This document shows, piece by piece, positions 1 to 64,000 of a stretch of DNA of 64,000 bases. This stretch comes from Halosolutus gelatinilyticus (lineage in GTDB: Archaea; Halobacteriota; Halobacteria; Halobacteriales; Natrialbaceae): NCBI RefSeq assembly GCF_023028105.1, contig NZ_CP095491.1:310001-374000 (forward strand). The letters are read 5' to 3'. The position numbers and the translations under genes are program-made. Every line of letters begins with the position of its first letter. The first letter of the stretch is position 1. The notes under the pieces are model-generated. The model did not search any database. It had not been told where the DNA came from and worked only from the letters and a program-made list of their open reading frames with translations.

Positions 1-976
1 CCTGAGTCTCAGCGTAACCCTCGGTACGTGGGGACTGACGAGCGATCTGCAAAATATCTCGAGCCAGTTCGGATTCGGCGGCGAGACGATCACACGGGTA
101 GTCGTCACGTTCATCCTGCTCGTCGCGACGTTCATCGTCACGCGATTCGCCCGCAGGCTCCTGAAGGAACTGCTCGGCTCCGCGGCCGTCGTCACGGACC
201 ACCAGCGCGAGGTCACCCACCGCATCACGCAGGTGATCATCTGGTCGGTGTCGCTCGTGGTCATCCTCAGCGTCTGGGTCGAGGACTTGAGCGGACTCCT
301 CGTTGGGGCCGGGTTCCTCGGCATCGTCGTGGGTATGGCCGCGCGCCAGACCCTCGGGACGGTGATCGCCGGCTTCGTCCTCATGTTCGATCGCCCCTTC
401 GAGATCGGCGACTGGATCGCCGTCGAGGACGACGAGGGGGTCGTCACCGACATCTCGATCGTCAACACGCGGCTCAAGACGTTCGACGGGGAGTACGTGA
501 TGATCCCCAACGACGTCATCTCGTCGAGCATGGTGACCAACCGATCGAAGCGCGGCCGACTCCGCATCGAGGTCGAGGTCGGCGTCGACTACGCGACCGA
601 CGTCGAGCGGGCGTCCGACCTCGCGAAGGAAGCGGTGTCCGAGATCGATCGGATCCTCGACGCGCCGTCGCCGCAGGTCGTCGGCAAGGCGTTCGGCGAC
701 TCGGCGGTGATCCTCGGCGTCCGGTTCTGGATCGACAGGCCGAGCGGGCGACGCCGCTGGCGGGCCCGGACCGAAGCGATCAACGCGATCAAGCGCACCT
801 TCGAGGACGAGGGGATCAAGATCCCGTACCCGCAGCGCGAACTCTCCGGCCGCGCCGAGACGGGCGGCTTCCAAATCGCGGACGATCGCGCGCGCGGTGC
901 GACCGACGGGACCCGAGATGCGAGCGACCGGGGCGAGTCGGAAGACCGACGGGTGTCGCCCCCGGAGGGGGAGTAA
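1..976 (+). CDS. Small-conductance mechanosensitive channel (MscS family), 5' end outside the window
   Basis: The reading frame is open from base 2 to the TAA at 974-976, so the gene starts before the window; about 324 residues are visible. A hydrophobic segment (TRVVVTFILLVATFIV) is followed by a second one and then a glycine- and alanine-rich pore-lining helix ending in the typical MscS stretch GMAARQTLGTVIAGF, and by the beta domain (FEIGDWIAV). The C-terminal tail is acidic and low in complexity. MscS channels open under membrane tension and release solutes on osmotic downshift. The next gene starts at the base after the stop codon, so the two are probably co-transcribed. The family is clear; the full length is not visible. 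Confidence 0.9.
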   Translation, partial: LSLSVTLGTWGLTSDLQNISSQFGFGGETITRVVVTFILLVATFIVTRFARRLLKELLGSAAVVTDHQREVTHRITQVIIWSVSLVVILSVWVEDLSGLLVGAGFLGIVVGMAARQTLGTVIAGFVLMFDRPFEIGDWIAVEDDEGVVTDISIVNTRLKTFDGEYVMIPNDVISSSMVTNRSKRGRLRIEVEVGVDYATDVERASDLAKEAVSEIDRILDAPSPQVVGKAFGDSAVILGVRFWIDRPSGRRRWRARTEAINAIKRTFEDEGIKIPYPQRELSGRAETGGFQIADDRARGATDGTRDASDRGESEDRRVSPPEGE

Positions 977-1558
977 ATGGGACTGCGCGATCGTCGGGGC
1001 GTCGAAACGGACGTCTACCAGCCCGCGGAGGACTCGGAGCTGCTCGCCCGGACGGTTTGCGATCGGCTCTCGGACGCCGACCCCGAGGATCTCGTCCTGG
1101 AAGTCGGCACCGGCTCGGGATACGTCTCGGGACGGATCGCCGAGGAGACCGCCGCCCGCGTGATCGCGTCGGACTTGAATCCGCACGCGGTTCAGCAGGC
1201 CCGGGGCGAGGGTGTCGAGGTGGTTCGGGCGGACCTCGTGACGCCGTTCGCTGACGGCGCCTTCGACGTCGTCGCGTTCAACCCGCCGTACCTGCCGACC
1301 GATCCCGAGAACGAGTGGGACGACTGGATGGAACGCGCCCTCTCGGGCGGCGAGGACGGCCGGGCCGTCATCGATCCGTTCCTCGAAACCGTCGATCGCG
1401 TGCTGGCGCCGGACGGCGTCGTCTACCTGCTCGTCAGCAGCCTCACCGGCGTCGACGACGTGGTCGAGCGTGCTGGCGAGGAGGACTTCAGTGCGGTTGC
1501 CGTCGCCGACGAGTCGTTCCCCTTCGAGACGCTGACGGTGCTCAAATTGTTTCGTTGA
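977..1558 (+). CDS. HemK2/Mtq2-type protein-(glutamine-N5) methyltransferase
   Basis: This 193-residue SAM-dependent methyltransferase has the motif I region LEVGTGSGYVSGRIAEE and the catalytic NPPY motif (FNPPYLP) used by N5-glutamine methyltransferases. The short length, with no N-terminal extension, fits the archaeal/eukaryotic HemK2/Mtq2 group rather than bacterial PrmC. Relatives methylate the GGQ glutamine of class I release factor with Trm112 as partner. The start ATG directly follows the stop of the channel gene, which suggests translational coupling. The methyltransferase class is well supported; release factor as substrate is inferred from the family. Confidence 0.85.
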   Translation: MGLRDRRGVETDVYQPAEDSELLARTVCDRLSDADPEDLVLEVGTGSGYVSGRIAEETAARVIASDLNPHAVQQARGEGVEVVRADLVTPFADGAFDVVAFNPPYLPTDPENEWDDWMERALSGGEDGRAVIDPFLETVDRVLAPDGVVYLLVSSLTGVDDVVERAGEEDFSAVAVADESFPFETLTVLKLFR

Positions 1559-1689
1559 GTTCGATCCGGTGGAGTGAGATCCGATCGTACGGCCTCCTTC
1601 GGAGCGTGACCGGTTCGATTCCGAACGCGCGTCGGGACGCGCTTGCGGATACCGAAGGTATTTATCAAATCTACTGAAATGGCGAAAGT

Positions 1690-2916
1690 ATGTCTCCGAC
1701 GAGACGGGCCCTCTTGGCGAGCGTCGGTGCCGCGAGCGTCGCGATCGCGGGCTGTTCGGAACTGACCGATCGATCCGTAACGGAACCGGACCCCGACGAC
1801 CCGCCCGAATCGGGCGTCGACGAACTTCCGGATCCGAGTCGGCACGTAAACGGCGCGAACGGCGAGTGGTCGACGTTCGGCTGTAACGCCGCCCACACCC
1901 GGGCGGTCGCCGACGGCGAAGCGCCGGTCGACGGGGTGACCGAACGCTGGCGGGTCGAAGTCGCACAGCTAGCGTACGAGGACCCCGTCGTCGTCAGCGG
2001 TCGCGTTTACTTCCCTGATGGAGACACGCTCCGCGTCTTCGACGCCGACGACGGGACGGAACTGTGGACGTTCGCCGACGTCTATACTGCACCGTTGCTC
2101 TGGGACGGCGTCGCCTACGTCTCGACGCACGACGCGGTTCTCGCGATCGATTCGGAGAGCGGCGAGACGCTGTGGGAGCGCACCTTCGAGACGCCGGGAC
2201 GGGTAACGACGACGGCGACGTATGCCGGATCATCGCTAATCTGCGGGGTGGGCGAGCAAGTCGTGTCGCTCGATCCGGAAGACGGCAGCGTCCAGTGGCG
2301 ACGGGGTGTCTTCGGACAGGTGATTGATCACACCGCCGTCTTCATGGGATACTACTCGATCGTCGCCACGGAGGCCGGGATGGTCTACGCCCTCGCAGAG
2401 AACGGGATCGGCTGGAAACGGTGGCAGCTCCCCGCGGCACCGACGTGTCCCCCGAGCGTCGATACCGATGCCGTCTACGTCAACTGCCGGAACGGAACGA
2501 CGCACGCACTGGCGGCGGGCCCAAACGCGGACGCCGCGGACGGGATCCAGTGGTCGATCGACACCGGCGCGGCCGATCGTGGAATCGGCCTCGCGAACGG
2601 CGTCGTCTTCGTCGCCAACGGCCGATCGCTCCAGGCGATCAGTTCCGACTCCGGAACCCGCTACTGGGAGTACGACATCGGCGACTGGCGTCACACCGCG
2701 CCGGCGTTCGGTCGCGACACCTTGTTCGTGGGCGGCGACCGCCTCCGGGCGGTCGATCCGACGCCCGGCGGCGACCCGTCCGACGGGCCGGCGCTCCGGT
2801 TCGAGCGGCGTTTCGAGGGCCGCGTCGGACCGGGGCCGGTCCTCGACGACGGGACACTCTACGTCGTCGCGGAAGTCGAAGAGGAGGAAACGTACGCGCT
2901 GCTAGCGCTGGAGTGA
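1690..2916 (+). CDS. PQQ-like beta-propeller lipoprotein, Tat-exported
   Basis: This 408-residue protein begins with a Tat signal (TRRALLASVG) and a lipobox (AIAGC), so it is probably folded inside the cell, exported by Tat and lipid-anchored outside. The body contains repeated blades of the PQQ/YWTD type, such as VYFPDGDTLRVFDADDGTELWTF-like stretches, with the recurring pattern G-x-x-x-W near strand ends. Archaeal members of this family are common and mostly of unknown role; they may act as scaffolds or binding proteins. There is no clear catalytic set. A TATA-like tatttatca stands about 25-30 bases before the ATG, which supports a leaderless transcript from this start. Confidence 0.8.
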   Translation: MSPTRRALLASVGAASVAIAGCSELTDRSVTEPDPDDPPESGVDELPDPSRHVNGANGEWSTFGCNAAHTRAVADGEAPVDGVTERWRVEVAQLAYEDPVVVSGRVYFPDGDTLRVFDADDGTELWTFADVYTAPLLWDGVAYVSTHDAVLAIDSESGETLWERTFETPGRVTTTATYAGSSLICGVGEQVVSLDPEDGSVQWRRGVFGQVIDHTAVFMGYYSIVATEAGMVYALAENGIGWKRWQLPAAPTCPPSVDTDAVYVNCRNGTTHALAAGPNADAADGIQWSIDTGAADRGIGLANGVVFVANGRSLQAISSDSGTRYWEYDIGDWRHTAPAFGRDTLFVGGDRLRAVDPTPGGDPSDGPALRFERRFEGRVGPGPVLDDGTLYVVAEVEEEETYALLALE

Positions 2917-3059
2917 TTCGGACGGAGAACACCCATATACGCGCCCAACGTCTATTTTACCGATCGTCTCGAGGCGCGAACACGTCCGATGGAATTACTA
3001 CCACGTATTAGAACGGATGGAAAATATTAAGCGTCGGTATAGCCTAGCCGAGATCACGA

Positions 3060-4067
3060 ATGACCGAATACGTTTCGACCACGCCGGGGCTCTTCCCGCT
3101 CCCGGACTGGGCGAAAGACGACCTCTCGGACCTCAAGGGCCACCAGAAACACGATCTCATCAGCGGCGACGAGGGCGAGGAGATCGCGGCGGCCTACGAG
3201 GAGGCGCGCGAGGAAGTGATCGACGTCCAGCGGGAGGCCGGCCTCGATCGCGTCGCGGAGGGACAGCTTCGCTGGGACGACATGCTCGCGCACCCGCTGG
3301 CGGTCCACGACGCGGTCGACACCCAGGGGATCGTCCGCTACTACGACAACAACAACTTCTACCGCGATCCCGTCGTGACCGACGACCTCGGGTTCTCCGG
3401 CGACGTCGCGGGCGAACTCGAGGCCGCGGCGGAGCTGCTCGACGAGGACGATAGTCTGCAGGCCGTCCTGCCGGGCCCGTACTCGCTGGCGGATCTCGCC
3501 ACCGACGACCACTACGGCGACGAGGCCGAGTTCCTCGCGGCGATCGCCGACTTCCTCGAAGGCGAAATCGAGGCCTTCCCGGAGCACGAGACGCTGTTCC
3601 TGCTCGAACCGTCGCTCGTCGAGAACGCGCCGGACGACGGGCAGGACGAGCGCGCGAGCGAGGCGATCGATCGGGTCGCGAGCGCGACCGACGCCGACAT
3701 CGTCGTCCAGCCCTACTGGGGCGCGCTCGAGGAGAAGGTCTACGCGCACCTGCTCGACGCGGATATCGACGCGGTCGGCTTCGACTTCGTCGCGAACCGG
3801 GAGGACAACCTGTACAACATCCAGGAGTACGGCGCCGCCGCCGACGTCTCGCTCGGCCTCGCGGACGGCCAGAACACGCTCGTAGAGGACCCCGAAGCGA
3901 TCCGCGATCGGGTCGAGTGGGTCTTCGATCAACTTCCCGTCACCGAGTTCGAGACGGTCTACCTGACGACGAACACCGAGACGTTCTACCTGCCGTACGC
4001 GACGTTCGAGGAGAAACTCGCCGTCCTTGCGGAGGCTGCGGACCTCGCGGAGGTGAAAGCAGCATGA
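3060..4067 (+). CDS. MetE-like protein, first member of a methionine synthase pair
   Basis: This 335-residue protein has the UROD/MetE-like TIM-barrel pattern (for example LPGPYSLADLA) but lacks the H-x-C zinc pair seen in the following gene. It shares sequence features with the other half and probably arose by duplication. In haloarchaea two adjacent MetE-like genes commonly occur together, and this one may be a regulatory or substrate-binding partner in methyl transfer to homocysteine. Its stop overlaps the next start by 4 bases (ATGA), so the pair is translationally coupled. The MetE family is well supported; the exact role of this half is inferred. Confidence 0.8.
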   Translation: MTEYVSTTPGLFPLPDWAKDDLSDLKGHQKHDLISGDEGEEIAAAYEEAREEVIDVQREAGLDRVAEGQLRWDDMLAHPLAVHDAVDTQGIVRYYDNNNFYRDPVVTDDLGFSGDVAGELEAAAELLDEDDSLQAVLPGPYSLADLATDDHYGDEAEFLAAIADFLEGEIEAFPEHETLFLLEPSLVENAPDDGQDERASEAIDRVASATDADIVVQPYWGALEEKVYAHLLDADIDAVGFDFVANREDNLYNIQEYGAAADVSLGLADGQNTLVEDPEAIRDRVEWVFDQLPVTEFETVYLTTNTETFYLPYATFEEKLAVLAEAADLAEVKAA

Positions 4068-5140
4068 GCACGAAGGAGAACAAAGACCAGTTCCGACCCG
4101 ACCACCACGAGAACGACCACTTCATCCTGACGACCGTCGTCGGCAGCTATCCGAAGCCGAAGTGGCTCAACCGCGCGAAGGAGCTCTACGAGGACCCGGA
4201 CCACAAGTTCGACGCCGACGACTACCAGGAAGCCAAGGACGACGCGGCCCGCCTCATCGCACGAGAGCACGAGCGCGCCGGCCTGGACGTCGTCGTCGAC
4301 GGCGAGATGCGGCGCAACGAGATGGTCGAGTTCTTCGCCCACCGCATCGAGGGCTACGAGTTCAACGGCCCCGTCAAGGTCTGGGGGCACAACTACTTTG
4401 ACAAGCCCTCGGTCGTGAGCGAGGTCGAGTACACCGACTCCTGGCTCGTCGACGAGTACGAGTTCACCGCCGACGCGACCGATCGGCCGGTCAAGGTTCC
4501 CATCACGGGTCCGTACACGCTCGCGAACTGGTCGTTCAACGAGGCCTACGACAGCGACGACGAGCTCACACTCGACCTCGCCGACCTCGTCAACGAGGAG
4601 ATCGAGAAGCTCGTCGACGCCGGCGCGCGGTACATCCAGATCGACGAACCCGCACTCGCGACGACGCCCGACGACCACGCGATCGTCGGCGAGGCGCTCG
4701 AACACATCGTCGCCGACATCCCCGAGGAAGTCCGCATCGGCCTCCACGTCTGTTACGGCGACTACTCCCGAATCTACCCCGAGATTCTGGAGTTCCCCGT
4801 CGACGAGTTCGACCTCGAACTCGCCAACGGCGACTACGATCAGCTCGACGTCTTCACGGATCCCGAGTTCACGGCGGATCTCGCTCTCGGCGTCACCGAC
4901 GTCCACGTCGCCGAGGTCGAATCCGTCGAGCAGATCGAGGAGAACATCAAGAAGGGCCTCGAAGTCGTCCCGCCGGAGCAGCTCGTCGTCTCGCCGGACT
5001 GCGGCGTGAAGCTGCTCCCCCGCGAGGTCGCCTACGGCAAGATGGCGAACATGGTCGAAGCCGCCCGCAACGTCGAGGCCGACCTCGACGAGGGCAACGT
5101 CGACGTCGATCGCGAACACGCGGCGACCGCCGACGACTGA
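4064..5140 (+). CDS. metE: Cobalamin-independent-type methionine synthase, catalytic half
   Basis: This 358-residue protein matches the C-terminal catalytic barrel of MetE. It contains the zinc ligands H-x-C in LHVCYGDYS and the distal cysteine in SPDCGVKLLPR, with the homocysteine-binding IDEPALA segment between. The N-terminal motif VVGSYPKPKWL is typical of archaeal core enzymes. It should transfer a methyl group to homocysteine to give methionine; in archaeal core enzymes the methyl donor may be a corrinoid rather than methyl-folate. The chosen start overlaps the upstream gene by 4 bases. An in-frame extension further upstream runs through the preceding gene and is not used. Confidence 0.88.
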   Translation: MSTKENKDQFRPDHHENDHFILTTVVGSYPKPKWLNRAKELYEDPDHKFDADDYQEAKDDAARLIAREHERAGLDVVVDGEMRRNEMVEFFAHRIEGYEFNGPVKVWGHNYFDKPSVVSEVEYTDSWLVDEYEFTADATDRPVKVPITGPYTLANWSFNEAYDSDDELTLDLADLVNEEIEKLVDAGARYIQIDEPALATTPDDHAIVGEALEHIVADIPEEVRIGLHVCYGDYSRIYPEILEFPVDEFDLELANGDYDQLDVFTDPEFTADLALGVTDVHVAEVESVEQIEENIKKGLEVVPPEQLVVSPDCGVKLLPREVAYGKMANMVEAARNVEADLDEGNVDVDREHAATADD

Positions 5141-5407
5141 CGACAGTCGTCACGGGCCCGAAGCGCCGATCGCAGCCGATTTCGTTCGTTCGGTGATCCG
5201 TTCCGATCGCGGTCCGGGTCGAGTGCTCTCGCGTTTCGCTCGGCGACGCGCTTGACCCGACGGCGCGTTTCGTTCGATAACACGCGACACGTTCCTTTCA
5301 TATCGTTTTCGTATGTGGTTCGGAAACACGAGCCGACGGCGCGACCGTTACCTGATAACCGGTATGTCTGGAAACGTATACGTAGGAGCGGTACTAACGG
5401 GAGGACG

Positions 5408-6028
5408 ATGCAACGAGCCGCTTCGAAAGCCCACGAACTCGACGACGAAGTTGCCGACCACCGCGACCCGGATCACGAGATCGACCCGCTGTTCGTCAAC
5501 CGGTGGTCGCCGTACGCGATGACCGGCGAGGCGCTCGACGAGAAGGAGTTCCTGCCGCTGTTCGAGGCAGCCCGCTGGGCGCCTTCGGCGTACAACAACC
5601 AGCACTGGCGGTTCATCTACGCTGCGCGCGAGGACGACGAGTGGGAGACGTTCGTGGATCTGCTCGCCGACGGAAACCGATCGTGGGCGACGGATGCGGC
5701 CGTCCTCGCGGTGATCGTCTCGAAGACGACGTTCGACCACAACGGCGAGCCGGCGCCGACCCACTCGTTCGACACCGGTGCAGCCTGGCAGAACCTCGCA
5801 CTCGAAGGTGCGCGCCGCGGCCTCGCCGTTCACGGGATGGCCGGGTTCGACTACGAACGCGCGGCCGAGGAACTCGACGTTCCGACGGAGTTCGCGGTCG
5901 AAGCGATGGTCGCGATCGGCGAGCGCGCGCCGCCCGAGACGCTGTCCGACGACCTCCGCGAGCGCGAACGGCCGAGCGATCGCAAGCCCCTCGCGGAGGT
6001 GCTCCACCGCGGCGGCTTCCGGGAGTAA
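5408..6028 (+). CDS. Nitroreductase family protein
   Basis: This 206-residue protein shows the nitroreductase fold: the N-terminal FVNRWSPYAMTGE and ARWAPSAYNNQHWRF motif, whose R-x-A-P-S-A-x-N-x-Q-x-W binds FMN phosphate and flavin, and the later GAAWQNLALEGARRG helix. Family members use FMN and NAD(P)H to reduce nitro compounds, quinones or related acceptors; the natural substrate cannot be told. The ATG at 5408 was chosen because an upstream in-frame start adds about 50 residues without any family match. It stands alone between the methionine synthase pair and the sugar kinase. Confidence 0.85.
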   Translation: MQRAASKAHELDDEVADHRDPDHEIDPLFVNRWSPYAMTGEALDEKEFLPLFEAARWAPSAYNNQHWRFIYAAREDDEWETFVDLLADGNRSWATDAAVLAVIVSKTTFDHNGEPAPTHSFDTGAAWQNLALEGARRGLAVHGMAGFDYERAAEELDVPTEFAVEAMVAIGERAPPETLSDDLRERERPSDRKPLAEVLHRGGFRE

Positions 6029-6265
6029 CGCCCCGGCGCGCGAGCCGAACGCCCGTCTTCGAATCGGATCGGATCACAACTCGCACCGGAATCGACGATC
6101 GTCGACCGCGCTCCTGCCGGAACCCCCGTCGTTCGGAGGGCCTTCGACGGGCGAATCGACCGGAGTCGGCTCGCGAAGGAGTCGAGGCGATTCGATCGTG
6201 TCCCGGACGACGTCGGGTGGTGACGGTCCGCAACACCTTATCACCGGGAGGGCAAACGGGGGTCC

Positions 6266-7231
6266 ATGAGTCACGACATCCTGATCGCCGGCGAGACGCT
6301 GATCGACTTTCTCCCCGACGAACCGGGGCCGATCGCGACGGTCGAGGGGTTCGATCGGCGGCCCGGCGGCGCGCCGGCGAACGTGGCCGTGGCGCTCGCC
6401 CGCCTCGAGCGTGTGCCGCTGTTCTGGACGCGCGTGGGAGACGATCCGTTCGGCCGATACCTGTACGAGACGCTCGTCGACCAGGGGCTTCCGGAGCGGT
6501 TGCTCGAGCGCGATCCGGCGGCGAAGACCTCGCTCGCGTTCGTCACGCACGACGAGACGGGCGATCGCGAGTTCTCGTTCTACCGCGAGGGGACCGCGGA
6601 CACGCGGCTCGAACCGGGACGGGTCGACGACGCGGTTCTCGACGGCTGCGAGTGGGTCCACGTCGGCGGCGTGGCGCTCGCGGCCGGGTCCTCGCGCGAG
6701 GCCACGCTCGACCTGATCGAACGGGCCGCCGACCGGGGCTGTACGGTATCGTTCGACCCGAACGAGCGCCCGGAACTGTGGTCGGACGAGGAAACGTACC
6801 GGGACGTCGTCGGGACGGCGCTCGCGACCGTCGACGTGCTGAAGGCGACCGAAGGGGAACTCGCGAGACTGGGGTTCGCGGGCGACGACGCCGCGTCGAT
6901 CGCCCGGGACGCGTTGACCGCCGGGCCGGACCTCGCGTTCATCACCCGCGGCGAGTCGGGGGCGATCGCCGTCGGCGCGGACGGGACCGAGTGGGAGGGG
7001 ACGGCCAGCCACCCGGGCTTCGAGTCCGACGTCGTCGACACGACGGGCGCGGGGGACGCCTTCGTCGCCGGCGCGATCGCCGGATTGCGCGAGGGACGCG
7101 GACTGGCCGAGACGCTGGCGTTCGCCAACGCGGTCGGGGCCGCCGCGACGACGGCCGCGGGGGCGATGGCGGCGCTCCCGGATCGAGACGCCGTCCGGGC
7201 TATCGAGGACGAGCCGATCGAGAACGAGTAG
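6266..7231 (+). CDS. PfkB-family carbohydrate kinase (fructokinase-like)
   Basis: This 321-residue ribokinase/PfkB kinase has both signatures: GGAPANVAVALARL near residue 35 and the ATP/anion-hole motif DTTGAGDAFVAG near residue 250, which carries the catalytic aspartate. The N-terminus (GETLIDFLPDE) resembles fructokinases and KDG kinases. The likely reaction is ATP-dependent phosphorylation of a sugar or sugar acid; the substrate is not certain. A TATA-like ccttatcacc lies about 28 bases before the ATG, so the transcript is probably leaderless. It stands 2 kb upstream of the TrmB regulator and ABC importer, and may belong to the same sugar pathway by proximity. Confidence 0.85.
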   Translation: MSHDILIAGETLIDFLPDEPGPIATVEGFDRRPGGAPANVAVALARLERVPLFWTRVGDDPFGRYLYETLVDQGLPERLLERDPAAKTSLAFVTHDETGDREFSFYREGTADTRLEPGRVDDAVLDGCEWVHVGGVALAAGSSREATLDLIERAADRGCTVSFDPNERPELWSDEETYRDVVGTALATVDVLKATEGELARLGFAGDDAASIARDALTAGPDLAFITRGESGAIAVGADGTEWEGTASHPGFESDVVDTTGAGDAFVAGAIAGLREGRGLAETLAFANAVGAAATTAAGAMAALPDRDAVRAIEDEPIENE

Positions 7232-7245
7232 TCGACGCGCGCCGA

Positions 7246-8091
7246 TCAGCGCTCGGGTTCGGTGAACGTGAAGAACCGCTCGTTGCACGAGGAACAGACC
7301 AGCTTCTGTGGCGGCGTCTGTCCGATCGGCGTCACCTCGCCGCAGCAACTCGACTGGATGACGGCCAGCTCCTCGTCGCAGAGCGGGCAGCGATCGAGGA
7401 GCGACCGCAACGGCCGGCCGGCGGCGCGGCGAATCGGACCGGACTCGACGCGGGATTCGAGCGCCCGGGCGGCCGCGAGTTCGGCGACGGCCACGCCCCG
7501 TCGCAGCGTGGTTGGAACGCCGCTGTCGCCCTCGAGAACGAGCATCGACCGACCCCAGCTTCGGTCCGCTCGCGCCCCGATCGACGGCGCGGTTTGCTCG
7601 TCGGCGACCCGCGCGAGCCCGTCGAAATCGAGGTCGCGCAGCGCCCGCATCTCGCGGCGCCACTCCTCGCGAAAGTCGTCCGCGAGCCGAACGTCTTCGC
7701 CGGCCGGCTCGACGACGTCGGCCTCGAGCAGCGCGGTCAGAACCGCTTCGCCGCTCGGCCGTTCGGATTCGCCGTCGGCGTCCGCATCGGCGGGCGCGGG
7801 ATCGGACAGCGATCCGGGTTCGTCGCCGGGCTCGACGTGATCGAACCCGTCGATCGGGAGCGCGGCGACGAGCCGGGGGGCGAACTGCGGCGTGTACGGG
7901 ACGACGTACCCTCGCAGCGCGATGGCGACCGCGCCGACGACGGCGGCGACCGCGGCGGCCGTCCGTCGATCGAGGATCGCCAGCGCGCCGGCGACGATCG
8001 CGACGAGCACGCCGTTGACGACGGTACACGGCCAGCACCGATTCTCACCGGTGTACTCGGGCCGACGAAACCGTTCGAGAGGGTCGGTCAT
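7246..8091 (-). CDS. Hypothetical membrane protein with C-terminal zinc-ribbon-like cysteines
   Basis: This 281-residue protein is not recognised. It has an N-terminal CWPC pair followed by two adjacent hydrophobic segments (around residues 17-60), an acidic linker, and a C-terminal cysteine-rich part with CPLC, a CC pair and CSSC, which could bind zinc. The middle is acidic and helical, as usual for cytoplasmic haloarchaeal domains. The start at MTDPLERF was preferred over an upstream start that adds 16 residues of different character. It converges with the sugar kinase, with only 14 bases between them, and diverges from the TrmB regulator. Confidence 0.7.
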   Translation of the reverse strand: MTDPLERFRRPEYTGENRCWPCTVVNGVLVAIVAGALAILDRRTAAAVAAVVGAVAIALRGYVVPYTPQFAPRLVAALPIDGFDHVEPGDEPGSLSDPAPADADADGESERPSGEAVLTALLEADVVEPAGEDVRLADDFREEWRREMRALRDLDFDGLARVADEQTAPSIGARADRSWGRSMLVLEGDSGVPTTLRRGVAVAELAAARALESRVESGPIRRAAGRPLRSLLDRCPLCDEELAVIQSSCCGEVTPIGQTPPQKLVCSSCNERFFTFTEPER

Positions 8092-8140
8092 GACGGGTCG
8101 TTCCTGTTGGATCACCTTGAGTGTAGCGACGGAAGACAAA

Positions 8141-8162
8141 CTTATTTACAACGGGTGTTATA
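8141..8162 (+). promoter_or_regulatory. TATA box overlapped by a 16-bp inverted repeat; probable TrmB-family autoregulatory site
   Basis: A TATA-like cttattta (8141-8148) runs into the inverted repeat TACAAC-GGGT-GTTATA (8147-8162). Nearly the same repeat, with the same 4-base spacer, occurs before the ABC importer at 9527-9542. Here it covers the TATA box, a position expected to repress. The TrmB-family gene starts at 8291, so the transcript would have a leader of about 120 bases. The regulator binding this site is inferred from proximity. Confidence 0.55.
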
Positions 8163-8290
8163 CCTCTCGTGAATGACCGAAATCGTGATGGGATCGCGTC
8201 GAATTTCGACGACCGGTCGGGACATTCGGTCGTCGCTCCGACGGCGGTCGACGACGGATCCGAACGGCGTACGGCGCCGGGTGAGCCCGC

Positions 8291-9370
8291 ATGGACGGTG
8301 ACGAACTCAGGAACACGCTCGAGGACGCCGGACTCTCGCCGTACCAGGCGGACGCGTTCGTAACGTTACTGGAGTTGGGCTCCGCGCCGGCGACGGACCT
8401 CGCACAAGCCAGTTCCGTCCCCGATCCGCGGATCTACGACGTGTTGCGCGGGCTCGAGGACGAGGGCTACATCGAGACCTACGAACAGGATAGTCTCCAC
8501 GCTCGCGCACACGACCCGGCCGACGTCCTCGCGGATCTTCGGACCCGCGCCGACCGGTTCGAAACGGCCGCCGACGAGATCGAGAACCGCTGGAGTCGTC
8601 CGGACATCAAAGAGCACAAGGTCAGCATCGTCAAGCGACTCGATACGGTTCTCGCGCAGGCGGACGAACTGATCCGATCGGCCACGAACCAGGTCCAGAT
8701 CGGGTTGACGCCGGCCCAGTTCGAGGACCTCGCGGACGCGCTCGCGGTCGCCCTCGAGAACGGCGTGGACGTCAAGATCTGTCTGTTCCCGCCGACGGTC
8801 GGCGATCCGGAGTTGCCCGACGAGAGGACGCTGGCTCGAACCTGCACCGAGGCGCGGTACCGCGCCCTTCCGTCGCCGTTTCTCGCGCTCGTCGATCGAT
8901 CGTGGGCGTGTTTCTCCCCCCACGTGGACTCGACGAACGAGTACGGCGTCATCGTCAACGACCGGACGCACGCCTACGTCTTCCACTGGTACTTCCTCAC
9001 CTGCCTCTGGGAGGTTCACGAGACGATCTACGCGGGGCAACGGGACGAACCTCCGATCACCTACGTCGACCTCCGGCAGTGCATCCGGGACGTCGTCCCG
9101 CTGCTCGACGAGGGGTATTCGATCGAAGCGACGATTCGGGGATTCGAGACCGACACGGGTCGCGAGGTGACCAAACGCGGTCGGATCACCGACGCGACGT
9201 ACGCCGGCGTCGCGACGAACGACGGCCGACCGGCGCCGCTGGCCCAACTGGCGGGCGAGGCGTCGGTGACGCTCGCGACCGACGACGATCGCTACACCGT
9301 TGGCGGCTGGGGCGCCATGATCGAGGACTTCGAAGGCGTTCGGATTACGATCGAGTCGATCGACCGATGA
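8291..9370 (+). CDS. TrmB-family sugar-responsive transcriptional regulator
   Basis: This 359-residue protein has an N-terminal TrmB winged helix (LEDAGLSPYQADAFVTLLELG, then SVPDPRIYDVLRGLEDEGYIE as recognition helix and wing), a short coiled region and a C-terminal domain of the TrmB sugar-binding type. TrmB-family proteins bind sugars and repress or activate transport and glycolytic genes. Its position directly before an ABC sugar importer suggests it controls that operon. An in-frame TGA lies two codons before the ATG at 8291, so this start is fixed; a GGTGAG about 5 bases upstream could act as ribosome binding site. The ligand is unknown. Confidence 0.88.
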   Translation: MDGDELRNTLEDAGLSPYQADAFVTLLELGSAPATDLAQASSVPDPRIYDVLRGLEDEGYIETYEQDSLHARAHDPADVLADLRTRADRFETAADEIENRWSRPDIKEHKVSIVKRLDTVLAQADELIRSATNQVQIGLTPAQFEDLADALAVALENGVDVKICLFPPTVGDPELPDERTLARTCTEARYRALPSPFLALVDRSWACFSPHVDSTNEYGVIVNDRTHAYVFHWYFLTCLWEVHETIYAGQRDEPPITYVDLRQCIRDVVPLLDEGYSIEATIRGFETDTGREVTKRGRITDATYAGVATNDGRPAPLAQLAGEASVTLATDDDRYTVGGWGAMIEDFEGVRITIESIDR

Positions 9371-9526
9371 CGCCGCCTCGATCGGGACCGATCCCAACAG
9401 AAGTGCAGTATGGTACTCGCATCCGAGCCACAACTCGTTCGGGTCGCGAGAAGCGAGGGTCGTTCCGCGATCGCGACAATCTGTCCGAAATTACAGACCG
9501 GTTGAACTGAAGGTGTAATTCACGTT

Positions 9527-9565
9527 AACAACACCTGTTGTACCCAATCCATTAGGTATAAATAT
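9527..9565 (+). promoter_or_regulatory. Importer promoter: inverted repeat upstream of a TATA box
   Basis: The repeat AACAAC-ACCT-GTTGTA (9527-9542) lies upstream of a strong TATA-like ggtataaata (9555-9565). The solute-binding protein gene starts at 9589, about 28 bases after the TATA centre, so the mRNA is probably leaderless. The repeat matches the one at the regulator's own promoter. Upstream placement is the usual position for an archaeal activator. Confidence 0.6.
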
Positions 9566-9588
9566 GAATAACTCTCATAGTCTTTTCT

Positions 9589-11055
9589 ATGAGTGAGAAG
9601 TCCTCACAGGGGAAGGACAGCACTACTTCGAGCGTTTCCCGACGAACGTTCGTCAAGGCAGCCGGAGTGAGCGGAGCCGCGGTCGGCCTCTCTGGCTGCA
9701 TCTACGGCGACAGCAGTTCGTCCGCGGACGCCGTCGTCGTGGGGGTCGGCCCGAACATGGAGGAGGCGATCGGCGACGAGTTCATCCAACTGCTGGAAGA
9801 CAGCGGGGCGGATGGAATCGAAATCGAACTCCAGCCCGGTCACGAGGACACCGGCACCCGGCGGAGCGATTACACGAACCTGCTGCAGGCCGAAGAGGTC
9901 CAGCCGGACCTGCTCATGATGGACAGCGGGTGGGTCAACATTTTCATCCAGCGCGACCACATCGCCAACCTGAGCGACGAACTCGACGACGAGGACCTCT
10001 CGCTCGTCGAAGACGAGTACTTCGAGTCGTTCACCGCGATGGGCCGCGATCCCGATTCGGACGACCTGTACGGCATCCCGATATTCCCGGATTACCCGAC
10101 GATGCAGTACCGAAAGGATTACGCGCGGAACGCCGGCTTCACCGACGACGACTTCGACGAGTGGGCCACCGAACCGATGACCTGGCAGGAGTGGGCCGAC
10201 GTCACCCAGGAGATCGTCGAGAACTCCGACGCGGAATACGGGCTGGCCACGCAGTGGGACATCTACGAGGGAACCGCCTGCTGTACGTGGAATGAGGTCA
10301 TGTCCTCGTTCGGCGGCGCCTACTTCGGCGGCTTCGACAACCTGTTCGGTCCGGTCGGCGATCGACCGGTCACCGTCGACGAACCGGAGTTTATCGAGGG
10401 GCTGCGGATGATGCGCACGTTCGTCGCCGAGGAACACGGCGAACACACCCACGAGGACTATCCGACCGGCATCGCCACGCCCTCGATCACGTCGTGGCAG
10501 GAAGAGAACGCTCGCGAAGCGATCCTCAGCGGCGAGGCGGCCATGCAGCGCAACTGGCCGTACGCGATCAACCAGAACATCGACGGCGATAAAGACACAA
10601 TCCCGGTCGAGGACTACGGCGCGATGCCGATCCCCTACGGCGTGACCGAGGACGAGGCGGCCCAGCCCGGAACCGGCGGCACGACGGCCGCCCTCGGCGG
10701 CTGGCTCACCGTCCTCAACCCGAACTCCGAGAACAAGGCGGACGCCATCGAGGTTCTCCGCGCGATGATGGTCGACGAGTTCAACCTCGGCATGTTCGAC
10801 CTCTGGGGCTGGGTCCCGCCGAAGCCGCACCTCTTCGACACGGAGGAAGCCGAACAGGTCGAGCCGATGGGCCGCTACATGGACACGCTCCGCGTCGCCG
10901 GTGAGAACGCGATGCCGCGTCCGGTGACCACCGTGTGGCCCGACCAGTCCCAAAGCATCGCCGAAGAGGTCAACCGCGCGGTCGCCGGCGAGAAGAGTCC
11001 GGAAGACGCCGCCGCCGACCTCCAGAACAGTCTGGAAGCTATCGAGCAGCAATAA
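9589..11055 (+). CDS. ABC transporter sugar-binding lipoprotein (family 1 extracellular solute-binding protein)
   Basis: This 488-residue protein starts with a Tat signal (SRRTFVKAAGVSG) and a lipobox (GLSGC), so it is exported folded and anchored to the outer face of the membrane. The rest fits family 1 solute-binding proteins, which bind mono- or oligosaccharides, with aromatic-rich segments such as PMTWQEWADV and NWPYAINQN. It would deliver substrate to the two permeases encoded next, 8 bases downstream. The substrate cannot be read from the sequence. It is the first gene of an operon of at least five genes running to 14520 and perhaps to 15645. Confidence 0.9.
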   Translation: MSEKSSQGKDSTTSSVSRRTFVKAAGVSGAAVGLSGCIYGDSSSSADAVVVGVGPNMEEAIGDEFIQLLEDSGADGIEIELQPGHEDTGTRRSDYTNLLQAEEVQPDLLMMDSGWVNIFIQRDHIANLSDELDDEDLSLVEDEYFESFTAMGRDPDSDDLYGIPIFPDYPTMQYRKDYARNAGFTDDDFDEWATEPMTWQEWADVTQEIVENSDAEYGLATQWDIYEGTACCTWNEVMSSFGGAYFGGFDNLFGPVGDRPVTVDEPEFIEGLRMMRTFVAEEHGEHTHEDYPTGIATPSITSWQEENAREAILSGEAAMQRNWPYAINQNIDGDKDTIPVEDYGAMPIPYGVTEDEAAQPGTGGTTAALGGWLTVLNPNSENKADAIEVLRAMMVDEFNLGMFDLWGWVPPKPHLFDTEEAEQVEPMGRYMDTLRVAGENAMPRPVTTVWPDQSQSIAEEVNRAVAGEKSPEDAAADLQNSLEAIEQQ

Positions 11056-11063
11056 GCCAACAA

Positions 11064-12077
11064 ATGAGTACCGAAGACTCGGTGAGCGGGCCCGCGCGGC
11101 AGACGAACCGATCGGGCCCGATCGTTGCGATCACGCGGTGGATGGAGAACCTCGGGGAGACCGGGTTCGCCTACCTGCTGTTGTCGCCGATCGTGCTCCT
11201 GTTGAGTGCGATCGCGCTCTATCCACTGTTGCGGACGTTCGAGCTGTCGCTGTATCAAAACGTCCTGGAGGAACCGGTATTCGTCGGGTTCGAGAATTAC
11301 GTCCAGCTGTTCACCGGCGGCGCCGACCCGCGAATGCCGGGGTCGACGACGTTCCTTCCGAGCGTCAGCACCGACGGGAACTTCCCGTTCGTCCACGTCG
11401 ACGGGGCGTTCCGGAGCGCGCTGGCGGTGACCCTGATCTTTTCGGTCGTAAGCGTCTTCTTCGAGACGCTGATCGGCTTCGGTCAGGCACTGGTCCTGGA
11501 TCAGGATTTCCGTGGCCGCCGGTGGGTCCGCGCGGCGATCATCATTCCGTGGGCGATCCCGGTCGTCATCCAGGGGATGATCTTCTACCTGATGTTCCAC
11601 CCGGACACCGGATTCATGACGGAGTACCTGGCCAACTGGGGGATCGTCGAGCCAGTGAACACGCTGAATGATCCGTGGAGTTCGCTGTTGATCATCACGG
11701 TCGCCGATATCTGGAAGACGACGGCGTTCATGGCGCTGCTCATCCTCGCCGGCCTCCAGAGCATCGACCGGAGCCTCTACGACGTGGCGAAGGTCGCGGG
11801 TGCGACCAAGTGGCAGGAGTTTCGCTACATCACGTTCCCGCTGGTCCTGCCGGCGCTCGGGATCGCGATCCTGTTCCGGACGATCGACGCGATGCGGATC
11901 TACGGTCTCATCGACACGGTGTCGGGCTGTACGACGGTTCCGTCGCTATCGTGTATGGTCGTGGCGACGTTCAACACCAACCGCGGCCTCGCGTCCGCGA
12001 TCGCGTTCGTCACCGCCGGCATCATCGCGATCGCCGTGATGGGAGTCATCTACCAGCAGTACAAGGAGGGATTCTAG
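11064..12077 (+). CDS. ABC sugar transporter permease (MalF-like)
   Basis: This 337-residue permease has about six hydrophobic segments, beginning with FAYLLLSPIVLLLSAIALYPLL. It carries the EAA cytoplasmic loop that docks to the ATPase (YDVAKVAGATKWQEFRYITFPLVLPAL). It pairs with the next permease to form the translocation pore. The ATG at 11064 was chosen because it follows the binding-protein stop by 8 bases; an earlier start would overlap that gene by over 100 bases. An insertion with a long extracytoplasmic loop (around residues 90-120) lies between the first segments. Confidence 0.9.
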   Translation: MSTEDSVSGPARQTNRSGPIVAITRWMENLGETGFAYLLLSPIVLLLSAIALYPLLRTFELSLYQNVLEEPVFVGFENYVQLFTGGADPRMPGSTTFLPSVSTDGNFPFVHVDGAFRSALAVTLIFSVVSVFFETLIGFGQALVLDQDFRGRRWVRAAIIIPWAIPVVIQGMIFYLMFHPDTGFMTEYLANWGIVEPVNTLNDPWSSLLIITVADIWKTTAFMALLILAGLQSIDRSLYDVAKVAGATKWQEFRYITFPLVLPALGIAILFRTIDAMRIYGLIDTVSGCTTVPSLSCMVVATFNTNRGLASAIAFVTAGIIAIAVMGVIYQQYKEGF

Positions 12078-12078
12078 G

Positions 12079-13128
12079 ATGGCAACGAGCGATCAGCCGG
12101 CCGAGACGATCGCCGACGAGAACAGGGGACCGCTCGAACGGTGGGTCCACGGCGTCGTCAACGAGCCGGAAAAGCGCAAGCGGCTGTACCGCGCGCTGTT
12201 CTACGTCATCACCGGGTTCTTCCTGGTGACGACGTTGTTCCCGTTCTACTGGCTACTGGTGCTCGCGCTGACGCCGAACGCCCAGATTCTCGGCGGTGAC
12301 TGGGAGGTAGGGTTCCCGATCGTCGGTGAGATACCGTTCCCGACGCCCCCACTTCAGGACCTCAACCCCGGAGCGTTCGTCGAGGTGTTCCAGCAGGTGC
12401 CGTTCCACCTCTACGTCTTCAACAGCTTCGTGCTCGCGACGACGACGACGATCATCGTCATCGTCCTCGCGAGCCTCGCGGGCTACGTCTTCGGGCGGTT
12501 GGAGTTCCCCGGTCGCGGCCTGATGATGCTCGCCGTGCTGGCGATTTCGTACTTCCCGCCGGCGGCGTTTCTCATCCCGCTGTACGAGGTGTTCCTCGGC
12601 AATCCGGTAACGGTGCCGTTCCTGGGTATCCAACTGCTCCCGGTGACGGTGCCGTTCCTAGACGTCGAACTGCTCTCGCCGCCGCGGCTGGTCAACACGC
12701 CGGGCTCGATGATCATGCCCTTCAGCGCGCTGTTCCTGCCGCTGTCGATTTTCATCCTCACCACGTTCTACGCCCAGATTCCGGACGGGCTCGAGGACGC
12801 AGCGCGCGTCGAGGGGACGACCCGACTGGGCGCGCTGTTTCGCGTGATCATGCCGCTGTCGGCACCCGGCGTCGCGACCGCCGCCGTGTTGACGTTCATC
12901 GCCGTCTACAACGAGTACTTCTTCAGCTCGATCATGGCGCTGCAGAACGAGCCCCAGCAGTGGTCGCCGCTCGTCGGTGGGATCCTGAGTTACCAGACCC
13001 AGTACACGACGGATTTCAACCTGATGGCGGCTGCCAGCATCGTCGGCGTGTTGCCCATGGTGATCCTCGTCGTGGTCGCACAGGAAAAGATCGTCAGCGG
13101 ATTGACTGAAGGAGCACTCAAGGAGTAA
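12079..13128 (+). CDS. ABC sugar transporter permease (MalG-like)
   Basis: This 349-residue permease has six hydrophobic segments and the EAA loop (GLEDAARVEGTTRLGALFRVIMPLSAPG). MalG-type permeases form the second half of carbohydrate ABC pores. An insertion between TM segments 3 and 4 carries two similar stretches, VTVPFLGIQLLP and VTVPFLDVELLS, a short tandem duplication. The start follows the previous stop by one base and the stop precedes the ATPase start by two, so the genes form one tight operon. Confidence 0.9.
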   Translation: MATSDQPAETIADENRGPLERWVHGVVNEPEKRKRLYRALFYVITGFFLVTTLFPFYWLLVLALTPNAQILGGDWEVGFPIVGEIPFPTPPLQDLNPGAFVEVFQQVPFHLYVFNSFVLATTTTIIVIVLASLAGYVFGRLEFPGRGLMMLAVLAISYFPPAAFLIPLYEVFLGNPVTVPFLGIQLLPVTVPFLDVELLSPPRLVNTPGSMIMPFSALFLPLSIFILTTFYAQIPDGLEDAARVEGTTRLGALFRVIMPLSAPGVATAAVLTFIAVYNEYFFSSIMALQNEPQQWSPLVGGILSYQTQYTTDFNLMAAASIVGVLPMVILVVVAQEKIVSGLTEGALKE

Positions 13129-13130
13129 CA

Positions 13131-14324
13131 ATGGCACGCGTAACACTCGATACCGTCACGAAACGATACGAAGACGTCGTCGCCGTCGACGAGATGAATC
13201 TCAACATCGAAGACGGCGAGTTCATCTGTCTGGTCGGCCCGTCGGGCTGTGGGAAATCGACGACGATGGAGACCATCGCCGGCCTCACGAAACCGACAGC
13301 GGGAACGATCAAAATCGGTGATACCGACGTCACCACCCTCCCGCCGAAAGACCGCGGGGTCTCGATGGTCTTCCAGAACATCGCGCTGTTCCCGCACATG
13401 AACGTCTACGACAACATCTCGTTCGGCCTTCGGCTCCGCAAATACGACAAGAACGAGATCGATCGTCGCGTCCAGCAGGCGTCCGAAATCGTCCAGCTCG
13501 AAGGTATGCTGGAACGGGAGCCGAACGAACTGTCGGGCGGCCAGCAACAGCGCGTCGCGATCGCCCGCGCGATCGTCCGCGAACCCGACGTCTTCCTGAT
13601 GGACGAACCGCTCGCCAACCTCGACGCGAAGCTTCGCGTCCACATGCGGACGGAGCTCCAGCGGCTCCACAAGCAACTGGACACGACGATCATCTACGTC
13701 ACCCACGACCAGGCGGAGGCGATGACCATGTCCGACCGGATCGCGGTCATCAACAGCGGCGAACTCCAGCAGATCGATCCGCCGCTTACCTGTTACAACG
13801 AACCCGCGAACCTGTTCGTCGCCGGCTTCATCGGCTCGCCGTCGATGAACTTCGTCGAGGGTACCCTCACCGCCGGCGGCGTCGAGACCGAGCACTTCGA
13901 CCTCGCGTTCGATCCGTCCGCGATCGAGACGACCGTCGGCGACGGCGTCACGGTCGGTATCCGTCCGGAGGACATCCACCTGACGAGCAACGCGAACCAG
14001 GTCGGCGACGCCTCGGACGTCATCGAGGCGCGAACCGACGTGCTCGAGCCGATGGGCGACCAGATCTTCGTCTACCTCTCGCTCGACGGCACGAGCGCCG
14101 AGATGATGACCAGCGACGAGGCGTCGTCCTCGTCGAGCCAGCTGCTGATGAGCGTCGACCCGGACACCGACATCAGCGAGGAGGAGTCGGTGTCGGTCGT
14201 CCTCGACCGGTCGAAGATCCACCTGTTCGATACGGCGTCGGGAGAGGCGCTCGTCCACGGCATCAAACAGCTGTCGGCGGCAGCCGCACAGCCGGAGGCC
14301 GAATCCGGTGGTCAGCGTGAGTAA
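13131..14324 (+). CDS. ABC sugar transporter ATPase (UgpC/MsmK-like)
   Basis: This 397-residue ATPase has Walker A (GPSGCGKST), the Q-loop (VFQNIALFPH), the signature LSGGQQQR, Walker B (DVFLMDEPLANLD) and the H-loop (THDQAEA), followed by a C-terminal TOBE/OB-type regulatory domain (GIRPEDIHL). This arrangement is typical of MalK/UgpC ATPases for carbohydrate importers. It would energise the two permeases encoded immediately upstream. Its last codons overlap the start of a small membrane protein gene. The TOBE domain contains a serine- and acid-rich insert (SDEASSSSS). Confidence 0.93.
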   Translation: MARVTLDTVTKRYEDVVAVDEMNLNIEDGEFICLVGPSGCGKSTTMETIAGLTKPTAGTIKIGDTDVTTLPPKDRGVSMVFQNIALFPHMNVYDNISFGLRLRKYDKNEIDRRVQQASEIVQLEGMLEREPNELSGGQQQRVAIARAIVREPDVFLMDEPLANLDAKLRVHMRTELQRLHKQLDTTIIYVTHDQAEAMTMSDRIAVINSGELQQIDPPLTCYNEPANLFVAGFIGSPSMNFVEGTLTAGGVETEHFDLAFDPSAIETTVGDGVTVGIRPEDIHLTSNANQVGDASDVIEARTDVLEPMGDQIFVYLSLDGTSAEMMTSDEASSSSSQLLMSVDPDTDISEEESVSVVLDRSKIHLFDTASGEALVHGIKQLSAAAAQPEAESGGQRE

Positions 14325-14520
14325 CCTCGTTCCGATCGTCTACTACGGCGGGTTTACGATCCTGTTTTTCTTCTGGATCTACGGGATCGTCTCGTTCGTC
14401 CTCGACCTGAAGAACAAGATCGTTCCGGGAATCAAGCAGTATCGTCGCGGCCGAACTCGACGCAAGCAGCGACAACAGCAAGAGAATGAGCGAACAGATA
14501 CAGAGAAGCAACTGTACTGA
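14308..14520 (+). CDS. Small single-span membrane protein overlapping the ABC ATPase gene
   Basis: This 70-residue protein has one hydrophobic segment (IVYYGGFTILFFFWIYGIVSFVLDL) and a strongly basic, glutamine-rich tail (RRGRTRRKQRQQQ), unusual in an acidic haloarchaeal proteome. By the positive-inside rule the tail faces the cytoplasm. It starts with GTG at 14308, 9 bases after a GGAGG ribosome binding site, and overlaps the ATPase end by 17 bases; a second GTG at 14317 is possible. The position suggests a small subunit or regulator of the importer. No family is recognised. Confidence 0.7.
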   Translation: MVSVSNLVPIVYYGGFTILFFFWIYGIVSFVLDLKNKIVPGIKQYRRGRTRRKQRQQQENERTDTEKQLY

Positions 14521-14559
14521 TGGTGATCCGAACGTGACCGGCGATCGAGCGGAGGGTCG

Positions 14560-15645
14560 ATGACCGCGGATGCGGATCTCGCGACCGTTCCGACCGGCAT
14601 CGTCGGCCTCGGGAACATCGGCCAGTACCACGCCGATCGGCTCGAGCAGCTGGGCGTCCCGCTCGCCGGCGGGATGGACGTCTCGAAGGAGGCGCGCGAT
14701 CGGTTCGCGAGTCGATACGCCGCAGACGTCTACGCGGATCACCGCGACCTCTACGACGCCGGCGACGCGATCGTCATCACCACGCCGAACAAGTACCACG
14801 AGGAGTACGCCGTGGACGCGCTCGAGCGCGGCCTACACGTCCTCCTCGAGAAGCCCCTCGCCCACTCGATCGAGAGCGCGGAGCGGATCGCCGCGGCGGC
14901 CGCAGCGTCCGAGAGCACCTGCATGGTCGGGTTCAACAACCGGTTCCTGAACGCCGTGCGCCTCATCAAGGAGCGGATCGATCGCGGCGAACTCGGCGAG
15001 GTCACCCACGTCGAGGCCAACTACGTCCGACGGCGGGGCGTCCCCGGCCGCGGATCGTGGTTCACCCGCCGCGACATCGCCGGCGGCGGCGCGCTGATCG
15101 ATCTCGGCGTCCACGCCATCGATCTCGCGCTGTACCTGCTCGACTACCCCGCCGTCGACGAGGTCTCGGGCGTCACCCGATCGGAGTTCGGTTCCCGCGA
15201 CGATTACGCCTACCTCGAGATGTGGGGCACCGACGCGGGTCCCGACGGATTCGACGTCGACGACTCGGCGAGCGCCTTCGTTCGCTGCGCGGAGGGGCGA
15301 ACGATCTCGCTCGAAACCGCCTGGGCGACCAACCGACCGCCGTCGAAGGAGTTCGTCGTCCACGGAACGGAGGCCGCGGCCGTCTTCGACCTCTACGAGA
15401 ACGAACTCACGATCCACTCGGCGAGTTCGGACGGCACCGACCACTTCGTCGACGCGACGATCGAAACCCGGGAGAACGACACGCACAGCGACGAACAGCG
15501 GGCGTTCTACGAGGCGATCGCCACCGGGCGGTCGATCGGCGGCGCCGTCGAGGAGGCGCTGACCGTCCAGCGGATCGTCGATGGGATCTACCGCTCGAGC
15601 GAGACGGGCCGAACCGTTTCGCTCGAACCGCGAGTGGAGTCCTGA
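14560..15645 (+). CDS. Gfo/Idh/MocA-family NAD(P)-dependent oxidoreductase
   Basis: This 361-residue protein has the N-terminal Rossmann motif (GLGNIGQYHADRL), the EKPLAHS motif with the catalytic lysine region, and the C-terminal alpha/beta domain with GALIDLGVHAIDLAL, whose D-x-x-x-H pair is typical of the family. Such enzymes oxidise or reduce sugars, inositols or their derivatives. It starts 39 bases after the small membrane protein gene and continues the sugar operon. It is only distantly similar to the second oxidoreductase at 16891, so the two probably carry out different steps. The substrate is unknown. Confidence 0.88.
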   Translation: MTADADLATVPTGIVGLGNIGQYHADRLEQLGVPLAGGMDVSKEARDRFASRYAADVYADHRDLYDAGDAIVITTPNKYHEEYAVDALERGLHVLLEKPLAHSIESAERIAAAAAASESTCMVGFNNRFLNAVRLIKERIDRGELGEVTHVEANYVRRRGVPGRGSWFTRRDIAGGGALIDLGVHAIDLALYLLDYPAVDEVSGVTRSEFGSRDDYAYLEMWGTDAGPDGFDVDDSASAFVRCAEGRTISLETAWATNRPPSKEFVVHGTEAAAVFDLYENELTIHSASSDGTDHFVDATIETRENDTHSDEQRAFYEAIATGRSIGGAVEEALTVQRIVDGIYRSSETGRTVSLEPRVES

Positions 15646-15740
15646 TCGGGCATCTCCCCGTTCGATCCGTCCGGAACTGTGGACCGAAGATCGACATCGA
15701 GAGCCGCGCTACCCGGAAATTAATTCGGTTTTCAACACTG

Positions 15741-15750
15741 GATTTATAGG
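15741..15750 (+). promoter_or_regulatory. TATA-like box for the TIM-barrel isomerase gene
   Basis: The sequence gatttatagg lies 25-34 bases before the ATG at 15775 and is AT-rich against its surroundings. It indicates a separate, leaderless promoter inside the sugar cluster. Confidence 0.55.
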
Positions 15751-15774
15751 CCGGGGCGTCCACGGTTCGCACGT

Positions 15775-16743
15775 ATGGATATCGGCATTCACACCCCGCC
15801 ACTGTACGGTGAATCGCTCGAGGACGCGGTCGCGTACCTCGCCGGCATCGGCGTCGACGCGATCGAACCCGGCGTCGGCGGCTACCCCGGAGACACGCAC
15901 CTGCCCAGAGACGAGTTCCTCGACGACGAGGACGCGCAAGCCGAGGTGCGCGAGTTGCTCGACGAGCACGGCATGCATATCAGCGCGCTCGCGACGCACA
16001 ACAACCCGCTGCATCCCGACGACGAGCAGGCCGCGGCGGCGGACACCGAACTCCGCGAGGCGATCGAACTCGCCGACCAGCTCGACGTGAACGCGGTCAC
16101 GTGCTTCTCGGGGCTGCCCGGCGGCGGCCCGAACGACGAGGTGCCGAACTGGATCACGGCGCCGTGGCCGACCGAACACGCCGACGCCCACGAGTACCAG
16201 TGGGAGGTCGCCGTCGACTACTGGTCGGACCTCGCGGAGTACGCCGACGATCACGGCGTCGATCTGGCGATCGAGATGCACCCGAACATGCTGGTCTACG
16301 AGCCCCACGGCCTGCTTCGCCTGCGCGAGGCGACCAACGAGCGGGTCGGCGCGAACTTCGACCCCTCGCACCTCTACTGGCAGGGCATCTCGATCACGGA
16401 CGCGATCAGGCTGCTCGGCGAGGCGGACGCCATCCACCACTTCCACGCCAAGGACACCCGCGTCTACGAGGAGCAAGCCCGCGAGAAGGGCGTCCTCGAC
16501 ACCGCGCCCTACGACGACGAACCGAACCGATCGTGGATCTTCCGTTCGGTCGGCTACGGCCACGGCGAGTCCCACTGGAAGGACGTCGTCTCGACGCTGC
16601 GGATGGTCGACTACGACGGCACCCTGAGCATCGAACACGAGGACTCGCTGACCAGTTCCCGCGAGGGCCTCGAGAAGGCCGTCCAACTGCTCGATCGGGC
16701 GATCTTCCGCGAGCAGCCCGGCGAAGCCTACTGGGCCGAGTAA
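15775..16743 (+). CDS. Sugar phosphate isomerase/epimerase family protein (AP-endonuclease-2-like TIM barrel)
   Basis: This 322-residue TIM barrel has the metal-binding set of the xylose-isomerase-like family: Glu167 (AIEMHP), Asp196 and His198 (NFDPSHLYW), His224 (HFHAKD) and Glu287 (SIEHED). Members isomerise or epimerise sugars, inosose or keto-sugars with a divalent metal. Placement between two Gfo/Idh/MocA oxidoreductases suggests the three act on the same imported compound, for example by oxidation and then isomerisation, as in inositol or 3-keto-sugar pathways. It has its own TATA-like box. The exact reaction is not determined. Confidence 0.85.
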   Translation: MDIGIHTPPLYGESLEDAVAYLAGIGVDAIEPGVGGYPGDTHLPRDEFLDDEDAQAEVRELLDEHGMHISALATHNNPLHPDDEQAAAADTELREAIELADQLDVNAVTCFSGLPGGGPNDEVPNWITAPWPTEHADAHEYQWEVAVDYWSDLAEYADDHGVDLAIEMHPNMLVYEPHGLLRLREATNERVGANFDPSHLYWQGISITDAIRLLGEADAIHHFHAKDTRVYEEQAREKGVLDTAPYDDEPNRSWIFRSVGYGHGESHWKDVVSTLRMVDYDGTLSIEHEDSLTSSREGLEKAVQLLDRAIFREQPGEAYWAE

Positions 16744-16863
16744 CGAGCGCCGTCGGCGGGAGGCGGTGATCCCTCGGGGGCCGCCCCGGCTCCGGTACAT
16801 CCCTGCCGAGCCCGTTTCGCCCCGTCTGGACTCCGTTACGAACCCGCCGCGACGAAAACCTCT

Positions 16864-16879
16864 AACTACGTCTATTGTG
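16864..16879 (+). promoter_or_regulatory. Possible degenerate copy of the TrmB-type inverted repeat
   Basis: AACTAC-GTCT-ATTGTG keeps the 6-4-6 layout and most conserved bases of the repeats at 8147 and 9527. It lies 12-27 bases before the ATG at 16891, in the TATA position. The match is weaker than the other two and may be chance. Confidence 0.3.
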
Positions 16880-16890
16880 AATATTCTCGC

Positions 16891-18003
16891 ATGACACTCG
16901 AAGTCGGCGTACTCGGCTACCGATTCATGGGGAAAGCCCACGCGAACGCACTGGCGCGGCTGCCGATGTTTTTCCCGGACGCTCCGGACGCCGAGCGCAG
17001 CGTCCTGATCGGCCGCGACGAGGCGGCGCTCACCGAAGCTGCCGATCGGCTCGGCTTCGAATCGATCGCGACCGACTGGCGGGACGTCGTCGATGAGGTC
17101 GACGTCTTCTACAACCTCGGGCCGAACCACGTCCACCCCGAGCCTTCGATCGCCGCGCTCGAGGCCGGCACCCCCGTGTTCTGCGAGAAGCCGCTGGCGC
17201 CGACGCTCGAGGAGGCCGAGCGGATGGCCGACGCCGCTCGCGAGGCCGGCGTGGTGAACGGCTGCGCCTTCAACTACCGGTTCGTCCCGGCTATCCGGTA
17301 CGCAAAGCGGCTGCTCGACGACGGTGAACTCGGCGAGATCCACCACGTCCGCGGGCGGTACCTCCAGGACTGGCTGGTCGATCCCGACGCGCCGTGGTCG
17401 TGGCGCAACGACGAGGAGATGGCCGGGTCCGGAGCGCTGGGCGACCTCGGCGCTCACACGGTCGACTTGCTTCGGTTCCTCGTCGGCGACCTCGCGGGCG
17501 AGATGGAGCGCGTGAGCGGCCACCTGCAGACGTTCGTCGAGGAGCGACCGGTGGAAGGAAGCGACGAGACCCGACCGGTCACCGTCGACGACGCCTACTC
17601 CGCGCAGGTCGCGTTCGAAAACGGCGCGATGGGGACGCTCGAAGCCTCCCGCTTCGCGAACGGCCACAAGAACGACCACACGATCGAGATCCAAGGCTCG
17701 AAGGGGAGCCTGAAGTTCTCGCTCGAACGGCTGAACGAACTCGAACTGCTCCGCGAGGGCGATCGGGGCTACCAGACGATCCTCGTCACCGACGCGGACG
17801 ACCCCTACGTCGACCACTGGTGGCCGCCGGGCCACGTCGTCGGCTGGGAGCACACGTTCGTCCACGAGAACTACGAGTTCCTCTCCGCGATTGCGGACGA
17901 CGGCGAGTTCGCACCCAGCTTCGAGGACGGCCTCGCCGCTCAGCGCGTGCTCGCGGCGATCGAGGAGAGCGACGAGCGCGGCGAGTGGGTGACGATCGAG
18001 TAA
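16891..18003 (+). CDS. Gfo/Idh/MocA-family oxidoreductase (second in the cluster)
   Basis: This 370-residue protein has the Rossmann motif GYRFMGKAHANAL, the EKPLAPT motif and the substrate-domain motif GALGDLGAHTVDLLRF. It resembles inositol and sugar dehydrogenases of the family. It lies 147 bases after the TIM-barrel gene on the same strand, probably with its own promoter. A weak copy of the putative TrmB-type repeat covers its start region. It may oxidise the imported sugar or reduce an intermediate made by the isomerase; this is inferred from context. The substrate cannot be seen from the sequence. Confidence 0.87.
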   Translation: MTLEVGVLGYRFMGKAHANALARLPMFFPDAPDAERSVLIGRDEAALTEAADRLGFESIATDWRDVVDEVDVFYNLGPNHVHPEPSIAALEAGTPVFCEKPLAPTLEEAERMADAAREAGVVNGCAFNYRFVPAIRYAKRLLDDGELGEIHHVRGRYLQDWLVDPDAPWSWRNDEEMAGSGALGDLGAHTVDLLRFLVGDLAGEMERVSGHLQTFVEERPVEGSDETRPVTVDDAYSAQVAFENGAMGTLEASRFANGHKNDHTIEIQGSKGSLKFSLERLNELELLREGDRGYQTILVTDADDPYVDHWWPPGHVVGWEHTFVHENYEFLSAIADDGEFAPSFEDGLAAQRVLAAIEESDERGEWVTIE

Positions 18004-18129
18004 CGCCAGTTCCGATTCGGGCGTCTCGAACCGAATTCGGACCGAAAAGGCCGCGTTCGAAGGGGCGCAGTTGATTCGCGGGTCTCCAACCCGAACGTAC
18101 GTCGGGATCCGATCGACGGCGTCTCGCCG

Positions 18130-18534
18130 TTAGAACGAACTCGACGCGACGGGTTCCTGAACGACGATCTCGTTCCCGTCCGTATCGAGTGCGACCGCTT
18201 GCGTCCCCCACGGCATCTCTTCCGGTTCGCCGCGGAACGCTACCCCCTTCTCTCTGAGCGTTTCGTAGGCGCTCCGGCAGTCGTCTACCTCGTAGATGAG
18301 CCCGAAATCGTTACCGAGGAGCGTCTCTAGCTGGCCCGCGGTTTCGTCGTCGAATCCGTCGGGACTCATCAGAACGAGGCCCGTGCTGTCGCCTTCCGGA
18401 GCGACCGTCAGGAACCGACCGTGCGGCCCCTCGTGATCGCCCGTGACTTCGAACCCCAGCTTATCCCTGTAGAACGCCAGCGCCTCCTCCTGGTCCGAAA
18501 CGATTCGCGTCACCATCGATAGTTTCTCGAACAT
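18130..18534 (-). CDS. VOC (glyoxalase/bleomycin resistance) family protein
   Basis: This 134-residue protein has two beta-alpha-beta-beta-beta modules of the VOC fold, seen in MVTRIVSDQEEALAFYRDKLGFEV at the start and the closing WGTQAVALDTDGNEIVVQEP. VOC proteins include glyoxalases, dioxygenases and antibiotic-binding proteins; metal-ligand positions cannot be assigned surely here. It is divergent from a TetR regulator 131 bases away, and a perfect palindrome covers its probable TATA region. This layout suggests it is the regulator's target and takes part in a response to a small toxic compound. Confidence 0.82.
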   Translation of the reverse strand: MFEKLSMVTRIVSDQEEALAFYRDKLGFEVTGDHEGPHGRFLTVAPEGDSTGLVLMSPDGFDDETAGQLETLLGNDFGLIYEVDDCRSAYETLREKGVAFRGEPEEMPWGTQAVALDTDGNEIVVQEPVASSSF

Positions 18535-18558
18535 GATCTTCCTCGTCGGGTGCCAATT

Positions 18559-18574
18559 TTAGCCGCTTGGCTAA
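18559..18574. promoter_or_regulatory. Perfect palindrome, probable TetR operator
   Basis: TTAGCC-GCTT-GGCTAA is a perfect 6+6 inverted repeat 25-40 bases upstream of the VOC start codon. It overlaps the AT-rich stretch that would be its TATA box. The TetR-family gene begins 92 bases away on the other strand. Its length and position fit a repressor operator. Confidence 0.55.
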
Positions 18575-18665
18575 TTTCTGATCGAGCCGTCGTCGCTTAA
18601 CGCTTTCGGTGGTGATACGCTCCGGAGCATGTAGATTGAATTAGCTACGGTGGATAGCACCGGAC

Positions 18666-19292
18666 ATGCCGGATCCGGGCGACGAATTCTGGGATCAATT
18701 CGACACGCACGAGATGATCATGGAAGCGACCGTGTGGGTGCTCGCCGAGGAGGGGTACCAGGGGCTCACGCTCCGAAAAGTGGCCGAACGGGCCGGAAAA
18801 AACCGGGGTCTCGTACACTACTACTTCGATTCGAAAGACGACTTACTCCGATCGCTCCTCGATCACGTTCTCGAAGGAACGAAGCGTCTGATGGGAATCG
18901 ACGACGAGGACGCCCCTTCCGAGAAACTGTGGACGGTCCTGGAATTTCAGGCGTACGGCCCCGGCGGCGTCGCCGAGCACGGACGACACTATCACATTGC
19001 CATCCACCAGCTCCAGGCGTTAGCCGTACACGATCCCAAACTCCGAAAACGATTCACTCGGAACCACACCTATCTGGTAGATCTGACCGCCGAAATCATC
19101 GCTGAAGGCATCGAGGACGGGACGTTTCGCTCGATCGACCCGGAAAAAGCTGCCGTGTTTCTCCTCGCAGCCATCGACGGCGCGCGCAACCAGGACCTCT
19201 CGCTCGACACCGATTCGGCGCGCGATACCACCCTGGAGACCATCGCCTGGTTCGAATCGGAGCTGCTCGGGGTATCCGATCGCCCGAATTGA
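18666..19292 (+). CDS. TetR/AcrR-family transcriptional regulator
   Basis: This 208-residue protein has the TetR helix-turn-helix at residues 15-60: ATVWVLAEEGYQGLTLRKVAERAG followed by the typical LVHYYFDSKDDLL. The C-terminal ligand domain is helical (FQAYGPGG, RNQDLSLDTD) and resembles BetI-like regulators. A TATA-like ttgaatt lies about 26 bases before the ATG, indicating a leaderless transcript. It is divergent from the VOC gene, with a palindrome between, and probably represses that gene. The ligand is unknown. Confidence 0.87.
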   Translation: MPDPGDEFWDQFDTHEMIMEATVWVLAEEGYQGLTLRKVAERAGKNRGLVHYYFDSKDDLLRSLLDHVLEGTKRLMGIDDEDAPSEKLWTVLEFQAYGPGGVAEHGRHYHIAIHQLQALAVHDPKLRKRFTRNHTYLVDLTAEIIAEGIEDGTFRSIDPEKAAVFLLAAIDGARNQDLSLDTDSARDTTLETIAWFESELLGVSDRPN

Positions 19293-19398
19293 CTCCCGTG
19301 TTCGCGCTCTCTACGGAACACGGACACCGAAACCGCGGCAACTACCGCTCGATTCTCCGATATGGGACGTTTTAGTCCTGGCGTCCGTTCGTTCGCGC

Positions 19399-19578
19399 GT
19401 GCTCCGATCGATCCGCACCCGACTGCGCGATTGGATCGTCGTCGCCGATCCCGAAGAGCGAATCGAGGGCTCCGGCGAGGCGATCGCGGACCCGCAACAC
19501 CGCCGATCGCCGGCGGCGACTCGCGAGCTCGATCGACTCCGAGCGGCGCACAACGATCACCGGGACGATCGGGAGTGA
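19399..19578 (+). CDS. Small hypothetical protein, 59 residues, leaderless GTG start
   Basis: This small frame reads VLRSIRTRLRDWIVVADPEE at its start and ends in a charged Arg/Asp/His-rich tail. A TATA-like cgttttag lies about 27 bases before the GTG, the spacing of leaderless haloarchaeal genes. Codon third positions are GC-rich, as in real genes here. The N-terminal part is basic and could form an amphipathic helix. No family is recognised. An overlapping frame on the other strand (19372-19560) is less convincing because no promoter is seen. It stands in a 338-base gap otherwise without genes. Confidence 0.4.
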   Translation: MLRSIRTRLRDWIVVADPEERIEGSGEAIADPQHRRSPAATRELDRLRAAHNDHRDDRE

Positions 19579-19630
19579 GCGTCGATCACCTGCTTCCGTC
19601 GGGCCGTCGGTCGATCGCGCCCGGCCTTCC

Positions 19631-19879
19631 TCACCGCGTGTCGACGCGGACGACCGAGCGGATCTGGTCGTACCGGATGCTTCCCTCCCCCGGCGACTGC
19701 CCGTCGAGTTCCAGGTAGCCGGGTTCGAATCCAGTCACCGTACCCACGTGCTCGGGATCGTCCGCGCCGGTTCGATCGCCCTCCCAGACCTCGACCTCGT
19801 CGCCGACGTCGACGTGTTCCCGGATGAGCGCCGCAGCCCGGTCCGTGTTGGCATCCGGTGGAATAGTAAGATCGGTCAT
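19631..19879 (-). CDS. Small conserved-looking hypothetical protein
   Basis: This 82-residue acidic protein (MTDLTIPPDANTDRAAALI...) has a predicted beta-rich middle (VGDEVEVWEGDRTG, HVGTVTGFEPGYLELDG), suggesting a small beta-barrel of SH3 or OB type. The composition fits haloarchaeal cytoplasmic proteins. The ATG at 19879 was chosen because the frame further upstream crosses into other genes. It has no recognised family. A second, tiny membrane protein lies 65 bases upstream on the same strand. Confidence 0.6.
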   Translation of the reverse strand: MTDLTIPPDANTDRAAALIREHVDVGDEVEVWEGDRTGADDPEHVGTVTGFEPGYLELDGQSPGEGSIRYDQIRSVVRVDTR

Positions 19880-19944
19880 TGGCGGTACTGGAACGACACA
19901 CGGCGACACCATTAGAGATAGTGCCGGCATTCGCGGCTTTCGAC

Positions 19945-20040
19945 TCACTCTTCCCACTGGGTCGAAATGTACAGCAGCGCGATCAGACAGATGATCGTGA
20001 TCGCGAACAGCGCGATCGTCATAATCGTCATCGCGGCCAT
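19945..20040 (-). CDS. Very small single-span membrane protein, 31 residues
   Basis: The frame encodes MAAMTIMTIALFAITIICLI and a short tail ending ISTQWEE. Nearly the whole protein is one hydrophobic helix with acidic residues at the C-terminus. Such mini-proteins are often missed. The start codon is internal to a gap between two divergent genes, and a weak AT-rich stretch lies about 28 bases upstream. Function unknown; the call rests on composition and placement only. Confidence 0.45.
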   Translation of the reverse strand: MAAMTIMTIALFAITIICLIALLYISTQWEE

Positions 20041-20155
20041 ATCCGGAATTCGCGTTCGGCGGTGAAAGCCGTACTGGTCGCGGGTACGATGGTCGAATCC
20101 GCTCGCCTCGGATTTCGCGCGACGGTTTTTGTGTGAGCGCGCCGAACGGTTCGGC

Positions 20156-21388
20156 ATGAAGATCATCAAGGATAGCGTCCACGACCACATCCGGGTCGAG
20201 GGCGTGGCGCGCGACCTCCTCGACACGCCGGCCGTCCAGCGGTTGCGACGGATCAGACAGCTCGGCACCGTTTCGCTCGTCTACCCCTCCGCGAACCACA
20301 CCCGGTTCGAACACAGCCTCGGCGTCTACCACCTCGCGTGCGCCGCGCTCGAACACCTCGGCGTCGAGGGCAGACAGGCCGAGCGCGTCCACGCAGCGGC
20401 CCTCCTCCACGACGTCGGTCACGGCCCGTTCAGTCACAACCTCGAATCGCTGATCTACCGGCGGACGGGCCGGTACCACGACGACGTCCACGACCTCCTG
20501 ACCCAGGGACAGGTGGGCGACGTGTTGCGCGATCACGACCTCGTTCCCGAGACGGTCGCCGACCTCGTCGCCGGCGAGGGTCGGTTCGGGCAACTCGTTT
20601 CGGGCGAACTCGACGTCGATCGGATGGATTACCTCGTGCGGGACGCCCACCACACCGGCGTTCCCTACGGGACGATCGACACCGGTCGACTGGTCAGGGA
20701 ACTCGCGTTCGTCGACGGCGAACTCGTCTTGGACGAGGGGAACGTCCAGACGGCCGAAAGCCTGCTGGTGGCGCGGGCGCTGATGAACCCGACCGTCTAC
20801 AGCCACAGCGTCGCCCGGATCGGCAAGGCGATGCTCCGCCGCGGGACGGAACGACTGCTCGACGCGCCGGACGCGGACGTCGACGCCGCGACCCTCCAAC
20901 GGATGGACGACTACGACCTGATCGTGGCCCTGCGATCGTGCGAGGCGACGACCGAATTCTCCCGCCGTCTCGACCAGCGGGATCTCTTCAAGCGAGCCGT
21001 GTGGGCCGAGATGGACGACGTGCCGGGCGGCGTCATCGAAGCCGATCACGGGACGATCCGGGAGTTCGAGCGCGAGATCGCCGACGAGGCAGCGGTCGAT
21101 CCCGAGACCGTCATCCTCGACGTTCCGCCGCGCCCCTCCATGACGGAGTCGACGACGCGCGTGATGGTCAACGGCGAGATCCGGCACCTCGAACAGCAGT
21201 CGCCGCTCGTCGGCGCCCTCCGGGCGGCCCAACACTCCCAGTGGCGTCTCGGGGTCTACTCGCCGGCCGGCCGGCGCGATCGGGTCGGCCGCGCGGCCGT
21301 CGACGTGCTGGGACTCGATATCAACGGGGCGCTGGTAACGGAGGTTCGAAACGGCCTCGACGCGACACTCGACCAGTTCGTCGAGTGA
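20156..21388 (+). CDS. HD-domain phosphohydrolase (dNTPase/SAMHD1-like)
   Basis: This 410-residue protein has an HD domain near its N-terminus: RLRRIRQLGTVSLVYPSANHTRFEHSLGV with the first metal-binding histidine, then LLHDVGHGPFSH with the HD pair, and a later D (ELDVDRMDYLVRDA). This set is characteristic of dGTP triphosphohydrolase/SAMHD1-type enzymes, which cleave dNTPs or related nucleotides. The ATG at 20156 lies about 25 bases after a TATA-like ggtttttg, so the transcript is probably leaderless; an in-frame GTG 9 codons upstream is less likely. Confidence 0.87.
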   Translation: MKIIKDSVHDHIRVEGVARDLLDTPAVQRLRRIRQLGTVSLVYPSANHTRFEHSLGVYHLACAALEHLGVEGRQAERVHAAALLHDVGHGPFSHNLESLIYRRTGRYHDDVHDLLTQGQVGDVLRDHDLVPETVADLVAGEGRFGQLVSGELDVDRMDYLVRDAHHTGVPYGTIDTGRLVRELAFVDGELVLDEGNVQTAESLLVARALMNPTVYSHSVARIGKAMLRRGTERLLDAPDADVDAATLQRMDDYDLIVALRSCEATTEFSRRLDQRDLFKRAVWAEMDDVPGGVIEADHGTIREFEREIADEAAVDPETVILDVPPRPSMTESTTRVMVNGEIRHLEQQSPLVGALRAAQHSQWRLGVYSPAGRRDRVGRAAVDVLGLDINGALVTEVRNGLDATLDQFVE

Positions 21389-21500
21389 TCGACACGCCGC
21401 GTCCCCGACGGCGGCGATCGCCGACCGGCTCGATCACGGAGTCGAGACGCGGCTCACGCCGTGTCGAACCGTTCAAGGAAGCGCCGACGAACACTCGGAT

Positions 21501-22523
21501 ATGGAATACACAGGGACGATTCTGCGGGGCCGGGAGTTCGAGCCGGTCGAGGGACGGCTCGTCGTCGACGGCGAGGGTCAGATTGAGGCGATCGAAGAAG
21601 TATCGGTCGAGAGTACCGACATCATCGTGCCGGCGTTCGTCAACGCACACACCCACATCGGCGACTCGATCGCGAAGGAGGCGGGCCGCGGCCTCTCGCT
21701 CGTGGAACTCGTCGCCCCGCCGGACGGGCTGAAACACCGACTGCTCCGCGAGGCCGATCGCGAGGAACTGGTCTCGGCGATGCGTCGATCGCTCGGGTTC
21801 ATGCAGCGAAGCGGGACGGCCGCCTGTCTCGACTTCCGCGAGGGCGACATCGCCGGCGTCGAGATGCTCGACGAGGCCGCGGCCGACCTCGATGTCGAGG
21901 CCTTCGCGTTCGCACGCGGATCGATCGACGCCATGCGCGCGGGCGACGGGTTCGGCGCGAGCGGCGCCAACGACGACGCCTTCGATCGCGAGCGGGCCGC
22001 GACCCGCGAGGCGGGCAAGCCGTTCGGCATCCACGCCGGCGAGGTCGACGCGACCGACATCGATCCCGCGCTGGACCTCGAGCCGGACTTCCTGGTCCAC
22101 ATGGTCCACCCCGAATCCGACCATCTGGAGCGGGTTTCCGAGCAAGAAGTCCCGATCGTCGTCTGTCCACGATCGAACCTCGTCACCGACGTGGGACTGC
22201 CCCCGTTCGAGGAGCTGGCCGAGCGGACCACGCTCGCGCTCGGGACGGACAACGTGATGCTCAACTCGCCGTCGATGTTCCGGGAGATGGAGTTCGTCGC
22301 GAAACTCTCGTCGCTGCCGGCCGACGAGATCCTCCGTATGGCCACGGTCCACGGCGCCGAACTGGTCGATCGAAACTACGGCGCGCTCGAACCGGGCCGC
22401 GAGGCACGGTTTACGGTGCTCGACGGCGACTCGGACAACCTCGCCGGGGCGCGGGATCCGGTTCGCGCGATCGTCCGACGAGCCGGTGTCGACGACGTCC
22501 GCGAGGTCGTGCTCGGGGTCTGA
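21501..22523 (+). CDS. Amidohydrolase family protein
   Basis: This 340-residue protein has the N-terminal composite beta domain and the metal motif FVNAHTHIGDS, a second histidine in GIHAGEVDATD, another in HMVHPES and the late aspartate in LALGTDNVML, which together form the metal site of cytosine-deaminase- or chlorohydrolase-like amidohydrolases. The C-terminal strand segment (GREARFTVLDGD) closes the small domain. The reaction is hydrolysis or deamination of a small nitrogenous compound; the substrate is not apparent. It follows the HD protein by 112 bases on the same strand. Confidence 0.85.
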   Translation: MEYTGTILRGREFEPVEGRLVVDGEGQIEAIEEVSVESTDIIVPAFVNAHTHIGDSIAKEAGRGLSLVELVAPPDGLKHRLLREADREELVSAMRRSLGFMQRSGTAACLDFREGDIAGVEMLDEAAADLDVEAFAFARGSIDAMRAGDGFGASGANDDAFDRERAATREAGKPFGIHAGEVDATDIDPALDLEPDFLVHMVHPESDHLERVSEQEVPIVVCPRSNLVTDVGLPPFEELAERTTLALGTDNVMLNSPSMFREMEFVAKLSSLPADEILRMATVHGAELVDRNYGALEPGREARFTVLDGDSDNLAGARDPVRAIVRRAGVDDVREVVLGV

Positions 22524-22887
22524 CCTCGGTCGTTACCGGCATCGTTCGACTCGAACCGTCTATCGCTGGTATCGGCCGGTTTGGCCCGCCGCTGTGGTAA
22601 CTTTCTGCCCATGATCGGAATAATTATGATACTTAGTCTAGCAACGGTCAATGGAGATGGCAACGCCGACTCCGTCTCGCCGATCGATGCTCGTTGCGCG
22701 GGTGCACTGTACGGCTCCCGAAACGGCCGGCTGGTCAAACTCGTTGCGCGATCGTAGCGTCCGCCCGTCAGCCGTCCTTCGGTCGACACCGTTTTCCGTC
22801 CGTCAGTCGGGTTCGCGCGTCGATCATCGCGCTCGACGATCACCATAACGTTAATACCGTGGCCCTCGTATGGTGTATGATAACACG
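22524..22887. other. Gap of about 360 bases with no convincing gene
   Basis: An AT-rich island at 22611-22640 (including aataattatgat) could be a promoter, with a frame of 65 codons opening at 22651, but that frame is rich in Ser and Arg and does not look like a haloarchaeal protein. A TATA-like aacgttaata at 22847-22856 serves the universal stress gene and favours its ATG at 22888 over the one at 22870. Confidence 0.5.
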
Positions 22888-23364
22888 ATGTACGACTGCA
22901 TCCTCGTCCCGACCGACGGCTCAACGGAGGTGGAACACGCCCTCGAGTACGCGTTCGACCTCGCGCGCGAGCACGACGCGACGGTCCGGGCGCTGTACGT
23001 CGTCAACGTCGCCGGCTACGGCGGTCTCCCCATGGAAACCGCCTGGGAGGGAATCAGCGACGCCTTGTACGCGGAGGGCGAGGCGGCCGTCGAGCGGGTC
23101 GAGGAGATTGCACCGGACGACGTCGTCGTCGAGACGGAGATCCGCGAGGGGACGCCGAGCCGGGTTATCGTCGAACAGGCGTCGCCCGAGAACTGCGATC
23201 TCGTCGTGATGGGGACGCACGGCCGCGGCGGGATCGATCGGCTGTTGCTCGGCAGCGTCGCCGAACGGGTCGTCCGACGGGCCGCCGTGCCCGTGTTGAC
23301 GGTCCGCGTGGACGAAAACGGGATCGAGAACGGGCGGGAACGGTCCCGCATCCCGGCGGAGTGA
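22888..23364 (+). CDS. Universal stress protein (UspA family)
   Basis: This 158-residue protein has the UspA fold: the start MYDCILVPTDGSTEVEHAL and the ATP-binding signature GTHGRGGIDRLLLGSVAERVVRRA near residue 110 (G-2x-G-9x-G-S). The ATP-binding type of UspA proteins acts in stress survival and regulation. A TATA-like box centred at 22852 makes the ATG at 22888 the better start; one at 22870 adds six residues. The C-terminal tail is short and charged. Common in haloarchaea in many copies, so no specific role is given. Confidence 0.87.
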   Translation: MYDCILVPTDGSTEVEHALEYAFDLAREHDATVRALYVVNVAGYGGLPMETAWEGISDALYAEGEAAVERVEEIAPDDVVVETEIREGTPSRVIVEQASPENCDLVVMGTHGRGGIDRLLLGSVAERVVRRAAVPVLTVRVDENGIENGRERSRIPAE

Positions 23365-23439
23365 CGGTTCGCGGCGACCACCGCCCGCCGGTACCGAAGA
23401 ATCCGATCGAGACGCGTCTCCGGTCGAGCGATCGGACCG

Positions 23440-24375
23440 TCAGACCGGGCGGAGGTGCTCGCAGTCGCCCGCCGAAACCGTCACTCGACCGTCGTCGGTC
23501 TCGACGACGAGCGCACCCGCGTCGGTCACGTCCACCGCGTCGCCGACGAGTTCGCCCGACGGCCGATCGACTCGGACGCGCTGCCCGATCGTGAGTGCGT
23601 GTTCGCGCCACGCGGGAACGACGGCGTCCAGGTCCGTCCGGTACGCGTCGAACTCTTCGAGGAGTCGCTGGACGAAGACGCGCCGATCGACGTCGCCCGC
23701 TTCGGCGCGGACGCTGGTGGCCGACTCGGGGAGATCGGCGGTATCGATATTCGCGTTGACGCCGATCCCGACGGCGAGCCACTCGACGCGATCCGTCTCG
23801 CCTTCCATCTCGGTGAGGATGCCGGCGAGTTTCCGGTACGCCGTGTCGTCGACCGGGACGACGACGTCGTTCGGCCACTTGATCCGCGCATCGACGCCGG
23901 CCTCGCGAGCCGCGCGAGTCGTCGCAACGGCCGCGGCAAGGGTGTACAGCGGCGCGCGGGCCGGCGCGATCGACGGTCGGGAGACGACGCTCAGCCAGAC
24001 GCCGCCGGCGGGCGCAGCCCACTCGCGGTCGAGTCGACCTCGGCCGCCGATCTGTTCGTCCGCGAGGACGGCGACGTCGGCCACGCCTGCAGTCGCGAGT
24101 TCGCGCGCTCGATCGTTCGTGCTCCCGATCGAGTCGTAGTACTCGACCGTAAACGGCGCGTCGAGACCGTACTCGACGGCGGGTCCGTTGTAGGCCGCGA
24201 CGCCCGCGAGGACGTAGCCGTCGCCGCCGCTCTCGATCTCGAAGCCGGCGTCCCGGAGTTCCTCGACGTGCTTCCAGACGGCCGCCCGCGAGATGTCGAG
24301 GCCTTCGGCCAACTCGGGTCCGGAGATCGGCCCGTCGTCGAGGGCCCCGAGGATCGATCGTCGCGTCTCGTTCAT
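23440..24375 (-). CDS. birA: Biotin--[acetyl-CoA-carboxylase] ligase with N-terminal HTH (BirA type)
   Basis: This 311-residue protein has an N-terminal winged helix (ISGPELAEGLDISRAAVWKHVEEL), then the biotin ligase core with YYDSIGSTNDRA, the biotinyl-AMP loop GGRGRLDREW, and KWPNDVVV with the catalytic lysine, followed by the C-terminal SH3-like domain. It transfers biotin to acyl-CoA carboxylase subunits and may repress biotin genes through the HTH. The start MNETRRSILG was chosen because the upstream extension has no similarity to the family. It converges with the stress protein gene, leaving 75 bases. Confidence 0.9.
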   Translation of the reverse strand: MNETRRSILGALDDGPISGPELAEGLDISRAAVWKHVEELRDAGFEIESGGDGYVLAGVAAYNGPAVEYGLDAPFTVEYYDSIGSTNDRARELATAGVADVAVLADEQIGGRGRLDREWAAPAGGVWLSVVSRPSIAPARAPLYTLAAAVATTRAAREAGVDARIKWPNDVVVPVDDTAYRKLAGILTEMEGETDRVEWLAVGIGVNANIDTADLPESATSVRAEAGDVDRRVFVQRLLEEFDAYRTDLDAVVPAWREHALTIGQRVRVDRPSGELVGDAVDVTDAGALVVETDDGRVTVSAGDCEHLRPV

Positions 24376-24920
24376 ACTCGGGCAAGGGAGTCGATCGCAC
24401 TTCAATCGCGATGGTCGTTCAGCGACCCGCGATCGAGCACCGAAAGCGACCGTATCGGCCCGCTCGATTCGTTCGGACGACATATCGGTCGTGCGGCCGA
24501 TTCCGAGGCTTTTCCGGGCCGATCACACACGTTCCAGGACACATGGAGTTGTGCGTTACCGAGGAACCCGAAAATCGGCAGGATCTGCGCTGCGTATCCG
24601 ACCCGAATCGACGGGATCGAGGCCGGCTTCCTCCTGGAGGAGAGCTGTAGGCGCCGCTTCTCGGCCTCGTACGCGATCGAACCCGTGGCGAATCTCCACC
24701 TCACCGAACGGCTGAACGGCGTCGCGGATCGCCTGCTTCTCCGGCGACCCTCCGCTCGAACCGGCGGTTCTCTCGGAAGATCGAATGTAACTTCATACTG
24801 TACGGTTTTTACAGGCCGAAATTCGAGCATAGGTGGCGCTTCGGAACACGAAAACGAACCGTTCTTGCCAATCACTTCATGTTCGTTCATCACCTATACA
24901 CGGTACAGAGGTGAGACCAC
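24376..24920. other. Gap of about 545 bases holding a probable frameshifted gene
   Basis: Apart from the degraded frame at 24556-24830 (listed separately), no complete gene is seen. The sequence is lower in GC than its neighbours from about 24780 to 24920, which is the promoter region of the DUF5786 gene. Confidence 0.45.
24556..24830 (-). pseudogene. Probable frameshifted small gene
   Basis: Reading the minus strand from 24830, the frame MLEFRPVKTVQYEVTFDLP looks like a real N-terminus but soon becomes Arg/Ser-rich. After a shift of two bases (about 24740-24760) another frame reads SPEKQAIRDAVQPFGEVEI and continues HGFDRVRGREAAPTALLQEEAG to a stop at 24556-24558. Together they would make about 91 residues of typical haloarchaeal composition. 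The total length, 275 bases, is one short of a multiple of three, as expected for a single-base deletion. The family is unknown. It could be a sequencing error or a true pseudogene. Confidence 0.4.
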
Positions 24921-25097
24921 ATGTCGATGGGAACGTTCGACCACGAGGAATACGAGCGCCGCGAGAAACAGATCAGCTCCGTTGATACCAGCACGGACGA
25001 TCGACGGAGGACCTTCGAGGGCCGACTCGAGTACAGCGATGACTCGATCGACGACCTCCTCGCACGGTTCGACGACGTGAAATCTAACGCACACTAA
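24921..25097 (+). CDS. Small DUF5786-like protein
   Basis: This 58-residue protein begins MSMGTFDHEEYERREKQ, passes VDTSTDDRRRTFEGRLEY and ends near DDLLARFDDVKS. This pattern is that of the small, widespread haloarchaeal DUF5786 proteins, recalled from family knowledge. They are highly charged and of unknown function. GGTGAG lies 10 bases upstream of the ATG and can serve as ribosome binding site. A longer frame on the opposite strand (24894-25226) is the antisense of this gene. Confidence 0.75.
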   Translation: MSMGTFDHEEYERREKQISSVDTSTDDRRRTFEGRLEYSDDSIDDLLARFDDVKSNAH

Positions 25098-25314
25098 CGG
25101 TCCAAAGCGATGTACCAGGTACTGATGCTGCCCCACTTGGCGCGCGAAAACTCCGGAATACGCCTCTATCGATACGTCCGGTAGATACAAGAACGCGCTA
25201 TCCGCAGAAGTGTCCGAAATCTTCACGAAGACGCTCTTCGGCCTCGGTAGGCCGTGTTACGGGCGTCGTTCGATCGCGCGAAAACCCGCGACTTCGGTCG
25301 ATGGGAACTACCCG

Positions 25315-26052
25315 TTAGACGTGTTTCTCGATGAGCGCCGCCATCTCGTCCCGAACCACGTCCCGATCCGTCGAGCGAATCGTCGTCCGAGTTTTGCGTT
25401 CGTCGGTGTCAGCCAGTTCGCTGAGGAGGCCACCACGACGGTCGATTTCGACGAACAGCTCGAGTTCGTCGGGCCCGGGTTGGGCGATGAGTTCGACTTC
25501 GTCGAGACTGTCGCGGAACCGCCCGGCGGTAGCCTTGAACTCGAACTCCTGAATAAACCGTCGGCCGGCAGCGTACCGACCGTACGGATCTGCTTCGCAC
25601 TCCGCCGTCCGGAGTGAAAGCCCGAGGTCGTCCATCGCGTCGAAGACCGTCTGAAGGCGAGGAGTCGGTCGAACCTCGAGGTAGTCTTTGTCTTCGGGAT
25701 CGACAGCGAGGTCGATATCGAGTTCCGTTTCGACCCAGACGTCGACGCCGCCGATCGTCACTGGCGTCTCGTACGGAATGTCGATCGATACCGATCGGGT
25801 TTCCTCTTGGCCGGGTTTGATAGTGAGCCCCTCCGTAAGCGTGAATCGGTCGATGTCTATCTCCTGATATCCGTCTTCGGTCCGGTAACGGGTTTCGAGT
25901 TCGAAGCGGATCGTGCCGATATCCTGTTCTACCTTCCCGCCGGTAATATTCACGTCGGCGGTAACAGTTTCACCCGGGCGGACAGTATCCGTCGGGAGGA
26001 CGGTATCTACCGTGGCGTTACCGATACCGATGCTTGCGAGGACTTTTTTCAT
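25315..26052 (-). CDS. Spo0M-family sporulation-control-like protein
   Basis: This 245-residue protein matches the Spo0M family: the start MKKVLASIGIGNATVDTVL, beta-rich arrestin-like repeats (GETVTADVNITGGKVEQDI, ETRSVSIDIPYETPVTIGG) and the C-terminal FVEIDRRGGLLSEL region. Spo0M proteins have an arrestin-like fold; in Bacillus they affect sporulation and cell envelope, and in haloarchaea, which do not sporulate, the role is unknown. A TATA-like cttataac lies about 30 bases upstream on the minus strand, giving a leaderless transcript. Full length for the family. Confidence 0.88.
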   Translation of the reverse strand: MKKVLASIGIGNATVDTVLPTDTVRPGETVTADVNITGGKVEQDIGTIRFELETRYRTEDGYQEIDIDRFTLTEGLTIKPGQEETRSVSIDIPYETPVTIGGVDVWVETELDIDLAVDPEDKDYLEVRPTPRLQTVFDAMDDLGLSLRTAECEADPYGRYAAGRRFIQEFEFKATAGRFRDSLDEVELIAQPGPDELELFVEIDRRGGLLSELADTDERKTRTTIRSTDRDVVRDEMAALIEKHV

Positions 26053-26343
26053 AGCTCCGTCCGTACATTGGTTGGAGGGGTTATAAGTTTAGGAAGGACG
26101 GACATTTGTCAGATCGAGACGATAACACGCAAGATGCAGAAGCACGCGACATCGTTACCGAGCCGCTCTTTAACCCCGGAAGACCTCCGTGTGAGCGGCG
26201 CTCAGTTCTGCCCGGAGCCAGGATACCGTTTTCGGCGCTCTCGGCATCCGCTATCCGAGTACGGTCGCGGCGGTCGAGCCCCGTCGCTTCTCGAGTGGCC
26301 TCGACGGCAAAACGTTCTACTATCTCCTCGAAGTACTGCGAAT

Positions 26344-26574
26344 ATGACGGACGAGTACGCGAACGAGCACGAGCACGACCTCGAGGCCGAGTACCTGTCG
26401 GCGTCCGACGCGACCGTTCTCGACATCTACTATCGAGACACATCGCCGACGATCGACGTCGTCGTTCCCTGTCCGTCGTGTAGCGATCCGCTTCGAGTTT
26501 CCGCGCGCGTCGACGAAGTCGTCGAGACTGACATGGAACTGCCGATCGACGATTCCGAGGGCGTCTACGACTAG
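26344..26574 (+). CDS. Small acidic hypothetical protein with one CPSC motif
   Basis: This 76-residue protein is very acidic (EYANEHEHDLEAEYL) and has a central CPSC in VVVPCPSCSDPL, which could be half of a zinc site completed by dimerisation or by histidines in the N-terminal part. The end (DDSEGVYD) is acidic. No family is recognised. The ATG at 26344 was chosen because the frame upstream lacks haloarchaeal protein character. Confidence 0.55.
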   Translation: MTDEYANEHEHDLEAEYLSASDATVLDIYYRDTSPTIDVVVPCPSCSDPLRVSARVDEVVETDMELPIDDSEGVYD

Positions 26575-26683
26575 TGCGGATCCGGGTATCACGGTCCGGA
26601 ACTCGCGAGCGCGACGCCTTGGGTCGGTCGAGTAGAACGTGGCGAGCGACGACTGCGCACCGACTCAGACCGCTTCGGCGCGA

Positions 26684-27664
26684 TCAGTCTCGCAGCTCTC
26701 GCAGCTTTTCGCGGCCCGGCGCGATCAGTTCGTCGAGATAGCTCGCCAGCGTTCCTTTCGCGTCGGCCGGGTGCAACTCGCCCGATTCAAGGTCGGCCGC
26801 CAGCGTCTCGTAGTCCTCGTACGTGAGGTCGCCGCCGTACTTCTCCGGGCGTTCGACGGTCACCGTCTCGAACCGGGGGAAGACGTGGTACTCGAACAGT
26901 TCGAGCACGGGGTTCTCGAGGTCGCCCTCCGGATCGCGCGTTGGCGGACAGAACGCCGAGTTCACCTTCTCTTCCAGTTCCTCGGTCGAGTCCTCCATCG
27001 AGATCGTCACGCCCTGACTCGAGGACATCTTCCCTTCGCCCGACGTGAGGTCGGCGACGATCGGCGTGTGCAGACAAGGCCGGGCCTCGTAGCCGAGATC
27101 CGGGATCTCCTCGCGGTGGAGCATGTGGACCTTGCGCTGGTCCAGGCCGCCCACCGCGAGGTCGAGGTCGAGGTACTCGATGTCGAGCGCCTGCATCAGC
27201 GGGTAGACGAGGTGGCTGACCTTCGCGGTCTCGCCGGACTGGAGCTCGGCCATCGCGCGCTGAGCGCGGTTCATCGTCGTCGACAGTTCGAGTTCGTGCA
27301 AGTCGAGTGCGTACTCCTCGTCGAGTTGGAACTCGGAGCCGTAGACGAACTCGGTGTTGTTCTCGTCGAGGCCGTAGGCGATGAACTGCGCTTTCATCTG
27401 CTCGGCCGTCTCGCGGATCGCTTCGAACGACCCTTTCCCGTTGAGGTAGGCGTGGACGTCCGCCAGCAGGACGACCACTTCCATACCCGTGTCCTGCAGG
27501 TCGATGAGCTTGTTCGCGGTCAGGAGGTGCCCGATGTGGAGCACGCCGGAGGGCTCGTAGCCGACGTAGGCGCGTTTCCCGTCGGGATCGTCGGCCAGTT
27601 CACGCACCTCCTCGTCGGTGACGACCTCCTCGGCGTTTCGCGTGATCAGGTCGTAGGTATCCAT
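26684..27664 (-). CDS. tyrS: Tyrosyl-tRNA synthetase
   Basis: This 326-residue class I synthetase has HIGH at residues 43-46 (GVLHIGH), the tyrosine-binding region (VYPLMQALDIEYLDLDLAVGG) and KMSSS at 212-216. It charges tRNA-Tyr with tyrosine. The short length without a bacterial S4 domain is the archaeal/eukaryotic form. The start MDTYDLITRN is the first in frame. Upstream on the minus strand is an AT-rich stretch (taataaat) that serves as promoter. A small glycine-zipper gene follows on the same strand further upstream. Confidence 0.95.
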   Translation of the reverse strand: MDTYDLITRNAEEVVTDEEVRELADDPDGKRAYVGYEPSGVLHIGHLLTANKLIDLQDTGMEVVVLLADVHAYLNGKGSFEAIRETAEQMKAQFIAYGLDENNTEFVYGSEFQLDEEYALDLHELELSTTMNRAQRAMAELQSGETAKVSHLVYPLMQALDIEYLDLDLAVGGLDQRKVHMLHREEIPDLGYEARPCLHTPIVADLTSGEGKMSSSQGVTISMEDSTEELEEKVNSAFCPPTRDPEGDLENPVLELFEYHVFPRFETVTVERPEKYGGDLTYEDYETLAADLESGELHPADAKGTLASYLDELIAPGREKLRELRD

Positions 27665-27742
27665 TGCTATCCGAGTTGAATCAGCGGACGGATTTATTAC
27701 TTTGTGAACGACGGTAGTGTACCGCTCGCCCGTAACACGACT

Positions 27743-27940
27743 TCAGAACGGTTTCAGAACGGATTTGGCCCGATCGCGGGCCGTTCCTGCAAGGTAGCCG
27801 GTTGCGGCGCCGACGCCAGCGCCCACGGCGCCGCCCGCGGGACCCGCGAGACCGCCGACTTTCCCGCCCAGTTTCGCTCCCTTCGCTGCACCTTCGGAGG
27901 CGCCTTTCGATCGCAGACACGGCGGTTCGAGTGAGACCAT
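27743..27940 (-). CDS. Small glycine-zipper protein
   Basis: This 65-residue protein has repeated Gly-x-x-x-Gly spacing (GAKLGGKVGGLAGPAGGAVGAGVGAATGYLAG), forming two short glycine-zipper helices that can pack in membranes. The C-terminal end (RDRAKSVLKPF) is basic. Similar small proteins are thought to insert into membranes, but this one is not characterised. The start MVSLEPP was preferred; an in-frame ATG 19 codons upstream adds a stretch that lies in the likely promoter region, where a ggtatttgt box is seen in the other orientation. Confidence 0.55.
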   Translation of the reverse strand: MVSLEPPCLRSKGASEGAAKGAKLGGKVGGLAGPAGGAVGAGVGAATGYLAGTARDRAKSVLKPF

Positions 27941-28272
27941 CGGCCCGTACTTCGAGCCGGGACGTGAAAGGTATTTGTCTCGATAGGCCGTTCGCATGTG
28001 GTCAGTAACAGTATCACGGACGGCGAAGGCCCGGTGCTACGACTCTGCGATCGTTGGCCTGGCGCGGTGAGTATAGTTCTGGCGAAGACGTTCGCCCGCG
28101 GCCCCGCGAAGACGCAATCAACGCCGTCCGCCGGAATTCCCTGCCGCGTTTCGATGCGACGGGGGAAAACGGCCGCCGATAGGCCGCATTGAACTGTTTC
28201 GCGCCGTTTGGCGGCCGCCAAATCCGAATGTGGGTTTAACTACTCCGGGTGGAATGGGTTGAAACAGGTACG
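27941..28272. other. Gap of about 330 bases with a perfect palindrome and a promoter
   Basis: No gene is supported. The right end holds the palindrome at 28207-28222 and a TATA-like gggtttaac at 28231-28240 before the regulator gene. Confidence 0.5.
28207..28222. promoter_or_regulatory. Perfect 16-bp palindrome before the HTH membrane protein gene
   Basis: TTTGGCGGCCGCCAAA is fully self-complementary. It lies about 10 bases upstream of the TATA-like gggtttaac, in the typical position of an archaeal operator, and the gene it precedes encodes a helix-turn-helix protein. Autoregulation is a reasonable inference. Confidence 0.5.
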
Positions 28273-28875
28273 ATGGCACCGCTCCCGCCGTGGATTAAGA
28301 CACGGATCGACGACGAGCTGAACAGGAAGTTAACCCAGCGCCACGTCGTCGAAACGATGCTCGAGGCCGACCGGCCGTACTTCTCGGCCGAACAGATACG
28401 CGCTCGCGTGCGTCCGGACGTGAGCAAGGAAACCGTCCGGCTCCGGTTGAACGAGCTCCTCGAGATCGACGTTATCGCCGCGGACACGTACCCGGAGTCG
28501 ATCACGCTGTACTACGTCAACCACCCGGAATCGCAGTGGCCGCTGAGCCCCGAAGGGAGGGACGCGCTCGCCTACGAGACGCCGCTCGACACCCTCTCGG
28601 TCGGCGATTTCGTCCGGCTTCGGAATCCGGCCGGCATCAGGACCCTGGTGCTCGCGGGATTCCAGTTGAGCCTGGTCCTCTTTGCGGTGGGGATCGTCGC
28701 CTCGCCGCTCGCGAGCGATCCGATCGTCCGGAGCACGAACGCGTACTGGGAAGCGGCGGGGAACCTCTTCGTCGTCTGTTTCGTCCTGCTGCTCCTCGAG
28801 CGGACCGTCCGCAAACTCCGGGACGACGGCGCGGCGATCGCCGGCGTCCGTCTCGGCCGAACGAACTCGAACTGA
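28273..28875 (+). CDS. Winged-helix protein with two membrane spans
   Basis: This 200-residue protein has an N-terminal winged-helix domain (KLTQRHVVETMLEADRPYFSAEQIRARV, then SKETVRLRLNELLEIDVI), a linker, and two hydrophobic segments near the C-terminus (TLVLAGFQLSLVLFAVGIVAS and NLFVVCFVLLLLERTV). It is probably a membrane-tethered transcription factor with its DNA-binding domain in the cytoplasm. The ATG at 28273 lies about 35 bases after a TATA-like box; a GTG at 28249 is an alternative. A perfect palindrome upstream could be its operator. Its targets are unknown. Confidence 0.75.
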   Translation: MAPLPPWIKTRIDDELNRKLTQRHVVETMLEADRPYFSAEQIRARVRPDVSKETVRLRLNELLEIDVIAADTYPESITLYYVNHPESQWPLSPEGRDALAYETPLDTLSVGDFVRLRNPAGIRTLVLAGFQLSLVLFAVGIVASPLASDPIVRSTNAYWEAAGNLFVVCFVLLLLERTVRKLRDDGAAIAGVRLGRTNSN

Positions 28876-28945
28876 GCCGACCGCTGCTATCGCGTAGACT
28901 CGTCACGAACCGACCACGCACGATCCCCGACACACGACCCGACTC

Positions 28946-29812
28946 ATGTCCAACGAACACGACCGACCGACGGCATCGACGACGCAACCAGGACCGGCCC
29001 TCCTCGAGGAGCGAACGCTCTCGGGGATCTTCGTTCACCTCCTCGGCCTGGGGACCGGATTCGTCCTCCCCGCACTCGTGTATCTGGTCGCCGAACACGA
29101 ATTCACGCGCGAAAACGCCCGGAACGCGTTCAACTGGCAGGTAATCGTTACCGGCGTATACGCCGCGCTCTTCGGCCTCCTCGGGGTCGGATTCGTCATC
29201 GATTCTATGGTTTCCGAGAGTTCGCCCGTCCACTACCTCGCGATAGCGTTCGTGCTCGTCGCCACGGTAGGACTCTTCGCGTCCACGCTCGTCTTTCTGG
29301 CGAACTTCGCATTCGGGCTGATCGCGATGGGGAAAGCGACCTTCGGGAGTGCGTGGTCGTACCCGCTCGCGCCTGACACCGTCGGCTGGCTCTCAGCAAC
29401 GCTTGGCAGTGACGTCGACTGGCGGAAATTCCTCGTTCCCCACGTCCTCGTCGCGCCGGCCACGGGTGTGTATCTCGGCTGGTTGTTCGTCGACCCCAGT
29501 TCGGAAAGCGACGCGGTGTTTTTTGCCGGGTTCGGCCTCGTACTGGCGCTTCTCCTCACCTCCGTGCTCACGCCGGGCGTGCTTGTCCGGGATACGAACG
29601 CCGTCGCGGCGACGAGTTCGTCGTGGCAACCGAGTTGGCTCGCGTACGTCGGCGGTCCGACGATACTCGCCGCGCTCACCTACGTCGTGGCGGCGGTGCA
29701 GTTCAACTCCGAAAACCCGGCCGGAGATGCGATCTACGGCTTCGCAGGCGCGCTCTGGATCGCCGTGATCGTCTATCTGTTCAGACGCTACCGTCACGCC
29801 GAATCGCCGTAG
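28946..29812 (+). CDS. DUF4870-like membrane protein
   Basis: This 288-residue protein has about seven hydrophobic segments. The first part carries the DUF4870 signature: GIFVHLLGLGTGFVLPALVYLV followed by FTRENARNAFNWQ, the conserved N-A-x-N-x-Q pattern, and then LANFAFGLIAMGKA. Tic20-like DUF4870 proteins are widespread, small membrane proteins of unknown role. Here a second C-terminal membrane region of about four spans has been added. It follows the membrane-tethered HTH protein by 70 bases on the same strand and may be its partner or target. Confidence 0.75.
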   Translation: MSNEHDRPTASTTQPGPALLEERTLSGIFVHLLGLGTGFVLPALVYLVAEHEFTRENARNAFNWQVIVTGVYAALFGLLGVGFVIDSMVSESSPVHYLAIAFVLVATVGLFASTLVFLANFAFGLIAMGKATFGSAWSYPLAPDTVGWLSATLGSDVDWRKFLVPHVLVAPATGVYLGWLFVDPSSESDAVFFAGFGLVLALLLTSVLTPGVLVRDTNAVAATSSSWQPSWLAYVGGPTILAALTYVVAAVQFNSENPAGDAIYGFAGALWIAVIVYLFRRYRHAESP

Positions 29813-29873
29813 CACGCAGAACTGGCGGCCGCCGTCGCCCGGCTATCGAACGATTAGACCGACTATGGCACGA

Positions 29874-30650
29874 TTAGAATCCGTTTCGGATCCGCGCTTC
29901 AGATTCCTCGAGCGCAGCCTCCGGATCGAACGCCTCGATAATTTCCCTGAGTTCCGCCTCGTCCGCGTCGGCCAACTCACGCGCGTGGTCGGTCATGTTC
30001 GGCACCGCGCGGATGATATTGTCGACGATCGGCACGTCGGCGACCCGCGGCGATCGCGACAGCGGGTTGAGGTCGATCACGATCTCCGTCTTGTCCATCG
30101 CGTCCAACGCTTCGGCCCGATCGCCATCCTCGAGCGGGACGAGCACCACGTCGGCGGCGTAGATCCCGTCGGCGTCGACCTTCGCCCGCTGGTGGTCGAG
30201 GTTCGGAATCTGAGCGTCGGCCTCGATCCCTTTCACGTCCTCGGCGCCGTGCTCGCGGAGGTGGTCGGCGATCGCCGCGATCCGTTCCGGCGTTCGATTG
30301 AAGAGGTTGACCTCGAGGTCGGCACCCGTCGCCTCGGCGAGGGCGACCATCTCGCCGGGGACGAGCGCCGCCACGTTACCGTTGATCGAGAGCACCGGCC
30401 GATCGGCGAGCAGCAGGTGGGCCGCGGCCGCCCGCTCGGCCTCGTCCGCGCTGGGGATCGTCTCCTCGCCGAGCAGGTAGTCGAAGGCGCTGGCGCGCCC
30501 CTCCGCGTGCATCCCCTGCAGGTGCGTGATGCCCTTCTCGACGCCCTTCTCGATTCGGTGGCGGGTGAGCAGGTCCTGGTATCTCGGGTGGTCCTCAGGG
30601 ATCTCTTCCTCGTCCTCGACCTCCGCCGAGACGGTCTCGTAGTCGGTCAC
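29874..30650 (-). CDS. 4-phosphopantoate--beta-alanine ligase (archaeal phosphopantothenate synthetase)
   Basis: This 258-residue protein matches archaeal phosphopantothenate synthetase: IPEDHPRYQDLLTRHRI at the start, then GMHAEGRASAFDYLLGEET and the nucleotide-binding region NLFNRTPERIAAIADHLREHG and IDLNPLSRSPR. It joins 4-phosphopantoate and beta-alanine with ATP, replacing bacterial pantothenate synthetase plus kinase in archaeal CoA synthesis. The partner pantoate kinase is at 37908-38741 in the same window. Stand-alone on the minus strand, converging with the DUF4870 gene. Confidence 0.92.
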   Translation of the reverse strand: MTDYETVSAEVEDEEEIPEDHPRYQDLLTRHRIEKGVEKGITHLQGMHAEGRASAFDYLLGEETIPSADEAERAAAAHLLLADRPVLSINGNVAALVPGEMVALAEATGADLEVNLFNRTPERIAAIADHLREHGAEDVKGIEADAQIPNLDHQRAKVDADGIYAADVVLVPLEDGDRAEALDAMDKTEIVIDLNPLSRSPRVADVPIVDNIIRAVPNMTDHARELADADEAELREIIEAFDPEAALEESEARIRNGF

Positions 30651-30913
30651 GGTCGATCACTGGTGGTAGTCGATAAAAAACGACCCGATCGATCGCTCCG
30701 GTTAGCGGTCTCGAGCGAAGCGGTTCCGACGTCTCCGCGACGCGGAAAGTCCCGCCGATCGGCCGTCCGCGCCTCGCTGCGCGCCCTCGCGGTACTCGGC
30801 GGCGGCCGCGGTGCGACGCGGCCGTGAGCGTGGCCGAGTGATCGGAGTCACGTTCCGCGACGAAACCGGTTAGGTCCGTAACACTATTGCCGGCTCCGAG
30901 ACGATACCACGGC

Positions 30914-32098
30914 GTGACACTGACACCGGACCGACGACTTCAGGTCCGAATCGCCGGCGCGCTCGCGTTGGTCGTGGTCGTCAACGCGCTCCTGCTCTCG
31001 GTGCTGGCCTGGAGCGTACACCACGTCCTGTCCGCGAGCGACCGAGCGGTGTCGCTTGAGTCCGGTCTCTCGATACCCCGTCTGCCGCTCGTCGTCGGAG
31101 CGATCCTCCTCGGTGCGATCGGTCTCGTCGCTGTGCAAGCGCGCTACGGCACCCGGACGGTCGCCGCCGGCCTCGAACTCGAGGAAGTCGACGGGACGGC
31201 CGACGGGCCGCGAAACGTCGTCGGGCGAGTGCGACGGCTGGCGGCGCAGGCGGACGTTCCCCACCCCACCGTTGCCGTCGCCGACCGAGACGAACCGGGC
31301 TGTCTGACCGTCGGGACGCAGCGGTCGCCGACGATCGTGATCACCGCGGGGTTGCTCGACTCCCTCGACGACCGCGAACTCGACGCGGCGCTCGCCCACG
31401 AGGTCGCTCACGTCGCGAACCGCGACCTCCCGGTCGTCACCGCCGTCGCCGCGACGGTCGCGATCGGCGATCGGTTGCTCGAGCGCGAACGGAAGCTTCG
31501 AAGCGTTCTCTGGGGGTTGGCGCTGGTTGCTTTCTTCACCGGCGTCGGTCTCCTCGTTCTCGCAATACCGATCCTGCTGCTCGTGATCCTCTACATCATC
31601 CTGAGCGCCGTCGCGCGGGGACTGCTCGGTGTGAACGCGATCGCCCTCGGGCTATTCTCGAAAACCCGCGAGTACGCCGCCGATCGCGGTGCGAGTCGGC
31701 TCACCGGCGATCCGGCCGCGCTGGCCAGTGCCCTTGAGACGCTCGAGGGCGACGGCCGCCCGACGCGGGACGCGCGGCTGCACGCGACGGCGACCCTCGG
31801 GATCGTCCCTCGGCCGCTGTCGTTCGATCGCTCGGCCGAAGACGGCGAGCGAACCTGGTTCGACCGGTGGTTCGTCGACCAGTTCACCGTGGAGACCGTC
31901 GAGGACGAGCGGTCAGACGACTCGAGTCCGTCGGGATACGTAGACCGGGCAGTAGAGCGCGTCAAAGCGCGGCTCCGGACGCGACTCGTCGGCCCGGCGA
32001 AGGCGGGCGTCCGGCGGTTCCTCGGCTGGCGACCGGTGACGCATCCGACGACCGAATCGCGAGTCGAGCGCCTGCGGAGCCTCGAGCGGCGTCGATAG
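30914..32098 (+). CDS. M48-family membrane metalloprotease (HtpX-like)
   Basis: This 394-residue protein has two N-terminal hydrophobic segments, the zinc motif HEVAH at residues 162-166, two further hydrophobic segments (VLWGLALVAFFTGVGLLVLAIPILLLV) and the third zinc ligand in EYAADRGA. This is the HtpX/Ste24-like M48 layout, with the active site facing the cytoplasm; it degrades misfolded membrane proteins. The GTG at 30914 was chosen because an upstream TTG would add 9 residues without membrane or family character. The C-terminal region is long and arginine-rich. Confidence 0.87.
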   Translation: MTLTPDRRLQVRIAGALALVVVVNALLLSVLAWSVHHVLSASDRAVSLESGLSIPRLPLVVGAILLGAIGLVAVQARYGTRTVAAGLELEEVDGTADGPRNVVGRVRRLAAQADVPHPTVAVADRDEPGCLTVGTQRSPTIVITAGLLDSLDDRELDAALAHEVAHVANRDLPVVTAVAATVAIGDRLLERERKLRSVLWGLALVAFFTGVGLLVLAIPILLLVILYIILSAVARGLLGVNAIALGLFSKTREYAADRGASRLTGDPAALASALETLEGDGRPTRDARLHATATLGIVPRPLSFDRSAEDGERTWFDRWFVDQFTVETVEDERSDDSSPSGYVDRAVERVKARLRTRLVGPAKAGVRRFLGWRPVTHPTTESRVERLRSLERRR

Positions 32099-32210
32099 GG
32101 ATGAAGCGAGTCGACGCCGAACGCCGGCTGACGGACGGGGCCTCGAAATCTTATAAAGACACGATAGGCTTCGCGTAAAGCCACTCCGGTGTCGCGCCGA
32201 AACGTCGAGT

Positions 32211-32975
32211 ATGGCGACCGAACGACGAGACCGCGATCCGGACGGCCGGTCGAACGAAGTCCGGTCGGACGGCGACCGGTACGAAGCCCACCTCGAGCGC
32301 AGTCGGAGGGTCTGGGACCGCTGGAGCGATCGGTACAAGATGAGTGAGCGGGACTTCGAACCGATCCGCATGGCCGCGATCGATCGACTGGCTCTCGAGC
32401 CGGGCGATCGCGTTCTGGAGATCGGTTGCGGACCCGGCGTGAACTTCGAACGGGTCCGAAGCGAGGTCGGCGACGAGGGAGAAGTGATCGCCGTCGACTA
32501 CAGCCCCGAGATGGTCGAGAAGGCGCGCGAGCGGATCGGGCACTACGACTGGGAGAACGTCGAGGTCCGGTGCGCCGACGCGGCGACGGTCGCGTTCGAC
32601 GAGCCGTTCGACGCGGCGCTGGCGACGCTCTCGATGAGCGTCATGCCCGACGCGGAGCGGACGGCGGCGAACGTCTACCGATCGCTGGCTCCCGGAAGTC
32701 GGTTCCTCGCCTTCGATATCGGGCCGTTTCAGACCGGTCCCGCTCGGCTCGCGAATCCGCTCGTCCGACGGTTCCTGCGGTGGTACGCGAACTGGAATCC
32801 CGACGACGACGTCGTCGACTCGCTCTCGACCGTGTTCGACGACTGTGCGGTCGTCGAGCGGTACGCCGCCGGCGCGGGCTACACCGTGCTGTGCGAAAAG
32901 GAGCCGCTTTCGACGACCGCGTCTCGGAGGCGCGATCGGACGAGTAACACCTCCGAGAGCCGATCGGACGAGTAG
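32211..32975 (+). CDS. Class I SAM-dependent methyltransferase
   Basis: This 254-residue protein has the SAM-binding motif LEIGCGPGVNFERV, the acidic motif II end VIAVDYSPEMVEKA and the later DAALATLSMSVMPDA segment. It resembles UbiE/phosphatidylethanolamine-type methyltransferases, and the active site lies between. The target (a lipid, quinone or small molecule) cannot be told. The N-terminus (MATERRDRDPDG) is charged and probably disordered. It is flanked by the M48 protease and a Bat-type regulator. Confidence 0.85.
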   Translation: MATERRDRDPDGRSNEVRSDGDRYEAHLERSRRVWDRWSDRYKMSERDFEPIRMAAIDRLALEPGDRVLEIGCGPGVNFERVRSEVGDEGEVIAVDYSPEMVEKARERIGHYDWENVEVRCADAATVAFDEPFDAALATLSMSVMPDAERTAANVYRSLAPGSRFLAFDIGPFQTGPARLANPLVRRFLRWYANWNPDDDVVDSLSTVFDDCAVVERYAAGAGYTVLCEKEPLSTTASRRRDRTSNTSESRSDE

Positions 32976-32987
32976 CGTCCCCTATCC

Positions 32988-33632
32988 TTACCGTTCGTCG
33001 AGCACTCGTTCCACGGCGTTCGCCTCGGCGCGGCGAAGCAGCTCCGACGCCGTCGAAACTGCACAGCCCAGTTCGTCCGCAACGGCTTCGATTCCGGCTT
33101 CGCGCGGAACCTCGTAGAAGCCGAGCTCCCACGCAGCTCGGAGCGCCGTCAGTTGTCGATCGGAGACGGCCGGCTCCCGGACCGTCACCTCGTCGCTCAC
33201 CCAGCGCACGTCGAACCGGATCCCATCGGCGACCGCGTCCATCACCGCCGCGAGATCTTCGGGATGGCCGACGAGCGTCAGCCGGATCGTCCGATCGGAT
33301 CGAACCTCGATCGGCGGCACGACCACGACGGTCTTCTGCGCCAGCGCGTCCAGCAACGACAGGCCCTCAGGGCCGAGTTTCCGTCGAAGGTAGCAGAAGA
33401 AGCCGTCGTCGGAGGGCGCGATGTCGTACTCGAGTACCCCGTCCCGATCGTACAATAACGACTCGTACGCTTCGGGTTCTCCGTAGACGAACGACGTGAT
33501 CGTCTCGACGCCGTCGACCGACTGCCCGCCGACGATGAGTTCCCGATCGAGCGCCGGCGACTCGCACAGCCCCGCGTGGAGCGGCGGAATCGTCTCGCTC
33601 GTGTACCCGATTTCGATTCCCATCGACTTCAT
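32988..33632 (-). CDS. Bat-type helix-turn-helix transcriptional regulator (HTH-10 family)
   Basis: This 214-residue protein ends with the HTH-10 domain: LTALRAAWELGFYEVPREAG, then VADELGCAVSTASELLRRAEANAV, typical of haloarchaeal Bat-like regulators. The N-terminal 140 residues form a separate sensory domain of unknown ligand (LVGHPEDLAAVMDAVADGI). Such proteins regulate many haloarchaeal genes. The start MKSMGIEIGY was chosen because an upstream extension is basic and unlike the family. It converges with the methyltransferase gene, only 12 bases away. Confidence 0.87.
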   Translation of the reverse strand: MKSMGIEIGYTSETIPPLHAGLCESPALDRELIVGGQSVDGVETITSFVYGEPEAYESLLYDRDGVLEYDIAPSDDGFFCYLRRKLGPEGLSLLDALAQKTVVVVPPIEVRSDRTIRLTLVGHPEDLAAVMDAVADGIRFDVRWVSDEVTVREPAVSDRQLTALRAAWELGFYEVPREAGIEAVADELGCAVSTASELLRRAEANAVERVLDER

Positions 33633-33715
33633 GGCTCGGCGTTCCCGCCGCGAGCACTTAAATTCGCGATAGGTTTCGCGACTGCTCCGTTCGTCCCGTC
33701 CCCCGTAGGTATCGT

Positions 33716-34717
33716 ATGGCACGAACACGCGGCCGACGACGGCTTCGATACGGACTCCTCGTCGGTACCCTCGGCGCCCTCGCCGGCGCCGCGTACCGCC
33801 GACGCCGCTCGCGAATCGATCGGACGCCGACGTCCGAGGCGGTCATCACGGAACGCCACGCGACGGCGTTTCTCGCGGATCGAGCCGTCGATCCGACTCG
33901 CGTTGACGAACTCGGAACCCGCGTTTCGCAGACCCTCGCCGAAGCCGATCCGAGCGAGTTGCTGGGCGTCGACGGCGCGAGTACGGCGACGCTGTTTCTC
34001 GATCGGGGCGGCGCCGAACCGATTCTCCGCTGGTACGTCGAGCTCCCGCGGTCCGTCGTCGACGCGTGGAACGATCCCGATGCGACGATCGACGAGGCGT
34101 TCCCGATCGCCCACGACGCCCTCGAACCGATGGACGAACCGATCGATCGGGAACTCGTCGTCCACGCGGTGAACCCGTCCCGACCGCGGTCGATCGCGGC
34201 CGACGATTCGGACGCCGACCCGAATCCGGACGCGGACCGGGAGTCGGGATCGCTGCTGGTTGCCGCCGATCGCGACGAGTCGGGCGTCGATGTCGAACTG
34301 GTCCGAACGCGACTCGAATCCGGCTTCCCGGAGCGGTTCGCCGACTGGTTCGCCGAGCTGTCCCGGCGCGTCGTCGCTGGCGACCTCGACCTCGATCGCG
34401 TCCAGTCCTGGAGCGCCGAGATGCTCGACGCGGAGGAGATGTACACGGAATCGATCTTCCTCGAACGCGGGGCCGACGGCTACGCGGCGCTCCAGTACAT
34501 GGAAGCGCGCGACATGCGGCAAGTGTACGACGCCTACTACGCTACCTGGAATCCGGTCGCGCGACTCTCGGAACTCCTGCTCGGACGGCTCCTCGAGGAG
34601 CCGAGTCGCATCCTCCAGTATCCGTTCGGTTCCGATATCGAACCCCTCGCGCACGCGATCGCACCGGATCGGCCCCGTCGAGTCGCCGACTGCCGGGCGG
34701 CGGGCGTCGACGACTGA
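33716..34717 (+). CDS. Hypothetical protein with possible DUF6176-like region
   Basis: This 333-residue protein has an N-terminal basic/hydrophobic segment (RYGLLVGTLGALAGAAYRR) that may be a membrane anchor. The middle is acidic and contains a low-complexity Asp-rich linker (DDSDADPNPDADRES). The C-terminal third (EEMYTESIFLERGADGYAALQYMEA) resembles DUF6176-type domains, which are ferredoxin-like and seen in small haloarchaeal proteins; this assignment is from memory and uncertain. A second related copy appears in the first half (STATLFLDRGGAEPILRWYVEL), suggesting duplication. Function unknown. Confidence 0.65.
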   Translation: MARTRGRRRLRYGLLVGTLGALAGAAYRRRRSRIDRTPTSEAVITERHATAFLADRAVDPTRVDELGTRVSQTLAEADPSELLGVDGASTATLFLDRGGAEPILRWYVELPRSVVDAWNDPDATIDEAFPIAHDALEPMDEPIDRELVVHAVNPSRPRSIAADDSDADPNPDADRESGSLLVAADRDESGVDVELVRTRLESGFPERFADWFAELSRRVVAGDLDLDRVQSWSAEMLDAEEMYTESIFLERGADGYAALQYMEARDMRQVYDAYYATWNPVARLSELLLGRLLEEPSRILQYPFGSDIEPLAHAIAPDRPRRVADCRAAGVDD

Positions 34718-34774
34718 TACCGAACGCGGCGAAAGAAGGGCGTAATCGGATCCGGATCGTCCGCGAACCGACGC

Positions 34775-37672
34775 TCAGTCCGTGAAGGTGATCCAGCCCT
34801 CGGGGGCGTGGGCTTTCACGTCGTTCATCGCCTCGCGGGCGTCCGTCCGGCTCTCGTAGGTCTGGGTGCTCTCGGCCATCGTCGAGCCGTACTTATCGAC
34901 CAGCTGCCACACCCAGCCGTCCTCGTCCTCGGCGCTGTGGAGCTCGAAGGAGACGCTGTCGATCTCGAGGATGCTCGCCGCTTCGATCAGCGACCGGACG
35001 CTCTCGATCGCATCGCGGGCGGCCGCGTTCGAGTCGTGGACTTCGGTGCCGGTCGCGACGGTCCGGCCGTCCTTGTCGAGCAACCGCCACTGCCAGTGGT
35101 CGTCCTGGTCGGCGACCAGTTCGAACGAGGCGACGTCGAAGTCGACGCGGCCGGCGATCGAGGCGAGCTGTTTGATGGTCTCGATCTCCGAGACGGCGTC
35201 GTCCTTCGTCGGCGCGGAGCTGACCCCGCTCGCGATGACCTCGCGGTCGCGGTCGATCAGGTCCCAGCTCCAGCCGCCCTCGTCGCCGAGGCGAATCACG
35301 GCGTCTTCGATCGCGAAGATCGGCGCCTCGTCGGCGTGCGTCGTGAGCGTGTTGACGGTCGCCGACGCGGTCGCGCGGTCGGCGTAGGAATCGGTCGAGT
35401 CGGCGATCTCCTCGCGGTCGCGATCAAGGAGTCGGAAGCGCCACTCGCTGCTGCCGTAGAGTTGCACGGCGACGTCGCCGATCGTGTAGTCGTTCGCGGT
35501 CGCCGCGGCGTTCCGAACCGAATCGAGACTGTCGACCAGTTCGTCCCGCGTCGGATGGGACTCGCCCTCGACGGCGACGGTCTCGCCCGTCGGCAGGACG
35601 AACCGCCAGTGCCACTCCTCGGCCGGGTAGGTCTGGAAGATGGCCCGGTCCATCGTGCGAATGTTCGAGTCGAGGTGCTCGAGCAACCGGTTCATCGCCT
35701 TGCGCGCGGCGCCGCGGGTCGGGTGGGTTGCTGGGTCCTCGGCGACGAGTTTTCCGGCTTCGTCGATCAGTCGCCAGCCCCACTCGTTGTCCTCGTTGAC
35801 GAACAGTTCGAACGCCGCCGTCTCGATCTCGAGCAGTTCGGCGTCGGGCGCCTCCTCCTTCAGCGTCATCATCGCCTGGGCGGCCTCGCTGCGGGAGGTG
35901 TGTTCCTGACCGCTGTCGGCGAGCACATTCCCGTCCTCGTCGATCAGCCGCCAACGCCACTCGCCGTCGTCGGCCTCGTAGACCTGGAACGCGGCGTTCT
36001 CGAACTCGATCAGGTCGGCCTCGGCCGCCTGTTCGCGAACCCGTTCGATCGCCGCCGACGCCGACTCGGGGCTCTCGTGGGGTTCGTTGCTCGCAGCGAC
36101 GATCTCGCGATCGTCGGTGACGAGTCGCCACTGCCACTCGGGCGGCGCGTCACCGTCGCCGGCTTCGGCGACCGTTCCGCCGTCGGTCGAGACCGCCTGT
36201 TCGCCCGCCTTCGCCGGCAGGTCGTCGGTCTCGTCGTACGTGAGCTCCCACCCCGAGGGGAAGACCTCGTACTCCGCGTCCTCGATTTCGACGACGTCCG
36301 CGTCGCGCGCGTTCGCCTGGAAGGCCTCGGTACTCCGCTCCGAGTCGGCGTGATCGGTCACGCCGTCGAGGCTCCGGGCGATGACGTGCTCGGCCTCGTC
36401 GACGAGTCGCCACCGCCACTCCTCGCCGGACTGGTAGTGTTCGTAGGTCGGTTCGCCGGCGACGGTGACCGCGGCCGATTCGAGTTCCGGCAGTAACGCT
36501 TCGGCGGCTTCCTCTGCGTCCCGACGCGATCCGTACGTGTCCTCGGCAGTCGCGACGACCGCGTCCGCATCGTCGACGAATCGCCACGTCCAGCCGCCAT
36601 CGCGCTCGTAGAGTTCGACCCCGACGTGTTCGATATCGAGCAGTCGAGCCCGATCGAACCGTTCGGCGAACGTCCGGGCGGCCTCCTCGGCGCGCTCCTG
36701 GGTTTGGTGGCCGTCCTCGCCGGCCGCGAGGGGCGTCCGCTCGTCGTCGATCAGCTTCCAGTACCACCGATCGCGCTCCTCGGTGTAGGTGAACGCCGCA
36801 TCCTCGATCTCGATCACGTCGGCCTTGGGACCGCGGTCTTTCAGGAAACTCACCGAGTTCTCGGCCTCGTCGCGCTCGTCGAACTGGCCGGCGCAGGTAC
36901 CGACGATGCTGCCGTCGTCCCGGGCGAGCGCCCACTGCCAGGTTCCGTCGCGGTCCTCGTAGAGGCGAAACGCCGACGTCGTGAGTTCCATCAGCCCGGC
37001 GGAGCTAATCTGGGACTTGACGCGCTCGATCCCCTCTTTGGCTTCGGGGCGCGTGACGGCGCTGTCGTCGCTTCCCGCGAGTGCTTCGAGGTGGAGGACG
37101 TTCCACGTCCAGTCGCCGTGCTCGTCGCGGAAGACCGCGAACTGCGCCCCTTCGGTCGCATCGCCAGTGAGAATCGGCGGATCCTCGGTCGCTCCCTCCT
37201 CCTCGACGAACATCCCTTTCTGCCCCGTGAGGATGGGCACGAGCGCGGTCACGCCCGCGATGATTCCGATCCCGGCCGTGTACGTCACGATCACCTCGAC
37301 GCTGTAGTCGACCCCGAAGCCGCGCCAGTTGTTCGGATAGGCGTAGCCGAAGAAGACGACGCCGGCGAGCGAGATCGCTAGGCCGACGACGCTCGCCTGT
37401 ATCCCCCGTTTGCGAACCGGCAGCATCAGGACGATGCCGAACAGGCAGAGCGTAAGGCCCGTCGCGGCGACGACCCCGGAGATCCTGATTAACGTATAGG
37501 ACCCGGTGTCACCCGCGTAGCCGACCACGAATGTGAACACGCCCGCGGCACCGACGACGTAGCCGAGGATAAACACCCAGTAGCCGTAGACGTCCTTTCT
37601 CGAGTTCGGTTCGCCGACGTAGCGTTCGTACAGCTGAAACAGGTTTTGGTGAAGGTCGCTGCTGAAAGACAT
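34775..37672 (-). CDS. Large membrane protein with 13 DUF1508-type repeats
   Basis: This 965-residue protein has four membrane spans in the first 150 residues (YWVFILGYVVGAAGVFTFVV and others), then a long soluble part with 13 repeats of about 55-60 residues. Each has the core W-x-W-x-hydrophobic (WTWNV, WQWAL, WYWKL, WRWRL, WGWRL, WHWRF and so on), followed by a polar loop and a helix with regularly spaced alanines. This is the DUF1508/YegP fold, normally found as one or two copies in small proteins such as the haloarchaeal HVO_2922. The sixth repeat is interrupted by an acidic insert of about 35 residues. Soluble repeats probably face one side of the membrane as a long rod or array. The function is unknown. 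Confidence 0.85.
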   Translation of the reverse strand: MSFSSDLHQNLFQLYERYVGEPNSRKDVYGYWVFILGYVVGAAGVFTFVVGYAGDTGSYTLIRISGVVAATGLTLCLFGIVLMLPVRKRGIQASVVGLAISLAGVVFFGYAYPNNWRGFGVDYSVEVIVTYTAGIGIIAGVTALVPILTGQKGMFVEEEGATEDPPILTGDATEGAQFAVFRDEHGDWTWNVLHLEALAGSDDSAVTRPEAKEGIERVKSQISSAGLMELTTSAFRLYEDRDGTWQWALARDDGSIVGTCAGQFDERDEAENSVSFLKDRGPKADVIEIEDAAFTYTEERDRWYWKLIDDERTPLAAGEDGHQTQERAEEAARTFAERFDRARLLDIEHVGVELYERDGGWTWRFVDDADAVVATAEDTYGSRRDAEEAAEALLPELESAAVTVAGEPTYEHYQSGEEWRWRLVDEAEHVIARSLDGVTDHADSERSTEAFQANARDADVVEIEDAEYEVFPSGWELTYDETDDLPAKAGEQAVSTDGGTVAEAGDGDAPPEWQWRLVTDDREIVAASNEPHESPESASAAIERVREQAAEADLIEFENAAFQVYEADDGEWRWRLIDEDGNVLADSGQEHTSRSEAAQAMMTLKEEAPDAELLEIETAAFELFVNEDNEWGWRLIDEAGKLVAEDPATHPTRGAARKAMNRLLEHLDSNIRTMDRAIFQTYPAEEWHWRFVLPTGETVAVEGESHPTRDELVDSLDSVRNAAATANDYTIGDVAVQLYGSSEWRFRLLDRDREEIADSTDSYADRATASATVNTLTTHADEAPIFAIEDAVIRLGDEGGWSWDLIDRDREVIASGVSSAPTKDDAVSEIETIKQLASIAGRVDFDVASFELVADQDDHWQWRLLDKDGRTVATGTEVHDSNAAARDAIESVRSLIEAASILEIDSVSFELHSAEDEDGWVWQLVDKYGSTMAESTQTYESRTDAREAMNDVKAHAPEGWITFTD

Positions 37673-37907
37673 TTTTCAAACTTGACCGGATAACTAGATC
37701 GAACTATAATAAATTTACGGCTATTATACGCATTTTTGTCACATCCCGTGAAAGTTAGAAGAAACCGCGTCTTCGGGCCCATGTCCACCATTTTCGATCG
37801 AATCGCGGGACGATCGAGCGAGTTGGTTTCAGTCCGTCTGCACATCGATCGCTCGAGAAGTAGATTCGGGAACGCGAGATCGGTGTCGCGGTCCCCGATC
37901 GATCGCC

Positions 37908-38741
37908 TCACCTGAGAAGCGCGCCGGCCGGGTGGGTCGCACAGACGCACGGGTCGTAGCCGGCGTCCGAGAGTCCCGTCCCGAGCGCGAACACCGTCTC
38001 GCCGAGCATCGCCATCGACGCCTGCCCGTCAACCGCGATCACGTCCTCGATCGTTCCCTTGACGTCCTCGGTCAGCAGTCCGGTCTCGCGCGCGAACCGC
38101 CGGGAGGCGTACATGAACGAGCGGAGCGTGGGTTCCTCGACGATCCGCGAGAGTGCCTCCGTTCCGGCGGCCGACAACCGATCCGTCTCGCCGGAGAGCA
38201 CCTCGGCCGTCGAGAGCTGGCCGAACGTGACGTACTCGACTCGGGCGCGCGCGGGAATCGCGTCGAGCGTGTTGGTCTGCGGTCCGCCCGGCTCGAGGCG
38301 AATCGGGATGCCGCCGTGAGCCTGTGCGACCACGTCTCCCAGCCCGGTCCCCGCCTGGACTTCCGCCCCGTGGGCGATCGTCACGAGTTCGTTTTCCGAG
38401 AGCTTTCGCTCGAAAACGTGATTGGCCGCGAGCGCCGTCCCCAGCGCCATCGCCCCCGAGACGCCGAATCCGGCGCCGATCGGCAGATCAGACTCGGCCT
38501 CGACGCGAGCGGGCGCGTCGAGCGTCTCGAGTACGGTCGTCACCGGATCGATCTCGATCTCCTCGCCGTCGAGGACGATCGTCGACTCCGCCCTGACCGC
38601 CGGTTCGACGGTGACCTCGACGCCGTCGGTGAGCGTCAGTCCTGCACCTCGGGACCCCGCCTTCGTCGGATCGTCGTCCGGGTGGGCGCTGAAGAAGCCG
38701 GTGATGTGCCCCGGGACGAACGCCGTCGCCTCCTCGCGCAT
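37908..38741 (-). CDS. Pantoate kinase (GHMP family, archaeal CoA pathway)
   Basis: This 277-residue GHMP kinase has the ATP-binding PIGAGFGVSGAMALGTALA motif near residue 88, and the start TAFVPGHITGFFSAHPDDDP, which marks archaeal pantoate kinases. It phosphorylates pantoate to 4-phosphopantoate, the step before the ligase at 29874-30650. The start MREEATAFV, 25-30 bases after a TATA-like box, was chosen over a longer frame that extends 43 residues upstream. Its stop is 235 bases from the AT-rich promoter of the DUF1508 repeat protein. Confidence 0.9.
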   Translation of the reverse strand: MREEATAFVPGHITGFFSAHPDDDPTKAGSRGAGLTLTDGVEVTVEPAVRAESTIVLDGEEIEIDPVTTVLETLDAPARVEAESDLPIGAGFGVSGAMALGTALAANHVFERKLSENELVTIAHGAEVQAGTGLGDVVAQAHGGIPIRLEPGGPQTNTLDAIPARARVEYVTFGQLSTAEVLSGETDRLSAAGTEALSRIVEEPTLRSFMYASRRFARETGLLTEDVKGTIEDVIAVDGQASMAMLGETVFALGTGLSDAGYDPCVCATHPAGALLR

Positions 38742-38863
38742 TAGGCTCCGCTTGCGCCTCGCCCGATATAACCTTACAGGTTCGCTCCGGTGAACGACCA
38801 CCTCTGGCACACACAGGGTCGCGGCTTTTCCGCCCGGAAACCCCAGTTCGGACGACTGGCGGC

Positions 38864-40201
38864 ATGGCAACTCGATCCGATCCGGACGGCTTCGGCGCGT
38901 TCTTCAGGCGGTACACGAAGACGTGGATGCACGCCGTCGCGGCGGCCGGACTTACGGCGTTCGGCGTGCTCGCGACCGTCCACCGGGGCTTCGTCGTGCT
39001 GGCGATCGCCAGTTACGTCGTCCCGCCGATCGTGCTTTATTTCTCGCGTACGCGCGGCCGCGACGACCCGGTACCCACCGGATCCCGCTCACCGACCGAC
39101 GCCGCACTGGCCGAGGCCGATCGGTCCAATTCGAGCGCCGGTTCCGACTCAGGGTCGGGCCGCGACGGCACACGGACGACACCCGATTCGAGCGGAGAAT
39201 CCGCCGAATCCGGGCGCCGATCGGCGTCGGTATCGGTCGCCGGTCGCACGAGCGGCACCGACACCCGGAAGAAACCGGAGTCCGACGCGACAGGCGACGA
39301 CCCGGGATCGGAACCCGAACGGGAACCGCGCTGGCGGTCCGTCGAGTCGCCGACCGACGCGACGCTCTTCGACGCCGCGATCGCGGACGAAACGGTGGTC
39401 GCCGCCGGAACGGGCGGCGTGGTCCTCGCGTCCCGCGGCGACGAGTGGAGCCACGTTCTTATCGACGGACCGAGCGCGCAGGGTCAGGACCTCCGCGCGA
39501 TCGACGCGACCGGCGACGGCGAGATCGTCTGGGTTGCCGGCGACGGCGGCGCCGTCGGACGGATCGAGGTCGAGACGGAACGGCACGCGGACTACTCCGC
39601 GCCGAACGATCGGACCGACAACCTGACCGGTCTGGCCGTCGCGGGCGCGGCCGGCGACGAGACGATCCTCCTGACGAACGGGTCGGGCGAGGTGATCCGC
39701 GGCCGGTATCGCGACGGCGATCTCGCGTGGGAGGGCCCCGCCACGCCGGGCGGCGGTTCCAGCGTGAGCGGCGTCGCGCTATTCGACGCCGAGATCGGCT
39801 ACTGCTGCGACACGAACGCCGGCGTCTTCCGGACCGACGACGGCGGTCGAACGTTCGACGCGATCGGTGTCGACGGCGTCGACGGCACGCTCACCGACGT
39901 CACGGGTGATGAGCGGGGCTGCTACGTGAGTACAGATGCGGGCGTCGTCCACCGATTCGACGGCGAGACGTGGACGCCCGAGCGCGTCACCGACGGGTCC
40001 CTCTCGGCCCTCGCCCGGTACGACGACCGACTCGCCACGATCGGCGACGCGGGTGCCGTCTACGATCGTTCTGGTCCGACGGCCGACTGGGAGCGAACGC
40101 TCACGGGCGCGAACGGGCCCCTGCACGGCGTCGCGATCGGCGCCGACCGATCGGTCGCCGTGGGCGCGGACGGAACTGTTGTCGAACGCGAACGGCTGTG
40201 A
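38864..40201 (+). CDS. Membrane-anchored beta-propeller-like protein
   Basis: This 445-residue protein has two hydrophobic segments near the start (WMHAVAAAGLTAFGVLATVH and VVLAIASYVVPPIVLYFS), then a serine-, threonine- and aspartate-rich linker of about 90 residues and a C-terminal half of short repeated units (DGEIVWVAGDGGAVGRI, DAEIGYCCDTNAGVFRTDDGG, ALARYDDRLATIGDAG) of BNR/Ycf48-like type, which build a beta-propeller. It may sit in the membrane and interact with partners through the propeller. No catalytic residues are seen. It is divergent from pantoate kinase. Confidence 0.65.
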   Translation: MATRSDPDGFGAFFRRYTKTWMHAVAAAGLTAFGVLATVHRGFVVLAIASYVVPPIVLYFSRTRGRDDPVPTGSRSPTDAALAEADRSNSSAGSDSGSGRDGTRTTPDSSGESAESGRRSASVSVAGRTSGTDTRKKPESDATGDDPGSEPEREPRWRSVESPTDATLFDAAIADETVVAAGTGGVVLASRGDEWSHVLIDGPSAQGQDLRAIDATGDGEIVWVAGDGGAVGRIEVETERHADYSAPNDRTDNLTGLAVAGAAGDETILLTNGSGEVIRGRYRDGDLAWEGPATPGGGSSVSGVALFDAEIGYCCDTNAGVFRTDDGGRTFDAIGVDGVDGTLTDVTGDERGCYVSTDAGVVHRFDGETWTPERVTDGSLSALARYDDRLATIGDAGAVYDRSGPTADWERTLTGANGPLHGVAIGADRSVAVGADGTVVERERL

Positions 40202-40380
40202 CCGGATCGCCGGCATTCGCCTCGTACCGCTAGTTCCCCGGCCCCGAGCGGAGCGACGGCTGTCGAGTATCGAACCGAACGGCGTGAGAAGTCGGTCGAA
40301 TCGGTCCGGTCGAGCCCGATCGGCGAGCGTCGGGTACGGGCGCAGTCTCTGGCGATCTCGCGAGCTCCCACTCGACAGTT

Positions 40381-40484
40381 GCGCCGTCGCCTTACGGCGA
40401 CAGGCGCTGTCGGTCCGGCAAGGCTCTCACAACGTTCGAGTCTTGCTGGCCCCCAACGTCTTCGCCTACGGGCTCAGACGTTGG
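40381..40484. other. Cluster of three inverted repeats at the end of the AspRS gene
   Basis: GCGCC-GTCGCC / GGCGAC-A-GGCGC (40381-40407) makes an 11-bp stem with one bulge and a TTAC loop. CCGGCAAG and CTTGCTGG lie at about 40418 and 40443. CCAACGTC (40453-40460) and GACGTTGG (40477-40484) form an 8-bp repeat that spans the AspRS stop codon. These could be a 3' end structure, a processing site or a structured RNA. Confidence 0.4.
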
Positions 40485-41770
40485 CGATCCCGCGGGAAGA
40501 GCACGGCTTCGCGGATGTTCTCCAGGCCGAGGATCGTCATGATCAGGCGCTCGCCGCCGAGGCCGAAGCCGGCGTGGGGCGGCATGCCGTACTTGAACAT
40601 CTTCGTGTAGTACTCGAACTGATCGGGATCGAGACCCTGCTGTTTGAAGCCCTCGATCAGCTTCTCGTGGCGGTGTTCGCGCTGGCCGCCCGAGACCAGT
40701 TCCATGCGCGGGTGCATCAAGTCGAAGCCGGTCGAGAGGTCCGGATCGTCGTCGTGGTCCTTGATGTAGAACGGTTTGATCTCGCTGGGCCAGTCGGTGA
40801 TGAAGTAGTGGCTGCCGACGTCCTCGCCGAGGGCCTTCTCGCCCTCCGTCGGGAGGTCATCGCCCCAGACGAGCTGCTCGTCGAGTTCGCCCGTCGCGTT
40901 GATCCGCTCGATCGCCTCCTCGTAACTAATGCGGGGGAACTCGCCCTCGGGAACCTCGAACTCGTCCTCGAGACCGAGCGCCTCGAGTTCCTCGCTGCAG
41001 TTCTCGTTGACGGCCTCGTACGCGGCTTTGACGATGCCTTCGGCGACGTCCATCGCGTCGCTCTCGCTGCAGAACGCGCCCTCGAAGTCGATCGAGGTCG
41101 CCTCGTTGAGGTGTCGGGGCGTGTTGTGCTCCTCCGCGCGGAAGATCGGGCCGATCTCGAAGACCCGCTCGACGTTCGAGCCGGCGATCAGCTGCTTGAA
41201 CAGCTGCGGCGACTGGTTCATAAAGGCCTCCTCGCCGAAGTAGGTGATCGGGAAGAGTTCCGTACCGCCCTCGGTACCCGTGGCGACGATCTTCGGCGTG
41301 GTGATCTCGGTACAGCGGAACTCGCGGAACCGATCGCGGACGGCGCGCAGGATCTCCGATCGGATCTCGAAGATCGCCTGCACGTCCTCTTTGCGGAGGT
41401 CGAGCGTGCGGTTGTCGAGCCGCGTCGAGATGTCGGCGTCGACCTTCCCCGAGGGGTCCAGCGGCAGTTCGGGGTCGGCGGGGGCGACGACCTCGACGTC
41501 CTCGGGCGTGATCTCGACGCCCGTCGGCGCGCGGGGTTCCTCCTCGACGCTCCCGGAGACCGTCACGACGCTCTCGCGGGAGACGCCCAGCCCCGTCTCG
41601 ACCAGATCCTCGTCCATCTCCTCTTTCTCGAACTTGATCTGGATCTTGCCGGTCGTATCGCGGAGGATCAGGAAGGCGATGCCGCCGAGGTCGCGGATCT
41701 CGTGGACCCAGCCGGCGACGGTCACGTCGTCGCCGGGCTCGGCGTCGGCAGTGTAGGTTCTATCCTGCAT
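40466..41770 (-). CDS. aspS: Aspartyl-tRNA synthetase, probably non-discriminating
   Basis: This 434-residue class II synthetase has an N-terminal OB anticodon domain, motif 2 ([18 protein letters not shown], residues 209-226) and motif 3 ([11 protein letters not shown]). At the two anticodon-domain positions that separate the types, it has His23 (WVHEIRD) and Pro in EPRAPTG; the discriminating Thermococcus enzyme has Trp and Lys there. This suggests it charges both tRNA-Asp and tRNA-Asn with aspartate, and that GatCAB amidotransferase completes Asn-tRNA. That step is inferred from residue comparison made from memory. Full length for archaeal AspRS. Confidence 0.93.
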
Positions 41771-41873
41771 ACCCCCCGATTCCCGTCGCCGGAACTTAAG
41801 CGCAATCGTTCGCGCTGAGCGACGGCGAACACCGTCTTACCCCGCGCGGAACGAACCGGTCAGCACAGCCGCT

Positions 41874-44800
41874 TCATCGATCGCGATTTCGCGCTGCTGG
41901 AAGCGTAACCGAGACCGTCGTTCCCTCGCCGGGCTCGGAGTCGATCCAGATCTCCCCGTTGTGACGCTCGATGATCCGCTCGCACAACGAGAGCCCGATG
42001 CCGGTCCCGGCGTACTCGTCGCGGCTGTGAAGTCGTTGGAACACGTCGAAGATTCGATCCTGGTCGTCGGGATCGATACCGATCCCCTCGTCGCGGACCG
42101 ACACGACCCACTCGGACCCGTCTCTGGCCGCTGAGACGTGGATCCGCGGCGGCTCGTCCCCGCTGTACGTGATCGCGTTCTCGAGCAAGTTCTGGAACAC
42201 TTGACGGAGCTGGCTCGGATCTCCCTCGACGCGGGGGAGGTCGTCGCCGGAAATCTCGGCGTCGCTCTCCGCGATCTGGACCTGGAGGTCCGTCAGCACG
42301 TCGTCGAAGACGGTATCGAGGCCCACGGGTTCGAGCGGATCGCCCTGCGTTTCGACGCGCGAGTAGGCGAGTAGCCCCTTGATCATCTCGCGCATCCGAT
42401 CAGCACCGTCCACGGCAAACTCGAGGAATTCCTCGCCCTCCTCGTCGAGGACGTCCTCGTACCGGCATTCGAGGAGCTGGAGGTAGCTCGAGACCATCCG
42501 CAACGGCTCCTGTAAGTCGTGGGATGCGGCGTACGCGAATTGTTCGAGCCGTTCGTTCGACGCCTCGAGTCTGTCGATCACCGTTTCGAGTCGCTGCTCG
42601 CGCCGTTTGCGCTCGGTGATATCTTGGGCCGCCCCGCGGAGCGATACGGCGTCGCCGTCGACGGTCTCCGGGACGCCCTGCACCCGAAGCCAGCGCACCT
42701 CGTCACCGATCGCCGTACGGAGGCGCACCTCGACGTCGAAGGGGTCGCCGGAGTCGAGCGCGTTCTCGATCGCCGCTTCGACGATCGGCTTGTCCTCCTC
42801 GTGGTACATCTCGAGCGCCTCGGAAAGCGGCGGTTCCTCGTCGGAATCCGCCTCGAGGAGTTCGAAGATGTGGTCGGACCAGAACACCTCCGTCGTCTCC
42901 GTGTCGATCTCCCAGCCGCCGACGTCCGCGATCCGTTCGGTCTTCTCGAGCAGGTCGAGCACCCGTTCGAGTTCCCGCTCGCGTTCGACCTGTTCGGTGA
43001 TGTCGCGCGTCAGCGCCACGTGGGCGATCGTCCCGTCGGGACGGCGGAGCGGCGCCGCGTGCGTTTCCATGTGTCGGCGAGTGCCCTCCAACCCGACGAC
43101 GTCGAACTCCAGCGTCCCGCGTTCACCGCGACAGATCCGCTCGTTGAACTCGCGGAACCGCTCGCGGTGCTTGGGGGCGATCAGATCGTAGACGCATTCG
43201 CCGGTTACGTCCGATTCCGCGTCGGCTTCCACCATGTCCAGCCCGGCGGCGTTCATCTGGAGTAAGGTACCGTCCGGGGCGACGGTTTTGATGCATTCGG
43301 GCGCCGTCTCGACGAGCGCGCTCAGATGTTCCGTCTGCTCGCGCAGTTCTCGCTCGCGCTGGCGGCGCTCGAGTTCGTACTTCACCCACTGGCCCATCAG
43401 GTGCTGGAACGTCCGTTCGACCCCCGAGAACCCGTCCGCTCTCGGTTCGGTCGACACGAACCAGAACGTCCGGTTGGCGTCGTCCTCGAACTCGAGGTGC
43501 GTTCCGAGGTACGTTCGGACGCCGAACTGGTCGTAGCACAGTTTGCCCTCGAACCTGTCGCCTGCGGGATCGGTGATCGCACACGTTCCCCCCTCGCTCG
43601 CGGGCACGCTGCAGTACGTTTCGGAAAGCGGATACGATTCGCCCGGAACGAGGTAGTCGTGCTCACCGTTCATCGTCTCTACCTCGAATCGGTCGGTCGA
43701 CGGCTCGGCAACGGCGATACCGGCGAGTTCCATATCGAACCGTTCACAGCCGAGATCGAACAACGCCTGGAGCTTCTCCTCGAACGTGCGGTCGGGGTCG
43801 GACGTGATCTCGTACAATCTCCGCTGTGCGTGTTCCCATTTCTTGCGCTCGCTCGTATCGCGGACCACCGCGAGCATGACTGAACGGCCGTTGTGAACCA
43901 TATGCGACGCGGAGATCTCCGTCGGAATCTCGCCGCGATCGTTCGTGCGACACGTGAGTTCATCGATCCACCCGGTACCGTTCTCGAACACCGCTTCAAC
44001 GAACTCTCGGAACCTGTCGAGTTCGTCGGGGTGGATATCGGAGGGAGCGAGGGCCAGCAATTCCTCGCGCGCGTAACCGAGCATCTCGGTCGCGGCCGGG
44101 TTCGCGTCGACGATCTCGTCCGCCTCGGGATCGACGACCAGGATGGCGTCGTGACTGCTCTCGAATATGCGCTCGAGGTACGTTTGCCGTTCCTTCAGTT
44201 CCGTCTTCACCTCGGTCCGCTCCCGTAGCGTCTGCACCATGCGATCGACCTTCGTCTCGGGCTCCTCGGGGTCGAAGAACTTCTCGGGCGGCGTGTAGTA
44301 GAAGTTCTGGGAGACGGTCCTGTCGGAGATAATATACGGGTGAGTCTTGATGACGTCGTGGATGACCCCTGCCGGGAACCGCTCCCGGTTGTACTGACAC
44401 ATGACGACGTAGTCTTCGTCCTCGTAGAGCGGATTCAACACAGCCTCGTATTCGACTAGTTCGTCGGTACCGGCGTCCCCGTCCAGCGCCCACGTCATCT
44501 CGGCGGCCGCCCTGAGCCCCGTGTGATCGCCCTCGTCCGTCGCCTGTTCGAGCGACTCCTCCCAGAACTCCAGCATCTCGGCCCGATCGAACTTGCCGTT
44601 CCGGCGGTACGTGTCCGCTGGCGTGAGGACGGAGAGTGCGCCCGATTCGAGGGCGGCGTCCACGTCGATGCCGTAGTCCCGCATCGCCCGTAGCACGTCC
44701 TCTCGAGAGTTGTCGTCGGCGACGTACACACAGCGCTCGCCGCGCTCCAGCCCCTGACGGATGAACGGAATCGCGGACGCAAGCTGGTCCTCGCGGTTCT

Positions 44801-44951
44801 CGTAGATGAGTGCGAAATGGTCGTTCGAATGGGCGTGGCCGTCGTGTGATTCGACCGGCCCACGAAACTCCGAGCCCTGACGCAACGACTCCTGCTCCCG
44901 ATCGTGGCACAGTTGGTTCCGTTGGGTGCTGCGCTCGGTTTCGTTACTCAC
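41874..44951 (-). CDS. Multi-sensor histidine kinase (MEDS, PAS, GAF, HisKA, HATPase)
   Basis: This 1025-residue kinase has an N-terminal MEDS domain (about 40-215; DHFALIYENREDQLASAI), PAS (265-385), GAF (390-535), two further PAS domains (545-670 and 680-795), then HisKA with the phosphorylated histidine in YAASHDLQEPL near 813 and HATPase with DEGIGIDPDD and GTGIGLSLC. No membrane span is seen, so it is a soluble sensor of an unknown signal. The GTG start at 44951 is about 28 bases after a TATA-like ggttaagaa (44975-44983 on the other strand), so the mRNA is leaderless. An earlier in-frame start would add 24 residues. Confidence 0.88.
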   Translation of the reverse strand: MSNETERSTQRNQLCHDREQESLRQGSEFRGPVESHDGHAHSNDHFALIYENREDQLASAIPFIRQGLERGERCVYVADDNSREDVLRAMRDYGIDVDAALESGALSVLTPADTYRRNGKFDRAEMLEFWEESLEQATDEGDHTGLRAAAEMTWALDGDAGTDELVEYEAVLNPLYEDEDYVVMCQYNRERFPAGVIHDVIKTHPYIISDRTVSQNFYYTPPEKFFDPEEPETKVDRMVQTLRERTEVKTELKERQTYLERIFESSHDAILVVDPEADEIVDANPAATEMLGYAREELLALAPSDIHPDELDRFREFVEAVFENGTGWIDELTCRTNDRGEIPTEISASHMVHNGRSVMLAVVRDTSERKKWEHAQRRLYEITSDPDRTFEEKLQALFDLGCERFDMELAGIAVAEPSTDRFEVETMNGEHDYLVPGESYPLSETYCSVPASEGGTCAITDPAGDRFEGKLCYDQFGVRTYLGTHLEFEDDANRTFWFVSTEPRADGFSGVERTFQHLMGQWVKYELERRQRERELREQTEHLSALVETAPECIKTVAPDGTLLQMNAAGLDMVEADAESDVTGECVYDLIAPKHRERFREFNERICRGERGTLEFDVVGLEGTRRHMETHAAPLRRPDGTIAHVALTRDITEQVERERELERVLDLLEKTERIADVGGWEIDTETTEVFWSDHIFELLEADSDEEPPLSEALEMYHEEDKPIVEAAIENALDSGDPFDVEVRLRTAIGDEVRWLRVQGVPETVDGDAVSLRGAAQDITERKRREQRLETVIDRLEASNERLEQFAYAASHDLQEPLRMVSSYLQLLECRYEDVLDEEGEEFLEFAVDGADRMREMIKGLLAYSRVETQGDPLEPVGLDTVFDDVLTDLQVQIAESDAEISGDDLPRVEGDPSQLRQVFQNLLENAITYSGDEPPRIHVSAARDGSEWVVSVRDEGIGIDPDDQDRIFDVFQRLHSRDEYAGTGIGLSLCERIIERHNGEIWIDSEPGEGTTVSVTLPAARNRDR

Positions 44952-45241
44952 TCTACCAGGATAATCGCCGAGGATTCTTAACCTTGGCCATTGTTGAACC
45001 GGGGAATACCATCCCGTGATCACCGTCCACCGCGAGAACTACCGTCGCCATCCGCGCTGAACTCGGCATCCGCATTCAGCGTGCCGATTTTGACGAGCGT
45101 CGAACAGCTGTCCGATCCAACCGTTACACAGGTGCCTGTCCACCGTGTCGCTACCGAGAACGTGTCGAAGGAACCGGATTTCGGCAGCATCGGCGTTCGT
45201 GATACGCGAGGAATTAGTGTACTGGCGTCCGATCGTCCACT

Positions 45242-46036
45242 GTGACCGAACTCGATCGACTCGCCTCGGACTTCGGGAACGCGGAGACGGCGATCGCCCT
45301 CACCGGTGCTGGCATCTCAGCCCCCTCGGGCATCCCGACGTTCCGGGGTGACGACGGCGTCTGGAAGCGCTTCGACGAGGGACAGTTCACTTACGGGCGA
45401 TTCCGGTCCGATCCCGCGGGCTTTTGGGCCGATCGGCTCGAACTGCACCGCGAGATGTTCGGCGGCGAGTTCGAACCGAACGCGGCGCACGACGCCCTCG
45501 CGGCGCTGGCTCGGGACGGTCACCTCGACGCGATTCTCACGCAGAACACGGACGGCTTGCACCGGGACGCGGCGTTCGTCGGCGACGACTCCCCCGCGGA
45601 CGGGATCACGGACGCCGCCGACGCGACGATCCTCGAACTCCACGGTAACGCCCGGCGGGTGCGCTGTACCGACTGCGGAAACCGCACGGAGGCCGAGCCG
45701 ATCTTCGATCGCGCGGCCGACGGCGAGCGGCCGCCGACCTGCGACTGCGGCGGCGTCTACAAACCCGACGTCGTCCTCTTCGGCGAACAGCTCCCCGGCG
45801 CCGTCATCCAGCGCGCCCGATCGCTCGCTCGCGAGAGCGACGTCTTCCTGGCGATCGGGTCCTCGCTCGCCGTCGAACCCGCGGCGTCGCTGCCCCGACT
45901 GGCCGCCTCGTCGGGAGCGACTGTCGGAATCGTCAATCTCGAGTCCACGCCCTGCGACGGCGTCGCCGACGTCGTTTGCCGCGAGGACGTCACCGAGGTA
46001 CTGCCGCGGCTTCGCGATCTCGCCGCGTCGGGATAG
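45242..46036 (+). CDS. Sir2-family NAD-dependent protein deacylase
   Basis: This 264-residue sirtuin has GAGISAPSGIPTFRG (NAD binding), the TQNTDGLH motif with catalytic aspartate and the histidine in LELHGNA, and four zinc cysteines (CTDC, CDCGG). It removes acyl groups from lysines in an NAD-dependent reaction. The GTG at 45242 follows a TATA-like ggaattagtg about 28 bases upstream, so the message is leaderless. A non-conserved segment (DDSPADGITDAAD) sits before the catalytic histidine. Single gene, divergent from the histidine kinase. Confidence 0.92.
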   Translation: MTELDRLASDFGNAETAIALTGAGISAPSGIPTFRGDDGVWKRFDEGQFTYGRFRSDPAGFWADRLELHREMFGGEFEPNAAHDALAALARDGHLDAILTQNTDGLHRDAAFVGDDSPADGITDAADATILELHGNARRVRCTDCGNRTEAEPIFDRAADGERPPTCDCGGVYKPDVVLFGEQLPGAVIQRARSLARESDVFLAIGSSLAVEPAASLPRLAASSGATVGIVNLESTPCDGVADVVCREDVTEVLPRLRDLAASG

Positions 46037-46124
46037 CCGTCGGCGCTCGGTTTCGAGAGTGACGTAACGACTCGGTCGGTAGCCTCGCGCGAAAAATTCC
46101 AACGCGGTTCGAAGCGTCGGACGG

Positions 46125-46322
46125 TCAGTCCGCCGCGCTGGCCGCCCTCACGAGTTCCCGAACGAGGAGTTCTTCGCAGATCGACGGCGGCGTCGGTCTG
46201 CCGACGGAGTCGCTCGAATCGATCGAGTGGCCGGTTTCGACGAAGTGATCGAGGGCCAGTTTCGACCGTTCCCGTTCGGTGTCGCCGTCCGCGAACCAGT
46301 CGCAGTTGTGGCAGAACTTCAT
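46125..46322 (-). CDS. Small zinc-finger protein, C2H2-like
   Basis: This 65-residue protein has a CHNC pair at the start (MKFCHNCDWFADGD) and two histidines in LALDHFVETGHSID, spaced as in a C-x2-C-x~20-H-x~6-H zinc finger. Similar single-finger proteins are widely seen in haloarchaea, with no fixed role but possible nucleic-acid or protein binding. The C-terminal tail is neutral to acidic. It lies 9 bases after a 56-residue small gene on the same strand, so the two form a short operon. Confidence 0.65.
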   Translation of the reverse strand: MKFCHNCDWFADGDTERERSKLALDHFVETGHSIDSSDSVGRPTPPSICEELLVRELVRAASAAD

Positions 46323-46331
46323 CGGCGATAC

Positions 46332-46502
46332 TCACGAACACCGTTTGACGGCCGCGTCACCGTCGCCGTCCACGGCGATCCGGGTTCCACCGTGCGTAAA
46401 GCGCGCGGTCGGGTCGTGGACCGCCGACGATCGCGGTTCGAAGAGCGAATCCAGCGCTGTCGACAGCGATCCGTCACTGTCGTGCGGGGTGGCTGATACC
46501 AT
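46332..46502 (-). CDS. Small hypothetical protein upstream of the zinc-finger gene
   Basis: The frame encodes 56 residues starting MVSATPHDSDGSLSTALDSL and continuing FEPRSSAVHDPTARFTHGG to RIAVDGDGDAAVKRCS. The middle has two short amphipathic beta strands. A TATA-like cttatac lies on the minus strand at about 46526-46533, 28 bases before the ATG, which supports a leaderless mRNA. The stop is 9 bases before the zinc-finger start, so the pair is probably one operon. No known family is recognised, but codon use fits a real gene. Confidence 0.55.
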   Translation of the reverse strand: MVSATPHDSDGSLSTALDSLFEPRSSAVHDPTARFTHGGTRIAVDGDGDAAVKRCS

Positions 46503-46635
46503 CACCGGTGGAAGACCGTTGTTCCGTATAAGAATGACGGACGAGACGCGGCGCCAGCGCCCGTCCGAGAAGTCTCCAATTCCGTTCCGGTCGCGCTCTG
46601 CGCCGCCGGAGTGTTCGGGAGCGGCGAACGCCTTC

Positions 46636-47337
46636 TCAGGCGTCGTTCGCAGCTTCGACGGTCTCGCGGACCGCCTCGACGCCCTCGTCGTGCGCGAGGT
46701 CGCCGACGACGATGACGTCGGCGTGTTGGGCCATCAGATACGCCGAGTCGTAGTCGCGGATGCCGCCGCCGTAAAACAGCGTGGACTCGTCGACGGCGTC
46801 GCCCGCCGCCGCGACCACTTCCTCGTCGCCGAGCATCCCGGAGTACTCGACGTAGACGATCTCCTGGCCGAACATTCGCTCCGCGATCGTCGCGTAGGCG
46901 GCGACGTCGTCGGCGCCGAGATCGCAGTTGGCCTCCGTCAGCGTCGCGACGTCAGCCTCGGGGTTCATCACGATGTAGGCCTCGAGCGTCGTCCGCTCCC
47001 AGTCGAGGTCGCCCTCGATGCGGACCCACTCCTTGTGGGCTTCCGTGATCCAGAACGGCGAGCCGGCGTTGAACACGGTCGGGACGAGGTACCCTTCGAG
47101 CGCGTCCGTCTCGACGACGACGCTGGGATTCGACGGCTCCTGGTAGAGCGGGACGTCGTGTTTCGCGCAGGCCTCAATGACCGCCGTCATGTTCTCCTCG
47201 GTCATCCCCATCGTGCCGCCGACCTCGATCGCGTCGGTGCCGGTCGCACAGAGATCGCCGTAGGTGATCCCCTCGGGAAGATCCTTGTCGGGATCGAGTT
47301 TGAGAATGTGGTTCCAGTCGTCCCAAGGCGCAGTCAT
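46636..47337 (-). CDS. Geranylgeranylglyceryl phosphate synthase family protein
   Basis: This 233-residue TIM barrel has the family motifs [11 protein letters not shown] at the start, [34 protein letters not shown] and [13 protein letters not shown] with the phosphate-binding glycines near the end. The archaeal enzyme joins sn-glycerol-1-phosphate and geranylgeranyl diphosphate, the first step of archaeal ether lipids. The start [10 protein letters not shown] was preferred to a GTG or ATG nine codons upstream. A TATA-like cgcttttgg is about 27 bases away on the minus strand. Essential in archaea unless a second copy exists. Confidence 0.9.
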
Positions 47338-47500
47338 ACCCCCCGCTTTCTCTGTAACGGCCAAAAGCGCTACGGAACGGCATTCCGTCGGAATAACGGG
47401 GTAATACGACCGGAATCGGCCGATTCACGCCTCGAATGATCGCGCCGTTGACGGGGCGCCGTCCGATTGCGATCGGTCGCATCCCCCGATCGTGCGTGAC

Positions 47501-48256
47501 TTACCGCTCGGCGATCCAGACCATCTCCTGGGTCGCTTCCACGAGCGGCGCACCCTCGAAGTCACCGGACACGTCCCACGACGAGAACGGCGACAACCGG
47601 AAGAGCAGTTCGAACTCCTGTTTCGAGAGCAGGGCGATCGACACCTCGCGCTCGAGAACCCGCTCGCCGTCGGCGTCGAACACCGCAGAGTGGATGCGCG
47701 CGGTCTGCTCGACCTCGTCGGCCAGTTCCGTCACCGTTCGATGCGCGTACGTCTCGCCCGCGACGGTCACCTCGGTCTCCTCCCACTCGCCGTACCGCTC
47801 GCAGATCACGTCGAAGTTCGGCGTGAAGACGTTGAGGACGAGCCGCCCGCCGGGAGCGAGCGCGTCGTGGATCCGTTCGAGCGCCGCCAACTGGTCGTCG
47901 ACCGTCAGCAAGTGGAGAAACGCGCGGAAGGGGACGATCGCGAGCGCGTACTCGCGGTCCGACCGAAACGACGTCACGTCGGCGTTCCGGACGCTCGGGT
48001 CGAGATCCTCCGCAGCCGCGTTCTCGCGGAGGGTCGCGAGCATTCCGTCCGAGACGTCGATGCCGTCCGCGTCGACCCCGGCGCGGAGCAACTCGAGGTA
48101 GATCCGGCCGGTGCCGCAGCCGACCTCGAGAACCGGACTGTCGGCCTCGATCGCGAGGTCGCGGTAGAACTCCAGATCCCCCTCGACGCTTGCCTGCTGC
48201 TGGTACGCAGCGTCGTAGAACGCCGCGATGTCGTCGTAGTAGTCGGACGTCTCCAT
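47501..48256 (-). CDS. Class I SAM-dependent methyltransferase
   Basis: This 251-residue protein has LEVGCGTGRIYLELLRAG (SAM binding) and GIDVSDGMLATLRE (motif II), followed by SFRSDREYALAIVPFRAFLHL, a pattern seen in small-molecule methyltransferases. A long beta-rich C-terminal part (ETYAHRTVTELADEVEQTARIH) resembles a lipocalin-like end found in some family members. The target is unknown. It starts 163 bases before the GGGP synthase gene on the same strand and has a small separate intergenic region. Confidence 0.85.
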   Translation of the reverse strand: METSDYYDDIAAFYDAAYQQQASVEGDLEFYRDLAIEADSPVLEVGCGTGRIYLELLRAGVDADGIDVSDGMLATLRENAAAEDLDPSVRNADVTSFRSDREYALAIVPFRAFLHLLTVDDQLAALERIHDALAPGGRLVLNVFTPNFDVICERYGEWEETEVTVAGETYAHRTVTELADEVEQTARIHSAVFDADGERVLEREVSIALLSKQEFELLFRLSPFSSWDVSGDFEGAPLVEATQEMVWIAER

Positions 48257-48346
48257 ACGAAACGTGTTGGATGCGTGATCAAAAGTGTTCGCTCGGTGTG
48301 CGACTCGCTCTCAACCCGACGGTCGTACTCGGGGCGAGTCGACCGC

Positions 48347-49540
48347 CTAGATCCCCTGGCTCATCAGGTGACTGCGCAACACGTCCGCCTCCTTGTTCCC
48401 GGTGCCGGTGTTCAGGATGACGATCGTCTCGTCGCCGTCGAATGCGCCCCGCTCGGCGAGTTCCCAGGCCCCGCTGGCCGCCGCGGCGCAGGTCGGTGCC
48501 ATCTCCAGGCCCTCGTGCTGGGCGACCTGGATCGCGGCGTCGAGGATGTCCGGATCGTCCGTCGCGACCGCGCCGCCGCCGGTTTCGCGGATCGCCTCGA
48601 GGATCCACGGACTCGCGCCGGGATCGGGAATTTCGATGCCGCCGCAGATGGTGTCGGGGCTCTCCACCGGCTCGTGGACGTCGCGATCGCTCTCGTAGGC
48701 GTCGACGATCGGCGCACAGCCCGACGCCTGGGCCGCGTAGAAGGCCGGACGATCGTCGACCAGGCCGAGGTCGCGGAATTCGTTCGCCGCCTTGTACATG
48801 CCGACGAGGCCCACGCCGCCGCCCGTCGGGTAGCAGATCGCGTCGGGGACCGCCCAGTCGAGTTGCTCGACGATCTCGTAGTACATCGTCTTCTTGCCCT
48901 CGTGACGGTAGGGCGTGACGAACGTCTGGAGGGAGTACCAGTCCTCGTTTTCCGCGAGGCCTTCCTCGTACGCCGCGGCGGCCTCGCCGATCCGACCGCC
49001 GACGACGGTCATGTCGCCGCCGTGGACGTTGACCATCGCCTTGTTCGTAAAGCCCGATCGGGCGGGAAGGTAGACGTGTGAGTCCAGTCCCGCGCGACCG
49101 GCGTAGGCCGCGGCCGCCTGGCCGGCGTTGCCCGCCGACGCGAGGGCGACGTCGGTCGCGCCGTGCTGGGCGGCCGCCGTCACGGCGAGGGTTTGCCCGC
49201 GATCCTTGAACGTCCCCGTCGGGTTCCGCCCCTCGTCCTTGACCAGAACGCGCTCGACGCCGAGTTCGGCGGCCAGTTTCGGGCAGTCGACCAGCGGGGT
49301 CGCGCCCTCGCCCATCGTGACCGCCGACTCGCGGGAGAAAGGCAGGAGCTCCTCGTAGCGCCACAGCGAGTCGAACGGCCGGCTCGCGAGCGCCTCCCGA
49401 TCGAGGTCGATCGCGTCGTAGTCGTAGGCCGGGTCGAGGACGCCCTCGCAGTCCGGACACTGGTGGGTCGCCTCGCCGGCGTCGAACGCGGCGCCGCAAT
49501 CGCGACACTCCAGACCGGTGAAGGCGGCTGTCGTTTCCAT
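48347..49540 (-). CDS. thrC: Threonine synthase (fold type II PLP enzyme) with zinc ribbon
   Basis: This 397-residue protein has an N-terminal zinc ribbon (Cys12, Cys15, Cys28, Cys31), the PLP lysine in NPTGTFKDRG (Lys112), the phosphate loop PTGGGVGLVGM and the active-site ASAGNAGQAAAAYAG. It converts O-phosphohomoserine to threonine. The start METTAAFTG is the first ATG before the ribbon; an upstream frame extends through other DNA without similarity. Haloarchaea often have more than one copy; a different beta-replacement reaction is possible. Confidence 0.87.
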   Translation of the reverse strand: METTAAFTGLECRDCGAAFDAGEATHQCPDCEGVLDPAYDYDAIDLDREALASRPFDSLWRYEELLPFSRESAVTMGEGATPLVDCPKLAAELGVERVLVKDEGRNPTGTFKDRGQTLAVTAAAQHGATDVALASAGNAGQAAAAYAGRAGLDSHVYLPARSGFTNKAMVNVHGGDMTVVGGRIGEAAAAYEEGLAENEDWYSLQTFVTPYRHEGKKTMYYEIVEQLDWAVPDAICYPTGGGVGLVGMYKAANEFRDLGLVDDRPAFYAAQASGCAPIVDAYESDRDVHEPVESPDTICGGIEIPDPGASPWILEAIRETGGGAVATDDPDILDAAIQVAQHEGLEMAPTCAAAASGAWELAERGAFDGDETIVILNTGTGNKEADVLRSHLMSQGI

Positions 49541-49617
49541 ACCCGTGTGTTCGCGGCGCGGGACTAATGGCTGTCCATCGGCGGGATGGACCGAAGCGTC
49601 GCAAAAAGGGCGTCGAA

Positions 49618-50316
49618 TTAGACCGCGGGTTGTTCGTCGGACGGGCCGTCCCTGCGCTCGTCGACCGAGACGGGGTGGAGATCGAACCACGCGTGGCCGA
49701 TCACGTAGTACGCCGCCACCAGGGCGTAGAACGAGATGATCCCACCTGCCACGGTGCCGACGTACGGGATCGCGTTGAGCAGCCCCGAGACGATCGTTCC
49801 GACGAGGATGATCCCGACCGCCGTGAGCCAGCCCACGGCATAGGTCCCCGACGAGAGGGTCGGTCGGAGCGTCTCGAAGTCGAAGCCGGCGCCGATCCGT
49901 CGGTCGGTCGCGAAGTTGGTGAGCGCGGCGGGCATGACGTACGCCGCCGCGACGAACGCCGCGACGGTGAGGAGGCCGCCGATCGCGAGGACGATACTGG
50001 CGATCGTCCCGGGATTCCCGTCGGTGGCGGTCCAGATACCGCCGAACACCACACCCCCGAGGATCGAGGGGACGAGCACGTAGACGAGCGTGATCGCGAA
50101 CGCCTTCACGCCGTCGACCAGCAGGTCGCCCCAGTCGTCGAATTCCGGGGCATCGTCGTCGCCGCGCGCCGTCCGATCGAGCACCCGGACGACGTATCCC
50201 CAGACCAGAAAGAGGGGGATAAACAGGAAGCCCAGGAGGAGTAACACTCCTCCGATGATGCTCGTCCTCCACACGTGGTCGCTGTTCTTCAGGTAGGTTA
50301 CCGATTCTGCCAACAT
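49618..50316 (-). CDS. DUF4013-family membrane protein
   Basis: This 232-residue protein has about six hydrophobic segments arranged as in DUF4013: TSIIGGVLLLLGFLFIPLFLVWGYVVRVL, the conserved acidic stretch APEFDDWGDLLVDGVKAF, and later FYALVAAYYVIGHAWFDL. DUF4013 proteins occur throughout archaea and are uncharacterised. The start MLAESVTYLKNSDH fits the family N-terminus; an upstream frame adds 56 unrelated residues. A TATA-like cttatatcc lies in the minus-strand upstream region at about 50380, with a short leader. Confidence 0.82.
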   Translation of the reverse strand: MLAESVTYLKNSDHVWRTSIIGGVLLLLGFLFIPLFLVWGYVVRVLDRTARGDDDAPEFDDWGDLLVDGVKAFAITLVYVLVPSILGGVVFGGIWTATDGNPGTIASIVLAIGGLLTVAAFVAAAYVMPAALTNFATDRRIGAGFDFETLRPTLSSGTYAVGWLTAVGIILVGTIVSGLLNAIPYVGTVAGGIISFYALVAAYYVIGHAWFDLHPVSVDERRDGPSDEQPAV

Positions 50317-50578
50317 TGTATCGTCCTCGACCGACTGCCGCTGCTCGCGGCGTGGTCGGATAGTATAGACCTGATAGGGATATAAGGCTTCGCTAGCGGC
50401 GCCGTTCGGCCCGCTCGCGGTCGAATAGGACAAAACGACGATCTCGATCTCGGATACGTTCGGCGATCGGAACACCGATCGCATCCAGCCCGATCCGGGG
50501 ACCGCGAGGAGCGGGTCGGCCGCCGCGGCGTGCAGCCGCGGGGCTCGTCGGAGGGGAAAGCGTGGAAGCGAGAAGAAT

Positions 50579-50755
50579 TCAGTTGTCGCCGGCTTTGGAC
50601 TGCCACTCGTAGTCGCGGCGCTTGGCGGATTTACCGAAGCCGCACGACGAGCAGGCCTTCTTCTTCGTGTGGTACGATTTCTCTCCGCAGCGACGACACT
50701 TGACGTGCGTCGTCTTGTTCTTCTTTCCTTGGCTTGGGGTTCCTGCGCCAGTCAT
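50579..50755 (-). CDS. rpl37e: Ribosomal protein L37e
   Basis: This 58-residue protein has the zinc ribbon Cys20-x2-Cys23 and Cys35-x2-Cys38 ([22 protein letters not shown]) and a basic arrangement ([18 protein letters not shown]) typical of L37e. It is a zinc-binding ribosomal protein of archaea and eukaryotes. Its start overlaps the stop of the Lsm gene by 4 bases, so the pair is co-translated; the Lsm-L37e operon is widespread in haloarchaea. Length and spacing match the family. Confidence 0.95.
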
Positions 50756-50979
50756 GGAGTGATCGACACGACGTTATCGCCGCGTATAATCGTTGTGTCT
50801 TGAACCGGTGCCTCCTCTTCGACCCCGCCGTCTACCGGAATCGTCACGTCCTCTAAGACGAGATTCATGTGCTGATCGTAGCCGGCGAGATCGCCGATGT
50901 ACTCGTCACCACTTTTGAGTCGTACCGTGACGCGGTCACCGAGCGACGCCTCGAGGACGTCCAGCGGTCGTCCACTCAT
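50752..50979 (-). CDS. Lsm (Sm-like) RNA-binding protein
   Basis: This 75-residue protein has Sm1 ([27 protein letters not shown] region) and Sm2 ([11 protein letters not shown]). Sm-like proteins form heptameric rings that bind small RNAs. It is the first gene of the Lsm-L37e operon; the two overlap by 4 bases. A TATA-like gattaag lies 25-30 bases upstream of the ATG, consistent with leaderless transcription. In Haloferax the lsm deletion has broad phenotypes. Confidence 0.95.
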
Positions 50980-51128
50980 ACGAAAGACGGCAGTTGATGG
51001 CTACTTAATCGTACCGGTCGTGAGTCAGAATCGATCTCGATTTCACACGCCGCGACCGTCCCGGCTGCGTCTTGCAGTATCCTGTAGCTAACCAAACGGC
51101 TAAGTGCGCGCTCGTGGAGGTTCTAGGT

Positions 51129-51431
51129 ATGGGAGACCGGAAATTCACGCTCATCGAGTTGCACCTGGACGGCGACACCCAGTTCGGCCCCGGAACGATC
51201 GGCGGCGCGCTCCCGTTCGGCGGAACCGACGCCGAGACGGAGGAGACCGAATCGGTCGAGGAGGACGAGGACGCCGCCGCCGCGGACGAGGACTCCGGCC
51301 GCCGAAGCCCCGTCGGAGCGCTCGTCGCGCTCGCCGTGCTGGTCGCGATCGGCGTCGCCGCGAAAAAGTACACCAGCGACGACGAGGAGGACCTCGCACG
51401 CGAAGAGGAACCCGACGTTATCGTTAACTAG
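51129..51431 (+). CDS. Small acidic membrane protein
   Basis: This 100-residue protein has a beta-rich N-terminus (DRKFTLIELHLDGDTQFG), a strongly acidic middle (TEETESVEEDEDAAAADED), one hydrophobic segment (VGALVALAVLVAIGVAAKKY) and an acidic tail. The ATG at 51129 follows a GGAGG ribosome binding site by 8 bases, a leadered start unlike many genes here. It may sit in the membrane with both charged ends soluble. No family is recognised. Divergent from the Lsm operon. Confidence 0.65.
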   Translation: MGDRKFTLIELHLDGDTQFGPGTIGGALPFGGTDAETEETESVEEDEDAAAADEDSGRRSPVGALVALAVLVAIGVAAKKYTSDDEEDLAREEEPDVIVN

Positions 51432-51534
51432 CCCTCGATCGGTGACGACTCCCCGCTGTCGGGTTCAGCTCACGCGCTTTTCGATCGATTCGACCGACCG
51501 AACGCTTTTGCGTCCGCTTCCCGTACCCGTATTT

Positions 51535-52491
51535 GTGAATCTCTATCGTAGCGCCCGGGCCGTTGCCGGGGCGTCCGGCGACGACGTGATCGACTGGCGA
51601 TCGGCCGCCGAGGCGGCCAAGGCCGCGACCGACCCCGGTTCGCTCGAGCTCGAACCGGGCGAGGGCGAGGCCTACGCTCGCGACGTTCGAGACGCGCGGA
51701 CCGCCGTCCGGTCGATCGCCCAGGTCGAGTTCGACGTCCCGGACACCGTCGAAATCCAGAACCGCCACCACTGGATCGACGCCAACGTCGACACCTTCGA
51801 GCGCGTGATGGGCACCCTGGAGACGCACAACGGCGTCTTCCCCGACGTCGCGCGAACGATCAACACGGGCACGATGACCGTCCTGCTCTCGTTTCTCGGC
51901 CGGAACGTCCTCGGCCAGTACGACCCGCTGTTGCTCGCCGACTCGCCGGCCAACGAGCACGCCCTCTACTTCGTCCGGCCGAACATCATCCGGGTCGCCG
52001 ACGCCCTCGACGCTGACTACGATCGGTTCCGGCGCTGGATCGCCTTCCACGAGGTGACCCACGCCGCCGAGTTCGGCGCCGCGCCGTGGCTGTCGACCCA
52101 CCTCGAGAATCGCATGAAAGACGGCATCGCGGCCCTCTCCGACGGCTCGTTCGATCGGGAGGCGTTCCGGGATCTCGACGCGGCGATGACCGTCGTGGAG
52201 GGGTACGCGGAGTTGCTGATGGACCACGCCTTCGACGACGAGTACGAGGACCTGCGCCGGAAACTCGACGCCAAGCGACAGGGGCGGGGTCCGCTACAGC
52301 AGCTGTTCCGACGCCTGCTCGGCCTCGGCCTCAAGCAGCGCCAGTACGAACGCGGAAAGAACTTCTTCGAGCACGTCGTCGCCGTACGCGACCTGGAGAC
52401 GGCGAGTCTGGTCTGGGCCCACCCCGACAACCTCCCCACGCACGAGGAACTCGACACACCCGGACTGTGGCTCCGGCGCGTCGAACGCTGA
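51535..52491 (+). CDS. Zinc-dependent metalloprotease, coenzyme-F420-biosynthesis-associated type
   Basis: This 318-residue protein has HEVTH at residues 172-176 (IAFHEVTHAAEF) and the conserved segments INTGTMTVLLSFLGRNVLGQYDPLLL and VEGYAELLMDHAF, which mark the DUF2342/zincin-like family found in actinobacteria and haloarchaea near F420 genes. It is likely a membrane-associated or cytoplasmic protease; the substrate is unknown. The GTG at 51535 lies about 28 bases after a TATA-like gcttttg, giving a leaderless start. A 31-residue longer frame upstream is not supported. Confidence 0.87.
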   Translation: MNLYRSARAVAGASGDDVIDWRSAAEAAKAATDPGSLELEPGEGEAYARDVRDARTAVRSIAQVEFDVPDTVEIQNRHHWIDANVDTFERVMGTLETHNGVFPDVARTINTGTMTVLLSFLGRNVLGQYDPLLLADSPANEHALYFVRPNIIRVADALDADYDRFRRWIAFHEVTHAAEFGAAPWLSTHLENRMKDGIAALSDGSFDREAFRDLDAAMTVVEGYAELLMDHAFDDEYEDLRRKLDAKRQGRGPLQQLFRRLLGLGLKQRQYERGKNFFEHVVAVRDLETASLVWAHPDNLPTHEELDTPGLWLRRVER

Positions 52492-52547
52492 CCGGCCGGC
52501 GACCGATCGGTCCCCGCCGCCCCGCCTCGACGGTGCGGTCGCGATCG

Positions 52548-52748
52548 TCAGGCGATCCAGTACAGATACCACAGCAACGCGCCACCGGCGAGCAGTCCGC
52601 CGATCGCCGCGACGCCGGCGACGAGCAGCGACGCGCCGCCCTGGAGGGCGATCGTCCCGCCCGAGAGGCCGACCAGCGCGACGAACGCGATCGCCAGTCG
52701 CGTCGAGGCAGACGTCAACCCCGTCGATCGCGGCGGGTCGCGTCTCAT
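52548..52748 (-). CDS. Small two-span membrane protein
   Basis: This 66-residue protein has two hydrophobic segments (LAIAFVALVGLSGGTIALQG and LLVAGVAAIGGLLAGGALLWYL) with a basic N-terminus (RRDPPRSTG). Glycine-rich helices may pack as a hairpin. Its start overlaps the stop of the NTF2-like gene by 4 bases, so it is the second gene of that operon. No family is recognised. Confidence 0.6.
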   Translation of the reverse strand: MRRDPPRSTGLTSASTRLAIAFVALVGLSGGTIALQGGASLLVAGVAAIGGLLAGGALLWYLYWIA

Positions 52749-53206
52749 ATCTCGTGCGGGGCGCTGACGTGCATCGACTGGAAGCCCCACGCCGGCCGCC
52801 CGCGGTCAGTTCCCTCCTCGCTCGTCGACCGCTCGTCGTCGATCGCCGCTTCCTGGACGTCCAGGGGACCGGACGTTGCGTCCCGCCGGACGAGCGTCCC
52901 GCTCCAGCGCGAGTCGAAGCGGCGTCGTTCGCCGGAGATGGTATCGGTCCACGCCATCGTGACTTCGTCCGCGAACGTGGCGAACGCGCCGCGATCGTCG
53001 ACGGCGAGATTCGTACTCTCGACCGTCCACTCGGCCGTCGTCTCGGTCTGTTCGCGCAGCGCCGTCGCGATCACCTCGGGGCCGTACAGCGCCTCGCTGA
53101 TGCCGAACTTGATCGTCGACCCGCGATCGAGAAAGTAGGGTTCCAGCGGTTCGCCCTCGCGGAGCGCCGCGTAGTAGTCGCGAACCGCGGTCGCCGGACG
53201 CATCAT
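52745..53206 (-). CDS. NTF2/SnoaL-like protein
   Basis: This 153-residue protein has a cone-shaped NTF2-like fold pattern: TAVRDYYAALREGEPLEPYFL helix, GSTIKFGISEALYGPEVIATAL, then beta strands (AEWTVESTNLAVDDRGAFATFADEVTMAW). Haloarchaeal relatives are often of unknown function; they may bind small ligands or act as isomerases. The ATG at 53206 is preferred to a TTG nine codons upstream. It is co-transcribed with the small membrane protein that follows with a 4-base overlap. Confidence 0.75.
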   Translation of the reverse strand: MMRPATAVRDYYAALREGEPLEPYFLDRGSTIKFGISEALYGPEVIATALREQTETTAEWTVESTNLAVDDRGAFATFADEVTMAWTDTISGERRRFDSRWSGTLVRRDATSGPLDVQEAAIDDERSTSEEGTDRGRPAWGFQSMHVSAPHEI

Positions 53207-53307
53207 TGTCGGCGACTCGGCCGCCGCGCTCAAAGACGCAACGGATGCACGCGCAAGGGAATCGGTACCGGGGGCGAGGAGAGCAGGGGTGGCGAGAACC
53301 GCCGGCG

Positions 53308-53859
53308 TTACATGAAGCCCCGATCGACCTCGTCGGTCTCGATCAGGTCGTCGAGTTCCGCGTCGAGCAGCTCCTCGGCTTCCTCGAACCGATCGGAGAG
53401 GTCGTCGAGTTCGTCCGGGCGATCGTACTGGTCGTACGCCATGGGGCCGAAGGCCGGACTTTCGATGGCCTCCATGACGTCGTCGAAGAGGTCCTGCGGC
53501 CGGGTCGGAGCGTCCGCGTGCGTCTCGAGGACGGTCCGAAGCCGCTTCGAGACCGTTTCCGCGTGATCCTCGTCCTCGGGCGGCGACTGGACCGCGAATC
53601 GCCCGCCAGAGTCGTTCTCGGGCATGAACGAGCCGATCTCATCGTCGAGTTTCCGGGCGACTCGCGTCCCGGCGCCGCGAACCTGGTAGGGGTTCTTCGC
53701 GTAGGTCTTCAGGAAGAAGACGCCGGCACGGGGATGCGCGAGGTACATGTCTTCGCCGACGCCGCCCGCGCGGTCGCCGGCGATCGCTCGCCAGTCGTCG
53801 GGGTCGACGTCGCGTTCGGTGACGTCCGCCAGTACGTCCTGCCACTCGCGAATCCGCAT
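53308..53859 (-). CDS. Hypothetical acidic protein
   Basis: This 183-residue protein is not recognised. The first part is beta-rich and well ordered (MYLAHPRAGVFFLKTYAKNPYQVRGAG), and the second part is helical and highly acidic (DELDDLSDRFEEAEELLDAELDDLI), probably a coiled coil. The phrase VFFLKTYAKNPYQVRG looks conserved enough to be structural. It is a stand-alone minus-strand gene next to the NTF2-like operon, 101 bases downstream of which its 3' end lies. Confidence 0.65.
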   Translation of the reverse strand: MRIREWQDVLADVTERDVDPDDWRAIAGDRAGGVGEDMYLAHPRAGVFFLKTYAKNPYQVRGAGTRVARKLDDEIGSFMPENDSGGRFAVQSPPEDEDHAETVSKRLRTVLETHADAPTRPQDLFDDVMEAIESPAFGPMAYDQYDRPDELDDLSDRFEEAEELLDAELDDLIETDEVDRGFM

Positions 53860-54059
53860 ACGCGATGCTTGTGACGCCTGCGGAATGAACGTATCGATTG
53901 GAGCGAACGCGGCTCGAAACCCGTCTCGATCGGTTCGAACGCACCGGAAACGAACGGCTATCGGGTCGAAACTGGGACGGGACTGCCGACGAGGCGCGAC
54001 GATCGAACCAAAAGGAATACGATCGTCCCCCCGACAACAGGGGTAACCACCGGTTGATC

Positions 54060-54311
54060 ATGCCACCACGACGGATATCCTCGGTCGTCGACCTGTTTCG
54101 CGCCGATCCGGCGACGAGTTCGTTGCTCGGAATCTGCCCGCTCGTCCTGGCGATCGGACAGCTCTGTAACAGCTACGTGAACGGCGTGTCGCCGGTCGTC
54201 TCGATCGCGTTCGCCGTCGCGATGATCGCGTTCGCCGTCGTCGCGACGGGACATCACGCCGCCGAACGCCGGCTGCGACGGCTCGATCCGCAGTTCGCGG
54301 ACTCGAACTGA
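54060..54311 (+). CDS. Small two-span membrane protein
   Basis: This 83-residue protein has two hydrophobic segments (LLGICPLVLAIGQLCNSYV and VVSIAFAVAMIAFAVVATGHH) and a charged C-terminus (AERRLRRLDPQFADSN). A longer upstream frame adds 54 basic, low-complexity residues and is unlikely. A TATA-like stretch (ccaaaaggaata) lies about 45 bases upstream. No family is recognised. It converges with the SPW-repeat gene, only 25 bases away. Confidence 0.6.
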   Translation: MPPRRISSVVDLFRADPATSSLLGICPLVLAIGQLCNSYVNGVSPVVSIAFAVAMIAFAVVATGHHAAERRLRRLDPQFADSN

Positions 54312-54336
54312 CGCGTTCCGGCGACGGGCGATCGGC

Positions 54337-54954
54337 TCAGGGCGACTCGGTCCCCGGTTCGGTCGCGACCGATCGAGCCTCGCGGGCGTCGTAGGCGTTG
54401 TACCCGGCCAGTCCCGCGATGAGCAGGCCGGTGACGAGGGTGCTCCAGAACGGACCCGTGGTCATCGCCAGGAGCGCGGGGGCGATTATCAGCCAGAGAC
54501 CCAGTAGCGCGACCAACCCGGCGATGCCGACGCTGAGGGGGACGTCGTTTCTGACGCGGTAGAAGTTGTAGCCGGCGGCGAGGAAGACGACCGCACCGAC
54601 GAGGACGTTGTTCCAGAGCGTCGTCTGCGAGACGTCGTAGACGAACACCGACAGGGCGACCCAGGCGCCGAGCACGGCGATGATCGCGCTGATGAAGGGC
54701 ATCGTCCGCCGGCGTTCCTCGTTCGCGATCCGGGTCGACTCGTCCCGGCGGTCCCGCCCGCGATCGCCTCGATCGCCGACGCCGGTACCGGAGTCGACGG
54801 TTTCACCCGTCTTCTCCGCACGATCATTGATCGCATCGCCTTCGGCGGACGCGTCTACGCGGGTCCGATCGTTCGTCGGGTCCGTGGAGGGTCGATCGTC
54901 GGTCCCGTCCGTCCCGGTTTCGGTCCGTCGCTCGTCACTGTTGGGGTCACTCAT
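54337..54954 (-). CDS. SPW-repeat-like membrane protein
   Basis: This 205-residue protein has an acidic, disordered N-terminal third (DRPSTDPTNDRTRVDASAEGD) followed by four hydrophobic segments (FISAIIAVLGAWVALSVFVYD, LWNNVLVGAVVFLAAGYNFYR, VGIAGLVALLGLWLIIAPALL, FWSTLVTGLLIAGLAGYNAYD). The paired pattern W-x-x-x-hydrophobic-x-G-A/L...A-G-Y-N repeats twice, as in SPW-repeat membrane proteins. Function unknown. The start MSDPNSDERR is preferred to an upstream start that adds 17 basic residues. Confidence 0.75.
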   Translation of the reverse strand: MSDPNSDERRTETGTDGTDDRPSTDPTNDRTRVDASAEGDAINDRAEKTGETVDSGTGVGDRGDRGRDRRDESTRIANEERRRTMPFISAIIAVLGAWVALSVFVYDVSQTTLWNNVLVGAVVFLAAGYNFYRVRNDVPLSVGIAGLVALLGLWLIIAPALLAMTTGPFWSTLVTGLLIAGLAGYNAYDAREARSVATEPGTESP

Positions 54955-55112
54955 GGGAGTCGAGCGTTGCCGCCGGGCGGTCAAAAGCGACCGCGACCGT
55001 TCCACGGCAAGCGGCGACGAGGGAGACGGTAATCTCGGATTACGATCGTTCCGGACGGCCGTCTCCCCGGCGACCGATAGCGTTTTTGACCACTCGCCCG
55101 TGACGAACAGTC

Positions 55113-57851
55113 GTGTACGTACGCGGAACCGTCGCGGGCGAGGTCGAGATCCGATCGGTGTCGACGAGTTACGGCGAGAGCGATCTCGCGGAGGTGCCGC
55201 TCCTGGTCGAAGCGGACGGCGATCGATCGATCGACAGTTCGGGTTCGGACCCGGATCCGGGTACAGCCCCCGATCCCGAGAATCGCGAGATCACGACGGT
55301 GACGCTCTGGAATAAGTGGACCGAGTCCGCCGAGTTACTGGAACCGGGGATGGAACTGCTCGTGACCGACGCGAAAGAAGAGGAATTCCGCGGCGAAACG
55401 AAGTACGCGACCACGGGAGAGTCGTACGTCGTCGTCGAACCGAGCTTTCTCGTGAACGTGACGGCGATCCGCAACTGGGTGGAGTGTCCCCGCCTGTACT
55501 ACCTGAATAAGCTCTCCGGGGTGCCGCTGAACTACCCCGTCGTGAAGGGGACGATCGTTCACGAGGTGTTCGGCGACCTGCTCCGGGGTCGGGACCTGGA
55601 GGAGGCGATCGACGCCCGAGTCGAGGAACGCGGCCTCGAACTGGGGCTGCTCGGCGAGACGCCTGACGCCGTCGCCGACGAGGTCCGCGAGAACGCGACG
55701 GCGATCGAGGGCTGGCTCGAGCAGGGTCGGTTGACGGAGGAGGACAGTTGGCGCTCCGAGCAGTTGCTCATCAGCGAGACGTTCGGCATCCGCGGGCGGG
55801 CCGACGCGATTCGACGGGGCGCCCCGGTCGAACTCAAGACCGGCAAGAACCTCAAAAAGGAGCCGCGGTTCAAGGACAAGGTGCAGGCCGCCTGCTACGC
55901 GCTCCTGCTCGAGGAACACGGCGGCGACGTCGACACCGGCACCCTGCTGTACACCAAGAACTCGGCGCTCGATCGCAACGAGGAAACCGGCGACCTCACG
56001 CCCGCCAAGGAGTTCTCGATGGGCGACGGCCTCCTGAAGTTTGTCGTCCGACTCCGGAACGAACTCGCCGCGATGGAGATCAAAGGCGACGTTCCCACGG
56101 GTTACGAGGGCTCGGCGAAATGCGAGTACTGTTTCGAGCAGGACACCTGCATGGTCGTCTCGGGACGGCTCGACCAGGAGTCGAAGGCCGGCCAGATCGG
56201 CCGACCGCTCCCCGAAGAGGAGCGCGACTACTTCGAGCGCTTCTACCGGGCGATCGAGGAGGAGCGCCGCGAGGTCCACCGCGAGTACGCCAAACTCTGG
56301 GAGCAGGACGCCCAGGAGCGGGCGGACGACGATCGGGCGCTGATCGACCTCGAATTCGACTCGAAGCGCGAACTCGAGGGCGGGCGCTGGGAACTGCGCG
56401 CCCGTCGGGACGGCGGTGCGACCTCGAAGCTTCGCGAGGGCGATCTCGTCCTCGCGAGCGACGGCCACCCGGTCCGCGGCCAGTCGGAACTGGCGCGGAT
56501 CGAGCGGTTGAACGAAGACGAAGTGGTCTTGACCGCCGACGAACCCGTCGAGGTCACCCGCCTCGACGTCTACCCCTCCGAACTGACGACCGATCGCCTC
56601 CTCGTCGCGCTCCACGACTGTCTGCTGAAGGGCGGCGAGCGGCGCAAGGACGTCCTGTTCGGCCGGGCCGACCCCGAGTTCGACGAGATCGAGGATACGT
56701 TCATCGACAACAACGCGGCGCAGAACGAGGCCGTGACGAAGGCGGTGGGTGCGCGAGACTGCGCGCTGATCCACGGTCCGCCGGGGACCGGGAAGACGTA
56801 CACGATCGCCCGGGCCATCCGCGCGATGGTCGAGCGCGGCGATCGCGTCCTCCTGTCGGCCTTTACGAACCGCGCGGTCGACAACGCGCTGGAGGCGCTG
56901 CTGGAGCAACTGGAGGGAACGATCGATGAGGAGCGGATCGTCCGCGTCGGCTCCGAGAGCGGCGTCCGCGAGGACATGGAGCCCTATCGGCTGGAGCGCG
57001 CGGGTGATCCGGACGATCGGGTCGCGAAACTGCAGAACGCGCAGGTGGTCGCGGCGACGACCGCCTCCTGTGGCTCGCGGGTCATGAAGGAGCAGGCCTT
57101 CGACGTCGCGCTGGTCGACGAGGCCGGTCAGCTGACGGAGCCGGGAACCGACGCGGCGATCAACCTCGCCGATCGGTTCGTCCTCGTCGGCGACCACGAG
57201 CAGCTGCCGCCGGTCGTCCGGGCCGAGAACGACCTCACGGAGTCGCTGTTCGAGCGCCTCGTCGATCTGCATCCGGAGGCGGGCGTCATGCTCGATCGGC
57301 AGTACCGGATGAACCAGCGCATCCAGGCGTTCTCCTCGACCGAGTTCTACGAGGGGAAACTCCGGCCGGCCGAACCCGAGGTGGCGTCGCGGACGCTGGA
57401 CGATCTGGACGGCGTCTCGCGGGACGCCCTCCCGGCCGAACTCCGCGACCCCGTCGCGTTCGTCGACGTCGAGGGCGATCGAAGCGCGTACACCGATAGC
57501 GAGGAGGCCGCCCGCATCGCCGAGTTGATCGCGGCCTACGAGGACGCCGGGCTCGATCGCTCCGAGATCGGCGTCATCGCCCCCTTCCGGGCGCAGGTGT
57601 CCGAAATCTCGCGACACGTCCCGGCCGACGTCGCCGTCGACACGGTCGATCGGTTCCAGGGGTCGAGCCAGGAGGTGATCATCGTCTCCTTCACCGCGAC
57701 CGGACGGCTGGAGGGGCCGATCTTCGAGGACTACAGGCGGATCAACGTCGCCCTGACGCGACCCAAGCGCGCGCTGGTGCTGGTGGGCGACTCGCGAGCG
57801 CTCGCGTCCGATCCCGTCTACGAGCGGATGCTCGAGTGGGCCGATCGCTGA
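55113..57851 (+). CDS. Dna2-like nuclease-helicase (Cas4-type nuclease fused to superfamily 1 helicase)
   Basis: This 912-residue protein carries a PD-(D/E)xK nuclease with His150, Asp231, Glu240 and Lys242 (GRADAIRR, VELKTGK), a QAACY motif near 258, and four Fe-S cysteines (Cys125, Cys337, Cys340, Cys346) as in Cas4 and Dna2. The helicase follows: Walker A GPPGTGKT (555-562), DEAGQ at 669-673, and RFQGSSQE with INVALTRPKRAL near the end. The N-terminal 110 residues may form an OB-like part. It probably processes DNA flaps or breaks in replication and repair. The GTG at 55113 is the first start after an AT-rich promoter-like stretch (gtttttgac). Confidence 0.9.
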   Translation: MYVRGTVAGEVEIRSVSTSYGESDLAEVPLLVEADGDRSIDSSGSDPDPGTAPDPENREITTVTLWNKWTESAELLEPGMELLVTDAKEEEFRGETKYATTGESYVVVEPSFLVNVTAIRNWVECPRLYYLNKLSGVPLNYPVVKGTIVHEVFGDLLRGRDLEEAIDARVEERGLELGLLGETPDAVADEVRENATAIEGWLEQGRLTEEDSWRSEQLLISETFGIRGRADAIRRGAPVELKTGKNLKKEPRFKDKVQAACYALLLEEHGGDVDTGTLLYTKNSALDRNEETGDLTPAKEFSMGDGLLKFVVRLRNELAAMEIKGDVPTGYEGSAKCEYCFEQDTCMVVSGRLDQESKAGQIGRPLPEEERDYFERFYRAIEEERREVHREYAKLWEQDAQERADDDRALIDLEFDSKRELEGGRWELRARRDGGATSKLREGDLVLASDGHPVRGQSELARIERLNEDEVVLTADEPVEVTRLDVYPSELTTDRLLVALHDCLLKGGERRKDVLFGRADPEFDEIEDTFIDNNAAQNEAVTKAVGARDCALIHGPPGTGKTYTIARAIRAMVERGDRVLLSAFTNRAVDNALEALLEQLEGTIDEERIVRVGSESGVREDMEPYRLERAGDPDDRVAKLQNAQVVAATTASCGSRVMKEQAFDVALVDEAGQLTEPGTDAAINLADRFVLVGDHEQLPPVVRAENDLTESLFERLVDLHPEAGVMLDRQYRMNQRIQAFSSTEFYEGKLRPAEPEVASRTLDDLDGVSRDALPAELRDPVAFVDVEGDRSAYTDSEEAARIAELIAAYEDAGLDRSEIGVIAPFRAQVSEISRHVPADVAVDTVDRFQGSSQEVIIVSFTATGRLEGPIFEDYRRINVALTRPKRALVLVGDSRALASDPVYERMLEWADR

Positions 57852-57956
57852 ACCCCGGTACCGGCGGTCGGCCGCGATCGACCCCGACCGCCTTCGGGAC
57901 GTGATCTTGTGCCCGATCGATACGTTTTCATCGCGACCGGATCATCGGTTTCACAG

Positions 57957-58811
57957 ATGCGGTTCGAATCGGAAAGCGCCGGGATCTGGGAGGCGTTCCC
58001 CGACGCGTACGCCGGCGTCGCGGCGGTCGTCACGGAGTTCGGCGGGCCGACGGCGCTGATGTTCGTCCTCGCGCTGCTGTACTGGTTGACGCGACGGCGG
58101 GAGACGGCGCTCGTGATCAGTTATGCAGTCGCCGGGGTGAGTTTCATCCTGCTGCTCAAGCTAGTGATCGGGCTGCCGCGACCGCCCGAGGAGGTCTTTC
58201 TGGTCCCGAACGACGACGATCCGTACGGCTTCCCGAGCGGCCACGCGTTCGCCGCGACACTCGTCTACGGCGGCCTGTTGCTCACCTTCGATCGGTACCG
58301 CGACCCGCTCGCCATCGGCGCGGCGACGAGCGCGGTCGTCCTCGTCTCGCTCTCGCGGGTCGTCCTCGGCGTCCACTACCTCGGCGACGTGATCGCCGGC
58401 GCGATCGTCGGCCTCGCCTTTCTCGTCGCCGTTCACGCGATCGTCGCCGGCGATCCGCGCCGCGGATTCGCGCTCGGCGGAGCCATCGCCGTCCCGGCGG
58501 TCCTCGTCACGGGCGGCGAATCCGACGTGCTGATCGCCCTCGGCGGCAGCGTCGGCGGATTGCTGGCGTCGACCCGGCTCGGCTCACTTCCCGACCTCCG
58601 GTCGCGCCTGGAAGGCGCGCTCCTCGTGGTCGTCGGGATCGGCGCGATCGTCGTCGGGGTCGTCCTCGAATCCCTCGCCGCGGCGATCGCGTCGACCCTC
58701 GTCGCGGCGATCGCCCTCACGGCAGTCAACGCCGGCCTCTTCGTCGCGATTTTGCTGGCCCCTGCCGTGGTCGGTCGAGTTTCGATCGGATCAGCGTCGG
58801 TAGCGCGGTGA
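57957..58811 (+). CDS. PAP2-family membrane phosphatase
   Basis: This 284-residue protein has the three acid-phosphatase motifs: K68-x6-R75-P76 (KLVIGLPRP), PSGH at 94-97, and S133-R134-x5-H140-x3-D144 (SRVVLGVHYLGD). Membrane spans lie around each. A further four or five hydrophobic segments form an added C-terminal domain. It removes phosphate from lipid phosphates or diphosphates (for example polyprenyl phosphates). The ATG at 57957 is preferred; a GTG at 57909 adds 16 residues overlapping a TATA-like region. Confidence 0.87.
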   Translation: MRFESESAGIWEAFPDAYAGVAAVVTEFGGPTALMFVLALLYWLTRRRETALVISYAVAGVSFILLLKLVIGLPRPPEEVFLVPNDDDPYGFPSGHAFAATLVYGGLLLTFDRYRDPLAIGAATSAVVLVSLSRVVLGVHYLGDVIAGAIVGLAFLVAVHAIVAGDPRRGFALGGAIAVPAVLVTGGESDVLIALGGSVGGLLASTRLGSLPDLRSRLEGALLVVVGIGAIVVGVVLESLAAAIASTLVAAIALTAVNAGLFVAILLAPAVVGRVSIGSASVAR

Positions 58812-58985
58812 ATATCACGAACGGCAGCGCGCCCGCGACCGTCGAAAAGCGCCTCATACGCGCCGAAGCCGACGTCTCGGACGCGATCGGTCCCTGCAGC
58901 GACGTCCTCGCGGTTCCCGACGCGCCGAGCACGCTACTCGTCGACGGCCGATCCCCGGACGGATTCGACGGATCGGCGCCGGACG

Positions 58986-59183
58986 TTACGCCGAGGAGTA
59001 GTCCACTTTCCCCTCGTCCTCGCTCGTCCGGATCCAGTAGATCCGGGCGTACGGCAGGTGGATGTACCCCTCGCCTTCGAGGTTGACCCGGATTCCCTGA
59101 ACCTTCCCAGAGTCGGTGATGTTGTCGGCGTCGACCGATTCCTCGGCCGTGCCGTCCGGCGCCTCGTACGCGATGGTCGCCAT
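58986..59183 (-). CDS. Small conserved-looking hypothetical protein
   Basis: This 65-residue protein (MATIAYEAPDGTAEES, GKVQGIRVNLEGEGYIH, YARIYWIRTSEDEG) has a beta-rich pattern with a central glycine, in keeping with a small beta-barrel. It looks like a well-formed haloarchaeal gene by composition. It converges with PAP2 and diverges from the K+ channel. No known family is recognised. Confidence 0.6.
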   Translation of the reverse strand: MATIAYEAPDGTAEESVDADNITDSGKVQGIRVNLEGEGYIHLPYARIYWIRTSEDEGKVDYSSA

Positions 59184-59397
59184 ACAACTACCTCTCGGCC
59201 CACGTCAATAAGTGACGTCCACGCGAATTCGGGCCGCTCAGTCGATCTGCTCTCCCGCCTGCTTCCGATCGTCCGCGTCCGATTGCCCCTGATCGTCCGC
59301 GTCGCGATCGGATCGACGCGTCGGCGGCCGGAATCGGCGGCGTTCGGGTCGTGCGATCCCGGCGAGGATTTACCGCCGTCGGCGTGGTTGAACCGCT

Positions 59398-60540
59398 ATG
59401 CTCGAACGACTCCGAACGCGCGGGGGTCGCGTCGCCATCTGGATCGTCGTCACCGTCGCGCTCACGTCGATCGTGACCAGCCTCGTGGCGATCGTGACCG
59501 GGCCGACGATCAGGGCGACCGGCACGCTCGGCACCGTTCAGTCGATCGCCGAGTTCAGCGGCGCGGTCATCGGGTTCGTCCTGCTGGTCGCCGCCTGGGG
59601 GATGCGACGGGGCTACCGGCTGGCCTATGTCGCGGCGGCGGGCCTCGTCGTCCTCGCGGCCGGACACGGCGTCGTTCAGTTCCGGCTGCAGTCGGTTCCG
59701 CTCGTCGTCATCGGGAGCGGCGGCTTCGTCGTCCTGTTGCTGACGAGCGACCAGTTCACCCGATCGAGTTCGCTGAGCGGGGCCCAACTCGGAAGCCTGG
59801 TGTCGTTCGTGGGCGTGCTCTGTTACGGGACGGTCGGCGCGTACGCCCTCCGCGACGAGTTCGCCGAACTGCAGACCGTCGTCGACGCGATCTACTTCAC
59901 GCTCGTAACCGCGAGCACGGTCGGCTACGGCGACGTCCACCCCACCGGATACGCGGCGCGGCTGTTCGCCATCTCGCTGGTCCTGCTCGGTCCGGCGACC
60001 GTCGCCGTCGTGGTCGGCAGTCTGCTCGGGCCGGCGGTCGAACGCTACTTCACCCGCGTCGAGCAACGGGCGAAGGTCAACCTCGACTCCGAACACCCGA
60101 GAACGGTCGTCGTCCTCGGCTACGACGAGACGGCCGCCCCGATCGTCGCGGAACTCGCGCGCCGAAACGCGACCGTCCGGGTCGTGACGACCGACGCGGA
60201 CGCGGTCCCGACCGACGACCTCGACGTCGACGTGCTCGCCGGCGATCCCACCGAGGATCGGACGCTCGATCGGGCGGGACTCGACGACGCCGAGTTGGTG
60301 CTCGCCGCGACGGCTGACGCCGCCAAAAACAGCTACGCGGTGATCTCGGCCCGGGAACGGACGGACGCCCGCATCGTCGCGTTCTCCGACCCGGGACGGG
60401 AGAACGCGCTCGAACGCGCCGGTGCCGACGCCGCCCTCGCGCCGGAGGACCTCGTCGTTCAGGCGACGATCGGAGCCGCGATCGGGACCGCGGAGCCCGA
60501 CGCTCAGTCGGCCGCGTCGGCGGCCTCCCACAGCGGGTAG
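59398..60540 (+). CDS. Potassium channel with RCK-like NAD-binding domain
   Basis: This 380-residue protein has several hydrophobic segments, a two-span ion-channel unit with selectivity filter TVGYGD at 174-179, and a C-terminal TrkA-N/RCK-like domain (RTVVVLGYDETAAPIVAEL) that senses ligands or NAD. The usual G-x-G-x-x-G nucleotide motif is replaced by GYDETAA, so nucleotide binding may be altered. It conducts K+ across the membrane, important in cells that keep high internal K+. Its end overlaps the AIR-synthase-related gene tail to tail by 37 bases. Confidence 0.87.
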   Translation: MLERLRTRGGRVAIWIVVTVALTSIVTSLVAIVTGPTIRATGTLGTVQSIAEFSGAVIGFVLLVAAWGMRRGYRLAYVAAAGLVVLAAGHGVVQFRLQSVPLVVIGSGGFVVLLLTSDQFTRSSSLSGAQLGSLVSFVGVLCYGTVGAYALRDEFAELQTVVDAIYFTLVTASTVGYGDVHPTGYAARLFAISLVLLGPATVAVVVGSLLGPAVERYFTRVEQRAKVNLDSEHPRTVVVLGYDETAAPIVAELARRNATVRVVTTDADAVPTDDLDVDVLAGDPTEDRTLDRAGLDDAELVLAATADAAKNSYAVISARERTDARIVAFSDPGRENALERAGADAALAPEDLVVQATIGAAIGTAEPDAQSAASAASHSG

Positions 60541-61565
60541 AGGTCGTCCTCGATCGCGTCGGTGAGCAGTTCGCGCCCGAGGACGAGGCCGGCCGCCGAT
60601 TCGCGCGCTTCGTCCTCGTCGGCCGCTCCGCTCTCTTCGCTCTCTCCGCTCCCGTCGCCCTCGTCATCCACGCCGGCCGGCTCGACGCGTCCGATGTCGG
60701 CGGCGTCGATTTCCGCGTCCGATAGCGCGTCGAGGACGTCGCTCACGTCCGCCTGCGGGACGGTCGCGAGCAGCGCTCCGGAGCCGAAGATCCGCAGCGG
60801 ATCGACGCCCGCCGCGTCGCAGAGGGCGGCCGTCTCATCGCGGACCGGCACCGCGTCCCGCTCCACCTCGATGCGAACCGCCGAGGCTCGCGCGAGTTCG
60901 AGCAGGCCGGCCGCGACACCGCCCTCCGTCGGGTCGTGCATCGCGGTCGCGTACTCGCGGACGATACGGGCGTCGGGGACGACGCTGAGCTCCTCGAGGA
61001 ACGCCTGGGCGCGCTCGCGAATCTCCGGATCGACGCCGAGGTCGTCGCCGAAGTCGGCCGCGAGGATCGCCGTTCCCTCGACGCCTGCCGCCTTCGTGAG
61101 GACGACCCGATCGCCGGGTTCGGCGCCGCCGGTCGGAAGGAACGCGTCGGTCGCCCCCATCGCGGTCAGCGAGAGCAGCGGCCGATCGAGCTGGTCGACG
61201 TACTCCGTGTGGCCGCCGACGATCGCGGCTCCGACGTCGCGGGCGGCCGCGTGGAGGTCCGACGTGATCGCCTCGAGCGGGGCGTCCTCGTCGGGGAGCA
61301 ACGCGACGACCGTGAGCCAGCGCGGGTCGGCTCCCGACGCGGCGACGTCGTTGCAGGCGATCGCGACGCCGAGCGTTCCCACGTCCGCGGCGGCCAGCGA
61401 GATCGGATCGGAGCTGACGACGAGCGTGTCCGCGCCGGGCCAGTCGATCGCGGCGGCGTCCTCGCCGTACGCGGCCCCCTGCACCACCGTCTCGTCGGCC
61501 GCGGCCGTCCCCGTCCGATCGAACACGTGCGCGAGCAGTTCGTCCGGGCCAACTTTGCCGGGCAT
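60504..61565 (-). CDS. AIR-synthase-related (PurM/HypE-like) protein
   Basis: This 353-residue protein has the N-terminal ATP-binding PurM fold (EDAAAIDWPGADTLVVSSDPIS), the conserved GVAIACNDVAASGADP, then AAIVGGHTEYV and HDPTEGGVAAGLLELARAS, as in HypE/ThiL/PurM proteins. The exact substrate is unknown: it is not certain whether it works on a purine intermediate, thiamine phosphate or a hydrogenase carbamoyl. A low-complexity acidic insert (DDEGDGSGESEESGAADEDE) precedes the C-terminus. It lies 74 bases downstream of the F420 oxidoreductase gene on the same strand and is probably co-transcribed. Confidence 0.82.
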   Translation of the reverse strand: MPGKVGPDELLAHVFDRTGTAAADETVVQGAAYGEDAAAIDWPGADTLVVSSDPISLAAADVGTLGVAIACNDVAASGADPRWLTVVALLPDEDAPLEAITSDLHAAARDVGAAIVGGHTEYVDQLDRPLLSLTAMGATDAFLPTGGAEPGDRVVLTKAAGVEGTAILAADFGDDLGVDPEIRERAQAFLEELSVVPDARIVREYATAMHDPTEGGVAAGLLELARASAVRIEVERDAVPVRDETAALCDAAGVDPLRIFGSGALLATVPQADVSDVLDALSDAEIDAADIGRVEPAGVDDEGDGSGESEESGAADEDEARESAAGLVLGRELLTDAIEDDLYPLWEAADAAD

Positions 61566-61639
61566 ACCACGAACTGGGACGATGCTGGGCTTGTAGCTGT
61601 CGGAGAAGGGATGGCGGTAACACTCGAAACGAAGACCGC

Positions 61640-62644
61640 TCAGTCCGCGTTCGGGGCCACCGCGTCCATCGTCTCGACGATCTCGTTCTCGTCGGCGCCG
61701 CGGGGGAAGCCGACCGCGACCGCGTCCACTCCATCGATCGCTTCGAACCGTTCCAGTCGATCGCGGACGGCTCCGGGATGCCCCGCGGCGGCGAGGTCGT
61801 CGAGGATGTCGTCGGAGAGGAGCCCGAGCGCGCGCTCGCGATCGCCGTCCTGCCAGGCGTCGTGGATCTCGTCGGCGACGTCGTACCCCTGCCGGACGAG
61901 CGCGTCGCGGTAGAACGTCCCCATGCCGCCGACGTAGAAGGCGGCGTGTTGGCGGACGAGGTCGCGAGCGCGCTCTGCATCGCCGAGGGCGCAGCAGGTG
62001 ACGCCGACGGTGACGGAGACGTCCTCGGGGTCGCGATCGCCCAGTTCCGCGCCGCGTTCGACGTCCGCGATTCGGTCCTCGACGCCCTCGGGCGCGAGCA
62101 TGATGCCGTGCCAGCCGTCGGCGAAGCGGCCGGCGAGTTCGACCGCCTTCGGACCCATACCGGTGACTTCGATCGGGGGCGCGGGGTCGGGCGGCTCGCA
62201 GCGGAGTCGGAACCCGGAGAGCGAGAAGTCCTCGCCGTCGTACTCGACCCGCTCACCCGAAAGGACCTGTCGAACGATTTCGACGGTTTCTCGGGTCCGT
62301 CTGAGCGGGTTTCCGTAGGCCATCCCGTGCCAGTTCTCGATCACGACCGGGCCGCTCGGGCCGACTCCGAGTCGAAATCGCCCGTCTGATACTTCCTGAA
62401 GCGTCGCGGCCGTCTGGCCGAGCAGCGCGGGCGATCGGGAGTAGGTGTTGAGGATGCTCGATCCGACGTCGATCTCCTCGGTCCGCTCGGCGATCGCCGT
62501 CAGGACGGTCACGGCGTCGCGACCCCACGTCTCGGGGAGCCACGCGCAGTCGTAGCCGCCGGCCTCCGCGCGTCGGGCGTACTCGACGAGCGAGTCGACG
62601 GTCGGTTGTGCGGCGACCGGGAGGTGGACGTCCCTATCTGTCAT
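61640..62644 (-). CDS. LLM-class F420-dependent oxidoreductase (TIGR04024-like)
   Basis: This 334-residue TIM barrel has the luciferase-like pattern: EYARRAEAGGYDCAWLPETWGRDAVTVL, then GRFRLGVGPSGPVVIENWHGMAYGNP, and VTGMGPKAVELAGRFADGW. These features match the haloarchaeal LLM group recalled as TIGR04024. It binds coenzyme F420 and transfers hydride to or from an unknown substrate. The AIR-synthase-related gene follows 74 bases downstream on the same strand. Confidence 0.87.
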   Translation of the reverse strand: MTDRDVHLPVAAQPTVDSLVEYARRAEAGGYDCAWLPETWGRDAVTVLTAIAERTEEIDVGSSILNTYSRSPALLGQTAATLQEVSDGRFRLGVGPSGPVVIENWHGMAYGNPLRRTRETVEIVRQVLSGERVEYDGEDFSLSGFRLRCEPPDPAPPIEVTGMGPKAVELAGRFADGWHGIMLAPEGVEDRIADVERGAELGDRDPEDVSVTVGVTCCALGDAERARDLVRQHAAFYVGGMGTFYRDALVRQGYDVADEIHDAWQDGDRERALGLLSDDILDDLAAAGHPGAVRDRLERFEAIDGVDAVAVGFPRGADENEIVETMDAVAPNAD

Positions 62645-62795
62645 CGTTGTTCACAGAGCAGTGCCGTCCATTTGGGTGTATTGGAACCGGCGGTCGAAGC
62701 GTCGCGGGGCCGCCCGATCGGGGTCGGTTTCTCCACCGAACTGCGGGTGAGGACGCGCTCGAATCCCGATTCCGAACCGCGGGTGCCCGGTTCGA

Positions 62796-64000
62796 TCACT
62801 CGCCGCGATCGCCGGCTGTCGGCAGCGTAAACGAGAACGTCGTTCCCTCGCCGCGTTCGGAGTCGACCCGAATCTCGCCGCCGTGGCGCTCGACGATCCG
62901 CTGACAGAGCGCGAGACCGATACCCGTTCCGTCGTGTTCCTTCCGGCTGTGGAGGCGCTGGAACACCTCGAAGACCCGTTCCGTGTCCTCGGAATCGATA
63001 CCGATCCCCTCGTCGCGGACCGACACCTCCCACATCGATCCCGCCCGCTCGGCCGCGACGTGAACGCGAGGCGGTTCGTCGCCGCTGTATTCGATCGCGT
63101 TGTCGAGGAGGTTCTGGAACACCTGCCGCAACTGGCTGGGGTCGCCCACGACTCGCGGGAGCGGACCTACCGCGATCTCGGCGTCGCTCTCCGCGATCTG
63201 GATCGTGAGGTCGTCCAGCACGTCGGTGAGGACGGGATCCAGATCGACGGGCTCGAACGGATCGCCCTGCGTTTCGATGCGGGAGTACTCGAGGAGGCCG
63301 TCGATCATCTCGCGCATCCGATCGGCGCCGTCGACGGCGAACTCGATGAACTCCCGGCCGTCGTCGTCCAGGGCGTCCTCGTACCGGCGCTCGATCAACT
63401 GCAGGTAGCTCGTGACCATCCGCAGCGGCTCCTGGAGGTCGTGACTGGCGGCGTAGGCGAACTGCTCTAACCGCTCGTTGGACTCCTCGAGTTTCCGCTC
63501 GTACCCCCGGCGCTCCGTGATGTCCTGTGACATGCCCAGCGCGGCGAAGACGTCGCCGTCGTCGTCGTGAATCGGAACGAACTGAAACTGGTACACCTGC
63601 CCGTCGAGGTCGAGTTCGAACGAGTCGGACTCGCCCTCAAGCGCGGCCTCGTAGCGCGGGACGAGTTCGGCGGCCAGCGGCGGTGTGAGCACTTCTTCGA
63701 CTAACGTCCCGTTTTGCGAGCCGGTCGTAACGTCGGCCGCATTGAGCGGCGTGCCGCCGATGGTCTGGTACCGGAGTTCGTCGTCGACCAGCGCGACGGC
63801 GCCGTTCGGGAAGTGTTCGACGAGCGTCCGGTACCGACGTTCCGACTCCTTCAGTTCTCTCTCGAGGCGTTTCCGCTCCGTGACGTCGGTGATGATCCCC
63901 TCCAGGCTGATGAGGGCGTCGTCGTCGAAGATTCCGCGCCCGTAAGACCGGACCCAGCGGCGGTCTCCGCACGCGGTCTCGATGCGGTAGGTCACGGAGA
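62796..64000 (-). CDS. PAS-domain histidine kinase, 5' end outside the window
   Basis: The frame is open to the right edge, so the gene starts outside; about 400 residues are visible. They hold the end of one PAS/PAC domain (EGIITDVTERKRLEREL), a second PAS domain, HisKA with YAASHDLQEPLRM, and HATPase with DEGIGIDSED and GTGIGLALC. The last 225 residues are about three-quarters identical to the end of the large kinase at 41874-44951, so the two are recent paralogues of the kinase core. No membrane span is seen. The partner response regulator is not in the window. Confidence 0.9.
   Translation of the reverse strand, partial: SVTYRIETACGDRRWVRSYGRGIFDDDALISLEGIITDVTERKRLERELKESERRYRTLVEHFPNGAVALVDDELRYQTIGGTPLNAADVTTGSQNGTLVEEVLTPPLAAELVPRYEAALEGESDSFELDLDGQVYQFQFVPIHDDDGDVFAALGMSQDITERRGYERKLEESNERLEQFAYAASHDLQEPLRMVTSYLQLIERRYEDALDDDGREFIEFAVDGADRMREMIDGLLEYSRIETQGDPFEPVDLDPVLTDVLDDLTIQIAESDAEIAVGPLPRVVGDPSQLRQVFQNLLDNAIEYSGDEPPRVHVAAERAGSMWEVSVRDEGIGIDSEDTERVFEVFQRLHSRKEHDGTGIGLALCQRIVERHGGEIRVDSERGEGTTFSFTLPTAGDRGE

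Follow-up and report, generated by a model that had tools for sequence, protein, structure and literature searches.

The minus strand of the analysed window (64,000 nucleotides of a Halosolutus gelatinilyticus contig) carries a gene whose 965-residue product joins a DUF7139 membrane anchor to 13 head-to-tail DUF1508 repeats, a count kept in almost all of its full-length relatives. The 13-repeat array probably works inside the cell, as a structural or docking device of fixed length, and not as a surface fibre. The DUF1508 domain and its fold are already known, with solved structures of single- and two-copy forms, and databases label genes of this type "DUF1508 domain-containing protein"; nothing on membrane-anchored arrays was found in the literature on DUF1508, DUF7139 and HVO_2922. 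What is new is the fixed count, the existence of a five-repeat class, an exchange of the membrane anchor, the predicted cytoplasmic side of the repeats, the genomic context between the genes for pantoate kinase (PoK) and phosphopantothenate/pantothenate synthetase (PPS), and the match of the modelled repeats to YegP and Cis12. The features of the locus, in window coordinates, are the following:

37908-38741, minus: pantoate kinase (PoK, GHMP family), conserved upstream neighbour (NCBIfam, Pfam)
37705-37713, minus: TATA-like element TTTATTATA of the gene's own promoter, conserved in eight related species
34775-37672, minus: the gene, DUF7139 plus 13 DUF1508 repeats (Pfam, NCBIfam, own-repeat profile)
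37214-37645, minus: DUF7139 (PF23600), residues 10-153, four-span membrane anchor (Pfam; topology predicted by the positive-inside rule)
36983-37153, minus: R1, residues 174-230, degenerate (leave-one-out E 4.5e-6)
36806-36982, minus: R2, residues 231-289, well conserved (own-repeat profile, leave-one-out)
36632-36805, minus: R3, residues 290-347 (own-repeat profile, leave-one-out)
36461-36631, minus: R4, residues 348-404 (own-repeat profile, leave-one-out)
36284-36460, minus: R5, residues 405-463 (own-repeat profile, leave-one-out)
36002-36283, minus: R6, residues 464-557, carries a loop insert (own-repeat profile, leave-one-out)
36140-36250, minus: acidic variable insert in R6, residues ~475-511
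35825-36001, minus: R7, residues 558-616, most conserved, nearest to single-domain HVO_2922
35651-35824, minus: R8, residues 617-674, well conserved (own-repeat profile, leave-one-out)
35480-35650, minus: R9, residues 675-731 (own-repeat profile, leave-one-out)
35309-35479, minus: R10, residues 732-788 (own-repeat profile, leave-one-out, four-repeat model)
35138-35308, minus: R11, residues 789-845, modelled with R12 as a YegP-like pair (structure model)
34961-35137, minus: R12, residues 846-904 (structure model)
34778-34960, minus: R13, residues 905-965 (own-repeat profile, leave-one-out, structure model)
29874-30650, minus: phosphopantothenate/pantothenate synthetase (PPS), downstream, with ~4 kb of other genes between

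The open reading frame, whose previously assigned limits were recovered, starts with ATG. Its product matched DUF7139 in Pfam with an E-value of 2.8e-41 (141 bits against a cut-off of 30) and DUF1508 (PF07411) with 5.5e-78 (257 bits against 22), with 10 stretches passing individually; the NCBIfam model of the HVO_2922 family (NF041908) matched even more strongly (E 2.2e-90, 297 bits against 90, 12 stretches). A profile made from the protein's own repeats resolved 13 units that tile residues 174 to 965 without gaps, each 57-61 residues long except R6, which reaches 94 with its insert. When each repeat was left out in turn, it was found by the remaining ones with E-values from 1.4e-22 to 4.5e-6, placing the 13-repeat assignment far beyond chance. 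The original prediction of four membrane spans followed by about 13 DUF1508 copies, one copy being interrupted by an acidic insert, was borne out. The W-x-W motif is present in nearly all repeats, the median linker between repeats is zero at every junction apart from the R6 insert, and the repeats are strongly acidic (70 K/R versus 185 D/E). The R6 insert lies between strand 1 and the W-x-W strand; it varies in length and is missing in about one third of the homologues and is therefore not essential. Pfam matches to a DDE transposase and to SPOR (repeats), and to FtsQ in one paralogue, were rejected as they were below cut-off or had no individually passing stretch.

Relatives were searched in 292 genomes of the class, and loci were extracted from the carriers and from twelve named species. 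Full-length relatives were present in 75 of these genomes and in 31 of 78 genera, the absence from most sampled haloarchaea indicating that the gene is dispensable. The extraction gave 83 rows, or 71 distinct proteins from five haloarchaeal families once the named-species rows were left out. As had been proposed, the repeats were counted in these orthologues: 13 were found in 70 of the 71 proteins (82 of the 83 rows with duplicates), and the other one has 12 at the threshold used, although very diverged arrays of other sizes could escape a selection made by similarity to the query (P0001). These relatives keep their 13 repeats down to about 35-45% identity. Among 300 distant pairs, repeats at the same position share a mean identity of 43%, compared to 29% between positions, and the positional counterpart was the best mean match for all 13 positions. 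Same-position identity in these pairs is highest for R7 (64%), followed by R6 (52%) and R2, R8 and R13 (48% each), and reaches 35% in R1 and R5. The fixed count and the positional best matches imply that the array is old and has neither been homogenised nor gained or lost units; alternatively, the constant number could stem from a slow turnover of very diverged repeats. One orthologue (G025:C51:27698-30680) is encoded by two overlapping frames covering query residues 3-436 and 406-965, which would be due to a frameshift, to a genuine split of the gene or to faulty assembly.

A looser search (E 1e-20, 116 genomes) revealed no arrays of intermediate size; below the 13-repeat proteins it returned DUF7139 alone or shorter arrays. 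Ten of the shorter arrays were read and have exactly five repeats each; they form a second discrete class of DUF7139-DUF1508 proteins (L117, L118, L120, L121, L123, L124, L125 and L128), two of the ten (L119 and L126) being split 3+2 over adjacent reading frames. This class shares the anchor family, the repeat family and the fixity of the repeat number with the 13-repeat proteins, but its repeats are spaced as a single unit and two pairs separated by long linkers, a coiled coil often follows the anchor, and the repeats are much closer to HVO_2922. The single, pair, pair spacing is in line with a YegP-like pairing of domains; in contrast, the linker lengths of the 13-repeat array gave no clear pairing register. 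An origin of the 13-repeat array by block duplication of a five-repeat one was considered but is not claimed, with a weak excess of similarity at lag 5 as the sole signal (R1 with R6, R2 with R7, R8 with R13), and no clear position-to-position match was seen between the two types of repeats. In five further proteins (L005, L122, L127, L129 and L130), one or two DUF1508 domains follow an amphi-Trp domain, an assignment confirmed by Pfam for L129 and made by eye for the others. In the sampled genomes from the rest of the phylum, among the matches listed, DUF1508 occurs in one or two copies in short frames of 61-162 residues, in agreement with the earlier statement that one or two copies are the usual form.

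The same genome encodes a second 13-repeat protein (L002, G000:C1:499391-501904) of 858 residues that is 56% identical to the first and has a single transmembrane span. In this protein and seven others, the single span is followed by positive residues and then by 13 repeats (12 above threshold in L102). These paralogues form one clade nested within Natrialbaceae sequences (SH-aLRT 100), so a different anchor was acquired without loss of the array or of the predicted location of the C-terminus inside the cell. The L002 gene is convergent with a glucose-1-phosphate-type nucleotidyltransferase gene, and an epimerase gene lies nearby.

Four hydrophobic spans (residues ~33-51, 66-84, 91-109 and 127-145) were found in the 965-residue protein, all within DUF7139 and none after residue 160, in keeping with the membrane spans anticipated ahead of the repeats. 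The loop between spans 2 and 3, LPVRKRG, is positive and conserved across close orthologues. In the few proteins with four resolved spans, the crude span-caller having split or merged spans elsewhere, this loop contains 11 K/R versus 1 D/E, and the reverse is seen in loops 1-2 and 3-4. With positive charge in loop 2-3 but not in the loops that follow spans 1 and 3, both termini are predicted to be cytoplasmic. No N-x-S/T sequon is present across the 792 repeat residues. DUF7139 was found in 280 of the 292 genomes and elsewhere bears other C-terminal partners, such as the Cys-rich, zinc-ribbon-like DUF7140. One such protein of the same genome (L004, G000:C1:288656-288910) combines DUF7139 with this short domain; L004 and L003 together suggest that haloarchaea use DUF7139 generally to anchor cytoplasmic domains to the membrane. 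Judged by the positive-inside charges, the lack of sequons and these other DUF7139 fusions, the DUF1508 repeats are predicted to be cytoplasmic.

A full-length AlphaFold model built from 13 close orthologues was of low quality (pLDDT 50, pTM 0.21) and was not used. We therefore rely on a four-repeat AlphaFold (AF2) model of R10-R13 based on an in-register alignment of non-overlapping four-repeat windows, overlapping windows having been left out because their rows would be shifted in register. This model reached a pLDDT of 72, with junctions below 50. It superposes on the two-domain proteins SO3888 (2k49, Z 12.9) and Escherichia coli YegP (2k8e, Z 12.5) over R11-R12, albeit across these low-confidence junctions, and on HVO_2922 (6q2z, Z 7.6) over R13. 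The YegP-like beta-beta-beta-alpha(-beta) fold is thus present in the model, the fourth strand lacking confident resolution. The profile search and the structure prediction put forward as checks therefore agree: the repeats match PF07411 and adopt the YegP fold rather than a different one. By sequence, the 965-residue query alone retrieved HVO_2922 as the single solved protein, while the four-repeat profile additionally found 3bid, 2k7i and, weakly, chain AD of 7b5h.

HVO_2922 and the other UPF0339 single-domain proteins (6q2z, 3bid, 2k7i) belong to the same family by profile and have the same fold; unlike the 13-repeat protein, they are soluble, ~60 residues long and present one copy with neither anchor nor array. 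They form a homodimer in solution (PMC7217052). YegP and SO3888 correspond to two adjacent repeats of the model but have two copies and no membrane part. The top Foldseek match of the four-repeat model was 7b5h chain AD (E 1.2e-4), which is All3315 of Anabaena, and the weak sequence-profile match to this protein covers several stretches within residues 683-1162. All3315 is also named Cis12; an additional domain of this protein (residues 610-1,100) forms a wide connector from a contractile injection system to the thylakoid membrane (PMC8894136). That 2022 paper mentions neither YegP nor DUF1508 in its text. In Cis12, the extension that makes the membrane connector appears to consist of YegP-like domains in tandem. 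Like the 13-repeat protein, Cis12 is large and carries tandem YegP-like domains, in its case as a cytoplasmic membrane connector; it differs in being a baseplate part of an injection system, in having no transmembrane spans and in its very low sequence identity. No other large array of the YegP-like fold with a resolved structure was found here, and this one acts as a structural connector; by analogy, it may serve as a structurally solved precedent for a YegP-like array with a structural role at a membrane.

The gene lies downstream of PoK, for which the best NCBIfam matches were pantoate kinase models below their cut-offs and the Pfam GHMP match was above cut-off. Between it and PPS, at 30887-34717, are genes for an M48 peptidase, a methyltransferase, an HVO_0513/HTH_10 regulator and a DUF6176 protein, whereas PPS is the next downstream gene in most orthologues. 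Of the 45 orthologous loci with flanks, 32 show the order PoK, 13-repeat gene, PPS on one strand. These 32 come from four families (f1, f3 with its genus g47, f7 and f10), and PPS often lies 18-100 bp downstream in them; among the remaining loci, three have PPS alone and one PoK alone within reach. Family mates that lack the gene mostly have PoK and PPS adjacent, 112-145 bp apart (G004, G005, G034, G057, G087 and G092), implying repeated losses of the gene from the operon or repeated insertions into it. In two genera of family f3 (g31 and g42) the gene lies away from the operon, close to a gene resembling that of haem-copper oxidase subunit III, and the single-span paralogue clade is also outside the PoK/PPS context, often adjoining a nucleotidyltransferase gene. 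The coenzyme A (CoA) operon context is therefore suggestive, neither universal nor decisive. Co-expression with the CoA-biosynthesis genes is possible and is not required, as the gene is freely lost from the operon and located elsewhere in other lineages. Regarding the promoter, two TATA boxes had been suggested: TTTATTATA is kept as GCCGGAGC-TTTATTAT in eight related species, ~35-45 nt before the ATG, while the second AT box, TATAATA (37722-37728), is not conserved among them. The spacing of the GCCGGAGC-TTTATTAT element would be compatible with a short or absent leader. The divergent neighbour (38864-40201, plus) encodes a hydrophobic N-terminus followed by a weak YCF48/BNR-type match below cut-off, and 41874-45023 (minus) encodes a 1049-residue MEDS-PAS histidine kinase.

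What the array does can be approached by weighing these observations against several models. A surface adhesive or sensing rod, as originally envisaged, whose repeats would face outwards and project through the S-layer, would suit a long acidic array behind membrane spans. This is very unlikely, as an adhesin would have exported repeats, usually of varying number, whereas the charges predict a cytoplasmic C-terminus, the array is free of sequons, its repeat number is invariant and the derived paralogues, with a positive cluster right after their single span, are again predicted to be C-inside. Acidic surfaces are also usual among haloarchaeal cytoplasmic proteins, and the DUF1508 relatives of the phylum, among the matches listed, are small and without such anchors. 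Membership of a contractile injection system, as a Cis12-like part, can be given hardly any credence despite the tandem YegP-like domains shared with All3315: the phage-sheath gene PF04984 is absent from this genome (G000) and from many other carriers (G028, G045, G046, G047, G052 and G062), several non-carriers have it, and it does not co-occur with the 13-repeat array in 116 genomes. The likeness to Cis12 is thus an analogy, not membership.

The conserved gene order, together with the direct adjacency of PoK and PPS in gene-free family mates, could instead mean that the protein is made with PoK and PPS and docks them, or senses a pathway compound, at the membrane as a regulator or organiser of CoA biosynthesis. 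We find this unlikely, as the PoK-PPS pair stays intact after gene loss and the pathway is hence independent of the gene, the gene and its paralogues also occur outside this context, the 13-repeat gene has a conserved promoter element of its own, and the synteny may be merely inherited. Improbable too is a role in the multivalent binding or buffering of a peptide or small ligand, in which thirteen similar sites would set capacity or avidity; the W-x-W motif in nearly all repeats and the existence of single-domain relatives on their own would fit, but a buffer would keep its sites equal, whereas the positions are strongly diverged and some are degenerate, and no DUF1508 ligand was found in the literature on the family. 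The fixed number, the zero linkers, the position-specific conservation and the survival of the anchor swap lead us to prefer a fixed-length cytoplasmic scaffold over an adhesin, a buffer or a flexible tether.

In our estimate, the odds are about even that the protein is a fixed-length cytoplasmic scaffold tethered to the membrane, with position-specialised repeats. Its cytoplasmic side, its rigidity and its scaffold role are what we infer, while the domain content, the fixed count, the positional orthology, the zero linkers, the anchor swap of the paralogues and the fold of the repeats were obtained by computation. In such a scaffold, the four-span DUF7139 would anchor the protein with both ends in the cytoplasm, and the 13 linkerless YegP-like (beta-beta-beta-alpha) domains would form one rigid array. 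Divergence would have fitted each position to a contact of its own. Docking would occur mainly at the repeats with the highest conservation (R7, followed by R6, R2, R8 and R13), and the array would keep a partner complex at a defined location or distance relative to the membrane. In a more specific version, offered tentatively, the array would serve at the cytoplasmic face as a molecular ruler or as a docking ladder of fixed size: exactly 13 domains would set the distance or stoichiometry of a membrane complex, and neither gaining nor losing a single repeat would be tolerated, even after the exchange of the anchor.

DUF1508/YegP is a widespread orphan domain. In bacteria, yegP homologues lie behind DNA-damage-controlled capK/capS genes at 57 loci (PMC13373217), and the wider YegP family may therefore have a stress role. 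The anchored array of 13 (or five) units gives a concrete handle on the domain, in the choice of conserved positions, in the membrane side at which these work and in what they hold. Its positions evolve separately and its anchor is exchangeable, and the match to the Cis12 connector ties the orphan DUF1508 domain to a structural membrane-connector role in an unrelated system.
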